A stretch of 64,000 nt of DNA from Chloropicon primus (lineage: Eukaryota; Chlorophyta; Chloropicophyceae; Chloropicales; Chloropicaceae), in assembly GCA_023205875.1 (NCBI GenBank), contig CP060755.1, forward strand, positions 372,001 to 436,000. The letters are read 5' to 3'. The first letter of the stretch is position 1; each line of letters opens with the position of its first letter. The position numbers were made by a program, and so were the translations under genes. The notes beneath the pieces were generated by a model. It worked only from the letters and a program-made list of their open reading frames with translations, did no database searches and was not told the origin of the DNA. Below are positions 1 through 64,000 of this stretch, piece by piece.

Positions 1-31
1 GCGCCGACCGACTCGTTCCCCCCACCCCCAG

Positions 32-851
32 GCCAGTGATCACGGGCGAGGCTGTGATGTCCCTCGCGGTGAGCGAGCCTTACGCTGGCAGCGACGTCGC
101 AAACTTGAGAACCACTGCGGTCCGCCAAGGTGACCACTACGTCGTCAACGGCGAGAAGAAATGGATCACCGGAGGGTGCAAGGCCGACTTCTTCACGGTA
201 GCCGTGAGGACAGGAGGCCCCGGCTTCAAGGGAGTGAGCCTTCTCCTGATCGAGGGGAACAGAAAGGGCGTCTCCACCAGGAGGATGAAGACTCAGGGTT
301 GGTGGTGCAGCACGACGGCGTACATTACCTTCGACGAGGTGAGGGTTCCGGTTGGCAATCTCATCGGAGAGGAGAACAACGGCTTCAAGTACATCATGAA
401 CAACTTCAACCACGAGAGGTTCGTCTTGGGTGCCCAGGCCAACCGTTTCGCGAGAGTGTGCCTGGAGGAGAGCATCAAGTGGGCCAGGCAGAGGAAGACC
501 TTCAACAAGTCTCACATTGAGCACCAGGTGATCAGGCACAAAATTGCTGAGATGGCAAGGAGGGTGGAAAGCACCCACGCCTGGATCGAGCAGCTGGCTT
601 ACCAGTACCAGACAGGGCAGTCCGATAGCAAGTCTCTCGGAGGAGCGATCGCGTTGATGAAGGTTCACTCGACGAAGAACTTCGAGTTTTGCGCGCGAGA
701 GGCGAGCCAGATCCTCGGGGGCTCGAGCTACGTGAGAGAAGGAAAGGGCCAGATGATCGAGAGGCTTTACAGAGAGGTCAGGGTCAGCGCAATTGGCGGC
801 GGGTCGGAGGAAGTCCTCATCGACATGGCTGTCAGGCAGGCCAAGCTTTAA
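32..851 (+). CDS. Acyl-CoA dehydrogenase, C-terminal part
   Basis: This is the 3' part of a flavin-dependent acyl-CoA dehydrogenase, which oxidises fatty acyl-CoA to enoyl-CoA. The 5' end lies outside the window. A C-rich tract ending in AG at 30-31 looks like a splice acceptor, so the visible exon probably starts at 32 and runs to the stop at 849-851. The family signature is seen near the start (SEPYAGSDVANL), followed by the beta-domain (GEKKWITGG) and the C-terminal four-helix bundle. The last helix has YREVRVSAIGGGSEEV, where one of the paired glutamates is the expected catalytic base region. The GGSEE ending resembles acyl-CoA dehydrogenases that in fungi carry an N-terminal cytochrome b5 domain; whether that domain exists here cannot be seen. 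The gene converges on the uL6 gene. Confidence 0.9.
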
Positions 852-1017
852 GAGAGACCGGTCTTTCTCCAGCTATTTTATGACCTGGCGACGGCCGACG
901 AAGCCACTCGTCGTCATATTGAAACCAGAAGAAAACTGATAGGTGATGGTGATTATCTAATACAATTTAGGAGGGATTTTCTTATTAAAATTGCCATGGG
1001 CAACAACTGTTTCTCGT

Positions 1018-1749
1018 CTATTCCTCTGGGTTGTAGATGTGTCCCTTGCCGTTGACATAGACGCCATCCAAGAACTTTCTAATGTCCTTGGCCCTCACGA
1101 GGCAGCACGAGTGAATCTGAGCAGCGGATCTAGAGACATTCTCGATGTCGTTTCCTTCCAGGACGAGCTGGTCCTTGACGCCCTTGTCCTTGGCGATGGT
1201 GACTCCATCAAGCATCTTCACAATCCTGACCCTCTTCTCACCCAAAAAGTTTCTGATTTCGATGGTCTTTCCCGCGTCCTCGATGGTCACGTTGATGGGG
1301 AAATGAGCGTAAACAAGCCTCATGGTGTATCTGTAACCCCTAGTCACTCCCAAGAACAGGTTGTTGACATGGGAGACAACAGTTCTAGTTCCAGCGATCC
1401 TCTTGCTAGTTCCGTGCCAGACCTCGACCTTGACGTGTGGCTTGCCGTCGACCTCGGTCTTGAACAAGTCGACCTGCAAGTGGCTCAAGTCCTTCGTGAG
1501 CGTTCCTGCAAACGTGGGAGTCGGAGAGAAAGGAAAACCAAAGTGTGAGTCCCTCATGCATCTCTTATAGCACAGGAATAGGAAGGAGAAACGACAAGAG
1601 AAAGAACGAGGCGTTGGGTTCCTTGGCAGCTCTTGGTGCGAACGGCAGTGCCCACCCCTCGGCGGACCCCCCCCCCCCCAAGGAAGCGCCGCCCCTCCCC
1701 CACGGTCCCCAACCCTCTCCCTCCGTGTCCTGGCCCAAAGCGAAGGAGG

Positions 1750-1784
<35 letters not shown>

Positions 1785-1890
1785 AAAAAGACGTACCTCT
1801 TGGTCCCTTGACAGTGACGACCTTGGACTTGATGTCACACTCGACATCCTCAGGGATCTCGATCTCCCTCGTGTTGTAGATCTGCTTCAT
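1018..1890 (-). CDS. RPL9: Cytosolic 60S ribosomal protein uL6 (L9e)
   Basis: Ribosomal protein of the large subunit, near the sarcin-ricin loop and the GTPase-factor site. Two exons are predicted: 1890-1797 and 1505-1018. The junction splits one glycine codon (donor GTACGT, acceptor TTTGCAG) and yields about 193 residues, the normal eukaryotic length. The protein starts MKQIYNTREIEIP, has KVVTVKGPRGTL near residue 25-35, the conserved RTVVSHVNNLFLGVTRGYRY segment and ends NPEE, all typical of eukaryotic L9. The 291-bp intron holds five copies of a CGAACA hexamer. A continuous reading frame crosses the intron, but the extra R/V and G-rich residues it would add do not belong to the family. Strong, unambiguous assignment. 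Confidence 0.95.
1506..1796 (-). repeat. uL6 intron with CGAACA hexamer microsatellite
   Basis: The intron contains a short tandem repeat of the hexamer CGAACA at about 1751-1783 on the plus strand and a C9-10 run near 1670. Because the hexamer preserves reading frame it keeps an ORF open through the intron, a likely trap for automatic annotation. Confidence 0.7.
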
Positions 1891-2708
1891 GGTTGCCTTA
1901 AGTCTCTTAAGTCGTAGCCGCGACCCTTGTCTCTCTCTCCTCTCTTGCCTTTTCCTTCCCCGGCGCTTCTCGCCTCTTTCCAGCCGCCGACAAAATTCCC
2001 CCTCTTGCGGAGCGTAGAAATCCCTTCTTACCAACCCCCTCCAAAAAAAAACAAGCGCGAGCGCGAAAAAACAAGGGATTTCTACACGCCGTCCGGCGGC
2101 GCTATTTTATCAGAGACGTTACCCGAAATTTCTCAAAGAGGAGAGAAGAAAAGCCCCGGGGCCTTTTTGGTTTGGGTATTGGGCGTATCTTGGGGAGAAT
2201 TGACGTCAATCGCAGAGGACGAACCCCTGGTTGGTTGGTTTTTTTGTCTCCTCAACACAAACTAATCCAAGATTCTTGGACCCAAGAAAGACCGCATCCC
2301 CTTGTTTCTTTCTTTCTCTTTGGGTCTTTCTTTCTTTCTCCTATCATCCCTTCATCTTGGTCTCCCACTCAAGAGAGGAGGCGGAGGCCAAGACCAGGAG
2401 AGAGAGAGAGAGAGACCTAAAGCAAGACCTAAGGTCCTGTGTTCCTGACACGAGTCAAGCCTTGCCTTGACTGGGACAAAACCCTTTTCGTGCTTCTGAA
2501 ATGCGCCCTTTGGAACACAGCAATACATACTGCGCTGGGGTTTAGGGGGGAAACAAGGAGACACAACAACAACACGACAAACAGGAAGACAAGCAATTCT
2601 TCATTTCCTGTCCCAGTCTCGTCTCTTTGCTTTGACCGAACAGGGGAACCGAACGGAACGAGAGGGTTGGAGATTGACTTTGAGGGGTTTGACTTCTGCA
2701 GCGACACC
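1891..2708. promoter_or_regulatory. Divergent promoter region, uL6 / ArfGAP
   Basis: Non-coding interval between the divergently transcribed uL6 and ArfGAP genes. It holds TTTC-rich and GA-rich short repeats (2300-2345, 2400-2415). A CTGCAG directly before the ArfGAP start (about 2697-2702) could be an acceptor of a 5'-UTR intron. No convincing gene was found. Confidence 0.5.
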
Positions 2709-4067
2709 ATGAGCAAGCAATCGAAAGAGGAGCACCAGAGGCACATGAGGATCCTGCAGAGGTTGCTCAAGAAGCCTGAAAACGCTTTGTGCGCGGACTG
2801 CCCCAGCAGGAGCCCTCGGTGGGCGAGCATCAACCTCGGCGTGTTCATCTGCATCACCTGCTCGGGAATCCACAGAGGCCTTGGCGTCCACATCTCCAAG
2901 GTGAGGTCCACGAACTTGGACACTTGGTTCCCGGAGCAGGTGGACTTCATGACGAAGATGGGAAACAAGAAGGCCAACGCCTATTGGGAGGCACAGTGTG
3001 GCCCGGACTTCAAGAAGCCCGGCGAGCAGGACAGGAGGAACTTGGAGGACTACATCAGGGCGAAGTACACTCGCAGCAAGTACGCAGACCCGGAGGCCGT
3101 GGCCCCGACGTACGAGAACTTCATCGCGGGGAAGGTGAAGCTGGAAGCGGAGGCGCCAGCGCCAGCACCGGTCCAGAAGGCGGCCGCGCCGGCTTTCTCG
3201 CCACCAATCCCGCAGCAGCAGAGCCAGCCGGCGGCAGCTCCTGCTCCAGCGGCGGGCGGTTTGAACGAGTGGGCGGACTTCTCCTCCGCCGCTACGCCTA
3301 CCACGAGCCAGCAGCCCGTTGAGGACCCCTTCCAAACGGCAGCCGCGCCTGCTGCCACCCCGGTCTCGGCACCGGTGGATTTATTCGCAGCACCCGCGGG
3401 GCAGCCTGCCCAGGCCGTGCCTGCAGCCGCTCCCGCGGCAGCGCCGGTGGATCCGTTTGCTAGCCAAGTTCCGGCGTCCCAGCCTGCCGCGGCGGCCACG
3501 ACCCCCGCGGCTTCTCCAGCTCCTGCCTCGGATCCTTTCGCGAACAGCTCTGGGTTCGACTCTTTGATGACCTTCGAGAGCTCTGCTTCGCAAGGCCAGG
3601 CTGCTGCTGCTGCTGTGACAAAGACGCTGACGGACGACATCATGAAGAAGTTCGACGAGGCGGCAGGCGGAATGCAAGCGGCGGTGCCCCCCCAAGGAAT
3701 GGGAATGGGAATGGGTAACGTGAGCATGAACATGGGCATGGGCATGGGGGGCTTCCAGATGCCGAACCAGCAACCTGGGTTTGGGATGCAACAGCAGCAG
3801 CAGCAGCAACAGCAGCAGCAATTTGGTATGATGCAGCAGCAACAACAGTTTGGAGGCATGATGCCCCAACAGCAGCAGTTCGCGGGAGGTATGCAGAACT
3901 CCATGCCCATGGGAGGAATGGGCATGCCACAGTTCCAGCAACAGGGTATGGCGTCTTACCAGATGCCTCAAGGGTACCAGGTTCAGCAACAACCAGTACA
4001 ATTTCAGAACCCAAATGGAATGCAGCAGCCCGGGATGCAACAATTCAACTTCCACCAAAACAACTAA
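2709..4067 (+). CDS. ArfGAP protein, SMAP/AGD5-like, with DPF motifs
   Basis: GTPase-activating protein for Arf GTPases, acting in vesicle coats at Golgi/endosome membranes. 452 residues from the ATG at 2709. The N-terminal ArfGAP zinc finger is complete: C28-x2-C31-x16-C48-x2-C51, followed by the arginine finger in SGIHRGLG (R56). The domain runs to about residue 125 and most resembles plant AGD5 / animal SMAP proteins. The rest is low complexity: an A/P-rich stretch, then a Q/M/G-rich tail with a run of ten glutamines. Three DPF motifs (VEDPFQ, VDPFAS, SDPFAN) lie in the A/P-rich part; in other coat accessory proteins DPF binds clathrin adaptor ears. The frame is open upstream, but the ArfGAP family starts here and the upstream residues look like UTR. 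Confidence 0.9.
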   Translation: MSKQSKEEHQRHMRILQRLLKKPENALCADCPSRSPRWASINLGVFICITCSGIHRGLGVHISKVRSTNLDTWFPEQVDFMTKMGNKKANAYWEAQCGPDFKKPGEQDRRNLEDYIRAKYTRSKYADPEAVAPTYENFIAGKVKLEAEAPAPAPVQKAAAPAFSPPIPQQQSQPAAAPAPAAGGLNEWADFSSAATPTTSQQPVEDPFQTAAAPAATPVSAPVDLFAAPAGQPAQAVPAAAPAAAPVDPFASQVPASQPAAAATTPAASPAPASDPFANSSGFDSLMTFESSASQGQAAAAAVTKTLTDDIMKKFDEAAGGMQAAVPPQGMGMGMGNVSMNMGMGMGGFQMPNQQPGFGMQQQQQQQQQQQFGMMQQQQQFGGMMPQQQQFAGGMQNSMPMGGMGMPQFQQQGMASYQMPQGYQVQQQPVQFQNPNGMQQPGMQQFNFHQNN

Positions 4068-4190
4068 AAGACAAACACTTTTGGGGTGTGCGCTTTTTGA
4101 ACAAAACGACTCGGTGGAGAGGAAGAGTCTCTTCTTCTGGCCAATGTAATACTATATAACACATTTTTATGATCTGCATTCTTTCAGGCG

Positions 4191-6086
4191 CTACTCCTTC
4201 TTCGTCTCGGCGTCCATGTAGTCCTTCCATTCCCCGTACGACAGGTCGTGGTCCATTTTGTTGTTCCACTCAAAAGTTTGCGCTCCAATGCAGACCGTGT
4301 CTCCATGCTTGATCCCTTGCCTCTTCAAGGCGTTGTACAGGCCCGATACCTTGATAATCTTTCGGAACCTCTGCCACGCTTGATAGTATTGCCAGTCCGT
4401 CATTTGGACGTAACTCTCAAAGGCTCTGCCCTTGACAAGCCACGTCCTTGTCGCGCCTTCGAAGTGCAAGGTGAAGTCACTGAAGTCCCTGCGGGTCGTC
4501 GCCTTGTCGGCCTCTCTTTTGAGCTTCTTGTACTCGGAGGCCCTGTCTAACTCGTCTTCCGGTGGTCCAAAGCCATCTTCCACAAAGCCCCCATACGTGG
4601 AGCCAAACTCCTGCTCTTGCTCCTTGGTAAACCGAAGGAGCACAGAGTCCACAGACTTGAGCAAAGGGTCTATTCCTTGCCTGGCAGCAGCGCTGATGGT
4701 GTGCAGCTCGATGCCATTCTCCGTCAGGTACTCCTGCAAGTCACGGGTTCTGTCCAGAACTCCAGGAATATCAATCTTGTTTATCGCCACGATGAAATCC
4801 TTGGCGGCCAAGGATTCGCTGAACAAGTCGAGCTCTGTTCTTATGGCGTGGAAATCTCCCAAGGGGTCTGGGCTGTCTCCATCAATCACCTGCACGAGCA
4901 CGTTGCACCTCTCGCAGTGCCTGAGGAACTCTTGCCCCAGACCAACCCCAGTATGCGCTCCTTCCAGCAGGCCAGGAACATCCGCAAAAACAATGCTCTT
5001 GTAACCCAACTTGTCGCACACTCCGAGGTTCGGCACCAGAGTCGTGAAGGGGTAATTCGCGATCTTTGGCTTCGCATTGCTCAAAGAAGCAAGGAGCGTG
5101 CTCTTTCCCGCGTTCGGAGCACCGACGATGCCAACATCGGCAACGAGCTTGAGCTCCAGCTCAAACCACTCCTCTATGCCTTCCTCGCCGCTCTCGGACA
5201 GCCTCGGGGTCTTGTTGGTGGAGCTCCTGAACGACGCATTTCCCCTCCCGCCCCGCCCCCCGTGAAGAAGAAGCTTTCTCTCCCCCTCCCGAAGAAGCTC
5301 TAGCGAACCAAGCTGGTCCAGCTCAGAGAGGTTTGCTTCCGAGTTATCAAAAGACACCGTTTCGACCTCGGACACGTCGCTGTACCCAAAGCCACCCGTG
5401 GCGCCTCCGCCTTCGTGCTCGTCCCCCCCCTCGATGCGGGAAAAGCCAGGTCCCATCCCAGCTTTCCTGATGATCGTGCCGATGGGGACTTGTATCTCCA
5501 CATCTTCCCCGGCAGCTCCTGCGCAGTTCCTTCCCTGTCCCGGCGCCCCCTTCTTGGCGCGAAAGTGGATCTTGTTCCTGAACGAGCTGAGAGAATTCAG
5601 GCCCTTGGCGGCCACAACCCACACGTGGCCCCCTCTCCCCCCGTTCCCCCCGTCCGGACCCCCTCTCGGGACATACTTCTCCCTCCTGAAGGACACTTGG
5701 CCGTCTCCCCCCTTCCCCGACTGAGCACATATCTTCGCCGTGTCGAAGCACCTCACCTCCGCTGGCACGCTCCTCCTCTCGCGCGCTCGCGGCGCCTCCT
5801 CCGCTTCGAACCCGCCGCCACCCCCAAAGTCCCAGTCCTCGTACTCGTCGTACTTCCCTTGACCCCTCCTCTCATCACGAGAGCTCAACGCCTTCAAGGC
5901 AGAGCCCGCAGCATCCCTCCTCCTCGTCGTCGTCGCCGCAGTGCGGAAGAACAGTCCGTGAACAAGGTTGCCGCACGGGTGGGGCCTCGTGACGCTCACC
6001 GAGGACCTCAGGCATCTCGACTGGTTCAGGGCGAGCACCTTGGCGCTCGCCTTCACCTTGGCAGCGAGCTCGAGCGCAGACATCAT
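4191..6086 (-). CDS. OBGC: Chloroplast Obg-family GTPase
   Basis: Large GTPase of the Obg/CgtA family, needed in bacteria and chloroplasts for 50S ribosomal subunit assembly. 631 residues in one exon. The first about 110 residues are basic, serine-rich and end in an acidic linker, consistent with a plastid transit peptide. The Obg fold follows (glycine-rich: GGPDGGNGGRGGHVW, GKGGDGQV). The G domain has G1 GAPNAGKST (around residue 325), G3 DVPGLLEGAHTG, G4 NKID and G5 SAA. A C-terminal OCT-like domain (VSGLYNALKRQGIKHGDTV) closes the protein. An acidic G/E-rich insert sits between the two halves of the Obg fold, as in plant ObgC. Its 3' end is 123 bp from that of the ArfGAP gene. Confidence 0.93.
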   Translation of the reverse strand: MMSALELAAKVKASAKVLALNQSRCLRSSVSVTRPHPCGNLVHGLFFRTAATTTRRRDAAGSALKALSSRDERRGQGKYDEYEDWDFGGGGGFEAEEAPRARERRSVPAEVRCFDTAKICAQSGKGGDGQVSFRREKYVPRGGPDGGNGGRGGHVWVVAAKGLNSLSSFRNKIHFRAKKGAPGQGRNCAGAAGEDVEIQVPIGTIIRKAGMGPGFSRIEGGDEHEGGGATGGFGYSDVSEVETVSFDNSEANLSELDQLGSLELLREGERKLLLHGGRGGRGNASFRSSTNKTPRLSESGEEGIEEWFELELKLVADVGIVGAPNAGKSTLLASLSNAKPKIANYPFTTLVPNLGVCDKLGYKSIVFADVPGLLEGAHTGVGLGQEFLRHCERCNVLVQVIDGDSPDPLGDFHAIRTELDLFSESLAAKDFIVAINKIDIPGVLDRTRDLQEYLTENGIELHTISAAARQGIDPLLKSVDSVLLRFTKEQEQEFGSTYGGFVEDGFGPPEDELDRASEYKKLKREADKATTRRDFSDFTLHFEGATRTWLVKGRAFESYVQMTDWQYYQAWQRFRKIIKVSGLYNALKRQGIKHGDTVCIGAQTFEWNNKMDHDLSYGEWKDYMDAETKKE

Positions 6087-6244
6087 CGCTCCGTCTTACG
6101 CGTTTCACTTTTTGGATAACGAGGAGAGCTCAAAGGTGAAGGGGGAAACGGTTGAAGGACACCAAGGTAATTGGAGGCCTCGGCGCAGGAAGAAAGAATG
6201 ACACACGTCGTTACATGATACACGGAAGTGGTTTACAAGTTTAG

Positions 6245-7662
6245 TTACTGGTTTTCGTTGGCGTGGGCCAGCATGTTTTCCAACTCTTTGAGTTCCTCCT
6301 CCTCCTCTTCCACGTCAAGGGGGTCGTCGAGTGGCTCTGACTTGTCGTCGCTTTCGAGGCTTTGGATCTCGTCAAGGAGCGTCCGGACGTCCTCCCAGCA
6401 GCCATCGCAAGAGTCCAACAAAGCGACCACCAATTCGGGGAGGATTTCGAACCCAAGCGAGTGCCTGTGCGCGGTCTGGCTGACCACGGTGTGCCATAAG
6501 TGGGACACTTCCCCCGTGTCCCCGATCGTGCGGGTGTTCTTGAAGAGCCTGACTGCCCCATGGTAGTCCGGAACACTCATCAGCTTCCCGTCAGGCAGAA
6601 GGTACTTGAACGAGGAGCCCCCATTCCTGTCGGTGCTTATGAGGTACAGGCGGTAGGGCACGCCGTTATTGTCGTACTTGTTGGTGTGCCACATGAGGAA
6701 CCCCTCTGGAGGCATGTAATTAAAATTCTTGACGAACGTGAGCTTCTGCATCTGGTGCTCGTCTCCCTCGAAGCCGAGGCCCGCCACGACTCTCCGATAC
6801 TCGTCGCTCAAGTCCCCATTCTCCTTCGTGTTCCAGTGCGTGATCCCTCGGAAGACCTTTTGCTCAATCTGGAGCTTCGAGTTCCCCCTGCGAAGGACGT
6901 CTTTCACGATGCTTTTCTTCCCGTCGTACTCGCACAGGCAGCACTGGGGGGTCTTGCACGCGGTGCAACACCCGTACTTGGCATTATTGTCGCACGTAGG
7001 CTCCTTGAGATCCCCGGTAATGTTCCTGTGCTTCATCTTGTACAAGAACTCCTTGTCGTTGTAAAACTCCTTGTCGAACTCGCCAGACAAGCTGTCCTGG
7101 TAGTAATGGTCGCAGCTCTTGTCGTAGTCCCCCATTCTGAGGGACTTGACGAAGTACTTTTGGGCCTTCTCGAACTCGGAGAAGAGCCTTTGCAGCACGG
7201 GCACTCTGGAAACGTTCACCTCAAAAATTCTTTGCGCCAGAACAGCGTCGACTAATCTCATCTTTTCCTCGAAGAGAACCTTTTCCATGTCCTGCGTCGG
7301 GTCAACGAACTCGTGCTCTGCTATGGGCTCCGCTTCCAGCCCCCCAAGCTCTGCTCCTGCTTCGTCCCCGAGGGCTCCTTCCACATTGGTCCGGTCCACG
7401 TGAGCCTGGACTTCCTCCGCGTCCATGTCTTCGTACCTCCCCGCCTGTCCCATGAACTGGCCCCACGAGGTCACCGACGTCTGGTACACCATCAAGCATA
7501 CCACGAAAGCCAAGACCGAGGGAACAAGCCGGCTCCTGGTGCGAGCGAGAAACAAAACCAGCAGAGTTGTCGTTGATGATGTTGATGAGTTGTGAGTAAC
7601 CAGACTTCAGCAAGATGACTGCCAACTTACCTCTTGCCACCACCCAAGCGCTTCTCCCGCAT
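6245..7662 (-). CDS. Type II membrane protein with 2OG-oxygenase-like fold
   Basis: Predicted exons 7662-7631 and 7535-6245 (donor GTAAGT, acceptor after a pyrimidine-rich TTTCTCGCTCGCACC) give 440 residues starting MREKRLGGGK. An unspliced start at 7555 is also possible. A basic N-terminus and one hydrophobic segment (LVPSVLAFVVCLMVY) make a signal anchor, so a Golgi/ER lumenal enzyme is likely. A cysteine-rich patch (CCTACKTPQCCLC) is in the middle. The C-terminal third reads like the double-stranded beta-helix of 2-oxoglutarate/Fe(II) oxygenases: MWHTN, a sSFKYLLPDG strand, VPDYHGAVRLF, then LWHTVVSQ and RHSLGFEI, giving a distal H and an R-x-S. The first motif is H-x-N instead of the usual H-x-D. 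The tail is strongly acidic. Fold assignment is inference from pattern, not certain. Confidence 0.6.
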
Positions 7663-8017
7663 CTTTCTCGGTTCTTGCAGTCCAACCAACGCCCAGAGAT
7701 CCTCAAACCGGGTCCACACCCCCACGCCTCACCCTAACACCGCACCCTCTGTCCAACGCCTCGCTCTGTCCTGAACTCTGTTGTCTCTTGCTCAGTGGAT
7801 TGGGTTGAGGGCAAGAGAAAGAGAAAGAGAAAGAGAAAGAGAAAGAGAAAAGCTTGTTCGTTCCTTGGACAGAGCACGAGGCAGGAGGACATCAAACGAC
7901 CGAATGTCCCTTGTCCTCTTGCGCGGTTGGCCTTGCTCTCGCTCTCGCTTCTTCTCTCTGGGTAATGATAAAATTTTGTCCGCGGGGGTGGCGGGAAGAA
8001 GGAGAAGGAGAGGAGCG
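7663..8017. promoter_or_regulatory. Divergent promoter region with GAGAAA repeat
   Basis: Interval between the 2OG-like gene (minus) and the Ycf55-like gene (plus). A GAGAAA tandem repeat occupies about 7814-7850. No gene seen. Confidence 0.5.
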
Positions 8018-9776
8018 ATGGCGATGGCGATGGGGGGAGGTCCGAGGAGTACGAGGCACTTGGGGAGGTCCGCGGGTTGCAGATCCGTTGCTTTTACGGG
8101 CGGGGGAACCGGGGGGCGGGGGTGGAGCCGACCTTTAGCACGGACGAGGAGGGTGTGTCCCAGAGCCGTGATCGTGGAGGACTGGCCACATAGAGTGGAG
8201 GTAAGCTTCGTGCGTGCGTGTTTGTTCGACATCGGTCTCGCCCCGCATTGCACCCTCGCAAGTCGATCCGTGGACTGACGTTCCCGCGTCTTGCCTGTTG
8301 GTTTCCCTTCTCTCGTCCCGGACGATGATGATCATGATCACCATCATCTTTTCGTTCGAGCAGGAGTTGCTGGCCGTTTCGAACGCGGTGTGCCTGTTTG
8401 CCATGCTGGGGCGGCAGTCCGCGGCCACGGGTGGGCTTGGCGTGTTCTGGCGAGGCCTGGGTTTCGGTGACAAGGAATTTGGAGGGTCTGGGGGCGAGGG
8501 GTGGGAGAAGGAAGTTGGGAGCTCGAGGGGCTCGAGTAGGCCGTCCACTACTGGAGAGCCCAGTGTCGCGGAGCAGCACGCGGCGAGCGAGGCTCGTGCC
8601 GGGGTCGTTGCCCTCTCTGGTGAGGAGGTATGGGAACGGCTTGGACACAACTTTGGCGGCACTGGGCGGGGCGACTTGTGTGCCGGAGAAGAAGCCCTGC
8701 TTGGTAAAAGCACGGGGGGGAGCGGGGATCTGCCCAAGCTGGTGCTTCAGTGCCTGAAGCCTTCTGAGAGGAAAGTCCTGCTGCAAATTTCGTACGAATC
8801 CCTGAAGCGGAAACTCTTGGAGCTCAAAACCCTTGAGGGTGGAAAGGAGGGGGAAAGCTTCGAGGAGGTGTGCTCTCAAGTCCTTAACAGCTGCGTGAAA
8901 GACGCCGCCGAACGGTGGTTGGGCTACTCTCTGGATACCAAGTGGATGGAATACGGAAGGGAAAAGGAAGTGGCGAAGAGTGGGAAGCCAGAAGAGCAGT
9001 CGTGGACCGTCCTAAATCTCTTGCAGGAGGACAAGCGATTCCTGTACACATCCGCTTTGCGTTACTTGACCGACGAGGGAAATTGCTTTGACGACTCGAG
9101 CCTTAACATGTCCAAGGGCTGGGTGAGCAGTGCAGGGGCAATCATGGGAGCATGCTCGAACATATTGGAGGACTGTATAGTAATGATCGCGGAGACAATT
9201 GCTGATGCATACCTTGAGGAGGTCTGCCAGGGCAAAGCAAGTTATGTCTCGCCCGCCACTGCGGAAAAGGAACCTTTTGCGTTTGCGCTCGACGCTACCC
9301 TGGTCCACCCAGTGCTGAGCAGCACCCGGAAGATCGAGCGCTTCAGGAACCAAGTTGGACTCTACAGGCTCCTCTACAAGTATTTCTTTTCTGTCCAGTC
9401 CATTTATGAAGACAAGTACAGACTGTGGAGCGTCTCGAGGGAGGCTGGGTTGATTGCGCAGAAGACTATTTCGCTGAAGAGGGCAGCGGATCTAAGAGGG
9501 CTCACTGGGGTCAGGAGGGCGTACGGTCTTCTTCTAGAAGCTTCAGACGTGGTTCTTCCGATTGCTAGAAGGCTCTTTGACTTTGCGCAAGAAGGCATTC
9601 AACATCTTTTGGTTCTCGTGATTGGCAGGAGTTTAGGCCTCATCCTTAGAGGAGTAAGAGAGAGTCTGAAGGGCACGGCTGCCATTGGAAGGAAGGCGGA
9701 AGGGACAAACAAAGACAATGGAAGCGAAAAAGGATTTCCCTTGATGCAGGAAGATTCCTTCTCCTTTTCGTACTAG
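8018..9776 (+). CDS. Plastid Ycf55/DUF3685-like protein
   Basis: Two exons, 8018-8200 and 8364-9776, joined in phase 0 (donor GTAAGC, acceptor TTCGAGCAG), give 531 residues. The first exon encodes a basic Ser/Arg/Gly-rich leader (MAMAMGGGPRSTRHLG...) that fits a chloroplast transit peptide. The C-terminal half contains LYRLLYKYFFSVQSIYEDKY and GLIAQKTISLKRAADL, ending in a hydrophobic IQHLLVLVIGRSLGLILRG. This pattern resembles the conserved part of cyanobacterial/algal Ycf55 (DUF3685) proteins, whose function is not established. The long middle is not recognised. Assignment rests on remembered family patterns, so moderate. Convergent with the PRMT10 gene. Confidence 0.6.
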
Positions 9777-10075
9777 TAATAAATGGAGGCGTACTTCGAG
9801 GGTAAGGCGTACTCCACCAGGATCTACAAATCAATGCATGCACAATATTTCACACTACTACTACCTGTCCTAGCGGGGGACGAGATCGGTGAGAAGGTGG
9901 GGAGGAGCAAGGCCAGGAGGCAGGAGCAAAGGTTCGATTGTTGTTGTTTTCCGATTTCTCAAAGGGTTTATTTATAGTCTAATACTCTACAGAAAGATCC
10001 TATCGATTCACAAAGATTCTGAAAGCAACAAACACTCTTCATGTTAAACGCCGCGCGTGTCCACAGTCCACCAAG
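9777..10075. other. Convergent intergenic region, nothing recognised
   Basis: AT-richer than its surroundings; two short ORFs overlap but neither resembles a gene. It must hold both 3' UTRs. Confidence 0.4.
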
Positions 10076-11393
10076 TCACTTGAGGTAGTACGTCTTGGAG
10101 ACCTCTTCTCCGCTCTGCTCCCCCGAGCAAGCTCTGTGCGAGATCTTCACGTCGTACAGACGCCAGTTCGCTTTCTTCCTGGTCATCTCTATTTGGCCCT
10201 GGACCTTGCTGGCGCCGGTCAGATCGATGGGAGGGTGCACGATGAACCCTTCGTGGCTCCAGTGAGCCTCGTCGTTGTACGGTCCCGTGTCACACTCCAC
10301 TTGGACTAGAGAGGGGTTGTCCGGCGACCCATTGAATTGAACCGCGAACCAGCCGACCCAAAGATCGAAGTTCCTTCTCTTCTCCTTGTCCATGCTGGGA
10401 TCCAAATCGATGCAGAAGCTCTGGCTCACGCCCTTCACGTCATCATGAGTTGCGGTGAGAAGATCAATTTCCTTTACCGCCACGGGAGGTCCGAGCAACT
10501 CGTTCGCCTCGAGGTGCACGCTGCAACTCGAGTGCAGGGCGAGCTCTCGCACCTCGTCCTTGTACATGTCCGACAGGCACGTCAAGTCGATCTCGCATTC
10601 GTTGAACATGTAATCTTTCACCTCGTCGAACTCCTCGAGAGATTCGTGGTGGGCTTCCACTCTGCTCTCGCCGTGCCTGGACGAAGAAGCTGCGGCGAGG
10701 AACATCTTGCAGTGGGAAGGGTAGATGGCTCCGGTGCTCTTCAGGAACTTGTCCCTCGCAAGGATTACGTTGTCTATCATGGACTCCTGCAGGAGGAAGT
10801 GGCCCATGAAGTCGGATACGATGATATCCACCTTCTCTGGCAGGTCCGCCTCCTCCACGCAGCACTCGAGCACGGTCACGACGTCTTCCAGGCCGTGAGC
10901 TCCCACCAGCTTCCTGGCGTGCTTGGTCGCATTCGTGGCCTCCACGGCATACACCTTTCTGGCCCCGGCTCTGGCAGCCAAGATGGAGAGAACCCCGGTC
11001 CCGCAGTCAACGTCCAGGACCACTTTACCCGAAAAGTTGTCCTTGTTCTCGTCTATTGCTGTCCGGTAGGCGTCCATACGGACGGGGTCGTACAGCATAT
11101 CCATCTGACTTATGAGGTAGCCGTAGGAGAAGAAGTAGTTGGAGTCCTCGAGTGCAGTTACCTTTCCGTCCCAGTGCAAATCTTTCCCACTTCCCCCCGT
11201 TTCTCGCTTGTTCTGCCTCTCAGACCTCCCTGTCTGCAAGTTCGGACGCAATCTCCCGCTCAGGCTTGCACAAACCTCAGCACATGTATTACCGAACCAT
11301 TGCTGACCAGCCAGGTTCTCAACACAAAGAGCTACGTACGTCTACAGCATTGCCAAACAAACCCTCGTTAACAGTGCTAACTTTGCGACCCAT
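10076..11393 (-). CDS. PRMT10: Protein arginine methyltransferase, PRMT10-like
   Basis: S-adenosylmethionine-dependent arginine methyltransferase of the plant PRMT10 type. The large exon is 11233-10076. It lacks an ATG before the family N-terminus, but a first exon 11393-11340 (MGRKVSTVNEGLFGNAVD, donor GTACGT) joins in phase 0 to the acceptor TTGCAG, giving 403 residues. PRMT10 features: NYFFSYGYL (50-58), dimer-arm and C-terminal segments such as YPSHCKMFLA and GWFAVQFNG, and the KTYYLK end. Key motifs deviate. Motif I is VLDVDCGTG (89-98) where plants have DVGTGSG. The double-E loop is SDFMGHFLLQES (158-169), with D159 replacing the first glutamate and E168 kept. The THW loop reads AHW. 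Activity or product may therefore differ. Divergent from histone H4. Confidence 0.88.
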
Positions 11394-12260
<867 letters not shown>

Positions 12261-12792
12261 GCCCTTCCGACCGCGGGTCTGGATCCAGCAGACCCCCCAC
12301 ACACAAATTGTATTGTTCAAAGAAGAAGAAGAACAATTCAAAAGAAAAAAAACAATATTTACCAAACTGGTGTTCTATAACACCACTGATCCCGGCGAAA
12401 GCTTATCAACTGCAGCAACACACACACACTTGTTTCCCCAGTAAACAAGAGCCCCGCTCGTCCAAGAGATGGCTTTAGGCAAACTGTCTCTCTCGTGCGC
12501 GCGCTTTCACCGTTCCGCCCACCGAATCGGTGCGAGAGAGACTCTCCATCTCTCAAAGCCAAACAAAGGGAACAGCCAATCCATCCATCAAGCAACGCTG
12601 CGCTTGTGTCCAATGTCTCGCATGCAGGCCAAGGGATGAGAATGCTGATGCTCTCAAGCCCTCCTCTCTCACTCTGGGGAGCCGCAGGGACAGAAGCGTG
12701 TACTCACTTTCAAAACAAAAATGGTTCGTAAGTGTTCATAATAATACATTTATTGATTCCTATCGTAGTAGTGGCACAAGCTGGGTGGGCAA
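12261..12792. other. H4-H2B convergent intergenic region
   Basis: Holds the two hairpins after H4 and, for H2B on the minus strand, an AATAAA hexamer at 12754-12749, 39 bases beyond the H2B stop. No gene seen. Confidence 0.5.
12275..12295 (+). terminator. Candidate histone 3' stem-loop after H4
   Basis: Fifteen bases after the H4 stop lies GGGTCTG, a 7-nt loop, then CAGACCC: a perfect 7-bp stem. Replication-dependent histone mRNAs of animals and volvocine algae end in a stem-loop close to the stop codon, so position and size fit; the loop sequence differs from the animal consensus. A second hairpin (ATTGTTC / GAACAAT, 12312-12337) follows. Confidence 0.5.
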
Positions 12793-13152
12793 TTAGGCAG
12801 AGGTGTACTTGGTGACCGCCTTGGTTCCCTCGGAGACGGCGTGCTTGGCCAACTCTCCTGGAAGGATGAGCCTGACAGCGGTCTGGATCTCCCTGGAGGT
12901 CACGGTTGGCTTCTTGCTGTACCTGGCGAGCTTGGAGGCCTCGCCGGCGATCTTCTCGAAGATGTCGTTGATGAAGGAGTTCATGATCGACATGGCCTTG
13001 GAGGAGATACCGGTATCAGGGTGCACCTGCTTGAGGACCTTGTAGATGTAGATCTTGTAGGTCTCGACCTTGGCCTTTCTCTTCTTGGTGCCGGAAGCTC
13101 CCTTCTTCACGGTCTTCTTGGCAGGCTTCTTGTCAGCTTTCTTTGGTGGCAT
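12793..13152 (-). CDS. H2B: Histone H2B
   Basis: Core histone, 119 residues, intronless. The basic N-tail [14 protein letters not shown] is followed by the histone fold ([34 protein letters not shown]) and the C-terminal helix ending AVTKYTSA, with the conserved lysine that is ubiquitinated in other eukaryotes. The start was set at the MPPKK methionine since the upstream in-frame residues do not fit the family. It is divergent from H2A, sharing a 431-bp promoter interval. Confidence 0.99.
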
Positions 13153-13583
13153 CTTGAATGAGGTGTTACTTTCTTGGGGGTGTTGTGCGACGAGTGGCTC
13201 GTTGTTCTGGTCAGCCAAGGTACCCTGCGCCCGCCTCCAGTCACCTCCTCCATCATCGTTTCAAGCGGAGGAGAAACCGAAGTCTCCCTTTTGAAAACAA
13301 AACGCGGGAATTTCGAAAGGGAGACACGCGACGGACATCGTAAAAGACTCTATTGAAAAGACGTCTTAAAGGCCCAATCTTGGGTTTTGACAAAAACGAA
13401 ATGGTTTCAACATTTCCGTATTCGGTTTCGCTTTCGCTTTCGTCGCGATGGCGTCCGTGTTCCAGGGCGGGCCCCGGTGCGCAGTCGATCAAACGCAAGG
13501 TGAACGCCGTCGCACACTACAGCACGAAGCGAGCGAGTCAAACAAACACTTCTTCACACAACCAACACTTGTACTTGACCGTC
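13153..13583. promoter_or_regulatory. Shared H2B/H2A divergent promoter
   Basis: Both genes are read outward from here. A near-perfect inverted repeat has 15-nt arms at 13282-13296 and 13311-13325 (one mismatch), enclosing ACAAAACGCGGGAA; GCGGGAA is the core of an E2F site. Each gene also has a CGTCGCACA element near its start: 13182-13192 for H2B (minus strand) and 13508-13520 for H2A. Confidence 0.65.
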
Positions 13584-13955
13584 ATGTCCGGAAGAGGAAA
13601 GGGAAAGAGCGGCAAGAAGGCCGTGACCAAGTCCGCCAAGGCTGGACTCCAGTTCCCAGTGGGAAGGGTCAGAAGGTATCTGAAGAGCGGAAAGTACGCC
13701 ACCAGGATCGGATCCGGTGCCCCTGTGTACTTGGCCGCCGTCCTCGAGTACCTCGCCGCTGAGGTTCTCGAGTTGGCCGGAAACGCCTCCAGGGACAACA
13801 AGAAGTCCAGGATCATCCCAAGGCACATCCAGCTCGCCATCAGGAACGATGAGGAGTTGAGCAAGTTGCTCTCCACCGTCACCATCGCCGCTGGTGGTGT
13901 CTTGCCAAACATCCACTCCGTCCTTCTCCCAAAGAAGTCCGGAAAGAAGGCCTAA
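13584..13955 (+). CDS. H2A: Histone H2A
   Basis: Core histone, 123 residues, intronless, from [14 protein letters not shown] to [10 protein letters not shown]. The histone fold is canonical ([14 protein letters not shown], acidic-patch residues in [19 protein letters not shown]). It is not an H2A.X: the C-terminal SQ motif is absent. No histone-type stem-loop was found just after the stop, unlike H4. Confidence 0.99.
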
Positions 13956-14621
13956 GGGTTGGGGTTCTCAAAAAAGAAGAAGAATGTATTTCTGTATCTA
14001 TTGTGATTCTGTATTATAACGTCCAAAAACAAAACGCTTGCTGTTCTCCGACTAACTTGTCCGGCCCGCACCGACTTGCTCGTTTCTGTGCCAATTCACA
14101 ACCGACCAGCTTTCCTCCTCCTACCCCATCACACACACACACTAAACATGACGATGGTGGATGATGATGATGGTGACCAGTTTCTTCCCCAAGATCCTCT
14201 GCGTGTGGGTGAATTGAGCCCAGGCCTCAAGGTCAACCCCCAATCCGTCCACAATTTGCTGTGTCCCCCCCACCACACCACACCACACCACACCACGGGC
14301 AGGGAGGGCGCTCTCAAACCAGGAATCCGTGGCGTGCTGCCTCCTGGAAGTCGGGAGGGAGAGAAGAAGGGAGAGGAGGGAGGTGATGGTGATGGTGATG
14401 GCGGGGAAGGAGGGGGACGGCGGTGGGAGGTCGAAGGACAATGAATTCACGCTCCTCTCCCTCTTTCCAAAGAACCCTCGCTTGATGGGGTAACCGGGAA
14501 AGAAGGTCATGGATCATCACTGATCAGGCCAAAAGGGCTTCCCTCTCCCAGATCTCCCTGCTCTTGCTCTGCCAGAAGATAAGGTAAGGTAACAGCGGAG
14601 AGAGGAGGTCGAGAGGGAAGA
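13956..14621. other. Intergenic region H2A-UVR8
   Basis: Contains a tandem CCACA repeat at about 14270-14298, GAT-rich and GA-rich tracts, and several overlapping short ORFs with no recognisable product. Presumably the H2A 3' UTR and the UVR8 promoter. Confidence 0.4.
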
Positions 14622-15995
14622 ATGGGGAGCAAGTACTTGTGCGCGTCGTGCGGAAGCAGCCACACGGCGATCATCTTGAGCGAGAAGAATGCCGTGTTCA
14701 CGTGGGGACGCGGGGAGGACGGACAGCTCGGTCACGGCGACGCGGAGTCTCAAATCGTGCCGGCGCTCGTGCAGGCCCTGGAGGACAAGGAGTGCGACGA
14801 GGTCGTGTGCGGGGCGGAGTACACGATAGCCGTGTCGCACAAGAGGCAGAAGATTTGGAGTTGGGGCTGGGGAGACTTCGGTCGTCTCGGCCACGGCAAC
14901 CCGACGGACCTCTTCATCCCCAAGCAAGTGTCGAGCCTGTGCGATGTCAAGATAAAGATGGTGGCTTGCGGCGATTCGCACACCATGGTGGTCACGGGCG
15001 ACGGGTCCGTCTTCAGCTTCGGAAGGAACCAGAACGGCCAGCTCGGGCTCGGCAGCAAGATCGACAGCATGCTTCCCACGCAGATAATGGACTTGAAGGA
15101 CCACCAGGTCGAGTCCATCGCGTGTGGCGCGGAGCACACGGTGGCTTGCACGTCCAAGGGAAAGACGTTTGCGTGGGGGTGGGGGCTTTACGGCAACCTC
15201 GGCCTCGGCGACAACGAGGACAGGTAAGGCGGGAGGCCCGCAATCACCCGTAACGGTTGGAGCGCGCGGGGGGGGGCGTGGAGCGAAGTGAACTCCTTTC
15301 TTGGCTTGGGAGGTAAGACTGACTCTTTCGCGTTTTCATTCTTTCGCAGGCTGCACCCCTCCGAGGTCCAGAGCCTGACGGCCTCGAACACCTTCATCCA
15401 GACGGTGGCTTGTGGCTGGAGGCACTCCTGCGCCGTGACCGACAAGGGGGAGCTGTACACCTTCGGCTGGAGCAAGTACGGGCAGCTCGGGCACGGGGAC
15501 AACGAGATCGCGGCCACCCCCAAGAGGGTGGCGGCCCTGGAGGGCCGGACCGTCGTGAACGTGAGCGGCGGCTGGAGGCACACCATGACGTCGGACTCCG
15601 AGGGCAAGGTGTACGCCTGCGGCTGGAACCAGTACGGCCAGGTCGGAAACGGAAACAACGAGGACGTGAACACGATGACGGCCATCAAGGCGCTCCAGGA
15701 CGAGTTCGTCACCTTGGTCAGGTGCGGTTGGAGGCACTCTGTCGCCATCACGAAGTCGGACAAGCTCTACTCCTTCGGAAGAGGCGTGCACGGGCAGCTG
15801 GGGCACCCGCAGAGGAAGGACTTCAGCGTCCCCACCCTGCTCACGGGCCTGGACGGCGGCGTCGGGGCCGGATCGAGGCCGGCGGCCCAGGCCAAGGACG
15901 CCGTCCTGATCTCGGCCGCGGATAGGTACGCCACCGTTCCGGACAACCCGACGCCGGGCCAGGGCGCCGCCAAGAAGCTCAAGACGGATCCGTGA
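14622..15995 (+). CDS. UVR8: UV-B photoreceptor UVR8
   Basis: Seven-bladed RCC1-type beta-propeller that senses UV-B through tryptophans and signals to photomorphogenesis genes. Exons 14622-15223 and 15350-15995 (donor GTAAGG, acceptor TTTCGCAG) share one arginine codon and give 415 residues. Blade motifs match plant UVR8 (WGRGEDGQLGHGDAES, WGWGDFGRLGHGN, WGWGLYGNLGLGDNED). Three G-W-R-H motifs put tryptophans at 224, 276 and 328, spaced 52 and 52, exactly as W233/W285/W337 of Arabidopsis. The C-terminal tail has DRYATVPDN, matching the RYAVVPDE segment whose VP pair binds the COP1 ligase. This separates it from ordinary RCC1 proteins. Confidence 0.95.
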
Positions 15996-17059
15996 GCGTA
16001 GTCGAAGGTGGGAGGAAAGAGGAAAGGGGAAAGGGAGGGACATGTAATAATTGTTGTTGAATGGACAATGTTTTCCAGCAGCAAGAAAAAAAAAACCGGA
16101 TTCCAGATCAACACCAATATCGATATCAATATCAATCAGAGGTGTTGTATCTATATCTATTCACACACACAACAACAGCAACCCACACGTGCATGCATGC
16201 ATGCATTGAGAGAGAGAGAGAGAGAGAGAGGGAGAGAAGAGAAGAGCTCCTTGAGGATGTATGTATGTCAATTATTTTCTTGAGGAAAGTCCGTCCGTCC
16301 ACACCACACCTTCCATTGATGGATGGATGGAATGGGATGGATCCAATCCATTCATTCTACCAAGGAGAAGGAAGGAGCAAACTACACAATCCACAATCCA
16401 CAGTCCTTAGTCATCATCCCACCATCGGTCATGACAGCCTCCTCACGCGCCATTGATAGGTCATCGTCCCAGTAAAAATAACGTCTTTAACAGAACCTTA
16501 ACTCTCAGCCTCTCCTTCGGTGTTGCAAAGCAGAGAGGAGCAAAAAAAACGGACGGTCCCTTCGCGCTCGCGCTGTCGGGGTCCAAAGTAATCTCCAGGA
16601 AGAAGAGAAACAAAGGGCGTACGAACGGTGAGGCCCGCTAGATTCACCTCCCTCCCTGTTACAGGACCTCCAAACACTCGGGGAGCTCGTGTTCGTTTTC
16701 TCGGTGAAGTAATAAGGTAATCACTATCGAGTCCTCAGCTCAGCTCACGTGAACGCTGTTACGTGTTCGCTCGTGTTGCTCCGGGCCGGGTCTGGTCTGG
16801 TCTTGAAGTTCTAACCTCTTCCCTCGTACTTCGTTACTTCTTTCCTCCTTCCTCTTCCTCTTCATCTCTCTTGTTCTCCCACCAGTGGTCGTGGTCGTGG
16901 TTGTGGGTGTTGCCAACTTCGACTTCGACTTGGCCCCAAGCCCGAAGGACGAAGGGGCAGACGAAGTGCCAGCGCACGAGTGGCCGAAGAATTTTGGCGG
17001 CACGACTTGGGAGGTGGTTTCTGCGCCTTTCTTGGTTGGGGAAGGGCGGGCCTCGTGCC
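15996..17059. other. Intergenic region upstream of the homeodomain gene
   Basis: The UVR8 3' end has TGTAA at 16043-16047. Then come CATG repeats and a GA tract (16190-16240) and GGAT-type repeats (16315-16345). Between 16885 and 17059 one frame reads VANFDFDLAPSPKDEGADEV..., looking protein-like and preceded by a pyrimidine-rich CCACCAG; it could be an extra 5' exon of the next gene, but no joining phase was established. Confidence 0.4.
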
Positions 17060-17222
17060 ATGAGCTCGGGTAGCAGAAACAAGATGGCAAAAGTTCGGAA
17101 AAGGGTGAACAGGTTCGACGAGTTCGAGAAGGACTTGCTGGAGCGGAAGTACGTGCATCGACTGGGGCAGTTCGAGCCCTCGGACGGCGGGGGAAACCCG
17201 TCGCCAGAGACCCGACTCAAAA

Positions 17223-17263
<41 letters not shown>

Positions 17264-18628
17264 TTTTGCAACTTGTCTTGTGGCCTTTTTGACGAAACGC
17301 ACTACACAACACCCAACCCCGGCAACCGCAGGTTCAAGGCGAACAAGACCCCCAGCTCAGAGGCCTGCCAGGAGATAGCGAACCTGATCAACGACAACAG
17401 GAAGAGCAAGAACACGACGGAAAAGAACGGAGCCATGTTCGTGCTGACGGGGAAGCAGATAAAGTTCTGGTTCGACCACAGGCGAAGGATACAGAACCAC
17501 GGGACGTACAAGCCCCTGAAGCCGGGCTCGAGGAGCTCCAAGAAAGCCTCGACGCCAAAGAGGTCGACCAAGACCGTGAAGGCGGAGCAGAAGAGCGGCG
17601 CCAAGCAGGTGGCGGGGAACCTCAAGGAGGAGTCGAAGCGCCAGCAGCCCGCCAAGGGCCAGCAAGCCTCTGCGAGGCAGCCTGCCGCGGAAGACCAGGG
17701 TGTCGCGAGCACCAGCGGCTCCAAGTCAACAACAGGCCCGGAGATGACGAGCTTGCCGTCCTGGATGCACTCCTTCCAGCTCCTGCCCTTGATGTCCACG
17801 ATGAAGTACGCGACGTATCCCCCGGGGACGGTGATCATCAAGAACGGGGAGCTCTCGGACGACCTGTATTTCCTTCTCAAGGGTTCTGTGAAGGTGATCG
17901 ACGTGAACAACAACGAGGTCGCGGAGCTCAAGGAGGGAAGCTTCTTCGGGGAGATGGGAGTCATTGACAAGGGCCCGAGGACTGCCACCGTGGTTGCGGA
18001 GGACCACTGCCACGCCTTCATCATGTCGGGAGAAGTGGCCAGGGACATGCTGGAGTGCGAGCCGGTGGTGAGCAAGGACGTGGTGGACCAAGCGACCAGC
18101 CGGCTTCTTGACTTGCTCAAGGCCTACGAGACGTCGCCAGCGAGCAAGTTGGTCGGCGCCAACATCCTGAAGTTCAACGTGTACAAGAAGGGGCAAATCA
18201 TCCTCAAAGAGGGCGAGTACACGGATGACTTTTACTTTTTGAGCAAGGGGAGCGTGGTGGTGACGAAGCAAGGGAACTACATCAGCAAGCTCAACGAAGG
18301 AACGTTCTTCGGGGAGATGGCAGCCTTGTGCAGTGGGGCGAGGACGACCACCGTGACTTCGGCCGAGGACTGCGAGGTCTTCTTGCTCCCGGGCGAGATC
18401 TTGAGGATGCTCTCCAAGGACGACAAGGACCTGAAGAATGGCATTGGGGAGACGCTGAGGAACGTCGTTTTCGCAAGGGCGTATGACACAATGATGGCGC
18501 TGACTGATAACTCGATCAGGCCAACGACCGCGGATATCGCTGTGTCAACGATGACCATGAGTGCTGACCTCAAGCTGGCCCTGTTCCAGCTCCTCAAATG
18601 TATACATAACGTTACTGTGAACATATGA
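17060..18628 (+). CDS. Homeodomain protein fused to two cyclic-nucleotide-binding domains
   Basis: A single frame links an atypical homeodomain to tandem CNB domains. From the ATG at 17060 a basic start (MAKVRKRVNRF) leads into helix 1 (FDEFEKDLLERKYV), then helix 2 (NKTPSSEACQEIANLIND) and recognition helix LTGKQIKFWFDHRRRIQN (about 17440-17505). W48, F49 and R53 are present; N51 is replaced by H, and there is a long helix 2-3 insert. A K/Q/A-rich linker follows (17520-17760). CNB-A (about 17770-18080) has FFGEMGVIDKGPRTATV and CNB-B (about 18130-18450) FFGEMAALCSGARTTTV: both keep the phosphate-cassette E and R that bind cAMP/cGMP in PKA and PKG. A CT repeat at 17227-17260, in frame as SLSLSL, is probably intronic (acceptor CAACCGCAG before 17332; donor unclear). 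From about 17340 to the stop the frame is unbroken. Confidence 0.8.
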
Positions 18629-19360
18629 TCATGATTGGGTGTGAGATTAATTTGATTAGAGTGAGCGTAAAGGAAGAAGCGAATTTGATTGTAATTTGTT
18701 AGCGTGATTTTTCTAAAAAACAAAACGCTCGTCGTTTCGTTTTCGATAATGCTGCTCTCAAGCTGCTAAAACTCCCCTCCCTCTCTCTCTCTCTCTCTCT
18801 TGGAAATTTCGACAAACCCTTTTCCCTCCTCTGACCCACCATTGACTCTCTGAAAAACCAGAGAGAGAGAGAGAGAGAGAGGTTCTCTCCCTCTTCTTGT
18901 TGTTGTTGCTGTTCACGAGTTAAAAAGCTACGCCTAAGAAGGAATTAGCACTGCGGAAAAGTTCACCCCCACCCAAGAGCAGAATGCAGAATTCGGCCGG
19001 CCGAAATATATTTGAATAGAGGCGAGATTTCATACCAAGGACGGGGAGTGGGAGAGGCACGAGGAACTCAAGGGAAGAGACTTTCTTCGACTTTGCTTTG
19101 GTCTTGAGGCTTTGGTTTCTGGTGAGGACTTGACTTGGTGGTTCACCTTGTTTTTGAGCAACTTGAATTGAGCAAGGCAGAAAGGCTTTTCGGGTTTTTT
19201 GTCCGAGTTGTTTCGCAAGAGGACAACAAACGAGGCGGAGAGGGGAGAACAAAACGGGACAGATTCCATTCTCGTCTGATCTCTTTGGAAACGGAACAAG
19301 TCTGGCTAGGTTGTTCTGAACGCAAAACCTTTAGGAATTTAAGAGCACAAGGAAGAAAAC
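18629..19360. other. Intergenic region with paired CT and GA tracts
   Basis: A CT repeat at about 18779-18801 and a GA repeat at about 18861-18882 are reverse complements and could pair. Upstream of SSNA1; no gene seen. Confidence 0.4.
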
Positions 19361-19964
19361 ATGGCTTCTCAAGGGGCACAGCTTCAGAACTACAACAACG
19401 AACTCGTCAAATGTAAGTTTTTTGTGTGGGACTGCCGTTCATCCTGGCGCTGCCTCGGCTCGGGAGAGAGACGGGGCGGGGAGCGCTCGAATTGCCTTCC
19501 TTCTTTGCAGGTGCTGCAGCGTCTTTGCGCCCCGCTCTGCTTTCTCTTGCCAGGTGCTTTGCTGCCCACAGACCAAGCAACGGTTTGGTGGCTTCCCCCA
19601 AAAAAGGTTTCAGTTAGTTTTATTTTTGCTGACTCCCTCGCTTTTGCTTTTGTCTTGAAACCTTGGCTTGGGCTGCTCAGGCATCGAGGATCTTCGCGAG
19701 AAGAGGGAGGAGATCAATAGGACTCTGGCAAGTGACGAGCAAGAGAAGGCCAAGATTCAGAATGACCTTGCCATCTTGACGAGGAGGCTGGCCCACCTTA
19801 ACGAGAAGCTCTCCAGGCAAATTGCTTCCAGGAACGAGTACGATAGGACGATTCAGGAGACGGAGGCTGCGTATAGCAAGATCCTTGAATCTTCACAGAC
19901 TTTGCTTACGGTCCTCAAGCGTGAAACTGTAAACATAGCAAAGAAGAGACAGTCGTCATCGTGA
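19361..19964 (+). CDS. SSNA1: SSNA1/NA14/DIP13 microtubule protein
   Basis: Small coiled-coil protein of centrioles/basal bodies and axonemes that self-assembles on microtubules; the Chlamydomonas form is DIP13. Exons 19361-19412 and 19681-19964 (donor GTAAGT, acceptor GCTGCTCAG) split one cysteine codon and give 111 residues (family about 105-120). It starts [18 protein letters not shown], then [13 protein letters not shown], and has the hallmark [20 protein letters not shown] and [13 protein letters not shown], nearly identical to the human protein. The whole chain is one long helix. Its presence suggests a centriole or flagellar apparatus in at least one life stage. Confidence 0.95.
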
Positions 19965-20068
19965 TTTTCTTCCTCGCGGGACAGAGAGAACGGAGAGGAC
20001 GCCACTATGAAAACTAAGACACGAAGTAAAAAAGGTTATTAGAAAAAATTTCATATTTCGGACGCGCG

Positions 20069-22342
20069 TCACTGCATCGTGATCATGTTAAGTAGCTGAC
20101 TCGTTTGAAGAGGCGAAAGCGCGTGGATGCTGTGGGCACGCAACACGCTCAAGCTCTCGCTCTCCTTCAGGCTTCCTATTTCTTCCAACAGAGCTTGACC
20201 CTCCCCAGACCCCATGGACAGGACCTCGCTGGCTTCGACCATCAGCTTGAAATAGGCTCTGGGCCGCCTCGAGAATTCCTCAAAAGCGCTCACGAGGAGT
20301 GGCACTACTTTCGCAAGAACGGCCGCCGTGCCGTGGTTATGCTGAACCCCCAGTGCGACCTTGTTGAAGAGCTGGGTGTTGATACACGCGGCAGCGGACG
20401 TCCAAATCACTCGGTACACGTCTGACGTCACTTTAGGCCTCACCTCTCTCAGCTGGACCACAAGGTCATCAAAGATCATCAGAAAGTCGCCGAGAATCGT
20501 GTCCTCGTTGATCTGGGACTTGCCTTCCTGCAAGAATTTCAACTGTTTCCTGAAGTTGCTCACCCCGCCAGACTCAAACTCCTTCGTCAAAAGGGAGACC
20601 AACTTGCGAGTCCAATTTTGTATGTGGCTCACAAACCCCTTGGCGTTCTCTTTGAAGCACTCGACACCACTTGTGTGTCGATCGTAAATGCATTGGTCCA
20701 GCACAACTCCTTCCACGTACGCGGCAGAGGCCAGGCAGCTCGCTGTCGCTTGGATCGCAGAGTGCCTGCTGGTATCGCCATAAGGGTCATAAGAATCCAC
20801 TCTCCAAGACAATTTCTTGACCAAAACCTGAAGAAGAGGACAGCACAAGGAGTCCAGGAACTCTGCCCTCTTTGCATCAGGGAAGGACCTCGAAAAATTG
20901 ATGCACTCCGTCAAAAGGCCACACAACTGCTCCACGCATAGAGGAACTCCGTGGCCTTCAAGGTCAGCATCAGGGGAATCCAAGTCACGGAGACTAGAGT
21001 CCTCGGAAAGTGGCTCAGTGTCCCACGCGCCGGACTGCTTGAATAAGCCTTCAGCCTTGTCCACAAGAAAATCTCTTTCGGCTCCTATCCAATCATAAAA
21101 ATACTCCTCTCTGAGCAGCACGTTGATCAGGATGCCAAAGTCCCAAGAGCAAAGTGGAGAAAAGGGGTTTTGGCTGTAGAAGGACTCTCGCGAGGATGGG
21201 TTCAAAAGCTCCGCAAACTTCAAGTCGAACTCCCGAACCTTGTTTGCCAAGTGAAGCAGCAACAGACTGAAGTCCTGAGCTTGCGACGGCTCTTCGCCAG
21301 AGAAAGCCTCTCCAATTTCCAAGTACTGAGGAAGGATTTGCTGCAGTGTGCTCGTCACGCCCAAGGCAAGCTCTTGCGGGATCGAGTAGATGTCCTCGAG
21401 GCCTGTCCCCTCTATTGCTCTCGACAGCGTTTTCCCCTCACTCTGCAGGACGGTCGCCGCATGCAAACCGTATCTTAGCAGCCACTCAGGTTTATCCAGG
21501 CGGAAGGTGCCACCTTGCTGTCCGAAATGAAAGCAGATTTTTCTCTTGAACTCGTCCAAGAGCGGCTCGGTCATCCACAAGCTCTGCTTCGCCACAAATG
21601 CCCCTGCATTCTTCGCCGTGCCTTCCTCGGACAAGTCCATATGAGATTTTTGGAGGGCACACAAATGCCGCAAGGAGGTGCAAAGCAGCGTAAACGTCGA
21701 AGGGTCCCTCGCTTGCATTGATTTGAGGACGCCCCTGGCCTCTCCCTCGCCCTGGGGGGCGCTACCTGGTGACAAGTGTATCCGAGGTGGCCAGGCCTCG
21801 CACTTGGTTGACAGGACTCGTCGAAGGAACTTCTCGAGCTCTCTCCTTATTTGCTGGCACATGGACAGCAGATACGACCGCGTCGCCCCCGAGAATGGAA
21901 AGAGTTCGCCGCCATCGGATCGCCCCATCTTCTTCTTCCCTGTCCTATTCTCGCTGAAACTGGTGCAGATGACTTGCATCACTTCGATGGTAGACCTGAA
22001 GCCCTCGAGCTTCAGGTGCAGGTCACTCGTCACACCCTGGAGCTCAGCGAGCGACCTCGCCAAATCATCCTTCAGACGAATCACGTCACCCTGAAAGCGG
22101 AGGTCGCTCTCAGCCTGGTGAAGGAGCACCGAGTCTCCCAGCTTTGACACAAACGAGTCGTAGCTGTACCCACTCAACCCCTCACCAGCGTCTTCGGCCT
22201 CCCGGTTCGCCGTCCCAGGCTCCGCCCCCTTCACCCGACACTGTCGCTCGAACTCTTCCGCGATCTTCCTTGCGAGGACCTCCCTCCTCTCCCTCAGACC
22301 CACCAGCTTTCCCTCCTCCGCCGCCAGGTTGCCGTCCTTCAT
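20069..22342 (-). CDS. RINT1/MAG2/TIP20 family vesicle tether
   Basis: Subunit of the Dsl1/NRZ tethering complex that captures Golgi-derived COPI vesicles at the ER (RINT1 in animals, MAG2 in plants, Tip20 in yeast). 757 residues in one exon, mostly helical. Diagnostic stretches are KPEWLLRYGLHA in the middle (RINT1 has KPEW there), a C-terminal FNKVALG...GTAAVLAKVVPLL, and RRPRAYFKLMVEASEVLSM (RINT1: RPENYFKHIKEACIVL). The N-terminal 100 residues form a coiled coil. The gene is divergent from the DEAD-box gene with 391 bp between starts. Confidence 0.85.
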   Translation of the reverse strand: MKDGNLAAEEGKLVGLRERREVLARKIAEEFERQCRVKGAEPGTANREAEDAGEGLSGYSYDSFVSKLGDSVLLHQAESDLRFQGDVIRLKDDLARSLAELQGVTSDLHLKLEGFRSTIEVMQVICTSFSENRTGKKKMGRSDGGELFPFSGATRSYLLSMCQQIRRELEKFLRRVLSTKCEAWPPRIHLSPGSAPQGEGEARGVLKSMQARDPSTFTLLCTSLRHLCALQKSHMDLSEEGTAKNAGAFVAKQSLWMTEPLLDEFKRKICFHFGQQGGTFRLDKPEWLLRYGLHAATVLQSEGKTLSRAIEGTGLEDIYSIPQELALGVTSTLQQILPQYLEIGEAFSGEEPSQAQDFSLLLLHLANKVREFDLKFAELLNPSSRESFYSQNPFSPLCSWDFGILINVLLREEYFYDWIGAERDFLVDKAEGLFKQSGAWDTEPLSEDSSLRDLDSPDADLEGHGVPLCVEQLCGLLTECINFSRSFPDAKRAEFLDSLCCPLLQVLVKKLSWRVDSYDPYGDTSRHSAIQATASCLASAAYVEGVVLDQCIYDRHTSGVECFKENAKGFVSHIQNWTRKLVSLLTKEFESGGVSNFRKQLKFLQEGKSQINEDTILGDFLMIFDDLVVQLREVRPKVTSDVYRVIWTSAAACINTQLFNKVALGVQHNHGTAAVLAKVVPLLVSAFEEFSRRPRAYFKLMVEASEVLSMGSGEGQALLEEIGSLKESESLSVLRAHSIHALSPLQTSQLLNMITMQ

Positions 22343-22733
22343 CTCTCTGTCTCTCTCTTCTATCGAACGACGACAGAGAACTTCAAATCATCCAAACGAA
22401 ATATCATACGAAAGCCCTCGAGATGATGCTTCCTTTCGTGACACCTCCCTCCCCTTCCCTTTCCCCTCCCGCCCTTCACTCCTTGGCGAAACCGTGCCCC
22501 CCTCTCTCAGCCTCCCCCTGTCTGGATCGTCTGCAATATGGCGAAGAGAAGCAGCAGAGGGAGGAAAGCGCGCGAACGAGACCGAGACGAAGGGAGAGGG
22601 AGAGGGAGAGGGACGATGGCGAGGTGGTCTAGGACAAGGATTACCTGTGATCGGTAAAGGTGGTGACGGTTGACGGAGCTCGAGGAGGAGGAAGGCGGGC
22701 GAAGGGAGGTGTGTGGTGGCGTGGAGGAGGAAG
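22343..22733. promoter_or_regulatory. Divergent promoter region, RINT1 / DEAD-box
   Basis: Interval between two divergent starts; rich in CCCT/GGGA tracts on alternating strands. No gene seen. Confidence 0.45.
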
Positions 22734-24470
22734 ATGGAAGGGAAGGGTAGAGGTGGGGAGGAGGGAGAGGACGTGAGGCCCCTGACGGCGTTACCGTGCA
22801 GCTTCGAGGAGCTGAACCTGCCGCCCTGGCTCTGCGCTTGCCTGAAAGGGGAGGAGAACGTCGTCGGCGCAGGCAAGGGAAGAAGGGGGGGAGAAGGCAA
22901 GCGGAAGGCTGGTTTCGGTTACTGCAGGCCAACGCCAGTGCAGCAGTGCGTGATCCCTCTCTGCCGGTACAATCGACATCTTGTCGTTCAAGCGAAGAGC
23001 GGGACGGGGAAGACGATTGCTTTCGCTTGCACGGCTGTTTTGAAAGCTGCTTCTGGGGGTGGAGGTGCACCTAACGCGGGGGGGTGCTGGGCCATCATCC
23101 TTGCGCCGACGAGGGAGCTCGCATTGCAGCACGAGGCGATCGTGAGGAAGATGGCCAAGTGGGCCCCGAAACCTCTCAAAGTACTGTGCTGCGTGGGCGG
23201 CCAGACAGGGAAAAAGTCCACCCACGAGAGAGAGAATGAGACCATGGCACGTATGCTGGAGGGAGCCGCGGAGAGGGGGGTGCTGTGCGCGACTCCTGGG
23301 AGACTGAGCGCCGTCCTCGCCTCGCGGAATTTTTCGAGAGAGACCACGCGTCGGATCCGATGCGTCGTTCTGGACGAGGCGGACAGGCTCATGGACGGGA
23401 ATTACGACGACCACCTCGGAGGTTTTCTGTCTTGTGTTCCAGGCAGGGCTCAGGTGCTTTGCTTCTCCGCCACGTACACGGAGAGGCTGCTTCACAGGAT
23501 TGAAAACATCACCGGGAGGACCAACTTTGTGACCCCGCAAATGAGAAGAGAAGGCGACCCCAAAGCCGAGGCTGGTGGAAACGCCGGTAGGGCCAGCGAA
23601 GGGGCAACAAGCGATGTTGGTGGGGGTGAAAGCAGTTTTGAGGGACCTCGCGAGGTGATTGAGGGCGCTGGGAGACGGGAGCATGGGGGGGATGTGGTTT
23701 ACGACGCGGGAGAATTCGATCGCGTGAGCTTGAAGCGGGTCAAGCAGTGTTACCACGAGTGTGCTGATCTTGCTGCTGCCAGCGCAGGCGCAGCTGGGAA
23801 TGGCGCCGCGCAGGACGACAGGGCTGGGGCCTTTGATCTCAAGGTGAACTGCCTCATCAAACAGGTCCTCTCTTCCCTTTCGTTTGACCAGGCCATACTG
23901 TTCTGCAATTCCAAGCCCCTGTGTCTGTTGCTTCACAAGAAGCTGGCCCAGACCGGATTCAACGGATGCTTTGTTCTCCATGGGGAAATGCCGCAGAGCC
24001 AGAGGAATCACACGATGGCGCTGATGAGGCAGCGGAAGGGCCGAGTGCTTGTTGCGACGGATCTTGTGAGCAGGGGTATTGATCTGCCCCAGGTCGATCT
24101 GGTTGTCAACATGGACCTGCCCAGGGAGGGAACCACCCTCATGCACCGAGTGGGAAGGACAGGGAGGTTCGGGAAGGAAGGAATGGCAGTGCATCTCCTT
24201 TGCCCTGGAGAACTTGGGAAGCTCTTTGATTTGTTGAAGCAGGGCGGAGCCCACAGCGCGAACCCCCAGCCCCTTTTCTCTGAACCAGCGGAGTTTAGAC
24301 CGCCTCCGGACGAGGAGGGGGGGGATGTCCGTGGTCGCCCAGAAAGCGCGGAGAAGGCCAAGCCGATGCAGACGGAGGTGGAAGACCTTCCGGAGCACGT
24401 CCAAAGGTGGCTCTGGTGGAAATGGAGATACTTGTGGTGGCAAACTGTGTGGGGACAGCGGAGGTTGTAG
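22734..24470 (+). CDS. DEAD-box RNA helicase
   Basis: ATP-dependent RNA helicase, about 578 residues. Motifs in order: Q motif (CRPTPVQ), I AKSGTGKT, Ia PTREL, GG, Ib TPGR, II DEAD, III SAT, IV-like ILFCNS, V ATDLVSRGIDLP, VI HRVGRTGRFG. All catalytic residues are present. A G/E/A-rich insert of about 100 residues separates the two RecA domains, longer than in most members. AKSGTGKT and the general layout resemble DDX20/Gemin3, but the subfamily is not certain. The first ATG in frame is 22734. The tail is tryptophan-rich (RWLWWKWRYLWW). Only 59 bp separate its stop from that of the next gene. Confidence 0.9.
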   Translation: MEGKGRGGEEGEDVRPLTALPCSFEELNLPPWLCACLKGEENVVGAGKGRRGGEGKRKAGFGYCRPTPVQQCVIPLCRYNRHLVVQAKSGTGKTIAFACTAVLKAASGGGGAPNAGGCWAIILAPTRELALQHEAIVRKMAKWAPKPLKVLCCVGGQTGKKSTHERENETMARMLEGAAERGVLCATPGRLSAVLASRNFSRETTRRIRCVVLDEADRLMDGNYDDHLGGFLSCVPGRAQVLCFSATYTERLLHRIENITGRTNFVTPQMRREGDPKAEAGGNAGRASEGATSDVGGGESSFEGPREVIEGAGRREHGGDVVYDAGEFDRVSLKRVKQCYHECADLAAASAGAAGNGAAQDDRAGAFDLKVNCLIKQVLSSLSFDQAILFCNSKPLCLLLHKKLAQTGFNGCFVLHGEMPQSQRNHTMALMRQRKGRVLVATDLVSRGIDLPQVDLVVNMDLPREGTTLMHRVGRTGRFGKEGMAVHLLCPGELGKLFDLLKQGGAHSANPQPLFSEPAEFRPPPDEEGGDVRGRPESAEKAKPMQTEVEDLPEHVQRWLWWKWRYLWWQTVWGQRRL

Positions 24471-24529
24471 CATGGAGTCATAGCCATCGCAGTAAAAGAC
24501 TTTATATTTATTATCCACTTATCGTCTGT

Positions 24530-25501
24530 CTACAGCAAGCACTCTCCTTCCACCGCCAAGCCGATCTTCTCCCTGATCTTTCGCCCCACGATGAAGATGA
24601 ATTGCAGGGTGAAGACAGCCGTGAAGACGACTAGCAGAGGACCCAATACGGGAGGAATTTTGTCCAGGAAAGGGTAAGGATACTTCCCCGTGTGGTTCTT
24701 GATGAAGTGCATCCAGGCCGTGTAGGTGAGGCCGTAAGCCCACGTCGCCTTGATCGTGTCACCGCACAAGCTCATGTTCTTCGTCGTCAGAAGGTCGATC
24801 CAAGACGTCACGCAATTGATGAGGTGAACCGAAATGTTAAGGTAGGGGGGCCTGTCCACGTTTGAGCCCTCGATGGGGTCGCTGAACTGCTGCATGACTC
24901 CGTAGTACATGAAGGTGACCACATTCGACATCGTAAATACGAGGCCTGCGAGCATTCCCGTTGCTTTGTGGAAGCGCCTGCCAACTCTCTCCTCCCCGGC
25001 AAAGTCACAAACGACTGCACAGGCATAGTAGAGAGCCTGCAGAGTGTAGGTGCAGAACGTCAAGTAGCGGAAGAAAAGCCCGTACAGCTGCCTCCCCGGG
25101 AGGTAGCTGGCCGCCGGCGTGAAGTGCCAGAACCAAACGCTGAAGGTCTGGATGAAAGCAACGACGTGGAAGACCTTTTGAAACACAGAAGCCTTTGTCG
25201 AGGTAGTCGCACTAGGCGGGGTGTTCTCTACGTAGGAAGCGCACAAACCAACCTTCCTTCCCGCCCCACTCGCGGTCGTCAGTCCTTCCCATTCCGCGCG
25301 AGACTTCCCGATCGCCTCAACCACCGGACCAGCTACCATTCGACCCCCCCTCTCCCTCGAAAGGTTGTCCAAGACAGCCTTATTGTTTCCCATTCTCAAG
25401 GCACCAGCAGACCTCGAAAGATTGTTGGCGCGTGTTGCGTTCAAGGCCCCCGGCAACACCCTCCGGGTGCTCCCTTGCCGACGCGCCATGTTCACATTCA
25501 T
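24530..25501 (-). CDS. AIG1/ADTRP (FAR-17a) family membrane protein
   Basis: Multi-pass membrane protein, 323 residues. In animals AIG1 and ADTRP hydrolyse fatty-acid esters of hydroxy fatty acids with a membrane threonine and histidine. Here the equivalents are visible: FRYLTFCTYTLQALYY (T of the nucleophile motif K/RYxT) and NISVHLINCV (H). TGKYPYPFLD matches the conserved TGxWPYP segment near the C-terminus. Five to six hydrophobic segments are seen from about residue 105 on. The first 100 residues are Ser/Arg/Gly-rich and could be an organelle-targeting leader. A second ATG lies four codons in. Confidence 0.8.
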   Translation of the reverse strand: MNVNMARRQGSTRRVLPGALNATRANNLSRSAGALRMGNNKAVLDNLSRERGGRMVAGPVVEAIGKSRAEWEGLTTASGAGRKVGLCASYVENTPPSATTSTKASVFQKVFHVVAFIQTFSVWFWHFTPAASYLPGRQLYGLFFRYLTFCTYTLQALYYACAVVCDFAGEERVGRRFHKATGMLAGLVFTMSNVVTFMYYGVMQQFSDPIEGSNVDRPPYLNISVHLINCVTSWIDLLTTKNMSLCGDTIKATWAYGLTYTAWMHFIKNHTGKYPYPFLDKIPPVLGPLLVVFTAVFTLQFIFIVGRKIREKIGLAVEGECLL

Positions 25502-26176
25502 ATCCCTCTTGCGGTGCGCACTCCCCTGGTACCCTTTTGCCCTCTCTTCGCGTCGTCCTCCCTTGGTCCACCTTGAGCTTTGGCGGCGATTCGATCTTTT
25601 TTCCAGCCATTAGGCAACACCTTTGACCTCTCTCGGCCCTTGTCGATAATTTTGACGATAGGGGATGGGTGGTCAAGATCACCCCAAACAGATCCGTGAC
25701 GGCAGATCTTGTCAAGGTCAAGTCAAGTCTTGTCAAGGAGAGGAGGGAGAGAGTGGAGTGTGAGAGAGAGGACACGATGACGATGACGATGAAGATGACG
25801 ATGGCAAGTCCTCGTGGACATGCAGACTAGACATGGATTGGAAAGGAGGACAAAAAGGGCGACGAGTGAGAGTGGCTGGGAGAATGGTTGATGCAAAGGT
25901 CTGATCACAGGCAGTCTCTCTCTTTCTCTTTCTCTTTCTGTCCCTCACTCTTTGGTGCTGAAACAAGGCAAGGCAGATCTTGTCAAGGCCTCAAGGCGCG
26001 AACATGCAAACTTTGGGAAGGAGGAAGGGGAGGAGAGAGAGGAAGCGGAGGGTGGGTGCCACAGGGATGGAGGATAGAGGATGGCGATTGGATTGTGCCC
26101 CCAAGGTGCCATCCTATCACGTAAACACCATCTCACAACATTGGGACGACCTCGTGGCGATGATGCAGACTTGGGA
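25502..26176. other. Intergenic region, nothing firm
   Basis: Contains a GATGAC/GA-rich tract (25745-25800) and overlapping short ORFs on both strands, none recognised. Confidence 0.4.
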
Positions 26177-26401
26177 ATGGCGAGGGCCCTGGCAAGGACG
26201 GTGGGGACGTCGCAGAGGATTCCGGAGGATTCCGAAAATTTCAAAGTCTCATCGATCGCCTTGCTGCCCAAGCAAGCGGGGTTCGTGGCAACCCAGAGAG
26301 ATCTGCTCTTGAAGAGGTGGATGAAGAATTCAGCCCCAGACTTGTTGGAGTTCCCAAGGTCGAATCTTTTCGCCGCACGAGCAAGAAGATGGCGTGCTTG
26401 A
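26177..26401 (+). CDS. Small hypothetical protein, 74 residues
   Basis: A short ORF from ATG 26177 encodes MARALARTVGTSQRI... and continues through SSIALLPKQAGFVATQR and LLKRWMKNSAPDLLEF to a basic C-terminus. Codon use (G/C-ending, AGG for arginine) is like the neighbours, and the Ala/Arg start could target mitochondria. I do not recognise it, and an overlapping minus-strand ORF of similar length exists, so it may not be real. Confidence 0.35.
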   Translation: MARALARTVGTSQRIPEDSENFKVSSIALLPKQAGFVATQRDLLLKRWMKNSAPDLLEFPRSNLFAARARRWRA

Positions 26402-26765
26402 CACCTCCCCGCGATCTATCTCTCCCCCCTCCTTCCCCTCCGCATCCAAAAGCTCAATTGTGATTTTCAGCAAAGCTGATCATTGCTGGGGCTCGAAGGT
26501 GACCGACCGAAGCGAGGGTGGGTTACGTTACGCTCCCGAGCGCCTCGTGGGGCAAGAGTTTGGGGGCGACGGAGAGACGAAGCCCTTGGTCCACACACAC
26601 GCACGCACGCGCGCGCGCTCTCTTTCTCTTTCTCTCTCTCTCTTCTGTCCGCTCTGCTGGCCGCTTCGCGCTTGAGCAGATGGTTTGCGTCCAGAGAGAG
26701 CGACGGTAGGTTGGGATGGACTGGGAGGACGGGCGGGGACGGTAGCGCGGGAGAAGGTCAGACTC
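26402..26765. other. Upstream region of RAD17
   Basis: Holds a CA/CG-rich run and CT repeats at about 26598-26645. No gene seen; likely RAD17 promoter and 5' UTR. Confidence 0.4.
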
Positions 26766-28169
26766 ATGAGCAGTGCGGCGTGGTGCTCGAAGCATCGTCC
26801 GCGGCGCTTGCGGGATCTGAGCGTCGCCCCGAAGAAGGTGAACCAGGTGAAGCAGTGGCTGGAGGACTTTCGCAGCAGCGAGGGTCGTACCGGCGCTGAC
26901 CCGGGCGGGGGGAAGCCTCGGGTCCTGGTGCTGACGGGCCCGACAGGTGCCGGGAAGAGCCTGACCGTGGAGCTGATCTGCCGGGAGGCTGGCACGAGGC
27001 TCCTCCAGTGGAATGCCCCGACGCCGACGCTCTGGCACGAGCACGCCTACCACAAGGACCTGGGGAACGAGTACTTTTCCAAGTTGAGAGAGTTCGAGGA
27101 GTTCCTGCGGAGGTCCACGATGCTGTCGCAGATTCCCATGGCTTCTGCGGCGGCCAGCCCGTCGATCGCTCCTGCCGGGGCCAGGGGAGGGGCGGTGGTG
27201 CTGATCGACGACCTGCCGGCCACGCACAGCTTCGACCACCACTCGAGCTTGCTGAGCCTGCTCGACAGGTTCTCGAGGACCACGAGGTTTCCCATCGTCC
27301 TTTGCCTGTCGAACTTGCACCGGATCGGGGAGAGGGACAGCCAGAGCTACTACCAGGACAGGATCGTGAAGACGCTCCAGTCGAGCGGCCTGGCCACGGT
27401 ATTGAGCTTTCCTGGCATCACGAGCGCGAGGACGCTCAAGGTGCTGGAGAGGGTGAGCGAGAGCGAGGGCTTCCTGGTGGAGGAGTCGGCGCTGAGGGGG
27501 ATAGCGGAGGCGAGCAACGGGGACGTGAGGAACGCCCTCACCTCCCTCGAGTTCTCCGTGGCGGGGGACCCGCTCCACGCTCCGGGGGCGATCAGGGCGA
27601 AGAAGAGGAAGAGGAAGAAGGGGGGGAAGAAGGACGAGGGCCCGAGCCGGCGGGACGCCCAAGTAGTCGCCTCCAGGGACCGGGAGCTCGACCTGTTCCA
27701 CGTCCTGGGGAAGATTCTGTACAACAAGAGGGCGGAGGGCGGGGAGCTGGAGAACCGGGCGGAGGACGTCATCGTCCGGTCCCACCTCGACGCGGGGGGG
27801 CTCCTGGCCTACCTGCACGAGAACTTCGTGGACTTCGTGGGCGACGACTCGATCGACGAGGCGGGGGAGATCCTCCAGTGCTTCTCGGACGCCGCCTTCC
27901 TGACGGGCGACGGCCTCGGCAACGCGGGCCTGGGCGCGAACCCCTCCTCCCTCGTGGGCGTCCTCGGCTACCAGTGCGCGAAGGGGGCGACCAAGGTCTC
28001 CCTCGGGTTCCACACCATGAGGAAGCCCGCGGCGTTCGACGTGGAGAGGGCGAGGGCGCGTGGCCGGTGCCTGCATCCGCGGGGGGGAGACGATCCCCTC
28101 GAGCCCGCGGCGGCAGATCTGCTGGGCGGCGAGGACGAGGAGGACGAGATCGAGGAAGTGGTGGATTGA
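26766..28169 (+). CDS. RAD17: RAD17 checkpoint clamp loader
   Basis: AAA+ subunit that replaces RFC1 to load the 9-1-1 checkpoint clamp at damaged DNA. 467 residues, one exon, from the ATG at 26766. Walker A is TGPTGAGKS, followed by the family segment LLQWNAPTPTLW and a Walker B region VVLIDDLPA. The RDRELDLFHVLGKILYNKR segment is diagnostic for RAD17. A K/R/G-rich insert (KKRKRKKGGKK) precedes it. The C-terminus is acidic and shorter than in animals. TGTAA sits 68 bases past the stop. A long antisense ORF covers the gene but is a composition shadow. Confidence 0.88.
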   Translation: MSSAAWCSKHRPRRLRDLSVAPKKVNQVKQWLEDFRSSEGRTGADPGGGKPRVLVLTGPTGAGKSLTVELICREAGTRLLQWNAPTPTLWHEHAYHKDLGNEYFSKLREFEEFLRRSTMLSQIPMASAAASPSIAPAGARGGAVVLIDDLPATHSFDHHSSLLSLLDRFSRTTRFPIVLCLSNLHRIGERDSQSYYQDRIVKTLQSSGLATVLSFPGITSARTLKVLERVSESEGFLVEESALRGIAEASNGDVRNALTSLEFSVAGDPLHAPGAIRAKKRKRKKGGKKDEGPSRRDAQVVASRDRELDLFHVLGKILYNKRAEGGELENRAEDVIVRSHLDAGGLLAYLHENFVDFVGDDSIDEAGEILQCFSDAAFLTGDGLGNAGLGANPSSLVGVLGYQCAKGATKVSLGFHTMRKPAAFDVERARARGRCLHPRGGDDPLEPAAADLLGGEDEEDEIEEVVD

Positions 28170-28549
28170 TGGATGGATGGATGGAAAGTATATACCTAAG
28201 GCATGATAATAACATGATATATATTTATGGCCTCGGTGTAATGTACGATACGATACACACAAACACACCCACAGAGCCGGTGCCAAGACTTGAAGACGTA
28301 CTCTCACTCTCCTGGGAGGACTTTCTCCTCCTCCTGCCGCCGGGAGCATCATGAGTCATGTTTACGTTTACAAACAGGTCATCATGAGCTCCTCGACTGG
28401 TCGCAGTATTTCATAAATTTTCCCCCTATTCTCCAATCTATTGGCTCAAAGAAGAAGAAAAAAAACGGACGGGGCGGGAGGGTTTTGGGTCGGGGGTTTT
28501 CTTCTTCTGGACTCGTACGCGCGCGACTGCGGTGAGGGGGAGGCGCAGG
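28170..28549. other. RAD17 3' region and next promoter
   Basis: GGAT tetranucleotide repeat right after the stop (28169-28186), TGTAA at 28237-28241, AT-rich stretch, then a run of A around 28452-28464. No gene seen. Confidence 0.4.
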
Positions 28550-29596
28550 ATGAGCTCTCCGTCGGACGCGAGGGTGGAGGATGCGAAGCGGGAGGCGGGG
28601 GTGGTCCACCAGCTGATGCAGAGGCTCGAGCAGGAGGTGAAGGTGTTTGAGGGTGGGAAGGTGTACCTTCCCCTGGACGAGGTGAAGAGGAGCCTGGGGC
28701 ACGGGGACGAGGGCGGGGAGATGATTCAGCGGGAGATCGTGAACGTCTCTCTTGCCCTCGCGGCCGAGTACGACAAGATCAGGTGCGCGCACGAGACGCG
28801 GGGCGCGGCGGAGGGGGCCGGCGACCTCCGGGGCGTCCTCGCGAGCACGGTGGCCCTCACGAGCAGGTGGTGCGCGTACAGGGTGAGCAACGTGGCCCAG
28901 ACTCCTAACGTGGTCTCGAACGACGACTACGGCCTGGTGTACGACGTCATCGAGGCCGACTTCCCGATGGTCCACGAGTGGATGGATGTGGCCCTGTGCC
29001 CCACGGGGTACCTGAACATGTTCCAGGACCTCGACCAGTTCCAGTTCGACGCGGGGCAGAGGAGCCTGTTCAAGTTCGCCTACGGCATCCTCTCGCGGGT
29101 GGAGGAGCTCCTCGCGAGCCTCATGAACTGCGCGGGAGGGCTGGACGAGACCCTCGCCGTGCTCTACCAGAAGTACGTGGCGCCCACCAACGCCGCGGCC
29201 GGCCGGGAGGAGCCTCCGGAGACGAAGCAGGTGCAGAACACGCTCAGCAACATCACCAGAATCCAGGAGAGCATCCTGGGGGACGTGCCGTACCTGGGGT
29301 CCGCCACGCAGGGCGAGCTCATGGGCCTGATAGCGCTCAAGGTCACGAGCTACGCCACGTGCTGGCTCATGACGGAGCTGCACCTCCGGACCGTCGTCCT
29401 CTCCAAGGATGGCAGGGAGGGCCCGCCGGTGCTGAGCTCCCTGCAGTCCGCGGGGGTGATCACCCACATCGTCCACATTTCGAACAAGGTCAGGATGCAG
29501 GACTTGCTGGTGAGGACCGGGGACGCGGGGAAGTACCGGCAAGAGGGGGACCCCAATGAGGCAACGGGAAGCAGCCGGGGAATGATTGGTGCTTGA
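28550..29596 (+). CDS. Unrecognised helical protein
   Basis: 348 residues from the ATG at 28550, one exon. Codon use matches neighbouring genes, so it is very probably real. The chain looks all-helical with no transmembrane segment or signal: an N-terminal coiled-coil-like stretch (HQLMQRLEQEVKVFEGG), then regular amphipathic segments (MNMFQDLDQFQF-like, LFKFAYGILSRVEELLASLM, LSNITRIQESIL). I do not recognise the family. It follows RAD17 in the same direction 380 bp later. Confidence 0.65.
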   Translation: MSSPSDARVEDAKREAGVVHQLMQRLEQEVKVFEGGKVYLPLDEVKRSLGHGDEGGEMIQREIVNVSLALAAEYDKIRCAHETRGAAEGAGDLRGVLASTVALTSRWCAYRVSNVAQTPNVVSNDDYGLVYDVIEADFPMVHEWMDVALCPTGYLNMFQDLDQFQFDAGQRSLFKFAYGILSRVEELLASLMNCAGGLDETLAVLYQKYVAPTNAAAGREEPPETKQVQNTLSNITRIQESILGDVPYLGSATQGELMGLIALKVTSYATCWLMTELHLRTVVLSKDGREGPPVLSSLQSAGVITHIVHISNKVRMQDLLVRTGDAGKYRQEGDPNEATGSSRGMIGA

Positions 29597-29746
29597 CGCG
29601 CTTAGACGAGGAGCACCAATTATTCTCAGCAAGGGATTTTTCATTTCCAATAACGGTTAAGAGTGTTATACAACCATATACACACACGAACACAAGCACG
29701 ACCAGACGAATGTTAGCAAGCGTTTCGCCCTCCTCTTCCTCCGTCC

Positions 29747-31507
29747 TCACAGGCCCCTGAAATCCTCGATCGAGGCGACCGAGCTGGAAAGGCCGATGCT
29801 CCCCACCAGGAGGAGACCGTCGTTTTTGCCGCCCAGGATGGACGGGCTCTGCTTCCCCTCCTCCTCCCCCTGAGAAGGTTTTTTGGAAGGTGCGGGCTTC
29901 CTTGGTTTCGTGGCCTTGCTCCAGTCAAGAAAGCACTCGACGGTCCCTTGGAGGTTCTCGACCTCGTCGTCCGAAGAATCCTCGAAACCCAAGTCCGCAG
30001 GAGAAGTCTTGCCCTTCTCCGAATCAGGCGCGGGGTCCACATCCAGGACCTGGAAAGGCAGCAATTCCTGGGGGACCTGGAAAGGCTTGGGCGGCGCGCC
30101 CGCAACCGGGTCATCGCTGGACAGGCCCCAAGCTTCCTCCATGAGCTCGTCCACAGGCGTCCGGTAGGGAACAATCGCCTTGCTTGGCGAGGAGGTCGGG
30201 GGTTGCCTTGAGCTGGCCTCCCTCGCAGAGATCTCGTTCAGAACCCTGTCTAGAGTGAAGACCTCCATGTTGACGTTTGGGTTGAGGCCCAGGGCCCTCC
30301 AGCCCCAAGAGTAGTCTAGCAAGACTTGGTCGGCAATGTCCCCCGCGCAGCAGTAGGCCTGGCCCAGCAGGGCCGTCGTGCTGCAAGCGATGCTGCCTGC
30401 CACCCTGGAAAAGGCGGTGAGTGGACTCATCCTCCCAAAGTTACTCGATGAATTGCTTCCGGTGCCCTGAGAGTTGGACTCTCCCAGCTCCTCCAGGAAC
30501 TCCTTGATCTCCGGGGGATCGCCCATGCCATCCATGGCATCCAGGTCGTCGCTCTCCGGGCCATTCTCCTCGTTGTCGCTCTCGAACCCAGAATTACTCG
30601 AGCTCGGGAGGTTCAGACCAGACACCATGGTCGCCGCCTTGACAACGTCCGAGACGGTCTGCTTCCTATTCGATTTCCTTTTCGATATGAGTGACTGGCA
30701 CAGGATCCTCCTGGCGATCGACCAGGCTTGCTCGAGCTGGGTCGAGGACAGAAACATCGGCTTGTAAGAGACTGCGCCTTTGTCTGTTTTGAGGACCACC
30801 CTCACCCCTGGCACGGAGAAAAGGGGCACCACGGACGTTTGCCGTCCCCCCAGAAGCCTTGCCGCCTCCTTCTCCCCGCTCTCCTCCTGGACGATCTTCC
30901 TGGCGCTCTCGCGCTCCGCTTCGTCGCAGGCAATCTCATAGTACGTTGGGAACTTCCGCGTGAGCTTGAAAGCCAAGGACAAAGGCAACGAGCTCACTTG
31001 GTCCGATTTTTCGTCTCTCTTCGCCACCCGCTTGGCCTTTCTCTGCCTCTCTTTCCCCTTCGAGTCGGCCGGAGTTTCGCGCATAGGCAAACACACAAGG
31101 AAGCAAGTCAGTCCGCCACGCCAGGCAATGCAGCCCACTCAGGAGAGACAGAGAGACACAGAGAGACAGAGATCAATAGGCAAACGTCTCCTCACCTTCG
31201 CAAGCCTCGGCGCCCACTCGGCGAAGCTTTGCGTCCACTGGACCCCGTTCCACCACCCCCGCCCCTTCCCCTCGCCCCGCTTCAGCTTCCTCCTCGCCCT
31301 CGAGACGACCTCTCGCCTGACTTTGCAGGCACTTTTCGCAGACTCCTTGCTCGCGAAGAACTGCAGCTTGAGTCCCCCTGCTCCTTCCCTCGTCCCGAGC
31401 GAGTCCACATTCACCGTCGCCCTGTTGAAGTGGTACAGCACCCCAAGGCACGCCACCGGGACCCTCTTCCCCTTCCTCCTCTCCTTCCCCTCCCCACCGC
31501 TCGCCAT
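29747..31507 (-). CDS. Tic22-like family protein (tentative)
   Basis: Predicted exons 31507-31196 and about 31042-29747 (donor GTGAGG; acceptor AGGCAG or the alternative at 31057, both in phase), giving about 535 residues. The pattern of three short repeats fits Tic22, a chaperone-like component at the chloroplast inner envelope: VPVACLGVLYHFN...LKLQFFASKESAKSA, then LPLSLAFKLTRKFP, then VVPLFSVPGVRVVL...KPMFLSSTQLEQAW. Plants have a longer Tic22-like protein of about this size. The C-terminal half is acidic, serine-rich and disordered with a cysteine/glycine patch in the middle. Some residues in the acceptor area remain uncertain. Divergent from the S4 gene. Confidence 0.55.
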
Positions 31508-31559
31508 TCCTCGTCCCACAAACTGGATAACAAACCGCTCCGCTTGTGGCGCACACTCC

Positions 31560-31600
<41 letters not shown>

Positions 31601-31935
31601 GATGATGATGGAGAGCAGAGCGTGACGGTGAGGGAGGCACGCCGCACCGGGCCACGGGTGGGACAAGGAACTGCTTCCGCTTCCTCTGGCGAAAGAGAAC
31701 GCGAAGGACGCACGCGGGGAGGAGGAGGGACCTGGTTTGGGGATGGGATGGGATGGGAGACAGGGATAGGGATAGGGAGCCGCTGTGGAGGGGAACGGGA
31801 ACCGGGAGATGTCGTCGATTCGCGTGTGATTCCAGGAGATTGGGGGCCACGCCCACCGATGAGGCAATGTGGTGAGGCAAGGTCGGACGGTGCAAGTATT
31901 GTTTGAGGTGGTTGGGACATCTGAAACCAGCGGGG
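31508..31935. promoter_or_regulatory. Divergent promoter region with CGA repeat
   Basis: Between the Tic22-like and S4 genes. A CGA trinucleotide run of about 13 units at 31559-31600, then GATGATGATG, and GGGATGGGATGG tandem units near 31738-31760. Confidence 0.5.
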
Positions 31936-32908
31936 ATGCGTTTGGTGACGAAGGCTTCGTCGAGGGGCGGCAAAAGTCGCAAGGATCTCGTCCTGAAGTT
32001 TGCGGGGAGGGCGGAGAGGGCGGCGGAGAGGTACCAGACCAGGTGGGTGGGCAAAATGGCCCAAACCTCTTTCGTTGGCATTGGCGCACGCGTTACTGAA
32101 CGAGAGAGAGTCTTCGTCTTCTTCTACCTTGTTTCCCTTGGGCAGCGTCACCCCTTTCCTTCCGCTGGCCACGTGGAGGGACCTCGAGCAATACTTCAAG
32201 CGCAGAGCGGACGTCGCGTGCGTGGCGACGGGGGGTTACGAGGAAGCGGAGAGGAGGCTGGTGGTTTTGGGAAGGCCTGAGCTCGTGCAGGCCAAGACAG
32301 GCGTCGAACTCGGAGGAGAAGGCGAGACACGGTGGGAGGAGGATTACGTGGCTTGCTTGTCCATCAACGGGAATTTCAAGTTCGACGAGAAGAAGAGAAG
32401 CCACAGGCATGTCTTGGGCTCGATCTTAGGTTGCGGCATCGGCAGGGAGGTCGTCGGCGACGTCCTCGTTCCCCCCCAAGGCTCCTCTGTGGACGAGACA
32501 GATCTCACCATCCACGCCATCGTGTCCGCGGACATGAGCGACTTCTTGGAGCACAGCCTGACCCGGATAGGGAGGGTCCCCGTGAAATCGACCCGAGTAC
32601 CTTTGAGCGAGGTCGTCAACCTTCCGTCGTCCAACTCGGGCTCCGAGGACAATGCTGTGATGAGGACTTGCTCCAGCAGCCGGATCGACGCTGTTGCCAG
32701 CGCCAGCTTCAAGATCTCGAGGTCGAAAGTCGTCGAAGCTGTGAAGAAGGGAGAGATTCAGCTGAACTGGGAGCCGTGCACGAAGCCCGGAACCGTCGTC
32801 TCCAAAGGCGACGTCATCACATTCAGGGGAAGGGGAAGGTCTCGCATCCTTTCTCTGGAAGTGAACCGAAGAGACCGAACGGTTGTGGAATTCTGCCTCT
32901 TCACCTAA
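31936..32908 (+). CDS. PSII-S4/YlmH-type RNA-binding protein
   Basis: S4-domain RNA-binding protein of the cyanobacterial/plastid photosystem II S4 type. Exons 31936-32042 and 32146-32908 (donor GTGGGT, acceptor TTGGGCAG) share a serine codon and give 289 residues. The N-terminal GRAERAAERYQT continues into VTPFLPLATWRDLEQYF, as expected for the family, and ATGGYEEAERRLVVLGRPE matches its conserved GGYxxAER segment. The C-terminal S4 domain is canonical (RIDAVASASFKISRSKVVEA, VSKGDVITFRGRGRS). A plastid location is likely. Tandem TGTAATGTAA at 32934-32943 marks a probable poly(A) signal before the next gene. Confidence 0.85.
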
Positions 32909-33050
32909 AGATCGATCATGACCGCATCGGTTGTGTAATGTAACTTCTTATTCCTTGTTGTTGCACTCTCTCTGTTGCTCTTAACTCTCCAGCAAGCTTC
33001 ACTCTCATCTCGTCGTCAGTCGAAGGCGAAGGCGAAGGCGAAGGGTGGTG

Positions 33051-33350
33051 ATGAGCTTGCCGAGGAACGGACGAAACGGTCTGAATAATCTGCTCAAGGC
33101 TGCGGACAGGGTCGGACTCGCTCTCTGCGGCGCCGCCTTGGCCGCCTACGTCATCTTTGAACCGGGCAAGGAGTAAGTCACGTCCAGGTTTCTCCACCTC
33201 AACTCGATCTCGATGGAAACGCACACTGACACACGTAGCTCTCTCTCTCTCTCTCTGCTGGTTCCGTCGGTGCCCAGAAAGCCGCTGCAGAAGGAAAAGC
33301 AGCGCAAGGCTACCGAAGCCCTCAAGGAGAGGGCGGAGAGGCGAGGGTAG
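33051..33350 (+). CDS. Small single-pass membrane protein
   Basis: Exons 33051-33172 and 33278-33350 (donor GTAAGT, acceptor TGCCCAG) join across a glutamate codon to give 64 residues. The protein has a basic N-terminus (MSLPRNGRNG), one hydrophobic helix (GLALCGAALAAYVIF) and a charged C-terminal helix (EKQRKATEALKERAERR). Without splicing a stop follows the helix at once. This layout is common for supernumerary subunits of mitochondrial respiratory complexes, but I do not recognise the family. The next gene starts 43 bp after its stop. Confidence 0.6.
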
Positions 33351-33393
33351 GCGCAAAGGCGTCACTCGGAGGCACGGCCTCGAGCTGAGAGAG

Positions 33394-33612
33394 ATGCCAT
33401 TGTTGGGAGGTGCGAGGGCTGGGAGCGGGGAATTCGTGTCGAGCGCCAAGGAGGACTGCACGAGCTGTCGCGTGATTGGGACCGTCGCTTGCCTCGGGAG
33501 CAGCGCCTACATTGCATTTCATACGCAGGGAAAGAAGGGTTTCCACAGATCGATCGGGGTGTTTGCCTCGACAGGCCTCATCGTCATGGGAGCTATGAGA
33601 GCCTTGACGTGA
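33394..33612 (+). CDS. DMAC1-like (DUF4536) small membrane protein
   Basis: 72 residues. The core DCTSCRVIGTVACLGSSAYI carries the C-x2-C-R motif and first helix of the DMAC1/TMEM261 family, followed by a second hydrophobic helix (SIGVFASTGLIVMGAM). In animals DMAC1 assembles the distal membrane arm of mitochondrial complex I. ATG 33394 is 43 bp after the previous stop and its own stop is 38 bp before the SDR start, so the three may be transcribed together. Confidence 0.65.
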   Translation: MPLLGGARAGSGEFVSSAKEDCTSCRVIGTVACLGSSAYIAFHTQGKKGFHRSIGVFASTGLIVMGAMRALT

Positions 33613-33650
33613 GAGAGGGACAAAGGCGTTTTAGACGTTGGGAACTGAGG

Positions 33651-34760
33651 ATGGGGACAAAGCGGTGGGGGCTGAGCCCCGTGTGGCACCCCATGAACAT
33701 GATCCGAATGGTGGTGTGGTTCATATACCTGTTGCTGTCCCACGCCCAGGTTTTTCGGAAACCAGGGGAACGTGATGACTGGAAGCAGAAGCTCCCCAAA
33801 GTGAGCTTGGGAGGCTCCACCGTCATGATCACCGGGCCATCCTCTGGCCTAGGTTTCGCGTTTGCCCTCGAGTTCGCCAAAGTGAAGGGTTGCCACGTTG
33901 TGCTCCTGTGCAGGACCGCAGCGAGTGCCGAGGCCACGGAGTCCAGGATAAGGCGTGCGATTCCGGACGCAAGCTTGGAATCCTTTGCTCTTGACTTGCG
34001 TGATCCCCAAGGTGTTCTCTCGTTTGCAAGGAGATTCGCTCAAGGGCTTGGCGCAAGGGGAAAACGCCGTCCACCCCTGAAACTCTTGGTGAACAATGCT
34101 GGGGTCTACAGTCGCCAGGCCACTTACACCGAGGCGCACGGTTTGGAGAGGACGTTTGCAGCAAATATTTTCGGCCACTACCTTCTGACCGACGAGCTCC
34201 TGCCCCTCCTTTCCGAGGCCCGGGGCACGGTGGCGTTCACCAGCTCCTTCTCGCACAGGGCGGTGACGGAGTCCGAATTCCAGGCCTTTCTGAAAGGAGT
34301 GGTGCACCGCGGGGAGGACAAAGGCCACAGCAAGGGCGGGTCAAGGAAGGCGAAGATGTACCCCGCGCAGGCATACGCATGCACGAAGCTGGCCGTGCTG
34401 CTGCTTCCTGAATACTTGAGATCCGCGAGCAGATACGAGGGGGTCAAGTACCTTTGGGTCGACCCCGGAGCAGTGAACACAAGAATCACGAGATCGTGGC
34501 CCTGCTTGCTAGTCGGATCCTATCAGATAGTGCTGAAGGCACTCGGTCTGTTCGCGGACCCCGCGAGAATTGCAGCGAGCCTTGCCGGGGCAATACAAGG
34601 CGGCTTGGACGGCGTCTACCTTTTTGGCGAAAGGGGGGATCGCTTGAACGCCTCGATGCTTTCCAAGGACTTGGGCCTTGCCCTGCAGCTGGTCCACAGG
34701 TGCGAGGACGTCAGGAGGAGCTTAAACTTGTGCGAACAACGCGAGTTGTGTCAGCGGTAG
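33651..34760 (+). CDS. Short-chain dehydrogenase/reductase, membrane-anchored
   Basis: NAD(P)-dependent oxidoreductase, 369 residues. A hydrophobic segment near the N-terminus (MVVWFIYLLLSHAQV) suggests a membrane anchor. The Rossmann motif is TGPSSGLGFA (T-G-x3-G-x-G), then NNAGVYS, the catalytic serine in FTSSFSH and the Y-x3-K pair in YACTK. It resembles retinol-dehydrogenase/protochlorophyllide-reductase-like SDRs; the substrate cannot be told. The frame is open upstream of 33651 through the DMAC1-like gene, but that part is not SDR-like. Confidence 0.88.
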   Translation: MGTKRWGLSPVWHPMNMIRMVVWFIYLLLSHAQVFRKPGERDDWKQKLPKVSLGGSTVMITGPSSGLGFAFALEFAKVKGCHVVLLCRTAASAEATESRIRRAIPDASLESFALDLRDPQGVLSFARRFAQGLGARGKRRPPLKLLVNNAGVYSRQATYTEAHGLERTFAANIFGHYLLTDELLPLLSEARGTVAFTSSFSHRAVTESEFQAFLKGVVHRGEDKGHSKGGSRKAKMYPAQAYACTKLAVLLLPEYLRSASRYEGVKYLWVDPGAVNTRITRSWPCLLVGSYQIVLKALGLFADPARIAASLAGAIQGGLDGVYLFGERGDRLNASMLSKDLGLALQLVHRCEDVRRSLNLCEQRELCQR

Positions 34761-34806
34761 CTATGTGATACAACAGAAATACATTTTAACGGGTCCGCTT
34801 CCCTTT

Positions 34807-35565
34807 TTACATATCAAGCAAGGCGTCGAGCTCGTCGTCTTCGTCGTTGAGTCCCAAGCCGCTCACTTGCGCCGTAACGTCTTGCTCACTTTCCCCTCGA
34901 TTATCAAAGCTCAGAAGCTCCTCTAGGTCCTCGTCCTCTTGGTTTTGCCCCTGCACCTTGACCACGCTCTTGGCCTTGTGGTTTGGTTGATCAGCAGCAC
35001 CTTGCCCCCCCTTCGCTCTTGGCTTCCTTGGCCTTGCAGGTTTGTGTGGTGGCGCACCCATCTCGGGCACCATCCTTTCGTCGAGGCCTCGAACAAGCTT
35101 CTCGGCAGGTAGCTGAGCCAAGGCGTACTCCAGCGCCCCCAGATCCAAATCGAAGAGGTCCCTCGTGGATGTGTCAAACTGGAGTGCATCCAGCGAGAAG
35201 CCATCGCTTGACTCCCCCCACACGAACCCCCATCGCTGCTCTGCTGACGTCGACGTCGCGGCCGCTCCCGCCGCGTACCATCGGTCGCTCGACGCCTGGC
35301 TTATCAATTCTTCGAGGTCCAGATCGCGGTCCACTTGGTTGTAATCCACCCCATCCCTTGTGAGGGACTCCACCTGCTGCTGCTGTTCTGCGACTCGTTG
35401 GCCCTCGCCTTCCTCGACGTCCCTTTCGCGCCTCGGGTCGATGGGCTTGGTGCTCGTGTCGTCCTTCCGCGATTTCGTCGGACCGCCACGCTTCCTGTGG
35501 TCTCTCCCCTTCTTGCCCTTGTAGGCCTTCCTGGCCGGGGCGGTGGAGAACTCGCCACCCTCCAT
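34807..35565 (-). CDS. Acidic disordered protein, possibly Aven-like
   Basis: 252 residues from the MEGGEF methionine; the ORF could be longer only with a GTG start. The N-terminus is basic (KAYKGKKGRDHRKRGG), the rest acidic. The order of features resembles the cell-death regulator Aven: a basic start, an aromatic central segment (DGFSLDALQFD... FDLDLGALEYALAQLPAEKL), an acidic DLEELLSFD, and a C-terminal DELDALLDM. This is a pattern match only; no enzyme motif is seen. Convergent with the SDR gene, 46 bp between stops. Confidence 0.45.
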   Translation of the reverse strand: MEGGEFSTAPARKAYKGKKGRDHRKRGGPTKSRKDDTSTKPIDPRRERDVEEGEGQRVAEQQQQVESLTRDGVDYNQVDRDLDLEELISQASSDRWYAAGAAATSTSAEQRWGFVWGESSDGFSLDALQFDTSTRDLFDLDLGALEYALAQLPAEKLVRGLDERMVPEMGAPPHKPARPRKPRAKGGQGAADQPNHKAKSVVKVQGQNQEDEDLEELLSFDNRGESEQDVTAQVSGLGLNDEDDELDALLDM

Positions 35566-36006
35566 GATATGATTGCTCGTTTGTCTGATGGCCACGGCCA
35601 CCACTTGGGCATTGCCCGAGGGAGGAGGAGGAAGCGAGGAGTTGTCTTGTTGATTAAATGATCAATTAGCAAGTCATAAGTAATAAGTGGTCTCAATCCT
35701 TGCTGCTGCCGTTGTGGGACCAGACCCAGAACGCGATGCCGTCGTTCCCAGGGCCATCACCCCCCGTGCTCTCCCACAAGGGGCAGCAAGGATTCCGCAT
35801 CCCCCCTTCGCTCGGGGACAGGAGACCCCTCCAAGCAATGCTGCGGGGCGATCAGATGCCGAACCAAAAGGTTCTCAGCGTGCCCATGCAAGTGGAGCAG
35901 GAGGAGCGGCTTTCAACAAGGAGGAAGCGGTGGGAAAAGAGTTAGAAAGTCATCGAAATCGTCTCCGGAGCGGAATGATTCTTGTGCCGGGCACGGACGG
36001 TCGCCC
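35566..36006. other. Intergenic region with a weak ORF
   Basis: AT-rich around 35640-35700. A plus-strand ORF (35736-35945, listed separately) is the only candidate gene. Confidence 0.35.
35736..35945 (+). CDS. Weak small ORF, 69 residues
   Basis: Starts MPSFPGPSPPVLSHKGQQG and ends RLSTRRKRWEKS. Proline-rich start and basic end, no known domain. An acceptor-like GGACCAG lies just before it, so it might be a terminal exon. Real or not cannot be decided here. Confidence 0.25.
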   Translation: MPSFPGPSPPVLSHKGQQGFRIPPSLGDRRPLQAMLRGDQMPNQKVLSVPMQVEQEERLSTRRKRWEKS

Positions 36007-36658
36007 TCACCTCTTGCTCGCTTGCTGGTGGTAGTAGTAGTACTGCAGCTGCTGATTGGTGTGGAGCGAGATGCGGCTCTGGCTTCTGTTCTGGACCGCG
36101 ACGCTGCTTCTGTCCCTCCATGTCCCCCTGTCCGACCGGAACGACCGAGGCGTAATCAGGTGATACTCCGAGATTGACCTCCCCGGTATTTCCTTGTCGA
36201 TCCACGTCACAGACTTTTTCACGGGACTGACCCGGCTCCCCCCGCACCCGTCGCCTTTCCAAGGCCTCTTGAGAGACGGCCTTCGCTGCAGCGGCGCGTG
36301 CCGCCTCTTCTGCCGCGAATCCTCCTCCTTGTCGTCGAGAGCGTTTGCCGAGTGGTAACTGCCGAGCGATGAATACGATTTGATTGCGGCGGTAAAGGGA
36401 GAGAGAGGGAGGAAGGGATGGAGGAGCGCGCGCGTACGCTCTCGTCAGTCATCGCCCCGACGAAAGGCAGCCGAAAGAAAAACATTCTCACCTGGCGCTA
36501 TCGGTAAGCGTTCTGTGCACCTCCTGCATTCGCTGGACCTGCACGCTGTACGGCTCGCTCGCTATCCTGTGCAGCTTCGTGCCGCCCTTCTTGTGCTTCC
36601 CCTTCCCCTTCGTGTGCGACAGCACTTGGTCGTCCCCAACCACCCACGTCTTCAGCAT
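36007..36658 (-). CDS. Basic protein with PP1-docking-like KSVTW motif
   Basis: Predicted exons 36658-36492 and 36358-36007 (donor GTGAGA, acceptor CTCGGCAG) join across a serine codon and give 172 residues; neither exon alone forms a long ORF, so the gene is easy to miss. It starts MLKTWVVGDDQVLSHTKGKG, is rich in K/R/S, and contains SPVKKSVTWIDKEIPGRS. K-S-V-T-W fits the RVxF consensus by which proteins dock on protein phosphatase 1. The tail has four tyrosines in a row. I do not recognise the family. A stop codon lies shortly upstream of the ATG in this frame; additional 5' exons are possible. Confidence 0.5.
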
Positions 36659-37388
36659 ACCTTCCCAGCAATCGACAGAGCGCCCGCGTACCCGTTACTC
36701 TGGACGTGGAGTCTTGCAGACGGCCCTCATCCGGAGAACACCAGAACCGTGTTCCTCCCGCGTTCCTTCGCGGCGTGCGTGGTGGCCCCCCAGCCTCCGT
36801 CGTCGTCGTCCTCGTCGTCGTGTGGACTGTTTTCAATGAGACCAAACCTCCGTGCGATTGCGAGGGGTCGACTCCACCTTCCTCGTTGCCGTCGCCCCTC
36901 CCTTCCCTCGGGGGTAACGCTCCCCATGGCGGAGGGCTTTTGCGAGGGGCGGGAGTTGACACCGGGGGAGAGGGATGGGGATGCGAGAGGGCTCGCAGGG
37001 GGATGGACTCTCCTCCCCCTCCCCTTTCGAAAGAGCTCTCCCTCGACGCCATCGGCGCACGGACGGAGGAACTGAGCCAAGGATCCTCATCGGTGCGGAG
37101 GATGCTGAGGATGGCGGCCCTCGGCGGCGAGAGATGGAGGGCGCCGAGGGGAGGGATGCGAGAGATGGAATGCGAGAGGTGGAATGCGAGGGATGCGAGG
37201 CCGCCTTCCCCTCCTCTCCCTCCTAGCCGTCCGACCCCCATTGCGCTTTCGCATCGCAGTGCAATCGCGGTCTCCAGCAGGAGTGTCCGAGATCGAGGCG
37301 CTGGAAGGCGAGCGACAAAGTGTGTGGCTCTCCTGCGCGCGTCGCGTCGCGTGGCGTCTCTCCTGGTGTCTACGTCGAGGAGTCAGAG
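36659..37388. promoter_or_regulatory. Divergent region with GATGCGAG-type imperfect repeats
   Basis: Between divergent genes. Purine-rich imperfect repeats of GATGCGAG/GGAATGCGAG occur at about 37110-37200. ORFs run through on both strands because of composition; one minus-strand piece (DDEDDDDGGWG...) looks protein-like but no phase-compatible splice to the next exon was found. Confidence 0.4.
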
Positions 37389-38420
37389 ATGGGCGGAGGG
37401 TTAGCGCTGGTGCCGGAGCTGGCGGCGGCGACGAGGTATGCGGCTATCTGCGTGGGATCGGCGCAGGTGGCGTCCGTCGTACTGAAGAAGGGGAAGGACT
37501 CGGGCCAAGTCCTCGTGGTGGGATGCGATTCGTCTTCGTCGTCTTCGTCGTCGTACAACACGGGCGGACTCGATCTGGCGGGCGAGGGAGGGGTGGGGAG
37601 GAACAAGACGTACGTGCCGGAGCCGAAGCCGTTCATGGAAGTGTTCAATCCGAGGACGGCGCTGTTGGTGTTGGGGAGGAACCTCACGTCGCGGCTGGCG
37701 CTTTGGATGAACGAGCTCCAGGAGAACTTGAACGAAGCGGTCGAGAGGGAGGAGGAGAGCGAGGAGGAGGAGGGGCTCGATGTGGACGTCCCCCCCTTCA
37801 GGCCGGTTGTCTCCAAGGCGTTGGTCGGGGTGGCGATGGACTACGCCGTTCTGATCCTGAAGAGGACGTTCGAGATCCTGGCGAGCACCCTCGTGGAGCC
37901 CAAGCTCGCCTGCAAGCTCCTGAAGGACTTCCACGACTCCGCCAAGAGGAAGAGGCTCAAGTACTTCTTCGACAGCGACCTTTCGCTCAAGGTTAGGGTT
38001 GTGACGGGGGCCACGCGGGTCAGGAAGTGCGCCAGGACGGCGGCCAGGGGCGCCTTCCTTGGCTTCCTGGCCGAGCTGACCATCAACGAGGTGGTCGTGA
38101 TCTACAGGACGGCGAAGCTGGCCAAGGACGAGGACAACACGTACTCCGAGAGCCTATGCGAGAAGGAGGGGAGGTATTACACCGACAGCTTGGACTACTT
38201 CCAGCGCCACACGCTCTCCAACTTCGTGAGGGTCTCTTCCAGGTTCGTTTTCGCTTCTGTTGGGGTGGGGGTCGGGTCCCTCATATCGATAAACGAGCCC
38301 AAGGTGCTGCCGGCGGCATTCGGGAAGCTGGGGACCGTCTTGGGCTTTGCAGCGGGCAATTTTCTTGGCGGCAAGCTGGTCGACGTTTTCCTCCTCGAAG
38401 AGACGACGACGGGCTTTTGA
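37389..38420 (+). CDS. Unrecognised membrane-associated protein
   Basis: 343 residues from ATG 37389. Features: a hydrophobic/alanine-rich start, a serine run, an acidic EEE patch around residue 125, helical amphipathic segments (DYAVLILKRTFEILAS), and a C-terminal glycine-rich hydrophobic region (SRFVFASVGVGVGSLISI and LGTVLGFAAGNFLGGKLVD) like a glycine zipper. It reads as a conserved protein but I cannot assign a family. Its 3' end converges on the LHC gene (262 bp between stops). Confidence 0.6.
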   Translation: MGGGLALVPELAAATRYAAICVGSAQVASVVLKKGKDSGQVLVVGCDSSSSSSSSYNTGGLDLAGEGGVGRNKTYVPEPKPFMEVFNPRTALLVLGRNLTSRLALWMNELQENLNEAVEREEESEEEEGLDVDVPPFRPVVSKALVGVAMDYAVLILKRTFEILASTLVEPKLACKLLKDFHDSAKRKRLKYFFDSDLSLKVRVVTGATRVRKCARTAARGAFLGFLAELTINEVVVIYRTAKLAKDEDNTYSESLCEKEGRYYTDSLDYFQRHTLSNFVRVSSRFVFASVGVGVGSLISINEPKVLPAAFGKLGTVLGFAAGNFLGGKLVDVFLLEETTTGF

Positions 38421-38682
38421 TGACTCAGAGAGAGGCAGCAACTCTTTCAGAAAGCGAGCGGGGGCAGAACTAATTGGTGTATTTTCTGGAAAGGAAGGAC
38501 GGCGTGTCGGCGGCGAGGCCGCTGGTGACGAACGAAAATCAATTCTATATTACCATATATCAACCTCTGTTGGCGTGCTTTTTTTTTCTTCTCTTTGATC
38601 GACCATCAAAATTTGACATACAACTCCGCGGTCCCCTTGCGTGCCCCCCGCCCCCCCCTCTCTCTCTCTCTCTTTCCTCCCT

Positions 38683-39441
38683 CTAGCTATGGATGAATGG
38701 GATGGCATCCGTGGTCAGGATGTTGTTCACAAAAGGGTTGGCGAGGTGGTCTCCCCAGCACTCGATAGGACCCTTCCCTTGGACGTTGTACTGGAGCCAG
38801 AAGCCAATGAAGGAGAACATGGCGAGCCTGCCGTTCTTGATCTCCTTGAGCTTGAGCTCCTCCAAGTCCTGGGAGGACCTCGTGGACCATCCGAACAAGT
38901 CGAAGATTCCCCCCGGGTATCCAGACTTGTTGTCGCTGGGCAGCTCGTACTTCTGGAAGATGGGGTCTTGGTTCACGCTCCCCTCCTTCTGCATGTCCTG
39001 GTACCTTCTGATCTCGACCCAGTGCATCAAGAAAAGCTGGATGACGAAGTAGACCTTGGAGTCGTAATCGTACTGGAAGGTCGCGGCGTCCACGAAGTTG
39101 ACGCCGGCGCCCGGCCACTGCACGCCGAGCTTGGCCGCGGCCTCGGGCGCCAGGACCCCGAGGCACCCCAGCATGGCGAAGCGGGCGTGCAAGAGCTCCG
39201 CCTGCGCGAACCACTTGAGCTGCTCCGGCTCCGTCCCGAGCTGGAGAGGATCGAACCCGTAGTCACCCGGGAGGCTCCCGTCCAAGTACTTTGGCTTCGC
39301 CGCTCCAGGGTACCACGAAGGCAAGGTCTTTCCGGCCTTGGCCACCACCCTGCGACGCTGGATCAGCGTCGTCGTCGTCGAGGCTCCCTTCCTCAACGCT
39401 CCGGCGTTCACCTTCGTCATCGATGACGCGCTCGCTTGCAT
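38683..39441 (-). CDS. Light-harvesting chlorophyll a/b protein, Lhca type
   Basis: Antenna protein of photosystem I. 252 residues, one exon. The first about 38 residues are Ser/Thr/Arg-rich with a V-V-A-K-A cleavage-like site, a simple chloroplast transit peptide. Mature part: WYPGAAKPKYLDGSLPGDYG, first helix LLHARFAMLGCLG, middle helix HWVEIRRYQD, third helix EIKNGRLAMFSFIGFW and the LHCI ending QGKGPIECWGDHLANPF. The chlorophyll ligand before the first helix arginine is His, not the Asn of red-shifted Lhca3/4. The lack of an ER signal points to a primary plastid. Confidence 0.93.
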   Translation of the reverse strand: MQASASSMTKVNAGALRKGASTTTTLIQRRRVVAKAGKTLPSWYPGAAKPKYLDGSLPGDYGFDPLQLGTEPEQLKWFAQAELLHARFAMLGCLGVLAPEAAAKLGVQWPGAGVNFVDAATFQYDYDSKVYFVIQLFLMHWVEIRRYQDMQKEGSVNQDPIFQKYELPSDNKSGYPGGIFDLFGWSTRSSQDLEELKLKEIKNGRLAMFSFIGFWLQYNVQGKGPIECWGDHLANPFVNNILTTDAIPFIHS

Positions 39442-39954
39442 TCTCTCTCAACTCTCTCTCAACTCTCTCTCTCACTCTCAGCGTCAGCGCTCTCACAACT
39501 CTCGAGTCTGCCTCGCCTCTCTGTCACTGGATCAACGCGCGATCAGCTCCCTCTCCTCTGCTAACGCTTCGCGCGCTCATTGGAGGAAAAGAATCTCTTA
39601 TCCTCAATCGTCTTTTTAGGTGTCACGATGGTGTCACGATGGTTGCACGATTCTGCACCAACCGATCGAGGAGGGGAGGAAGGGAAGGGGTTGACCCCTG
39701 AAACAGGAGGGAAGTTCAGCTGGCAACTCTTTCTTCTTCTCTCTTCTTCTCTCTTCTTCTCTCTTCTTCTCTCTTCTCCTTCTTCTTGTTGTTTGTTTGG
39801 AGAACTTGCTTGGAACTTCACTTTGTTGAGAATGGCCTTTAGCATTCACCACCACCACGGTCCATACCCATACATCGGGGAGGGACTCTGGGTCTTGTGC
39901 GGCGTCTTGGTCGAACAACAAGACGACTTCTACATCCCTGGGTCCCCCTCCCAG

Positions 39955-39986
<32 letters not shown>

Positions 39987-40494
39987 CTCCTCCCTCCTTC
40001 TCCTCCCTCCTTCTCCTTCTCCTTGTTTAGTTTCCCGCATCTTGCGAAAACACGAAAAGAAGTTGGAATCGATTTAGTAGTGCGTCTCAACGCGCTTTTG
40101 TCCTCTTCTCTCGTCCTCCTCCTCTCCTCTCTCTCCCTCTCTCTCCCTCTCTCTCTCTCTCTCTTGTCGCCGGCTCTTGTCCTCTCTCTTGTCCTGGTAC
40201 CAAATAACCTAAAAAGACCAAGACGAGAACCTTTGGCCTTGTTGTGGTTTTGCCGGCGGACGCTTGGGGCTTTGGGCCAAGAAAGGCGGGACGGAAAGGA
40301 GGTCAAGACTCACTTGAGACGTGCGCCCCCTCGAAAGACCTTGGAAAGACCTAAGACCTTTGGGTCAAACACACACACACACAAGAAAGACAGTCTCGTT
40401 TGTCTTTTGCTGCTTGGGACTTGTTTGGTACCGTACGAAGGCGACGTGCTCCTGGTGCTTGTTTGGTGCTTGTTAGTTAGGGTGAGAAAGAAGG
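39442..40494. promoter_or_regulatory. Divergent region, Lhca / PP2C, with several microsatellites
   Basis: About 1 kb: tandem TTCTTCTCTC units at 39731-39778, a GAT run at 39955-39985, and CCCTCT/CT tracts at 40125-40165. No gene seen. Confidence 0.5.
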
Positions 40495-41595
40495 ATGGAG
40501 GACCTTGAGGCCCGAAAGCAGAGGCTTGCCGAGTTGACGGGAGGCGACAAGGCTTCCCCAAGCGGCGGAAGGTCCAAGGCGGACCTGGCGCGCAGAAGGA
40601 GGCGTCTCTCCCAGACCGCCGGCCTTCAGACCACGCAGAGCCGAGAGAAGGAGGTTAGCGTTGCAACTAGCGGAACGGGCGGCTCCCTTCCCACGGACAG
40701 GACCTACAATTTGGGCAAGGTGACGATATGCTACTCGTGTTCCACGCACCCCGGAAACGACCCTGGTGGCATGCAGAAGACCAACCAGGACTCTTGGCTC
40801 GTGCGCGAGAATTTCGGAGAGAAAAATATGATACTTATGGGAGTTTACGACGGTCACGGCTACGAAGGGGAGAAGATTAGCCGCACTGTGGTGAGCAAGC
40901 TACCTGGATTCATGACCGAATCGAAGGAGTTCATCACCGGTAACTTGAGGGATTGCTTTAAGTACGCCTTGCCCGCGTGCAACAAGTCCCTAAAAAACTC
41001 GGGCGTCATAGAGTGCTCCCTCAGTGGCAGCACAGCGGTTCAGGCCCTCCTCTACGGGGACAAGTCCGTCTTGTGCGCCAACGTGGGAGACAGTCGCGCC
41101 ATTGTCGGGGTCGTGGAGTCGAACGGCAAGACCTCCGTAGTGGAGCTGTCTCACGACCACAAGCCCACCAACCCCGAGGAGCAGGAGAGGATCGAGTCCA
41201 GCGGAGGAAGGGTCGAGCCATACATGTACGAGGGCGAAGCCATCGGACCACCAAGGGTCTGGCTGCGTGACGAGGACACCCCTGGCTTGTGCATGTCGAG
41301 ATCCATCGGGGACAGCATCGCTGCTTCTGTTGGAGTCATCGCCGACCCAGACCTCGTGGAGCACGAGTTTAGCCCACAGGACAAGTACCTAGTGTTCATG
41401 AGTGACGGCATCTTCGAGTTCATCTCGAACGAGGAGGTCATCGAGTTTATTCACAAGCATGCCCAGCAGGGCTTGAGCCCAAGGGAGGTCGGAAAGAGAC
41501 TCGTCAAGGAAGCGAGGAAGAAATGGCAGGAGGAAGAGGAGGACGTTATAGATGACTGCACCGCGCTCGTTGCCTACCTCACGGTGGAGGCGTGA
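40495..41595 (+). CDS. PP2C-family protein phosphatase
   Basis: Mg/Mn-dependent Ser/Thr phosphatase, 366 residues, one exon. Metal-binding motifs are complete: GVYDGHGYEGE, NVGDSRAIVG, LSHDHKPTNPEEQERI, LCMSRSIGDS, FMSDGIFEF and DDCTALVAYL. The N-terminal 80 residues are charged and low in order, without signal or membrane segment. It resembles the plant group of PP2Cs with RIESSGGRVEP; no regulatory domain is attached. Confidence 0.92.
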   Translation: MEDLEARKQRLAELTGGDKASPSGGRSKADLARRRRRLSQTAGLQTTQSREKEVSVATSGTGGSLPTDRTYNLGKVTICYSCSTHPGNDPGGMQKTNQDSWLVRENFGEKNMILMGVYDGHGYEGEKISRTVVSKLPGFMTESKEFITGNLRDCFKYALPACNKSLKNSGVIECSLSGSTAVQALLYGDKSVLCANVGDSRAIVGVVESNGKTSVVELSHDHKPTNPEEQERIESSGGRVEPYMYEGEAIGPPRVWLRDEDTPGLCMSRSIGDSIAASVGVIADPDLVEHEFSPQDKYLVFMSDGIFEFISNEEVIEFIHKHAQQGLSPREVGKRLVKEARKKWQEEEEDVIDDCTALVAYLTVEA

Positions 41596-41755
41596 GAGAA
41601 GGGAGCTGAATTCTTGCAAAGAGCGACTATAACGCACCGGGATTAAATTACGGTTTTCTTTCTTCACGGTCAAAAGAAGAAAACAAACAATTAAAAGGTG
41701 TTTATTTAATTCACATATATCTATCAAGTTTGCCCCGCTCGCCTCCCCGAGGGGT

Positions 41756-42587
41756 TTAGCACTCGTCCTCGTTGAGAAGCAGGTTCGGGATCCCCTTGGT
41801 GATCGGGAACCTCCTGCCGGTCTCTGGGCAGATCAAGGCACCCTCCTGCACCTCGACCTTTCAGGCAAGGAGCAGCAGTCGGTCGAAAGGGAAAAGAAGT
41901 CGCGAGTAGTGTCAGGAAATCTCTGCAAGCAACGGCGAGGCTGCGGCCTCCCTCCCTCCACGACAGAGGCGAGCGAGTGACTTACCTCCAGAAGGGCGTG
42001 GTGGAACGCCCTCAAGAAACTCTCGTCCCCTTTCAGCATCTCCTCGGATACGCTCTCTGGCAGTCCCTCGATTTTCAACTTTTGTTGGTGTTGTTCATTT
42101 CGATCGAGCGGAGATGGACACACGCAAAGACCGTGCGGGACGTCAGTAAGCACGATGCACCAGCCGATTCGCACCAGCAGCATAGATTGCCTCCTCGGCA
42201 CCCAATCTCCTGAGCGCCAACGAGACCGCCGGCGACGACGACGAGCGTGGAGGCTCAGGGGTCACTTACCTCGTCCGCCGTCTCTTTCAGGGCCTTCCAG
42301 TCCAACTTGGGATACATCCGCCGCAAGAAGTCTGCAGCACGCGCGCGAAGAAGCCGCCGAGGTCGTTCGAAGAAGCAACAAAGACCTCCGAGTCAGCACA
42401 AGCTCGGAACGAAATACTGCTGCCCTCGGGCACACCACCTCCTCTGTAGTGAGGTCAGACCTCTTGTCTTACCTGGGTTGAACTCGCACTCGCAGTTCTC
42501 CATCTCCTCGGCCTCCACTTTGAAGGGATACTTGTTCGTAACCCCTTTGATGTGACACTCCAGCATGTTATGCGTCAACAGCTTCAT
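41756..42587 (-). CDS. TRM112: TRM112 methyltransferase activator
   Basis: Small zinc-binding partner that activates several RNA and protein methyltransferases (in yeast Trm9, Trm11, Mtq2, Bud23). Four exons: 42587-42473, 42331-42270, 42078-41986 and 41857-41756, all GT-AG and in phase, give 123 residues, the family length. Seen: [46 protein letters not shown], and the C-terminal [24 protein letters not shown]. The usual zinc finger cysteines are partly present (C in MENCECEF and LICPETG). The gene is cut into short exons and absent from a simple ORF view. It is the most intron-rich gene in the window. Confidence 0.95.
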
Positions 42588-43181
42588 CCTGAACTCCCTC
42601 CCTCTCTCTCCCTCTCTCTCCCTCTCTCCCTCTCTCGACGCAAGGACGCCCTACCCGATCGCCAAAACGGTCAACCGCGATATCACTGGAAAGCCCTGGA
42701 GGTCTAGTTTCGTCCAATTACCCTCCCCTTCCCTAAAAACTCCCTCGACGCACGAAAACAAGTCCGCAAACCTCACGAGGTTCCTCACAGTCACCCCCCC
42801 CCTTCGCCGTCAAGCACCAGGAAACACTGTTTTTTCATTTTCAGTGTGAATTTTTGTGCACTCATTCGACGTCCCTGCGTCTTATCCTTCGCTCAGCCTC
42901 TCGTTTTGGCCAAACGGTTTCAAGGGACAGGAGGCGAGGAAGAGGTGAGTACTGGGAGGGCGAGTGGGGTGCGAGGAGGGAGAGGAAAACGAAGAAGGTG
43001 TCAATCGATGGATGCGTCGCATCGTTGTCTTTCGAATGACCCCTCGCGCCAAGGTTTTGAGACCCTGGAGATGGATTCGGTCCCTGTGGAGGAGTGAGCT
43101 GACATTTGTGTGTGTGTGTCGCCCAAGTTTCTCTCTCTCTCGGTTGTGAGGCGAAGGAAGGAGAGGAGCAATCGGGGCGCG
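42588..43181. promoter_or_regulatory. Divergent region, TRM112 / biotin carboxylase
   Basis: A CCCTCTCT tract (42596-42635) lies right upstream of TRM112 and a GT/CT tract (43106-43140) before the biotin carboxylase start. No gene seen. Confidence 0.5.
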
Positions 43182-44837
43182 ATGGTGACTGCTGGAGTGG
43201 CGAGGAGCGTGGCGGGCCAGGGGAGCGGCGTCGTTGCTGGCGGGTTCGGCTTCAGTGGGCCACAGGCCGCGGCGAGGAGGACACACGCTCAAGCGAGGAG
43301 GAGCGGGCCCAGGACCAGGACGACCTTGGGGCTGGCGCTCGGGGCTCCCAGGAGGAGCGCCGGGGGGATCGCGAGCAGGAGGCTGGGGAAGACGGATGCG
43401 TCGGCAGAGAGGGGGGAGGCGCAAAAGTGCCAAGCGATCTCGAAAGTCTTGATCGCGAACCGTGGAGAGATCGCGGTGAGAGTCATAAGGGCGTGCAAGG
43501 AGCTTGGCTTGAAGACCGTGGCGGTTTACTCCGTCGCGGACGAGACGTCGCTCCACGTCCAGCTGGCCGACGAGGCGGTGTGCATCGGACCTGCGCCCAG
43601 CCAGGAGTCGTACCTGAACGTGCCGAACATTCTCGCCGCGGCCATCAGCCACGGGGCTGACGCCATCCACCCAGGTTACGGCTTTCTCTCGGAGAACGCC
43701 TCCTTCGTGAGCATCTGCAGGGACCACGGCCTCAAGTTCATCGGCCCGGACCCGGAGTCCATCACGATGATGGGGGACAAATCCACCGCGAGGGACACGA
43801 TGAAGAGCGCCGGAGTGCCGACCGTGCCCGGCAGCGAAGGTCTCATCGAGTCGGACGAGGACGCGCTCAAGTGCGCCGAAGAGATTGGGTTCCCCCTGAT
43901 GATCAAGGCCACGGCCGGAGGCGGAGGAAGGGGAATGAGGCTCGCGAAGAACATGGAGGAGTTTCTGCCGCTGATGAAGCAGGCCCAGGGCGAGGCCAAG
44001 GCCGCTTTTGGCAACGGAGCCGTGTACATCGAGAGGTACGTGCAAAACCCCCGCCACATAGAGTTCCAGGTGCTGTGTGACGAGCACGGCAACTGCATTC
44101 ACCTCGGGGAGAGGGACTGCAGCATACAGAGAAGGAACCAGAAGCTGGTGGAGGAGGCCCCGAGCCCGGTCTTGACGCCAGAGGTGAGGCAGGCAATGGG
44201 AGACGCGGCGGTGAACGCGGCAAAGTCCATCGGGTACAAGGGGGTCGGGACCATCGAGTTCTTGTGGGAGGAAAAGGGTTTCTACTTCATGGAGATGAAC
44301 ACGAGGATCCAAGTCGAGCACCCCGTGACGGAGATGATCACCGGGTTTGATCTCATCCAGGAGCAGATCAAGGTCGCCATGGGAGAGAAGTTGAAGGTCA
44401 CCCAGGAGGAGGTGACTCTGAGCGGGCACGCGATAGAGTGCCGCATAAACGCGGAGGACGCCTTCCAGAACTTCAGGCCTGGGCCTGGAAGGATCAACGC
44501 TTACCTGGCACCCGGAGGTCCCAACACCAGGATGGACTCTCACATCTATCCGGGGTACCTTGTGCCTCCGAACTATGACTCGCTGCTGGGCAAGCTCATC
44601 GTGTGGGCGCCAGACAGGGAGCAGGCAATCGTGAGGATGGACAGGGCCTTGGGCGACATGGTGATCAGCGGCGTGCCTACCACCATCGACTACCACAAGC
44701 TGATCTTGGCCCACCGAGAGTTCAAGGCCGGCAACGTGGACACTGGATTCATCCCCAAATACCAGGACGAGCTCTCCATTCCCCCTGAGGCTGCCCAAAA
44801 GGCGGTGGTCGCGTACCCTGCAAAGTCCCAAAAATAA
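43182..44837 (+). CDS. accC: Biotin carboxylase of plastid acetyl-CoA carboxylase
   Basis: ATP-dependent carboxylation of biotin on BCCP, the first step of plastid fatty-acid synthesis. 551 residues from ATG 43182. The first about 85 residues are rich in Ala, Arg, Ser and Gly, a transit peptide. Then the BC N-domain ([18 protein letters not shown]), [13 protein letters not shown], the ATP-grasp loop [29 protein letters not shown] and the catalytic [14 protein letters not shown]. It ends soon after the BC C-domain, so it is the separate subunit of a heteromeric enzyme, as in chloroplasts of green algae and most plants. TGTAA lies 24 bases past the stop. Confidence 0.96.
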
Positions 44838-45058
44838 AAACAAACTTTTGTCACACCACATGTAACACACAGACACACACACACAGACACACACACCTTT
44901 TTCTTTCTCCTTCATCCGAGTCATCGAGTCCTCCTCCTCCTCCCCTTCATCTTTCCTCCTGTCCAAAAGGAAGCCGAGGCCCTGACAGATGCTCCTCTGG
45001 AGGGGAGCAGCAGGAGCCCAGAGAGAGAGAGAGAGGCTCTTGGCAGTGTCACTGTGCC

Positions 45059-46787
45059 ATGGAGAGGGTGCGAGGGCGGTCGGGGCTTGCGGTGAGGGGG
45101 GACACGCTGGTGGTGCCTCCGTTTGAAGCAGGCTGGCTGAAGCTTGGGAGGCGGTCGTGCTGCCTGCACTTCGAGGCGAAAAGCACGAACGACATCACCT
45201 TGATACTTGACACGTCTTCGAGTCCTGGCGGGAAGCGCTTCGGAGTGCAGAGGCCGAACTCGAGCACCTACACGGTGATCATAGGAAGCCACGGTAACTC
45301 CAGGTTGATCATAGAACGTAATGCGAAGATTGTCGTGGCCACGAGCCACGTGCACAAGCAGGGGGAGGATTTCAGCCAGTACTGGGTCGATTACAACGCC
45401 GGGAAGATAACTGTGGGGAGCGGGAGGAGGGGGTCGGGGTGCCTCGTCTCGTGGCAGGACGAGACGCCGCACGACATCGAAAGCATCGGCCTCAGTTCGT
45501 GGGACAAGCACGTCTTGTACAGGAACGTGTCGCTCAGTAATCCAGTTGACGACGACTCGTTCAGTTCCAAGGCCAGAAGAAGAAGCTCGGCTTCGGGGGC
45601 GGAACTCATGCCTGGCGAGGTGGCGTCCTTGCAGGCGCTGAGCTGCGAGAAGCTTGCAGACTCGCTCAGGGTGAGCAACTGCCTCAGAACCCTGGCGGTC
45701 GCCGAAGACTTCAACAAGAAAGCTCTCGTGAACGTGGTCCTGGAGTTCGTGTCCATGAACTTTGTGGGTGTCGTCCAGCGGCACGAAGAGATATTCTCCC
45801 TCTCCGAGCGAGACCTGGCAGACATTCTGGATAGGGACGTCCTTAACAGCATTTCAGAGGTAAGTTTGACCTGCAAGACCCTCCTCGGGCTAGAAGCGGC
45901 GCGACTGACTGAACGGTGTTTTTGTCTTTGCATAGATATGGATTTTTGACGTCCTGATGCTTTGGTGGGGCAAGCAAGCTGCTTCGAGGGACCCCAAGAC
46001 TCTGCAGAACCTCTTCCAGTTCGTGCGGTTCCCTTTGATGGACGCGAAGGATCTTGGGCGAATCGTGGAGATGGACATCTTCAAACAGAGCGCGTGCTTG
46101 CGCTCGTTGATCGAGGAAGCCAGAGAGAGTCACAGCCATGGGGACTCGACGAGCAAAAAGGGAAGCTTTCGGATCATCTCGGGGAGGGACATTGAGATAG
46201 TAGACGACGGCCACATGGCGAGAAGGCGCCTGCAGCCTCGGAGGTCTCCCCACCTCAAAGAGCTCCTTTACACGCATGACGGGGACGAGGGAGGGGTCTG
46301 CTTCTTCCTTGGAACGCTCCAAGGAGTTCCAGTCGCCTTGACCAACTCGGTCTCGCTAAGCGCCTCTAGCCCCCACTCGAGGTTCTCGAACCCCAAAGCC
46401 GTGCTGTCGAGGGTCTCTCTCCCCACGTCCTATTTTGAGCCCCAGTACCACCCGGAGACTGGGCGCAAGGAGTCGTGGTGGGAAATCAACCTGCACAGGA
46501 ACTTGAGCTGCAACCACTACAGCCTGAGGCACGACGCCTCGCCCGATGGATTCCTGAGGACCTGGGAGCTCAGAGGCAGCGCGGATGGGAAGACTTGGAC
46601 GACTCTTAGGACACACACCAACGACACGACGATCCAGAAGGCGTATCAGTACGCCAGCTGGCCGATTTTTGCGGACGAAGACTTCAAGATCTTTAGAATC
46701 GTCCTCACCGGTCCAAACGCATCGAAGATGAATCCTTACAGGCTCTACATCAGCTGGTTCGAGCTGTACGGCTACCTCGAAGTGTAG
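45059..46787 (+). CDS. FAMeT-BACK-discoidin protein
   Basis: Exons 45059-45859 and 45936-46787 (donor GTAAGT, acceptor TTTGCATAG, phase 0) give 550 residues. Residues about 30-165 look like the farnesoic-acid O-methyltransferase (Methyltransf_FA) beta domain: YTVIIGSHGNSRLII, FSQYWVDYNAGKITVGSG, LVSWQDETPHDIESIG. A BACK domain follows (ADSLRVSNCLRTLAVAEDF, LEFVSMNFVGV, VRFPLMDAKDLGRIVE), normally found behind BTB, yet no BTB is seen. The last 150 residues resemble the discoidin-like domain of BTBD9/HECTD1 (SWWEINLHRNLSCNHYSL, WELRGSADGKTW, ISWFELYGYL). Role unknown; a ubiquitin-ligase adaptor is one guess. Confidence 0.75.
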
Positions 46788-46885
46788 CGTGCCACTTGGG
46801 CTTTCGTAATATATATTTTGTGTATGTGTATATATCGTTATTATCTCAACTGCGTTGTCATGGTAGACGTGTATCAGCGGCGCGG

Positions 46886-47617
46886 TTACGACTGTATCGT
46901 CGCGTGCGAGTCCCAGTACTTGACGGATGCCTCGTACTTGTCCCTGTCCATGGGAACTCCGCTCCCCCCTTCCTCCTTGCCCAGCGCGTTTCTCATCATC
47001 GTAATGGGCTGCATAGGGATCTCGTGGTCCTCGTCCTGAGCCTTGATGGAGATGATGCCCCAATCCACCTGAGGGAGCTCTGCGTCCACGTCCTCCTCCT
47101 TGTCGCCTTGCGCGACCCTCTCCGCGATGATTTGCTTCCTCGAGTACAAGATCACGTCAAGCATCTTCGCCACGGGCACGGTCTCCAAACTGCTTTCGCT
47201 TATCCACCGGGAGAGGACCGGGAGCTCCTTCGGCGTGCGACGGACGTAGCCGCTCTGCACCAGCTTCTCGTTCGAGTCCGTGATTGGCACGGCCTGCACC
47301 GGCAACTCGAGGAAGTTCGGGACGAACACGTGCTTGCAAAATGGCGCGTACCCATCGACAAGGTCTCCCCCGACCTTCTCGTGGTGGTCGTTCACCCTTT
47401 GCGTGAACTCCTCCTTGCTCTTGGTGATCCTCCCCCCCTTGTAGGAAGGGTCATCCCACTGCCTCTCCGCGAACGGGTCCAGGAAAAAGTGCTTCCCTGT
47501 CAAGTACTTGGATGCTGCCGTGCTCATCGCCCTCACCGTCCCTCGAGCCCCGCAACTCCCCTTCAAGCTCCCTCCTCCCCTCAAACTGCGGAACGCTTGC
47601 CTGATCGCCCCTGGCAT
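46886..47617 (-). CDS. DUF3228 family protein
   Basis: 243 residues, one exon. Matches the conserved DUF3228 pattern: FAERQWDDPSYKGGRI, VDGYAPFCKHVFVPNF, ELPVLSRW, VILYSRKQIIAE, WGIISIKAQDEDHE and PITMMRNALGKEEGGSG. The function of the family is unknown. The first about 35 residues (RQAFRSLRGGGSLKG) are basic and could target a mitochondrion or plastid. It converges on the FAMeT-BACK gene with 98 bp between stops. Confidence 0.88.
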   Translation of the reverse strand: MPGAIRQAFRSLRGGGSLKGSCGARGTVRAMSTAASKYLTGKHFFLDPFAERQWDDPSYKGGRITKSKEEFTQRVNDHHEKVGGDLVDGYAPFCKHVFVPNFLELPVQAVPITDSNEKLVQSGYVRRTPKELPVLSRWISESSLETVPVAKMLDVILYSRKQIIAERVAQGDKEEDVDAELPQVDWGIISIKAQDEDHEIPMQPITMMRNALGKEEGGSGVPMDRDKYEASVKYWDSHATIQS

Positions 47618-47910
47618 CCCCCCTCTCTCGGCTTCTCCACCGAGGGGAGGGAGCTCTCCTCTTCAGACCTTCATGAAGGGGAAGGCATGATGGACGGGGA
47701 AGACTGAGACTGAGAGAGAGACTGAGAGAGAGAGAGAGAGAGAGGTTGAAGCGGAACCGTCTTCTCTTCGATTCCACACCCACACACACGAGAAACAAAC
47801 AAAAGACGAATGGCGCTTTCAGTTTTAAATGCTTTTTAGTCTTTCGCGTTCGCTTGGCCCCACATCACCTGCCTGGGAGGAAAGATAAAGTTTGCTTGCA
47901 ACTGGGGCGG
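47618..47910. other. Interval with GA repeat between two minus-strand genes
   Basis: GA dinucleotide tract at about 47708-47743 (CT on the sense strand of DUF3228). No gene seen. Confidence 0.45.
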
Positions 47911-48996
47911 CTACTGGTTTTCCCACGTGACTTGTCCCAACATGGTGAGCGCGCTGACGAGGGCCTTCTCGTCGTTCACTTTCTGAGGGAATCCCATCCT
48001 AATATCTTTGGGGAACTCGCCAAACTTCTGGAACCTGATGTACAACCCCAAAGAATCGATCCAGAGGAGCTTGCACATCTCAAGCTCCTCGATCATGGCC
48101 CCCGTGAGAAACGTGCAGAACCTGACGATGTCGTCCAGGTGCTCCTCGTTCCACTTCTCCACCATGTAGGGAGCGACGAAAGCCAAAGGATCGGTGGCTG
48201 CCTTCTGGTACTCCTCCCCCTCGACGACCTCGACCTCCTTCTGCTGCGTGATCACGCAAGCGAGCCTGCGGACGTAGACCTTCTCCACGTCGACCCTGAA
48301 GACCTCGTCGTTGTCGTGCACGAGGTCCTCGAAGCTCCTCTCGCTCGGGGGAAGCCTGGCGGCGACCTCGCCAAACTTCTGGCGGACGTCCTCGAACGAG
48401 TCGTCCCCCTCCCTCCCCAGGTGCACCGCGTTGCCCATCAGGGTCACCCTCGCGATGCAGTCCGACGCGTCGCCACTCGGGTGGATGTAAAGGCTGCACT
48501 TCCCGTCCTTGAGCAGGTTGAGGTCCTCCACGGAGTCCGAGGGCACGCGAATTATCGGCGAGCCCGTCGCCTCATCCACGAGGTAGTACACATGGGTGCC
48601 GAACGGGGTCCCCGTGTCGGAGGCCAGCGTGCAGAAGGTCCCGTGGCGGACCAGGGAAACGGCCGTCCTGGCGTCCTCCGCTGCGGTCGGAGTGTAGCCC
48701 TTGATGGCCTCGTTCGAGCCAATCGGGCCCCACGCGTGGACGCCCTCGTTCCCAGAGCTGGAGGTCTCCGCGTTCACCGCAGCCGAAGCCTTCGAGGACG
48801 AGGACAAAGGAGGCGGTGTCCTCCTCCCCCTCTCCCTCCTCGTCGTCGTCGTCGTCGCTCTCCTCCTGGCGTCTTCTGCCACCACCACCGCGTGAAGTTT
48901 CAGGCTCCCTCTCCCTCTCCCACGCCTCACCCTCACCCCTCCCAAGCCGCCACCCTCCTGCCCCCTCACCCTCACCCTCGCTTCCATCGTCTCCAC
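47911..48996 (-). CDS. FMN-binding split-barrel/DUF2470 plastid protein
   Basis: 361 residues, one exon. The N-terminal about 75 residues are Arg/Thr/Ser-rich, a probable plastid leader. Then a pyridoxamine-phosphate-oxidase-like split barrel (ARTAVSLVRHGTFCTLAS, GTHVYYLVDEATGSPII, DGKCSLYIHP) and a C-terminal DUF2470 domain (HLDDIVRFCTFLTGAMIE, LLWIDSLGLYIRF). This pair is found in HugZ-like haem proteins and in the plant glutamyl-tRNA-reductase-binding protein and PGR7, all linked to tetrapyrrole or photosynthetic control. Which one this is cannot be decided. Confidence 0.85.
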   Translation of the reverse strand: METMEARVRVRGQEGGGLGGVRVRRGRGRGSLKLHAVVVAEDARRRATTTTTRRERGRRTPPPLSSSSKASAAVNAETSSSGNEGVHAWGPIGSNEAIKGYTPTAAEDARTAVSLVRHGTFCTLASDTGTPFGTHVYYLVDEATGSPIIRVPSDSVEDLNLLKDGKCSLYIHPSGDASDCIARVTLMGNAVHLGREGDDSFEDVRQKFGEVAARLPPSERSFEDLVHDNDEVFRVDVEKVYVRRLACVITQQKEVEVVEGEEYQKAATDPLAFVAPYMVEKWNEEHLDDIVRFCTFLTGAMIEELEMCKLLWIDSLGLYIRFQKFGEFPKDIRMGFPQKVNDEKALVSALTMLGQVTWENQ

Positions 48997-49818
48997 GCCT
49001 CTCGTCTCTCGTTCTCTCCCACCAAGGGCGTGCTTTCTCGCTCCTGCGCTTTCTCACTCCTCACCACCCAATCAGGCGAGGAGATCCCAATCGGATAAAA
49101 TCCTTCCTTCCCCCATCATTAACGGGCGAGTTTAAGAAGACGAAGAAGGGGAACCAGCCAGCAACGCAACGCAAAGCAAGGTCCTTGGCGAGGAAGACGA
49201 CTACCAGGCAGAGGAAGGACAAAGTAAGTGACGGGAACTTTTTCCTTGGCGGTACCCACAGCAAGATGGTGTCACGCAAGTTGGGGGAGGAAGAGGTCAA
49301 GATTCTCTCCTCAAGATTCCTACGGAAAAAAGAAGACTCAGAAGACTCACTTGGGGAGGGACACAAGACTCCTGGAGAGGATCAACCAGGCGCATCGCCC
49401 ATCACCACTGCACGACCTCAAGGGACCCGCCAAGGCAAGACCTTGCTTTGGTTATCCCCCCTCCTCATGTTTCCTTTCCGTTAGGAACAGGGGGACGAGA
49501 AAACTTTTTCCATTTTCGTAAAGTGAACGACGACGACTTTTGAATACCGAGGAGGACAGGTGAGGGCAGACCATTCGGTTGCACCGGTGGAGAGACGGGC
49601 GAACGGACGGACGAACGTAACGAAGGAGGACACCGAGTTCCTTCCTTCTCCTTTTCCTTCCTTCCTCCCTTACTGCGCTTTACACCTTTGCCTTAGGCGC
49701 GCATTGCGTTTTACCTCTCATCCAGTGGAGGGAGGGAGAACAACAAACGGGAGGTGTTGGACAGGAGCGTCTCTGTCTCTCGCTCCCAGCGACGGGGAGG
49801 TCGGCAGCAATCGTCACC
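48997..49818. promoter_or_regulatory. Divergent region, split-barrel gene / TTLL
   Basis: Includes a donor-like AAAGTAAGTGAC near 49220 that may belong to a 5'-UTR intron of the TTLL gene. No gene seen. Confidence 0.4.
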
Positions 49819-51234
49819 ATGTGCGAAAGAGGACACAGAGGAGGAGGGGACGAGGGTTCAGAGGAGGAGAACAGGAGGTGCAGCGGCGTCCTGGAAGGGC
49901 GTGAGGCTTCGACGACAACGACGACGACATCCTCGAGCGGGAAGAAGAGGTTGTACTACAAGTTTGGGGACATCAAGGACGGTCAGGTCTGCGCGCCGGT
50001 GATCGTGCGTCGAGTGCTCGAGGAGGAGGGGTGGAGGGAAGCGGGGGAGGACGTGGCGTGGAACCTTTTCTGGAAGTCCGGGCGCTTCACCGTTGGGGAG
50101 TACGACAGGGCCCGGTCCTTCGACCAGCGTCTGAACCACTTTGCCAAGAGCGGCCAGATATGCACCAAGGATTCCCTGGTGAGGATCATGAGGAGGAACA
50201 AGGCGACTCACGGGCGGGTGTACGACTTCGTTCCGGAGACTTACCTCCTGCCGAACGAGTACAACAAGTTCATCAAGTCTTACGGCGAGCAGAGGGACCA
50301 GGACACGCTTTGGATTTGTAAGCCGACGGACCTGAGCAGGGGTCAGAAAATATTCGTGATGAAGGACATCAGGGAGCTCGTGTACGACTGCTCCAGCGTG
50401 ATACAGAGGTACATCCACAACCCCCTGCTCGTGGGCGGCTACAAGTTCGACCTCAGGATCTACGTTCTGGTGAGCTCCATGCACCCCCTCAAGATTCACC
50501 TGTTCCAGGACGGCCTGTGCAGGTTCGGCACGGTGCCTTACTCCAAGGGCAACTACTCCGATATTTGGGCCCACCTCACCAACTTCTCCATCAACAAGAA
50601 TAGTCCGACGTACGATTGGGACAAGGATACGATCGGCGTCGCCAACAAGTGGACCCTGAGGCGGCTGACCGAGTACCTCAGGTCGAGGGGCGTGCCGATG
50701 GAGGCAGTCATGCTCAAGATCAAAGCCCTCGTGATCCTATCCCTCGTTTCCCTTCCGGGAATCGTGCCAAAAACGAGCAGCGGCACCTGCTTCGAGCTCT
50801 TTGGTTTTGACGTCATCCTCAGCTCCGACTTCAAGCCCTGGCTTTTGGAGGTGAACACGAGCCCGGCCCTCGGGATCGATTGCTTTGAGGACGAAGACGT
50901 GAAGGAGCCACTGATCAGGGATCTTCTGTCCGCGGTTCAATTCGGCAAGCTGAGCGACAGGAAGAGGGAGAGGAAGCGCCCTTGGTCGAGGAGGTCGGGC
51001 ACCAGGGTGCTAACGGGCAAGACCAGCGATCAGAACGAGAACGGGGAGGGAACCTTCCAGATGAATCACGCGGGCCAATACGAGCAGATCTTCCCCTTCA
51101 ACCAGAAGACCTTCCTCCTGTCCAACCAGCTCGACTGCGCCAAGGATCCGGTCCCCATTGTCAAGCAGGTCATCGCCGAGATCAAAACCTGGAAGCGAGA
51201 AACCATGAAAGAAATCCGTAACCAGAAAGTGTAA
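49819..51234 (+). CDS. Tubulin tyrosine ligase-like (TTLL) glutamylase
   Basis: ATP-grasp enzyme that adds glutamate chains to tubulin tails. 471 residues, one exon. TTLL motifs: FWKSGRFTVGEYDRAR, DTLWICKPTDLSRGQKIFV, VIQRYIHNPLLVGGYKFDLR, HLTNFSINKNSP, CFELFGFDVILSSDFKPWLLEVNTSPAL. The lysine, arginine and E/N residues that bind ATP and Mg are present. It resembles TTLL2/TTLL9-type polyglutamylases, typical of cilia and basal bodies. Together with SSNA1 it argues for a flagellar apparatus. The stop codon is part of a TGTAA. Confidence 0.9.
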   Translation: MCERGHRGGGDEGSEEENRRCSGVLEGREASTTTTTTSSSGKKRLYYKFGDIKDGQVCAPVIVRRVLEEEGWREAGEDVAWNLFWKSGRFTVGEYDRARSFDQRLNHFAKSGQICTKDSLVRIMRRNKATHGRVYDFVPETYLLPNEYNKFIKSYGEQRDQDTLWICKPTDLSRGQKIFVMKDIRELVYDCSSVIQRYIHNPLLVGGYKFDLRIYVLVSSMHPLKIHLFQDGLCRFGTVPYSKGNYSDIWAHLTNFSINKNSPTYDWDKDTIGVANKWTLRRLTEYLRSRGVPMEAVMLKIKALVILSLVSLPGIVPKTSSGTCFELFGFDVILSSDFKPWLLEVNTSPALGIDCFEDEDVKEPLIRDLLSAVQFGKLSDRKRERKRPWSRRSGTRVLTGKTSDQNENGEGTFQMNHAGQYEQIFPFNQKTFLLSNQLDCAKDPVPIVKQVIAEIKTWKRETMKEIRNQKV

Positions 51235-51631
51235 TCCATTTTTTTTTCCTGGCCAAAGGTGGCCTGGTCACAAGCCCACGCACACAACCCTTTCCTGGTG
51301 GCACCACCATTCAACATTGCGTTGTGGTGATGACGATGGCCCCCTCCCCCTCCCTCTCCCATCACGAGGGAGGTCGAGGAGTTCGTCCTCCGCGGCGGCC
51401 GGGTAACTGTAACTCTTCTCCGTCGCAGACACAAGTCTGTGGTGTGATTGCGCTAACGAGGAGAACGTGTTCTCCTTGGCCTCCTCGGTCTGCCCCCCCA
51501 CCCCCCTCTTTAATTTTCAATTAGCACCCCCCGATGTCATTGTATTGTCGAGGGGGATGGAGGCCAACGAGCGAGCTGAGCCGAGCCAAGTTGCGAGCAG
51601 TGAGGGGTGAGGAAGGAGTGTGGAGGGTGTC
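51235..51631. other. Intergenic region, nothing recognised
   Basis: C-rich tracts and a run of T after the TTLL stop. No gene seen. Confidence 0.4.
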
Positions 51632-52427
51632 ATGGCGCCGGAACGGGTGTCGAAGAAGTTCAGGAAGCTCTATGGGCGGTGCAGTCGGGAGATTGCGCGT
51701 TACGCGGAAGAAGATGCCCTCGCATCCGCCAGACTGAGAAAGGTGGTCACCATCTGGGAGAGGTGGTCGCTGCTGGAGCAGGAAGACTTGTACTGCGCGG
51801 CGCTCGCGAAGGCTGGGGTGAAGGACAAGGTCGTGGGAAAGCAGGCCCTCGTGCTGCAAACGAGCGTCGACGAGCTCGAAGGCGCAATGTAAGTTGCAAT
51901 CTGCTGTGTTTGCCGGACTGGTTTTGGCATCCTCTCACCCAGGAATTGACAACGAGCTTTCCCTTGGCGAACCTCTTCGCCTTCTCTGTTGCTGCATGAG
52001 ACAGGTCTGAGCTCGAGGATGCTGTGGAAGCCCTGAGGCAGATGGCCAAGGAGGGGCGAAATTTTGTGGCGAGCGAGTACAGGCAGGCGGGAGGGGCGGG
52101 TGCTCCGGAAGGCGGAAGGGGGGAGGACAGGACACTCACGATAGCAGCGACGGACTATGTGGATGGCCTCGACGCAATATTGTAAGCCCTTCGGTCTCGC
52201 ACCATTTCATTTTGTTTCGTGTGTTTCCACTTGCTGACTGCCCTCCGTTGTTGCCTTCGTGAAGCAAAATGCATGAGAAAAGCTTCAAGCTCAAGCAGGC
52301 GGTGTACGGGGAGATCAAGGCAAGCAAGGACGTTGCTGAGAGGGAGGATCTTCTGTCGTATTTCGTCTCGCCGCCTTGTTTCGACCACAAAATGGTCGAA
52401 AGCGCTTTGGCCCGAGCCAAGACTTGA
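51632..52427 (+). CDS. AIRIM/C1orf109-like protein (tentative)
   Basis: Exons 51632-51888, 52005-52181 and 52265-52427 (donors GTAAGT and GTAAGC; acceptors GAGACAG and CGTGAAG) join in phase to 198 residues. The chain is helical: WERWSLLEQEDLYCAALAK, QALVLQTSVDELEGAM, and YVDGLDAILKMHEKSFKLKQAVYGEI. The last segment lines up with EWLQDIERHYRKSYLKRKYLL of human C1orf109 (AIRIM), a subunit of the 55LCC AAA-ATPase complex in ribosome maturation. Length (203 in human) and segment order fit. The assignment is by memory of the family and only moderate. Its stop is 38 bp from the next gene's stop. Confidence 0.55.
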
Positions 52428-52465
52428 GGGGTGTTACGTGTGAGCAACATCATAAACACGTGTTT

Positions 52466-55209
52466 CTAATTTACTTCTATACTGTTCTTCAGCTCCTGAG
52501 CCACTTCGATCTCGTTCTGCAGCGCCGCAGCCTCATCATAGTTTTCCTCGCTGGACGCGGCTTCCATTGCTTGGTTGAGCATGTCTATCGTGATCGAGAT
52601 GTGCTTATTTTGCAGGACTCTTCCCTCCTGCTCCGCAGCAGAGAGTTCCCCTTCAAGCTTCTCCACAACCTCCTCCATCTCCTCGGCCTTCTTCCTTGCG
52701 TCCTCCACGCTGCCCTGCAGGTCCGAGAGAGAAGACTCCGCCTGGATCTTCTCGTCGGTCAGGGCCTTCGCCTCGGACGAGAACTTTGCTGCGTCCTTGA
52801 AGTTCTTCTTGGCCACCGCATTCTTTTTCTCCTCTTCGAGCTTTGGTAGCATCTCCTCCGCGTTTTTGATCACAGATTCGGCCTCTCCGATCGCCAAGAC
52901 CATTTGTTCAAGCTCAGCCTTGGAGCGCGACAGCCCCTCCTTCTTCTGATCCACCTCGGACTTCAAGGCATCAATCTTCTCATTCGCAGCCTTTTCCTCC
53001 AGCCGGAGCTCTGCGAGCGTCTGCCGAAGGGCATCAGTCTTCTTCGCGTTCTCAATGTCATCCTTCATCTGGGATTCAGTTGCCTTCGAGGACTCACAGG
53101 CCGCCTGAGAGTCTTCAATCAGCTGCTGTTTCCGTGAGGATTCCTTGGTAATCTTCTCCTTGATCACGTCTTGCCCCGCCTTGAGCTGGTCTTGGAGGGC
53201 CTGGAACTTCTCTCCCTCCTCTTCGATGTCCTTTCTCTCCGAGTTGAGCTTATCTTGCTGCTTTGCGAACTTTGCTTCCACTTTTTGGATCTTCCCATCA
53301 ATCTCGTCAATCTCCCCTTGAACCTCGGCCATTTCCTCCTCCTTCTTCCTCAGCGTTTCCCTTATTGCCTCCAATTCCTCCTCGAGCTTGGATTTCTCCT
53401 CCAGGTGCTTCTCCTTCTGCTCCACGAATTCGGTCGTCTTTTCCTTGATCTTGTGCTGGACTTCGCCTTCTCTTTCTTCGAGGACGCGTCTAAGGGCGTT
53501 CAGCCTGGACATGTCATCCTCGAGGATCTCAGCCATGTTTGCCTCGTGCTCCGCGTTCTCCTTTTCCAGCTCAGCGATGCTCTCGTCGATGCTCCCGGCT
53601 CTTGACTCCAAAGCCTCCCCCAATTTCTTCAAGGCACCCGCGTACTTCAACTTCACCTCACTCTTTGATTCCAGGATAGAAGCAAGCGTTGCCGAAATGT
53701 CTTCGCACTCCTCCTGAGCCTTGTACCACTCGTTGATCGCCTTGGTGTAACTTTCCTTTGCTTCATCGATGGACGAATTCAGCTCGTCTGCTTTTTCGAA
53801 CTCCTCGAGCTCCACGGCTTTCATTTGCTCCTCTTCGAGAACCTCGCTCTTCTTCTTGGCTTGCGCAATATCGTTCGCAGCACCAATTCTCTTGTCTCTC
53901 GCTGACTTCTCCTGCTGCAGTATTTGACTATTTTGCAGCTCCAGCTTTATGAAGTTCGCGCTGAGGACTTTCTCCAACTTGGCCGCTGACTCCGCATACG
54001 TCTCATCGTCCCCAAAAGCAATGTCCCCAAAATCAAGAGAGAAAGCTGCTGCACCATCCTGCTCCCCAATTCTCTCAGCAGCGTCAGGAACTGAGGCAAT
54101 TGGCTCGGCGGGGGCCTCGTCTTCCGCAGCCAGGTCATCAAGAGACAGCAAGGGTGCGCCGCCCTTGCTCCCTTCCTCCTCCACCGATTCCTCCTCGTCC
54201 TGAGGTGAATCGGCGTCGCCGTCCTGCTCTTCGCCGCCTTCTTCCTCGTCGCCACTGGGCCCCGCACCAAGGGTGGGCGAGACGCTCTCTGCAGGCTGAG
54301 TCGCTCCAGCGTCTTCGGTCATCAAGACGGGTTCCCCTAAAATTTCGTCCGCGCCGTCCTCTTCCGCGGCGGCGACAACGTCCACGGGGTCAGCCTGGAC
54401 TGCAGGACTCTCCATGACGAATTCGTCCGACAAAGGAAGCCTCTGGGAGGATTCAGTGGAGTTGTCTGAGACTGCTGGAGCTGGGGAGGCCACCAGATTG
54501 GTTTGGCTCTTTTCCTTCCTGGCATACCCAACTCTCAAGTTTTTCTTCCTTCTCCTTCCTCCGCCCCCAGGCTGCTCATTGGACTCGGAGGCCCCGGGTG
54601 CGGGAGACAGCTGTGCCAGACTCTCCATAGGGGAAGGGACAGGGGCAGGGACAGGAACAGGGGCGCCGGCAGGGGAGGGAGCCAGAACTGAATCTGCTGG
54701 TGGCTCGGCAGACATGGTCAGACCTGCAAAGAGTCCGCCTCCACCTGCGTCGCTCCCGACCTGCATGCCATCGAAGAGGCCTCCCTCTCCGCCCCCTCCC
54801 AGGTCCAGCGCAGGGGATGAGGCTTCTCCTGCGCCCTTGTTGCCCGCCTCCCCGCCTCCCCCCATGAGGGAGTTCATGACGGTCTCAATTTCCTCATTCA
54901 CGACGGCTTCGAACACAGAAAGCAAAGGAAGCAAACGAAGGTCAGACGCAGGGTGGCGAAAGTTTCGCGCCGAATTCACTTACCGAGCTGCGAACTCCAC
55001 AAGCTCTGCTCGTCCTTCCCCTTGAGCCTGTTCACGAGGGTTTCCAGCTCCTTGGCCAACCTGCGGGCCTCGTTCACTTGTGGAAAGCTCGACTCCGTCC
55101 TCGCTGCCTGAAGGCTCTCTTCAATCTTACGAAGGATGTCATGGGCATCCTTCGACGGAGTGCTGGCACTCTCCTTGGACTGAGACTTGCGACTGAGGCG
55201 GCCAAACAT
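52466..55209 (-). CDS. Coiled-coil protein with UVR-like motifs
   Basis: Exons 55209-54984 and 54906-52466 (intron 77 bp, donor GTAAGT, acceptor GTGTTCGAAG) share an alanine codon and give 888 residues. The N-terminal 75 residues form a helical bundle-like unit (AHDILRKIEESLQAARTE). Residues about 85-370 are G/P/A/E-rich and disordered. From about 400 to the end it is continuous coiled coil. Three short pieces resemble the UvrB/C (UVR) motif: ELEEFEKADELNSSIDEAKE, KKNFKDAAKFSSEAKAL and EENYDEAAALQNEIEVAQEL. No motor or enzyme domain. Similar UVR-motif coiled coils occur in plants and flagellated protists with little known function. Confidence 0.7.
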
Positions 55210-55420
55210 CACTGCTCTATGCTCTCGCTCTCGGTCTCCTCCCTCGAGTCAAAAAACAAAAACTCCCTCGTTTTCTTCGACCCAACCTGTCATGCATGCT
55301 GCACTTTTTTCGGTGGGTCTGTGGGTCAGGCTCTGAGGATGAGGAGAGGATGGGATGGATGCGATGGTACAACGAATACAATACAAGCAAGTGGGAACAA
55401 AAATAAGAAAAACAAGGCCG

Positions 55421-57958
55421 TCAGCCCTTCCAGGACTGAGACCAGATCTGCTGCACGAGCTCCTCGGGGGTTACCAAGCCGTTTTTGTCGAGGTCAGCGT
55501 TCACGAACAAGTCGACGAGCTCCTCGGCGGTGGTGTGGAAGCCGATGAGTTTCATCGTCTCCTTGTGGGAGTGACTGTGCTCCTCCACCTCCTCGATCCG
55601 CACTGGTCCCCCCGAACCTTGGCTGGCAATCGTGTGAACCTGCCTGGCCAGATCCATGGACAAGCCGTAATGAATCATCTCCTTCCGAGCGAGCTCCGAC
55701 GTTTTCCTTGCCCTGTTCCTCTCCTCCGCGCTGAAAATGGAGGCCACAATGCCACCCGTCTCTGGAGGGGGGAGCACCTCTGCCTGTGGAGGCGAGACCG
55801 AACCGGCTCTGTAGGGTTCCTGGACCTTGTCTCCCTCTTCCTCCTCCTCTTCTGGTGCTGCTGCGCTTGGCTGGGTTCGAGGCGCCGCAGACTGCGGATC
55901 GGGGAGCGTTATCTTGAAATGGCCAGCCAAATCGCTTGCGACTTCGCCGTGCCCATTTTGTTGGAGCGACTGGAGCCAGTCCTGTATCTTTTCCTCTTCC
56001 TCTTCCTCTTTCTTCTTCGCGTCTTTTTCCTCGGCTTGCTCCTCGTCTGGCTCGGCGAAAAGAGGCTTGGGACCCTCGTCAGCGACCGGGGCGCTGGCCA
56101 AATCGTCTGGCAAGATGCTGGTTTCGGCAGCACCAGAATCGCCCGGCTGCTCCGAAACGTCTTTCTCGGGTGCTTCAACTTCCTCCACAGCTTTGGAATA
56201 CTGCTCGAAAACTTCCTCGGGGGTTGCTTCGAGACCCCCTTTGGCTTCCACGTCCGCTTCCGCGTTCATCTTCTCGATGATGTTGTCCACTATTTTCCCA
56301 GCGTAGGTATCTGTGTCGATCATGGGCAAATCCGTGGAACCGTTGTCGTCCCCTTCGGACGGATCCTCAACGCCAATGGTATCTTCGCCAGAGGTATCTT
56401 CGCCGTCGACTTGAGGGTCTTGCTCGCCTCCGACGCCAGGTTCGCCCGATTCTTCGTCTGCAGGCACGCTGTCTGTGTCCTGTGAAGCACCGCCTTCTGC
56501 TGTGTTCTCCTCTGCCTGAGGTGGCGCAGGGACCTCGGGGCCGTCTTCGTCTTGTGCCGCGTTCTCTTCTTCCTGGGGCGGCGCGGGAGGCTCGGCTGCA
56601 GGCACGCCACTGCCAGGTTCAGGGTCAGGTTCAGGGTCACTGGGGGTTTCGGCGACCGATTCGCCCGAATCACCTGCTGGCTCTGGCTCTGGGGCAGGCG
56701 TGTCTACAGGTAGGGGCAGCTTCCCTTGGGCGTCTTCCGTGCCGCTCTCCTCCTTGTTGGTCGCATCGGAAGTCGCCTCGTTCCCGCTGGGGTTGGGGTC
56801 GTCCTGCTGTGCTTCTTGGTCCCCAGAACCTTCTTGCGATCCTCCTTGTGCAGCCTGTTGGCTTTCCCCACCTTCGCTTACGGGGGAGAGATCCTCCCCT
56901 TCCCCTGCAAGAGGGGGCACGGCATCCACGGGAGATTCCTTTGCCTCGCTGGGGCTTGGCTCGCTGCGATCGCTCTCTGGCGCCGCGGGGGGCGCCTCCG
57001 CCTCGTCGTCGCTTGGATCCGTCCCCCCGGACTCTCCTTCCTCCTCCTCTTTCTCGGAAGGTTCATCGACCACCCGGTTTCCAAGCCTCGAGGTGCGGGA
57101 GGATTCCACCTCCTCCCTCCTCTCTCGCGCTTCCTCTTTGGCATCCTGGATGACGTTCTTGGCGATCTCGAAAGCCAGCGTCGAGGTTCTCGGGGTCGGC
57201 GCTACCTCCACCCGCGATCCCGTCGGCCTCGGAGAGACCGAAGGTGTGCTGCTTCCCGAGGTCGGGGCCTTCTGCACCGGATCCGCGGCCGGGGTCCCCG
57301 GGGCGAGTCGTTGCGGCCCCGTCGCAACGACGACGGCGACGGTCGGGGTGGAGATGACCACCGACGCGGCGTCCTCCTCCCCGGACGACGCTGTGGGAGA
57401 GAGCACCGAGGGAATCACCGGGGGTGGAGAGGAATTCACGTCAGGCTCGTACTTCCTCTTCTCCTCCTCTTCCTTCTCCTCGTCCCTTGCGTCCTTCTCC
57501 CTCTCCTTGTCGTCCTTTTGTGGTGGCGATTCCACAGCCTCCTCCTCCTCGTCGGCTCGCGCGATCTCCTCCTTTTCCTCCTTTTCCTCCTCCTTTTCCT
57601 CCTCCTTTTCCTCCTCCTTTTCCGCTTCCTCCTCGGGGTCCACGGACCAAACTCTGAGCTTCCTGGGTTCTCCGGCCGCTCTCGGAGGCCCTCCCTCTCG
57701 CTTGTACTCGATGACAGGTCGATGCTCCAGCGCGCAGTCGTACAAGCCCTCCCCCTCCACGTCACAATTGTCCAGCACCGCCATCGTCCACGCACTCAGG
57801 TAGTGCAGGAGAACCTCCTCTCCCCCTTCCCGCCGCTCGCCGAGCAGCGTCCTCGTCGCACGCGTGCCCCGGCACCCCAGTCCCAGCAGAGCGACCCATA
57901 ACGCGACCCACACTGCGACAGTCACCCACCCCCTCCTCCTCCCCTCCGTCACCCTCAT
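55421..57958 (-). CDS. Secretory, very acidic protein with C-terminal EF-hand
   Basis: 845 residues if started at the ATG 57958, which places a strong signal peptide at once (WVTVAVWVALWVALLGLG); the frame is open 60 codons further upstream, but that part is Arg-rich. After a small cysteine pair (DNCDVEGEGLYDC) almost the whole chain is disordered and rich in E, D, P and S. Near the C-terminus a helical segment (ARKTSELARKEMIHYGLSM) precedes a single canonical EF-hand loop, DLDKNGLVTPEE. An ER-lumen, vacuole or cell-surface calcium-buffering protein is a reasonable guess. The family is not recognised. Confidence 0.7.
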   Translation of the reverse strand: MRVTEGRRRGWVTVAVWVALWVALLGLGCRGTRATRTLLGERREGGEEVLLHYLSAWTMAVLDNCDVEGEGLYDCALEHRPVIEYKREGGPPRAAGEPRKLRVWSVDPEEEAEKEEEKEEEKEEEKEEKEEIARADEEEEAVESPPQKDDKEREKDARDEEKEEEEKRKYEPDVNSSPPPVIPSVLSPTASSGEEDAASVVISTPTVAVVVATGPQRLAPGTPAADPVQKAPTSGSSTPSVSPRPTGSRVEVAPTPRTSTLAFEIAKNVIQDAKEEARERREEVESSRTSRLGNRVVDEPSEKEEEEGESGGTDPSDDEAEAPPAAPESDRSEPSPSEAKESPVDAVPPLAGEGEDLSPVSEGGESQQAAQGGSQEGSGDQEAQQDDPNPSGNEATSDATNKEESGTEDAQGKLPLPVDTPAPEPEPAGDSGESVAETPSDPEPDPEPGSGVPAAEPPAPPQEEENAAQDEDGPEVPAPPQAEENTAEGGASQDTDSVPADEESGEPGVGGEQDPQVDGEDTSGEDTIGVEDPSEGDDNGSTDLPMIDTDTYAGKIVDNIIEKMNAEADVEAKGGLEATPEEVFEQYSKAVEEVEAPEKDVSEQPGDSGAAETSILPDDLASAPVADEGPKPLFAEPDEEQAEEKDAKKKEEEEEEKIQDWLQSLQQNGHGEVASDLAGHFKITLPDPQSAAPRTQPSAAAPEEEEEEGDKVQEPYRAGSVSPPQAEVLPPPETGGIVASIFSAEERNRARKTSELARKEMIHYGLSMDLARQVHTIASQGSGGPVRIEEVEEHSHSHKETMKLIGFHTTAEELVDLFVNADLDKNGLVTPEELVQQIWSQSWKG

Positions 57959-58317
57959 CACGAAACCGACAACACCCTCCTTGCTTTCCCCCCTCCACTC
58001 CCTGAGGCAAACACCAACGACGACCGTGAAACCCGCACGCCGGTCGGGACGGGCGAGTCCGACGAGGCGACGACAAAGACTCTCCCTCCCCCTCTCCCTC
58101 TCCCTCTTCCTCTCCCTCTCTCTCGTCGCACAGGACACGACGATCCGATCGGACGATCGACCGCACCACCACGCTCGCTTGCAAAACGACCGGACCTTGA
58201 GGCCATTGGCGATTCTTCCCGCCTTTGAATTTGAGGTTCAGTTTTTCGAATGTAACGCACGCTTGAGCGTTACATTAGAGGAAGAGAGCGGGGCGGAGAG
58301 CGGAGAAGGGAGATTGG
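57959..58317. promoter_or_regulatory. Divergent region, EF-hand gene / metacaspase
   Basis: CCCTCTCT-type tract at about 58080-58130. The inverted pair TAACGCACGC / GCGTTACATT near 58250-58275 lies 45 bp before the metacaspase start. No gene seen. Confidence 0.45.
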
Positions 58318-59451
58318 ATGAGGGACGAGGAGCTTTTGAGGACGGCCGAGGACCCGAACTTGGTGGTGTCGCTGTCGGACGAGGACTTGAGGAGGTTGGC
58401 GGTGCTCCGGGGTATGCGGTGCTCGAACCCGAGTGGCGTGCCGAGGCGGGAGCTCGTGGGGTTCGTCCTCGGGGGGTCTGGGTCTGGGTCTGCGGGGGGG
58501 GCTCGGCCCGAGCGGCCCCTCGGGCGTCCGGCCGGAGGGAGGAGGAAGGCCCTCCTGATCGGGATCAACTACAGGGGCACGCGGTCCGAGCTGGGGGGGT
58601 GCATCACCGACACGAGGTACATGAACTACTGCTTGTGCTCCAGGTTTCGCTTCGAGGCGGACCAGATCCTGATGCTGAACGAGGACCAGCGGAACCCGTA
58701 TCAGGTGCCGACGCACGACAACATCCTGAGGGCGATCGAGTGGCTCGTCTCCGGGTCGTCTCCGGGCGACTCCCTCGTCTTCATGTACTCCGGGCACGGC
58801 GATCAGGTCAGGGACAACACGGGCGAGGAGCTCGATGGGATGTGCGAGACGATCCTCCCCCTGGACCACCAGAGGGCGGGCCCCATTGTGGACAAGGAGC
58901 TTTACGTGCGGATGGTCGCCCCGCTAGGTCCGGGCGTGAGGCTCTTCGCCCTGTGCGATTCTTGCCACTCCGGAACAATTCTGGATCTTCCCTATGCCTT
59001 CGTGCCGGAGCTGAACCCCCGGGGGGGTTGGGGCCAGAGCCCGTGGCGGCCGGCCGCCAGGGTCTTCAAGGGCACCTCCGGCGGCGATGCCGTCTGCATC
59101 AGCGGCTGTCGGGACGACCAGACTTCGGCGGACACGAGGCAGCTCAGCGGCGGGCAGGCGACGACCGGGGCCATGCTCTACAGCTTCATCCAGTGCGTGG
59201 AGCACGGCAGGGCGCGGACCTACGGGGAGCTCATCACCTCGATGCGGCAGACGATCGACCACGCCTTGAAGCACGGGGTGAGCTGGGGAGCTCTCGCGAA
59301 CGCGGGGATCCAGAGCATGATCTTCGGTCCCCGCATAGGCATGGTGATGGCGGCGCCCTCCCTGGCGTCGGCCTTCACTGGGGGGAGCGTCCAGGTGCCT
59401 CAGCTCTCGTCCGCCAAGGAGTTCGACTTGAGGGCGCCTTTCGGCCTCTGA
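58318..59451 (+). CDS. Metacaspase
   Basis: Cysteine protease of clan CD that cleaves after Arg/Lys. 377 residues, one exon. The catalytic histidine is in FMYSGHGDQ and the cysteine in LCDSCHSGT. The p20 part starts at RRKALLIGINYRG (about residue 75) and runs directly into a p10 part without the long linker of plant type II, so it is type I-like. The N-terminal prodomain of about 70 residues has no LSD1 zinc finger but a short helical DEDLRRLAVLRGM. Convergent with DLST, 74 bp between stops. Confidence 0.93.
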   Translation: MRDEELLRTAEDPNLVVSLSDEDLRRLAVLRGMRCSNPSGVPRRELVGFVLGGSGSGSAGGARPERPLGRPAGGRRKALLIGINYRGTRSELGGCITDTRYMNYCLCSRFRFEADQILMLNEDQRNPYQVPTHDNILRAIEWLVSGSSPGDSLVFMYSGHGDQVRDNTGEELDGMCETILPLDHQRAGPIVDKELYVRMVAPLGPGVRLFALCDSCHSGTILDLPYAFVPELNPRGGWGQSPWRPAARVFKGTSGGDAVCISGCRDDQTSADTRQLSGGQATTGAMLYSFIQCVEHGRARTYGELITSMRQTIDHALKHGVSWGALANAGIQSMIFGPRIGMVMAAPSLASAFTGGSVQVPQLSSAKEFDLRAPFGL

Positions 59452-59525
59452 GACAAGCAACTTGTGTTTTGCTTGGATTGTAGGATGTATAAAAATCTGT
59501 TAAAGTATTAGTTAGCGCTCCTTCT

Positions 59526-60719
59526 TCAAATGTCCAGAACAACCCGAGCTGGGTCCTCGACAACCTCCTTGATTCTCTTCAGAAAGGTGACGGCCTCTCT
59601 TCCGTCAATGAGCCTGTGATCGTAAGTCAGGGCGACGTACATCATTGGCCTCGCCTTGATCTCGCCGTCGACCACCATGGGCCTCATGTTCGTGGCATGC
59701 ATTCCCAAGACCGCGGACTGGGGGGGGTTGATAATCGGCGTGCTCAACAAACTTCCGAAGACCCCTCCGTTCGTGATGGTGAAGGTCCCCCCGGCCATCT
59801 CGTCGATGCTCATGGTTCCGTCCCTGGCCTTCTGTCCCAGCATGGAGATGGTCTTCTCGATGCCAGCGAACGACATCTTGTCCGCGTCTCTCAGCACGGG
59901 CACGACAAGTCCTTTCGGGGAGGCCACAGCGATGGAGATGTCCACGTAGTCCTTATAAACGATGTCATCCCCGTCGATCACGGCGTTCACCGCTGGAACC
60001 TTCTGCAGAGCATCGGCAGCGGCCTTGACGAAGGCGGACATGAACCCGAGCTTCACTCCGTGCTCCTCGATGAACTCGTCCTTGTACTTCTTCCTCAATG
60101 CCATCAGGTTGGTCATATCAATCTCGTTGAAGGTGGTGAGCATGGCGTAGGTGTTCTGGGCCCCCTTCAGCCTCTCGGAGATCCTCTTCCTCATTCTGGT
60201 GAGCTTGACCCTCCTCTCCCTCGGACCCGTGACGGGCGCGGCGGTCTGGGTGGTCGACTGGGCAGGTGGGGTTGGTGGTGCCGGAGCTGACTTTGCCTTT
60301 GGTGGCGGAGGCGGCGGGGGCGCGCTCGAAGCCGCCTCCACCTTGACCTCCTCTGCCTTCGGGGCCTCAGCCACGGGCTCCTCCGGCTCCGCGGCCGGGG
60401 CGGCGGACTCCGCGCCCGCCGCTCCGAGGTTGACCTTGGCCACTGCCTGCCCAACGACGACGGTGTCCTCCTCGGCGACGAGAATCTCCTCGATGACTCC
60501 AGCGCCCGGAGAGCGAATATCTATGGTCACCTTGTCTGTCTCGACCTGAACGACGACCTCGTCCTCGGCCACCGAATCGCCGGCCGCCTTCTCTATGGTC
60601 GCGATGCTGCCCTCGGTAATCGAGTCACCCATGGGAGGAACTTCGATGGTGGTCACGCTCGAGAACGCAGCGCTCGTCGACCGCAGCATGCCGTGCCTCG
60701 CGACCCAGGAGCTCGCCAT
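59526..60719 (-). CDS. DLST: Dihydrolipoamide succinyltransferase (E2 of 2-oxoglutarate dehydrogenase)
   Basis: Transfers succinyl to CoA in the TCA cycle, in the mitochondrial matrix. 397 residues from the MASSW methionine; the start is uncertain since the frame stays open upstream through a CT repeat. One lipoyl domain ([13 protein letters not shown]-like start; lipoyl lysine in [10 protein letters not shown]), an A/P/E-rich hinge and the catalytic domain. No peripheral-subunit-binding domain is seen, as is usual for eukaryotic DLST. Active-site motif [11 protein letters not shown] (H-x3-D-G). The C-terminus [10 protein letters not shown] is typical of DLST. Confidence 0.93.
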
Positions 60720-60867
60720 CGCGCCTTGCGTTCCGAAGACCGCCTTCGCGGCACTCCTTCCCGCCTCCACATTCTTCGTCAACAGCCAACTTCCGAACAG
60801 CCTCACGCCTCCCTTTGCGCCCTCGGCCTCAAGCTGTTGTTCGTTCGTTCGTTCGGACACACACACG

Positions 60868-60906
<39 letters not shown>

Positions 60907-61770
60907 GAGAGAGAGGTGTGTTTCGTTCGCAGCAAGGGGAATGGAGTCGAAGGAAACGCAATCGCTTGTCAGTCGCTGAGAGAGGGAGACGCCGATAGAC
61001 CCCGCACTATGCTCCGTCTTGTGCTTATTCATGCACGCATATGCATATGCAAATTGCGAGGCTGGAAGGGGTTGTTGGTTTGGGTTTGGGTTCATTTTCG
61101 CTCGGCTCGTCCCCAGTCTGTGTTCTGTGGTCTCGCGCTCGCTCGCCACTCACCTTTTGGTTTTGAAGGCGTACCGCCCTGCCAATGACCTCCCTCGCAA
61201 GGCGTCCTCTCATCATGTCGGAGCCCCTACCCTTGTCCCGTCTTGGTCCTCCTCTCCTTTGCTGCGGTTGGCCTTCCCCTCCCTTTCACTTTTCGTCCTT
61301 TTTTTTTTTTTTTTTGAAAAGGTCTAGAAAGAGAGGAGAGAGAGAGAGCATAAATATCTCTTCTCTGGAGCTTGGTTGGGGCAACGGGCGACGGGGGAGG
61401 GCGATGGGGGATGTTGTCTTTCGCGACATTATGAGGTGGGTGGATGGATGGAAAGGTGAGTGGATGGATGGGATCGGGGATTCCAGGCAAGGCACGGGAA
61501 AATGTCTTGCCAGCAAGAGCTAGCAAGAGCTTGGCGATGGCGGTTGTGGACGGTTATGTCAGAGTTTTGCGTCGCAACACCACCGCGAGATGTGTTTGGA
61601 AGGGAAACATAAATACAAATATACAATCCATGGTGATACATGCCACGGCGGCGAGCAAAAGGCGAGGTCCTGGCTGCCCCGCGCGTTCTGAAGGGGAAAG
61701 AGGGCGTCGTCATCACGCGCTGGACCTCCTTGGTTACATCGTCTCCTCTTCGCTGTAAGTGTTCCGCTAG
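60720..61770. other. Long interval upstream of DLST
   Basis: Holds a GA repeat (60871-60905), possible extra 5' sequence of DLST, a T17 run near 61300-61316 and a TTACA at 61734-61738, which on the minus strand is TGTAA for the HDDC2 gene. Short ORFs are not convincing. Confidence 0.45.
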
Positions 61771-62355
61771 CTACTTGCCAAGCCTCTCCCTCCTCCTCCT
61801 GGCGATCTCCTCCGCCCACTTTCGGCCGGTCTCGGTCTTGAGCTTGCCCTCCACCGAGTCGAAGAACTCGGCGAGGTCCAGGTCGGCTTGCTGGTCCTCG
61901 TACTCCAACGCCTGGAGAATCATCTCGACCTTGTCGAGGTCCTTGAGCAGCTTGGCCTCCTCGGTCTCCCCGGCCTCGTACTCGTGCCAGAGCTCGGAAA
62001 GCTCCTCGGAGACCTCCCTGTCCCCGCCCAAGACCTCTGTCATGGACTCCAGGGCCTCGCGCTCCAACCGGTGCTTCTCCTCCTTGGGGACGTTGTCCGA
62101 GGGGGCGATGTCCCCCGCGATGGCCTCCGCGATGTCGTGCGCGATCGCCAGCTTGATGCACTTGTTTCTGTCGAGCTTGCCGCCGTCGTCCCCGGCGATC
62201 ATGGCCATCACGCTCATCCTGTACATGTGGTCCGCGATGCTCTCCGGGCCGCGAACTCCCTTGCGAACCCACCCGGTCCTCTTCGTGGCCTTCAAGTTTT
62301 GCAGAATCCGCAAGAAGTCGATCGCCCTCTTGGGCTCCACGCCGGGCTTCTTCAT
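61771..62355 (-). CDS. HDDC2/YfbR-like 5'-nucleotidase (HD domain)
   Basis: Metal-dependent HD-domain phosphohydrolase of the HDDC2 family, expected to dephosphorylate deoxynucleoside monophosphates. 194 residues from the MKKPG methionine. Seen: RAIDFLRILQNLKATKRTGW, ESIADHMYRMSVMAMI (first His), LAIAHDIAEAIAGDIAP (HD pair) and KDLDKVEMILQALEYE (last Asp). All metal ligands are in place. An upstream in-frame extension would need a GTG start. Divergent from psaF. Confidence 0.9.
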   Translation of the reverse strand: MKKPGVEPKRAIDFLRILQNLKATKRTGWVRKGVRGPESIADHMYRMSVMAMIAGDDGGKLDRNKCIKLAIAHDIAEAIAGDIAPSDNVPKEEKHRLEREALESMTEVLGGDREVSEELSELWHEYEAGETEEAKLLKDLDKVEMILQALEYEDQQADLDLAEFFDSVEGKLKTETGRKWAEEIARRRRERLGK

Positions 62356-62798
62356 CTTACCGCTTCCGATTGCGAGAGAGCAAGGACACCCCACAGGCGG
62401 CACTCGGTTCCCTCCCTCCCCGTCCTGTCAGAGAGAGAGACACACACACATAGAGAGAGATCAGAATTCAGTGCTCAAATCCTCAATACCTCGTCATTCC
62501 TTTCGAGCGAGAGGTCGTTGGAAAGCCCCCGAACAACAAGACGCATCCTTCACCCCCAACCCCCAACCTGTTCCTCCCCCCTCACTCGCGTACCTCGGTT
62601 CCCTCGTCTGTTCTTCGGTTCTTGGTTCCCTGGGTCGTCTGCCCTCCTGATTTTGATTGCACTGTTATTTGACCTTTACACTAGGTGTTCGAGAGAGATC
62701 TCATTGGTGGAGATCTGGAAAGATAAGACGAGCGGAGAGCGCGCGCGACGAGGAGAGAGGAGAGGAAGAGAGAGAGAGAGAGGAGAAGGAGAAGGAGT
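62356..62798. promoter_or_regulatory. Divergent region, HDDC2 / psaF
   Basis: GA/CA repeats (62426-62460) and a GAGA tract (62750-62795) that runs up to the psaF start codon and so lies in its 5' UTR. No gene seen. Confidence 0.5.
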
Positions 62799-63727
62799 AT
62801 GCAGTGTTTGAGAGTGAAGTCCACCACCACCTCCAGGGTGGGACAAGCGGCGGCGTCCACCCGTAGGACGACCCAAGTTGTGAGGGCCCAGAGGACGAAC
62901 CAGGAAAACAAGGTGAGTGATGCGAGGCGAGGCCGTGGCGTGTGGAGAGGGAGGAGGAAGGGGAGGCTTCACGCGGACCCGTCGTCGTGATGGTCTCTCC
63001 CTCCCCCCTCTCTCTTTCTCGGGGGTGGCAAGTGTTCGGGGGACTGACTCTTCCCTCTTCCCTTCCCTCTTCTCTTCTGTTTCTGCTTGCTCGTCGTGCT
63101 TGTGTTTTCCCATGGCCTGGCCAGCCCCACCAGAACGAATGGGTGACCAAGGGGGCGAAGACCCTCGCCGCCGTGGCCCTCGCCGCGACGATTAGCGTTG
63201 CCAATGTCGAGGAGGCCCAGGCCAAGAAGGACATCTCGGGCTTGACGCCCTGCGCCAAATCCAAGCCTTACGCCAAGAGGCAGAAGCAGGAGATCAAGGC
63301 GCTGGAGAAGAGGCTCAAGAAGTACGAGGAGGGAAGCGCCGGCGAGGCGGCCATCAAGGACAGTATCAAAAAGACCAAGAAGCGCTTCAAGATGTACGGA
63401 GACACCGGCGTGCTCTGCGGCAAGGACGGGTACCCTCACCTCATCGCGGACCCCGGTTTCGCCTTGCAGTACGGCCACACGGGAGAGATCCTGGTGCCAA
63501 CCTTCGGGTTCGTCTACATCGCGGGCTTGATCGGGTACGCTGGAAGGACCTACCTCAACTCCCTCAAGGGGGACGCCAAGCCGCAGACCGGAGAGATCAT
63601 CATCGACGTCCCAAAGGCTTTGGACATGTTCTTGCAGGCCACGCTCTGGCCCGTCAAGACCTACACCGAGCTCAGGAACAACACGCTCTTGGCCGCCAAG
63701 GAGGACGTGACCGTCTCTCCAAGGTAA
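62799..63727 (+). CDS. psaF: Photosystem I subunit III (PsaF)
   Basis: PSI subunit that docks plastocyanin/cytochrome c6. Exon 1 62799-62912; exon 2 begins at 63125 (or 63134, the next CAG) and ends 63727, both in phase; about 238 residues. The leader has a stroma-type transit peptide followed by a hydrophobic lumen signal (LAAVALAATISVANVEEAQA). The mature protein starts KKDISGLTPCAKSKPYAKR and has the lysine-rich N-terminal helix of green-lineage PsaF (KQEIKALEKRLKKYEEG), needed for fast electron transfer, then LCGKDGYPHLIADPGFALQYGH and the usual end VTVSPR. The GGTAAG at the stop is not used as a donor, since VSPR is the family end. Confidence 0.95.
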
Positions 63728-63902
63728 GGTGAGAGCCGAACCGGGGTGGGCGGGCTTCGCCAGATTGGATTGAAATCGCCGCAGAAATTGTGGGAGTAAT
63801 GGGAACTTGGAGGGTTGCTCTCACAAGTAAACGCGCGGCATAAACGCTTCTTTCTTTGTTTCACAACAGATGGATTAGTATATACACTAAAAGAACAAAC
63901 AC

Positions 63903-64000
63903 CTAAACGAGCTCCTTGAGCACGACCCTTCTCTTGACGGCGTTGGTGACCCCCTCGTGGTACGTGTAAAGCATAGGGTAGGCAACCTCGCGGCAGATGG
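63903..64000 (-). CDS. 3' end of a gene, possibly CTF18-like
   Basis: The last 32 codons of a minus-strand gene are visible, reading ...YPMLYTYHEGVTNAVKRRVV LKELV then stop. The Y-x-EG-x-TNAVKR pattern resembles the C-terminus of the clamp-loader subunit CTF18/CHTF18, but 32 residues are too few to be sure. It converges on psaF with 175 bp between stops. Confidence 0.4.
   Translation of the reverse strand, partial: ICREVAYPMLYTYHEGVTNAVKRRVVLKELV

Follow-up and report, generated by a model that had tools for sequence, protein, structure and literature searches.

The Chloropicon primus gene at 17060-18628 (+) of the window, that is, of the whole stretch of 64,000 nucleotides that was analysed (contig C2, 372001-436000; genome of 17.58 Mb in 20 contigs), encodes, according to sequence comparison, a member of a conserved family in which a homeodomain is followed by two cyclic-nucleotide-binding (CNB) domains. 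The gene consists of two exons and one 183-base intron, and its product has 461 residues. Profile searches assign the protein to both the homeodomain and the CNB domain families. Neither part is new by itself; what is new is their conserved combination.

Gene structure and neighbouring genes

The raw reading frame is open from 16721 to 18628 and encodes KQIKFWFDHRRR and two CNB domains. The stretch tested yielded 28 in-frame combinations of a GT or GC donor with an AG acceptor, of which 17149/17331 gave a product of 461 residues identical to the database protein P0002, which the database assigns to Chloropicon primus and names cyclic nucleotide-binding domain-containing protein, and nothing more. 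According to this splice model, exon 1 (17060..17148, +) encodes residues 1-29 and two bases of codon 30, comprising a basic N-terminal arm and the start of homeodomain helix 1 (VNRFDEFEKDLLER), while exon 2 (17332..18628, +) provides the last base of codon 30, residues 31-461 and the stop. The intron between them (17149..17331, +; 183 bases, GTACGT...CGCAG, with a (CT)n run inside) is missing from P0002. As its length is divisible by three and it is by chance without a stop, it is read through accidentally in the raw frame. The sequence-only reading had described one uninterrupted frame; the presence of a homeodomain and two CNB domains in one gene was confirmed, whereas the uninterrupted frame turned out to run through the intron.

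The cluster of P0002 has sources that include ncbi, jgi, uniref, nr, mmetsp and eukprot. We take mmetsp to be a transcriptome source; as the clusters were built at 90% identity, its member of this cluster need not be identical to P0002.

Two readings of the locus were rejected. In the unspliced protein the homeodomain scores 20.4 bits, below the cut-off of 22.9. Bacterial contamination was rejected in view of the length of the window's contig (1.77 Mb), the intron in the gene, and the frames for histone H2A and RCC1 repeats found nearby. These frames occupy 13344-15995 (+) upstream of the homeodomain-CNB gene and represent ordinary nuclear neighbours. A small coiled-coil-like protein with no Pfam match is encoded by two exons at 19361-19964 (+), and presumably it resembles SSNA1/DIP13 of basal bodies. 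The vegetative cells of C. primus are described in PMC6731263 as being without flagella.

Domains and conservation of the family

The homeodomain (17090..17503, +; residues 11-87), as delimited by PF00046 (residues 14-81) and the AlphaFold2 model, is split by the intron, and its second and third helices are separated by a long loop. The spliced protein scored 29.8 bits against PF00046 (E 5.4e-7), the domain passing the Pfam cut-off because splicing restores helix 1. The homeodomain call made from the raw sequence is thus upheld by the profile; rejection by profile searches, the refuting outcome named beforehand, did not occur. Structure prediction, which had been proposed as a further check, placed three homeodomain helices at residues 21-33, 39-59 and 70-86, the third being the recognition helix with the WF core. 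The AlphaFold2 means for 10-residue blocks were 89-91 for residues 21-50, 74 and 69 for residues 51-70 in the loop region, and 88 for residues 71-80. The model of the distant relative P0122 has three such helices and a short one inside the loop.

A single-sequence search of the PDB with the window homeodomain alone gave a best E value of 0.34. The family homeodomain profile, built from 12 sequences including the homeodomain of frame L008 described below, matched a chain with two engrailed homeodomains (E 1.6e-6) and also MAT-alpha2 chains. Moreover, it matched atypical homeodomains of the HMBOX1/HNF1 type, in which the loop before helix 3 is long, namely homeobox-containing protein 1 (4j19, E 4.4e-5), FLJ21616 (2cuf, E 1.3e-5), which we take to be HMBOX1, and, weakly, HNF1 (1lfb, E 0.0045). 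Unlike these proteins, the window family has D50-H51, a conserved NHGTYKPL extension and the fusion to CNB domains.

Asn51 is the main base-contacting residue of homeodomains. In the recognition-helix core WFDHRR (17468..17485, +; residues 76-81, or W48-R53 in homeodomain numbering) H stands at position 51 in place of N, just as the sequence-only reading had stated, and the window homeodomain therefore lacks this typical, although not defining, residue. Of the 18 family sequences that extend over positions 50-51, 16, the window protein among them, have D-H there, and P0017 and P0122 have D-N. The genome contains 10 other PF00046 matches, from which the window gene is absent, being split by its intron. 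Four of them have N at position 51 (L001, L002, L007 and L013), and the remaining six have K, Y, Y, S, H and D, which means that H51 alone is no argument against a homeodomain.

The homeodomain is followed by the remainder of an extension and a low-complexity linker (17504..17752, +; residues 88-170). The conserved extension, NHGTYKPLKPGSR, starts at residue 85, and pLDDT is below 50 for residues 92-169.

PF00027 matched the 461-residue spliced protein with 130.9 bits over two stretches (E 1.6e-38, cut-off 27.5). CNB-A (17753..18112, +; residues 171-290) and CNB-B (18125..18427, +; residues 295-395) were delimited by this profile and by PDB matches. Their phosphate-binding cassettes, located in the family alignment, are FGEMGVIDKGPRTA (17945..17986, +; residues 235-248) and FGEMAALCSGARTT (18308..18349, +; residues 356-369), and the earlier description of two CNB domains, both with an FGE...R-T cassette, is therefore correct. 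In CNB-A, FGE and R occur in 22/22 family sequences and R-T in 21/22; in CNB-B, the whole FGE...R-T pattern occurs in all 18 family sequences that reach that far. The Glu and Arg of the cassette hold the ribose and the phosphate, and the R-T type is known from cGMP-binding PKG and from HCN/CNG channels, so the use of cGMP, or of both nucleotides, is likelier than strict use of cAMP. Among the matches listed, PKG and PKA-R were the best for the tandem CNB domains in both the PDB sequence search and Foldseek, and channels too were among the best sequence matches of the single CNB domains; the PDB rows labelled Crp/Fnr belong to the same entries, and have the same sequence length, as rows labelled SthK, which is a channel. 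The protein ends in a conserved C-terminal tail (18428..18625, +; residues 396-461) without a Pfam match, for which AlphaFold2 predicted helices at residues 395-420 and 441-454 with low confidence. At E up to 1, PF00027 and PF00046 were the only Pfam domains found in the whole protein. The pTM of the model was 0.35, and the model therefore says nothing on the arrangement of the domains.

The family was defined as P0002-P0021, P0122 and P0123 (n = 22), P0122 having been added in a further protein search. The searches scored the 7999 candidates with the most shared words, and the family thus has at least 22 members. Proteins from P0022 down (124 bits or less) and from P0124 down (162 bits or less) were left out, no homeodomain being listed there. 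Helix 3 is missing in 4/22 members (P0011, P0018, P0019 and P0123) and the CNB-B cassette in P0015, P0020, P0021 and P0123, all of which are apparently fragments or frame-shifted copies. Full-length similarity to the query extends from P0003-P0010 (69-77% identity over 97-99% of the query) through P0012 (55% over 98%) to P0016 and P0017 (40% and 33%, respectively, over 97%). The members at 69-77% identity presumably come from other chloropicophytes, and those at 33-42% presumably from a more distant lineage. PF00027 was found in 20/20 members scanned and PF00046 in 16/20 (E up to 0.1, with some scores under the curated cut-off). A search with the homeodomain of P0012 returned 14 proteins including the query, all 14 with PF00027; among its 103 candidates of about 228-724 residues, no protein had a homeodomain of this type without a CNB domain. 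None of the 72 pattern matches from a scan of viral_contigs was confirmed as a viral relative.

The mean identity of P0002 to its eight close relatives is 70% in the homeodomain, 96% in helix 3 with the extension, 85% in CNB-A, 80% in CNB-B and 90% (79-94%) in the C-terminal tail, and 26% in the linker (residues 98-168). In these sequences the two ends are conserved and the linker varies, which is what a functional fusion would lead one to expect. The identity of P0002 to P0012, P0016, P0017 and P0122 is 55, 45, 30 and 29% in the homeodomain, 68, 45, 45 and 42% in CNB-A and 58, 46, 39 and 46% in CNB-B, so that in the most distant members, P0017 and P0122, divergence is greater in the homeodomain than in the CNB domains. 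The tail is 32-34% identical to those of P0016, P0017 and P0122.

One other relative of the homeodomain was found in the genome by the search with P0002, at C9:621101-621331 (L008/L012). It is 42% identical over residues 10-84, has a WFDH recognition helix and scored 57.2 bits against the family profile, compared with 13.7 for the next homeodomain frame. The L008 product has 446 residues, and its C-terminal stretch is CNB-like at a Pfam E value of 0.19, below the cut-off. Against the family CNB profile, the C-terminal part scored 10.5 bits and the whole protein 7.2, while the best of 2000 shuffles reached 6.9; the stretch had been picked by eye before this test, which was therefore not blind. 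As a lead only, it may be a degenerate CNB domain without a cassette. L008/L012 differs from the window protein in its long low-complexity linker, its weakly CNB-like tail and the missing cassette.

Proposed function and alternatives

In eukaryotes, the known paths from cyclic nucleotides to transcription run through kinases, exchange factors and channels. We lean, with some reserve, towards the window protein being a DNA-binding regulator that would be located in the nucleus and whose activity would be set by the direct binding of cGMP or cAMP to its two CNB domains. Cyclases would produce the cyclic nucleotide, which would enter the FGE...R-T pockets of CNB-A and CNB-B. The helix behind a CNB domain is where CNB proteins relay the ligand signal; here, the helices behind the two domains (residues 274-297 and 395-420) and the C-terminal tail would rearrange, and this would change oligomerisation, or expose or hide the homeodomain via the flexible linker, with a change of DNA occupancy as the outcome. 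Possible roles of the conserved tail are to close a dimer or to shield the homeodomain. More tentatively, in a proposal that we rate slightly short of probable, the picoalgal homeodomain-CNB-CNB family as a whole would act as a eukaryotic transcription factor that is gated by a cyclic nucleotide bound directly to it, doing the job of CRP in one molecule built from unrelated parts and bypassing kinases, with a possible second, degenerate gene in the genome.

The main doubts concern DNA binding with D50-H51 and the identity of the ligand, which may be cGMP, cAMP or another molecule. Several results count against the favoured reading: the best E value of 0.34 in the single-sequence PDB search, the D50-H51 pair in most covering sequences (16/18), the PF00046 scores of 17-19 bits, under the cut-off, in P0013 (which is without helix 1), P0016, P0017 and P0122, with P0020 above it among the five relatives scanned, and the greater divergence of the homeodomain in P0017 and P0122 (29-30% identity versus 39-46% in the CNB domains). 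The homeodomain could have ceased to bind DNA and serve as a protein-protein module, the protein then being a cyclic-nucleotide-sensing adaptor that acts on a partner like the PKA regulatory subunit. The prevalence of D50-H51 fits this explanation, as do PKG and PKA-R as the best matches of the tandem CNB domains and the conserved extension behind helix 3, but no part of the protein is better conserved among close relatives than helix 3 plus the extension, N51 is present in two relatives, and its absence from 6/10 other homeodomains of the genome makes the loss a common one that need not mean lost DNA binding. We consider such an adaptor unlikely, if still to be reckoned with.

Less probable still is a DNA-binding protein whose CNB domains respond to a different ligand or to no ligand and serve chiefly for dimerisation. 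CNB folds may bind other ligands or none, the PKA of trypanosomes binding nucleosides, and CNB folds without cyclic-nucleotide binding are known; in addition, the tail of L008/L012, a possible paralogue, would be CNB-like but have no cassette. On the other hand, both cassettes keep their Glu and Arg in members down to 33% identity, and the genome search gave numerous matches to cyclases and several to phosphodiesterases. Finally, the fusion itself could be an error, arising from two adjoining genes or an assembly chimera wrongly joined, for which the raw sequence offers nothing beyond the intron read-through. It is contradicted by the identical P0002, whose cluster sources include mmetsp and eukprot, by the same fusion in relatives from other sources, and by the published genome annotation of C. 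primus, which according to PMC6731263 made use of RNA-seq. This reading was rejected on the grounds of P0002 and the relatives with the same layout, and we regard it as extremely improbable.

A gated DNA-binding regulator of the kind favoured here would differ from the known systems with which it shares parts. CRP/FNR proteins carry a C-terminal winged helix-turn-helix after one CNB domain, whereas the window protein has an N-terminal homeodomain and two CNB domains; Pfam (E up to 1) reports no helix-turn-helix in it, and it is not a member of CRP/FNR. With PKA-R and PKG it has in common tandem CNB domains with intact cassettes. PKG, however, has a kinase domain behind its CNB domains, and the PKA regulatory subunit has an N-terminal dimerisation/docking domain before them; neither was found in the window protein by Pfam at E up to 1, although the CNB-kinase frames of the same genome do have a kinase domain. 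The analogy with CRP drawn by the sequence-only reading hence holds for the proposed function, but not for the build of the protein, in which the DNA-binding part is N-terminal and unrelated to the helix-turn-helix of CRP and the tandem sensor has its best sequence matches in PKG and PKA-R. As a whole, that interpretation is partly supported.

The full-text literature, in which subscription papers were largely outside the scope and which was judged mostly by titles and the beginnings of abstracts, gave no description of a homeodomain-CNB architecture, in agreement with the earlier remark that no such family was known. A term search of the main text of PMC6731263 found neither homeodomain nor cyclic nucleotide. 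If the proposed function is true, the protein would represent a one-step path from cyclic nucleotide to transcription in a eukaryote, the design of CRP would have arisen a second time from other parts, and a natural module for cyclic-nucleotide-controlled DNA binding would be at hand. If the second, degenerate homeodomain-CNB gene is real, the fusion has also diversified. A protein of 461 residues makes the idea testable.

Cyclic-nucleotide signalling proteins in the genome

The six-frame search of the genome, counted exon by exon and not by genes, gave 49 class III cyclase matches, 7 PDEase_I matches and 97 PF00027 matches. The latter were grouped by hand into about 47 CNB frames, and Pfam (E up to 0.001) was run on 26 of the 46 frames other than the window gene, each taken as an open frame, a procedure in which exons and weak domains can be missed. 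A kinase domain was found in 10 of these frames (in one of them together with PP2C) and an ion channel in six, seven contained CNB alone, and two cyclase domains, EF-hands and CNNM were found in one frame each. A DNA-binding domain was detected at this threshold in 0/26, which makes the homeodomain fusion exceptional among the CNB proteins examined. None of these frames scored above 1.5 bits against the family homeodomain profile.

In summed score, the frames closest to the family CNB profile were CNB-kinases, among them the four-CNB kinase L020 (201.1 bits), whereas for a single domain the highest score was that of the channel L025 (77.6 bits). As the two scores favour different frames, they point to no one source for the CNB pair.

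Some of the class III cyclase matches lie in repeated clusters with equal scores, at C7:767811-778951 and C15:362595-374588. The frame L016 combines two cyclase domains with a CNB domain, and L029, around C1:1428388-1429023, contains a PP2C phosphatase, two CNB stretches and a protein kinase in one frame.
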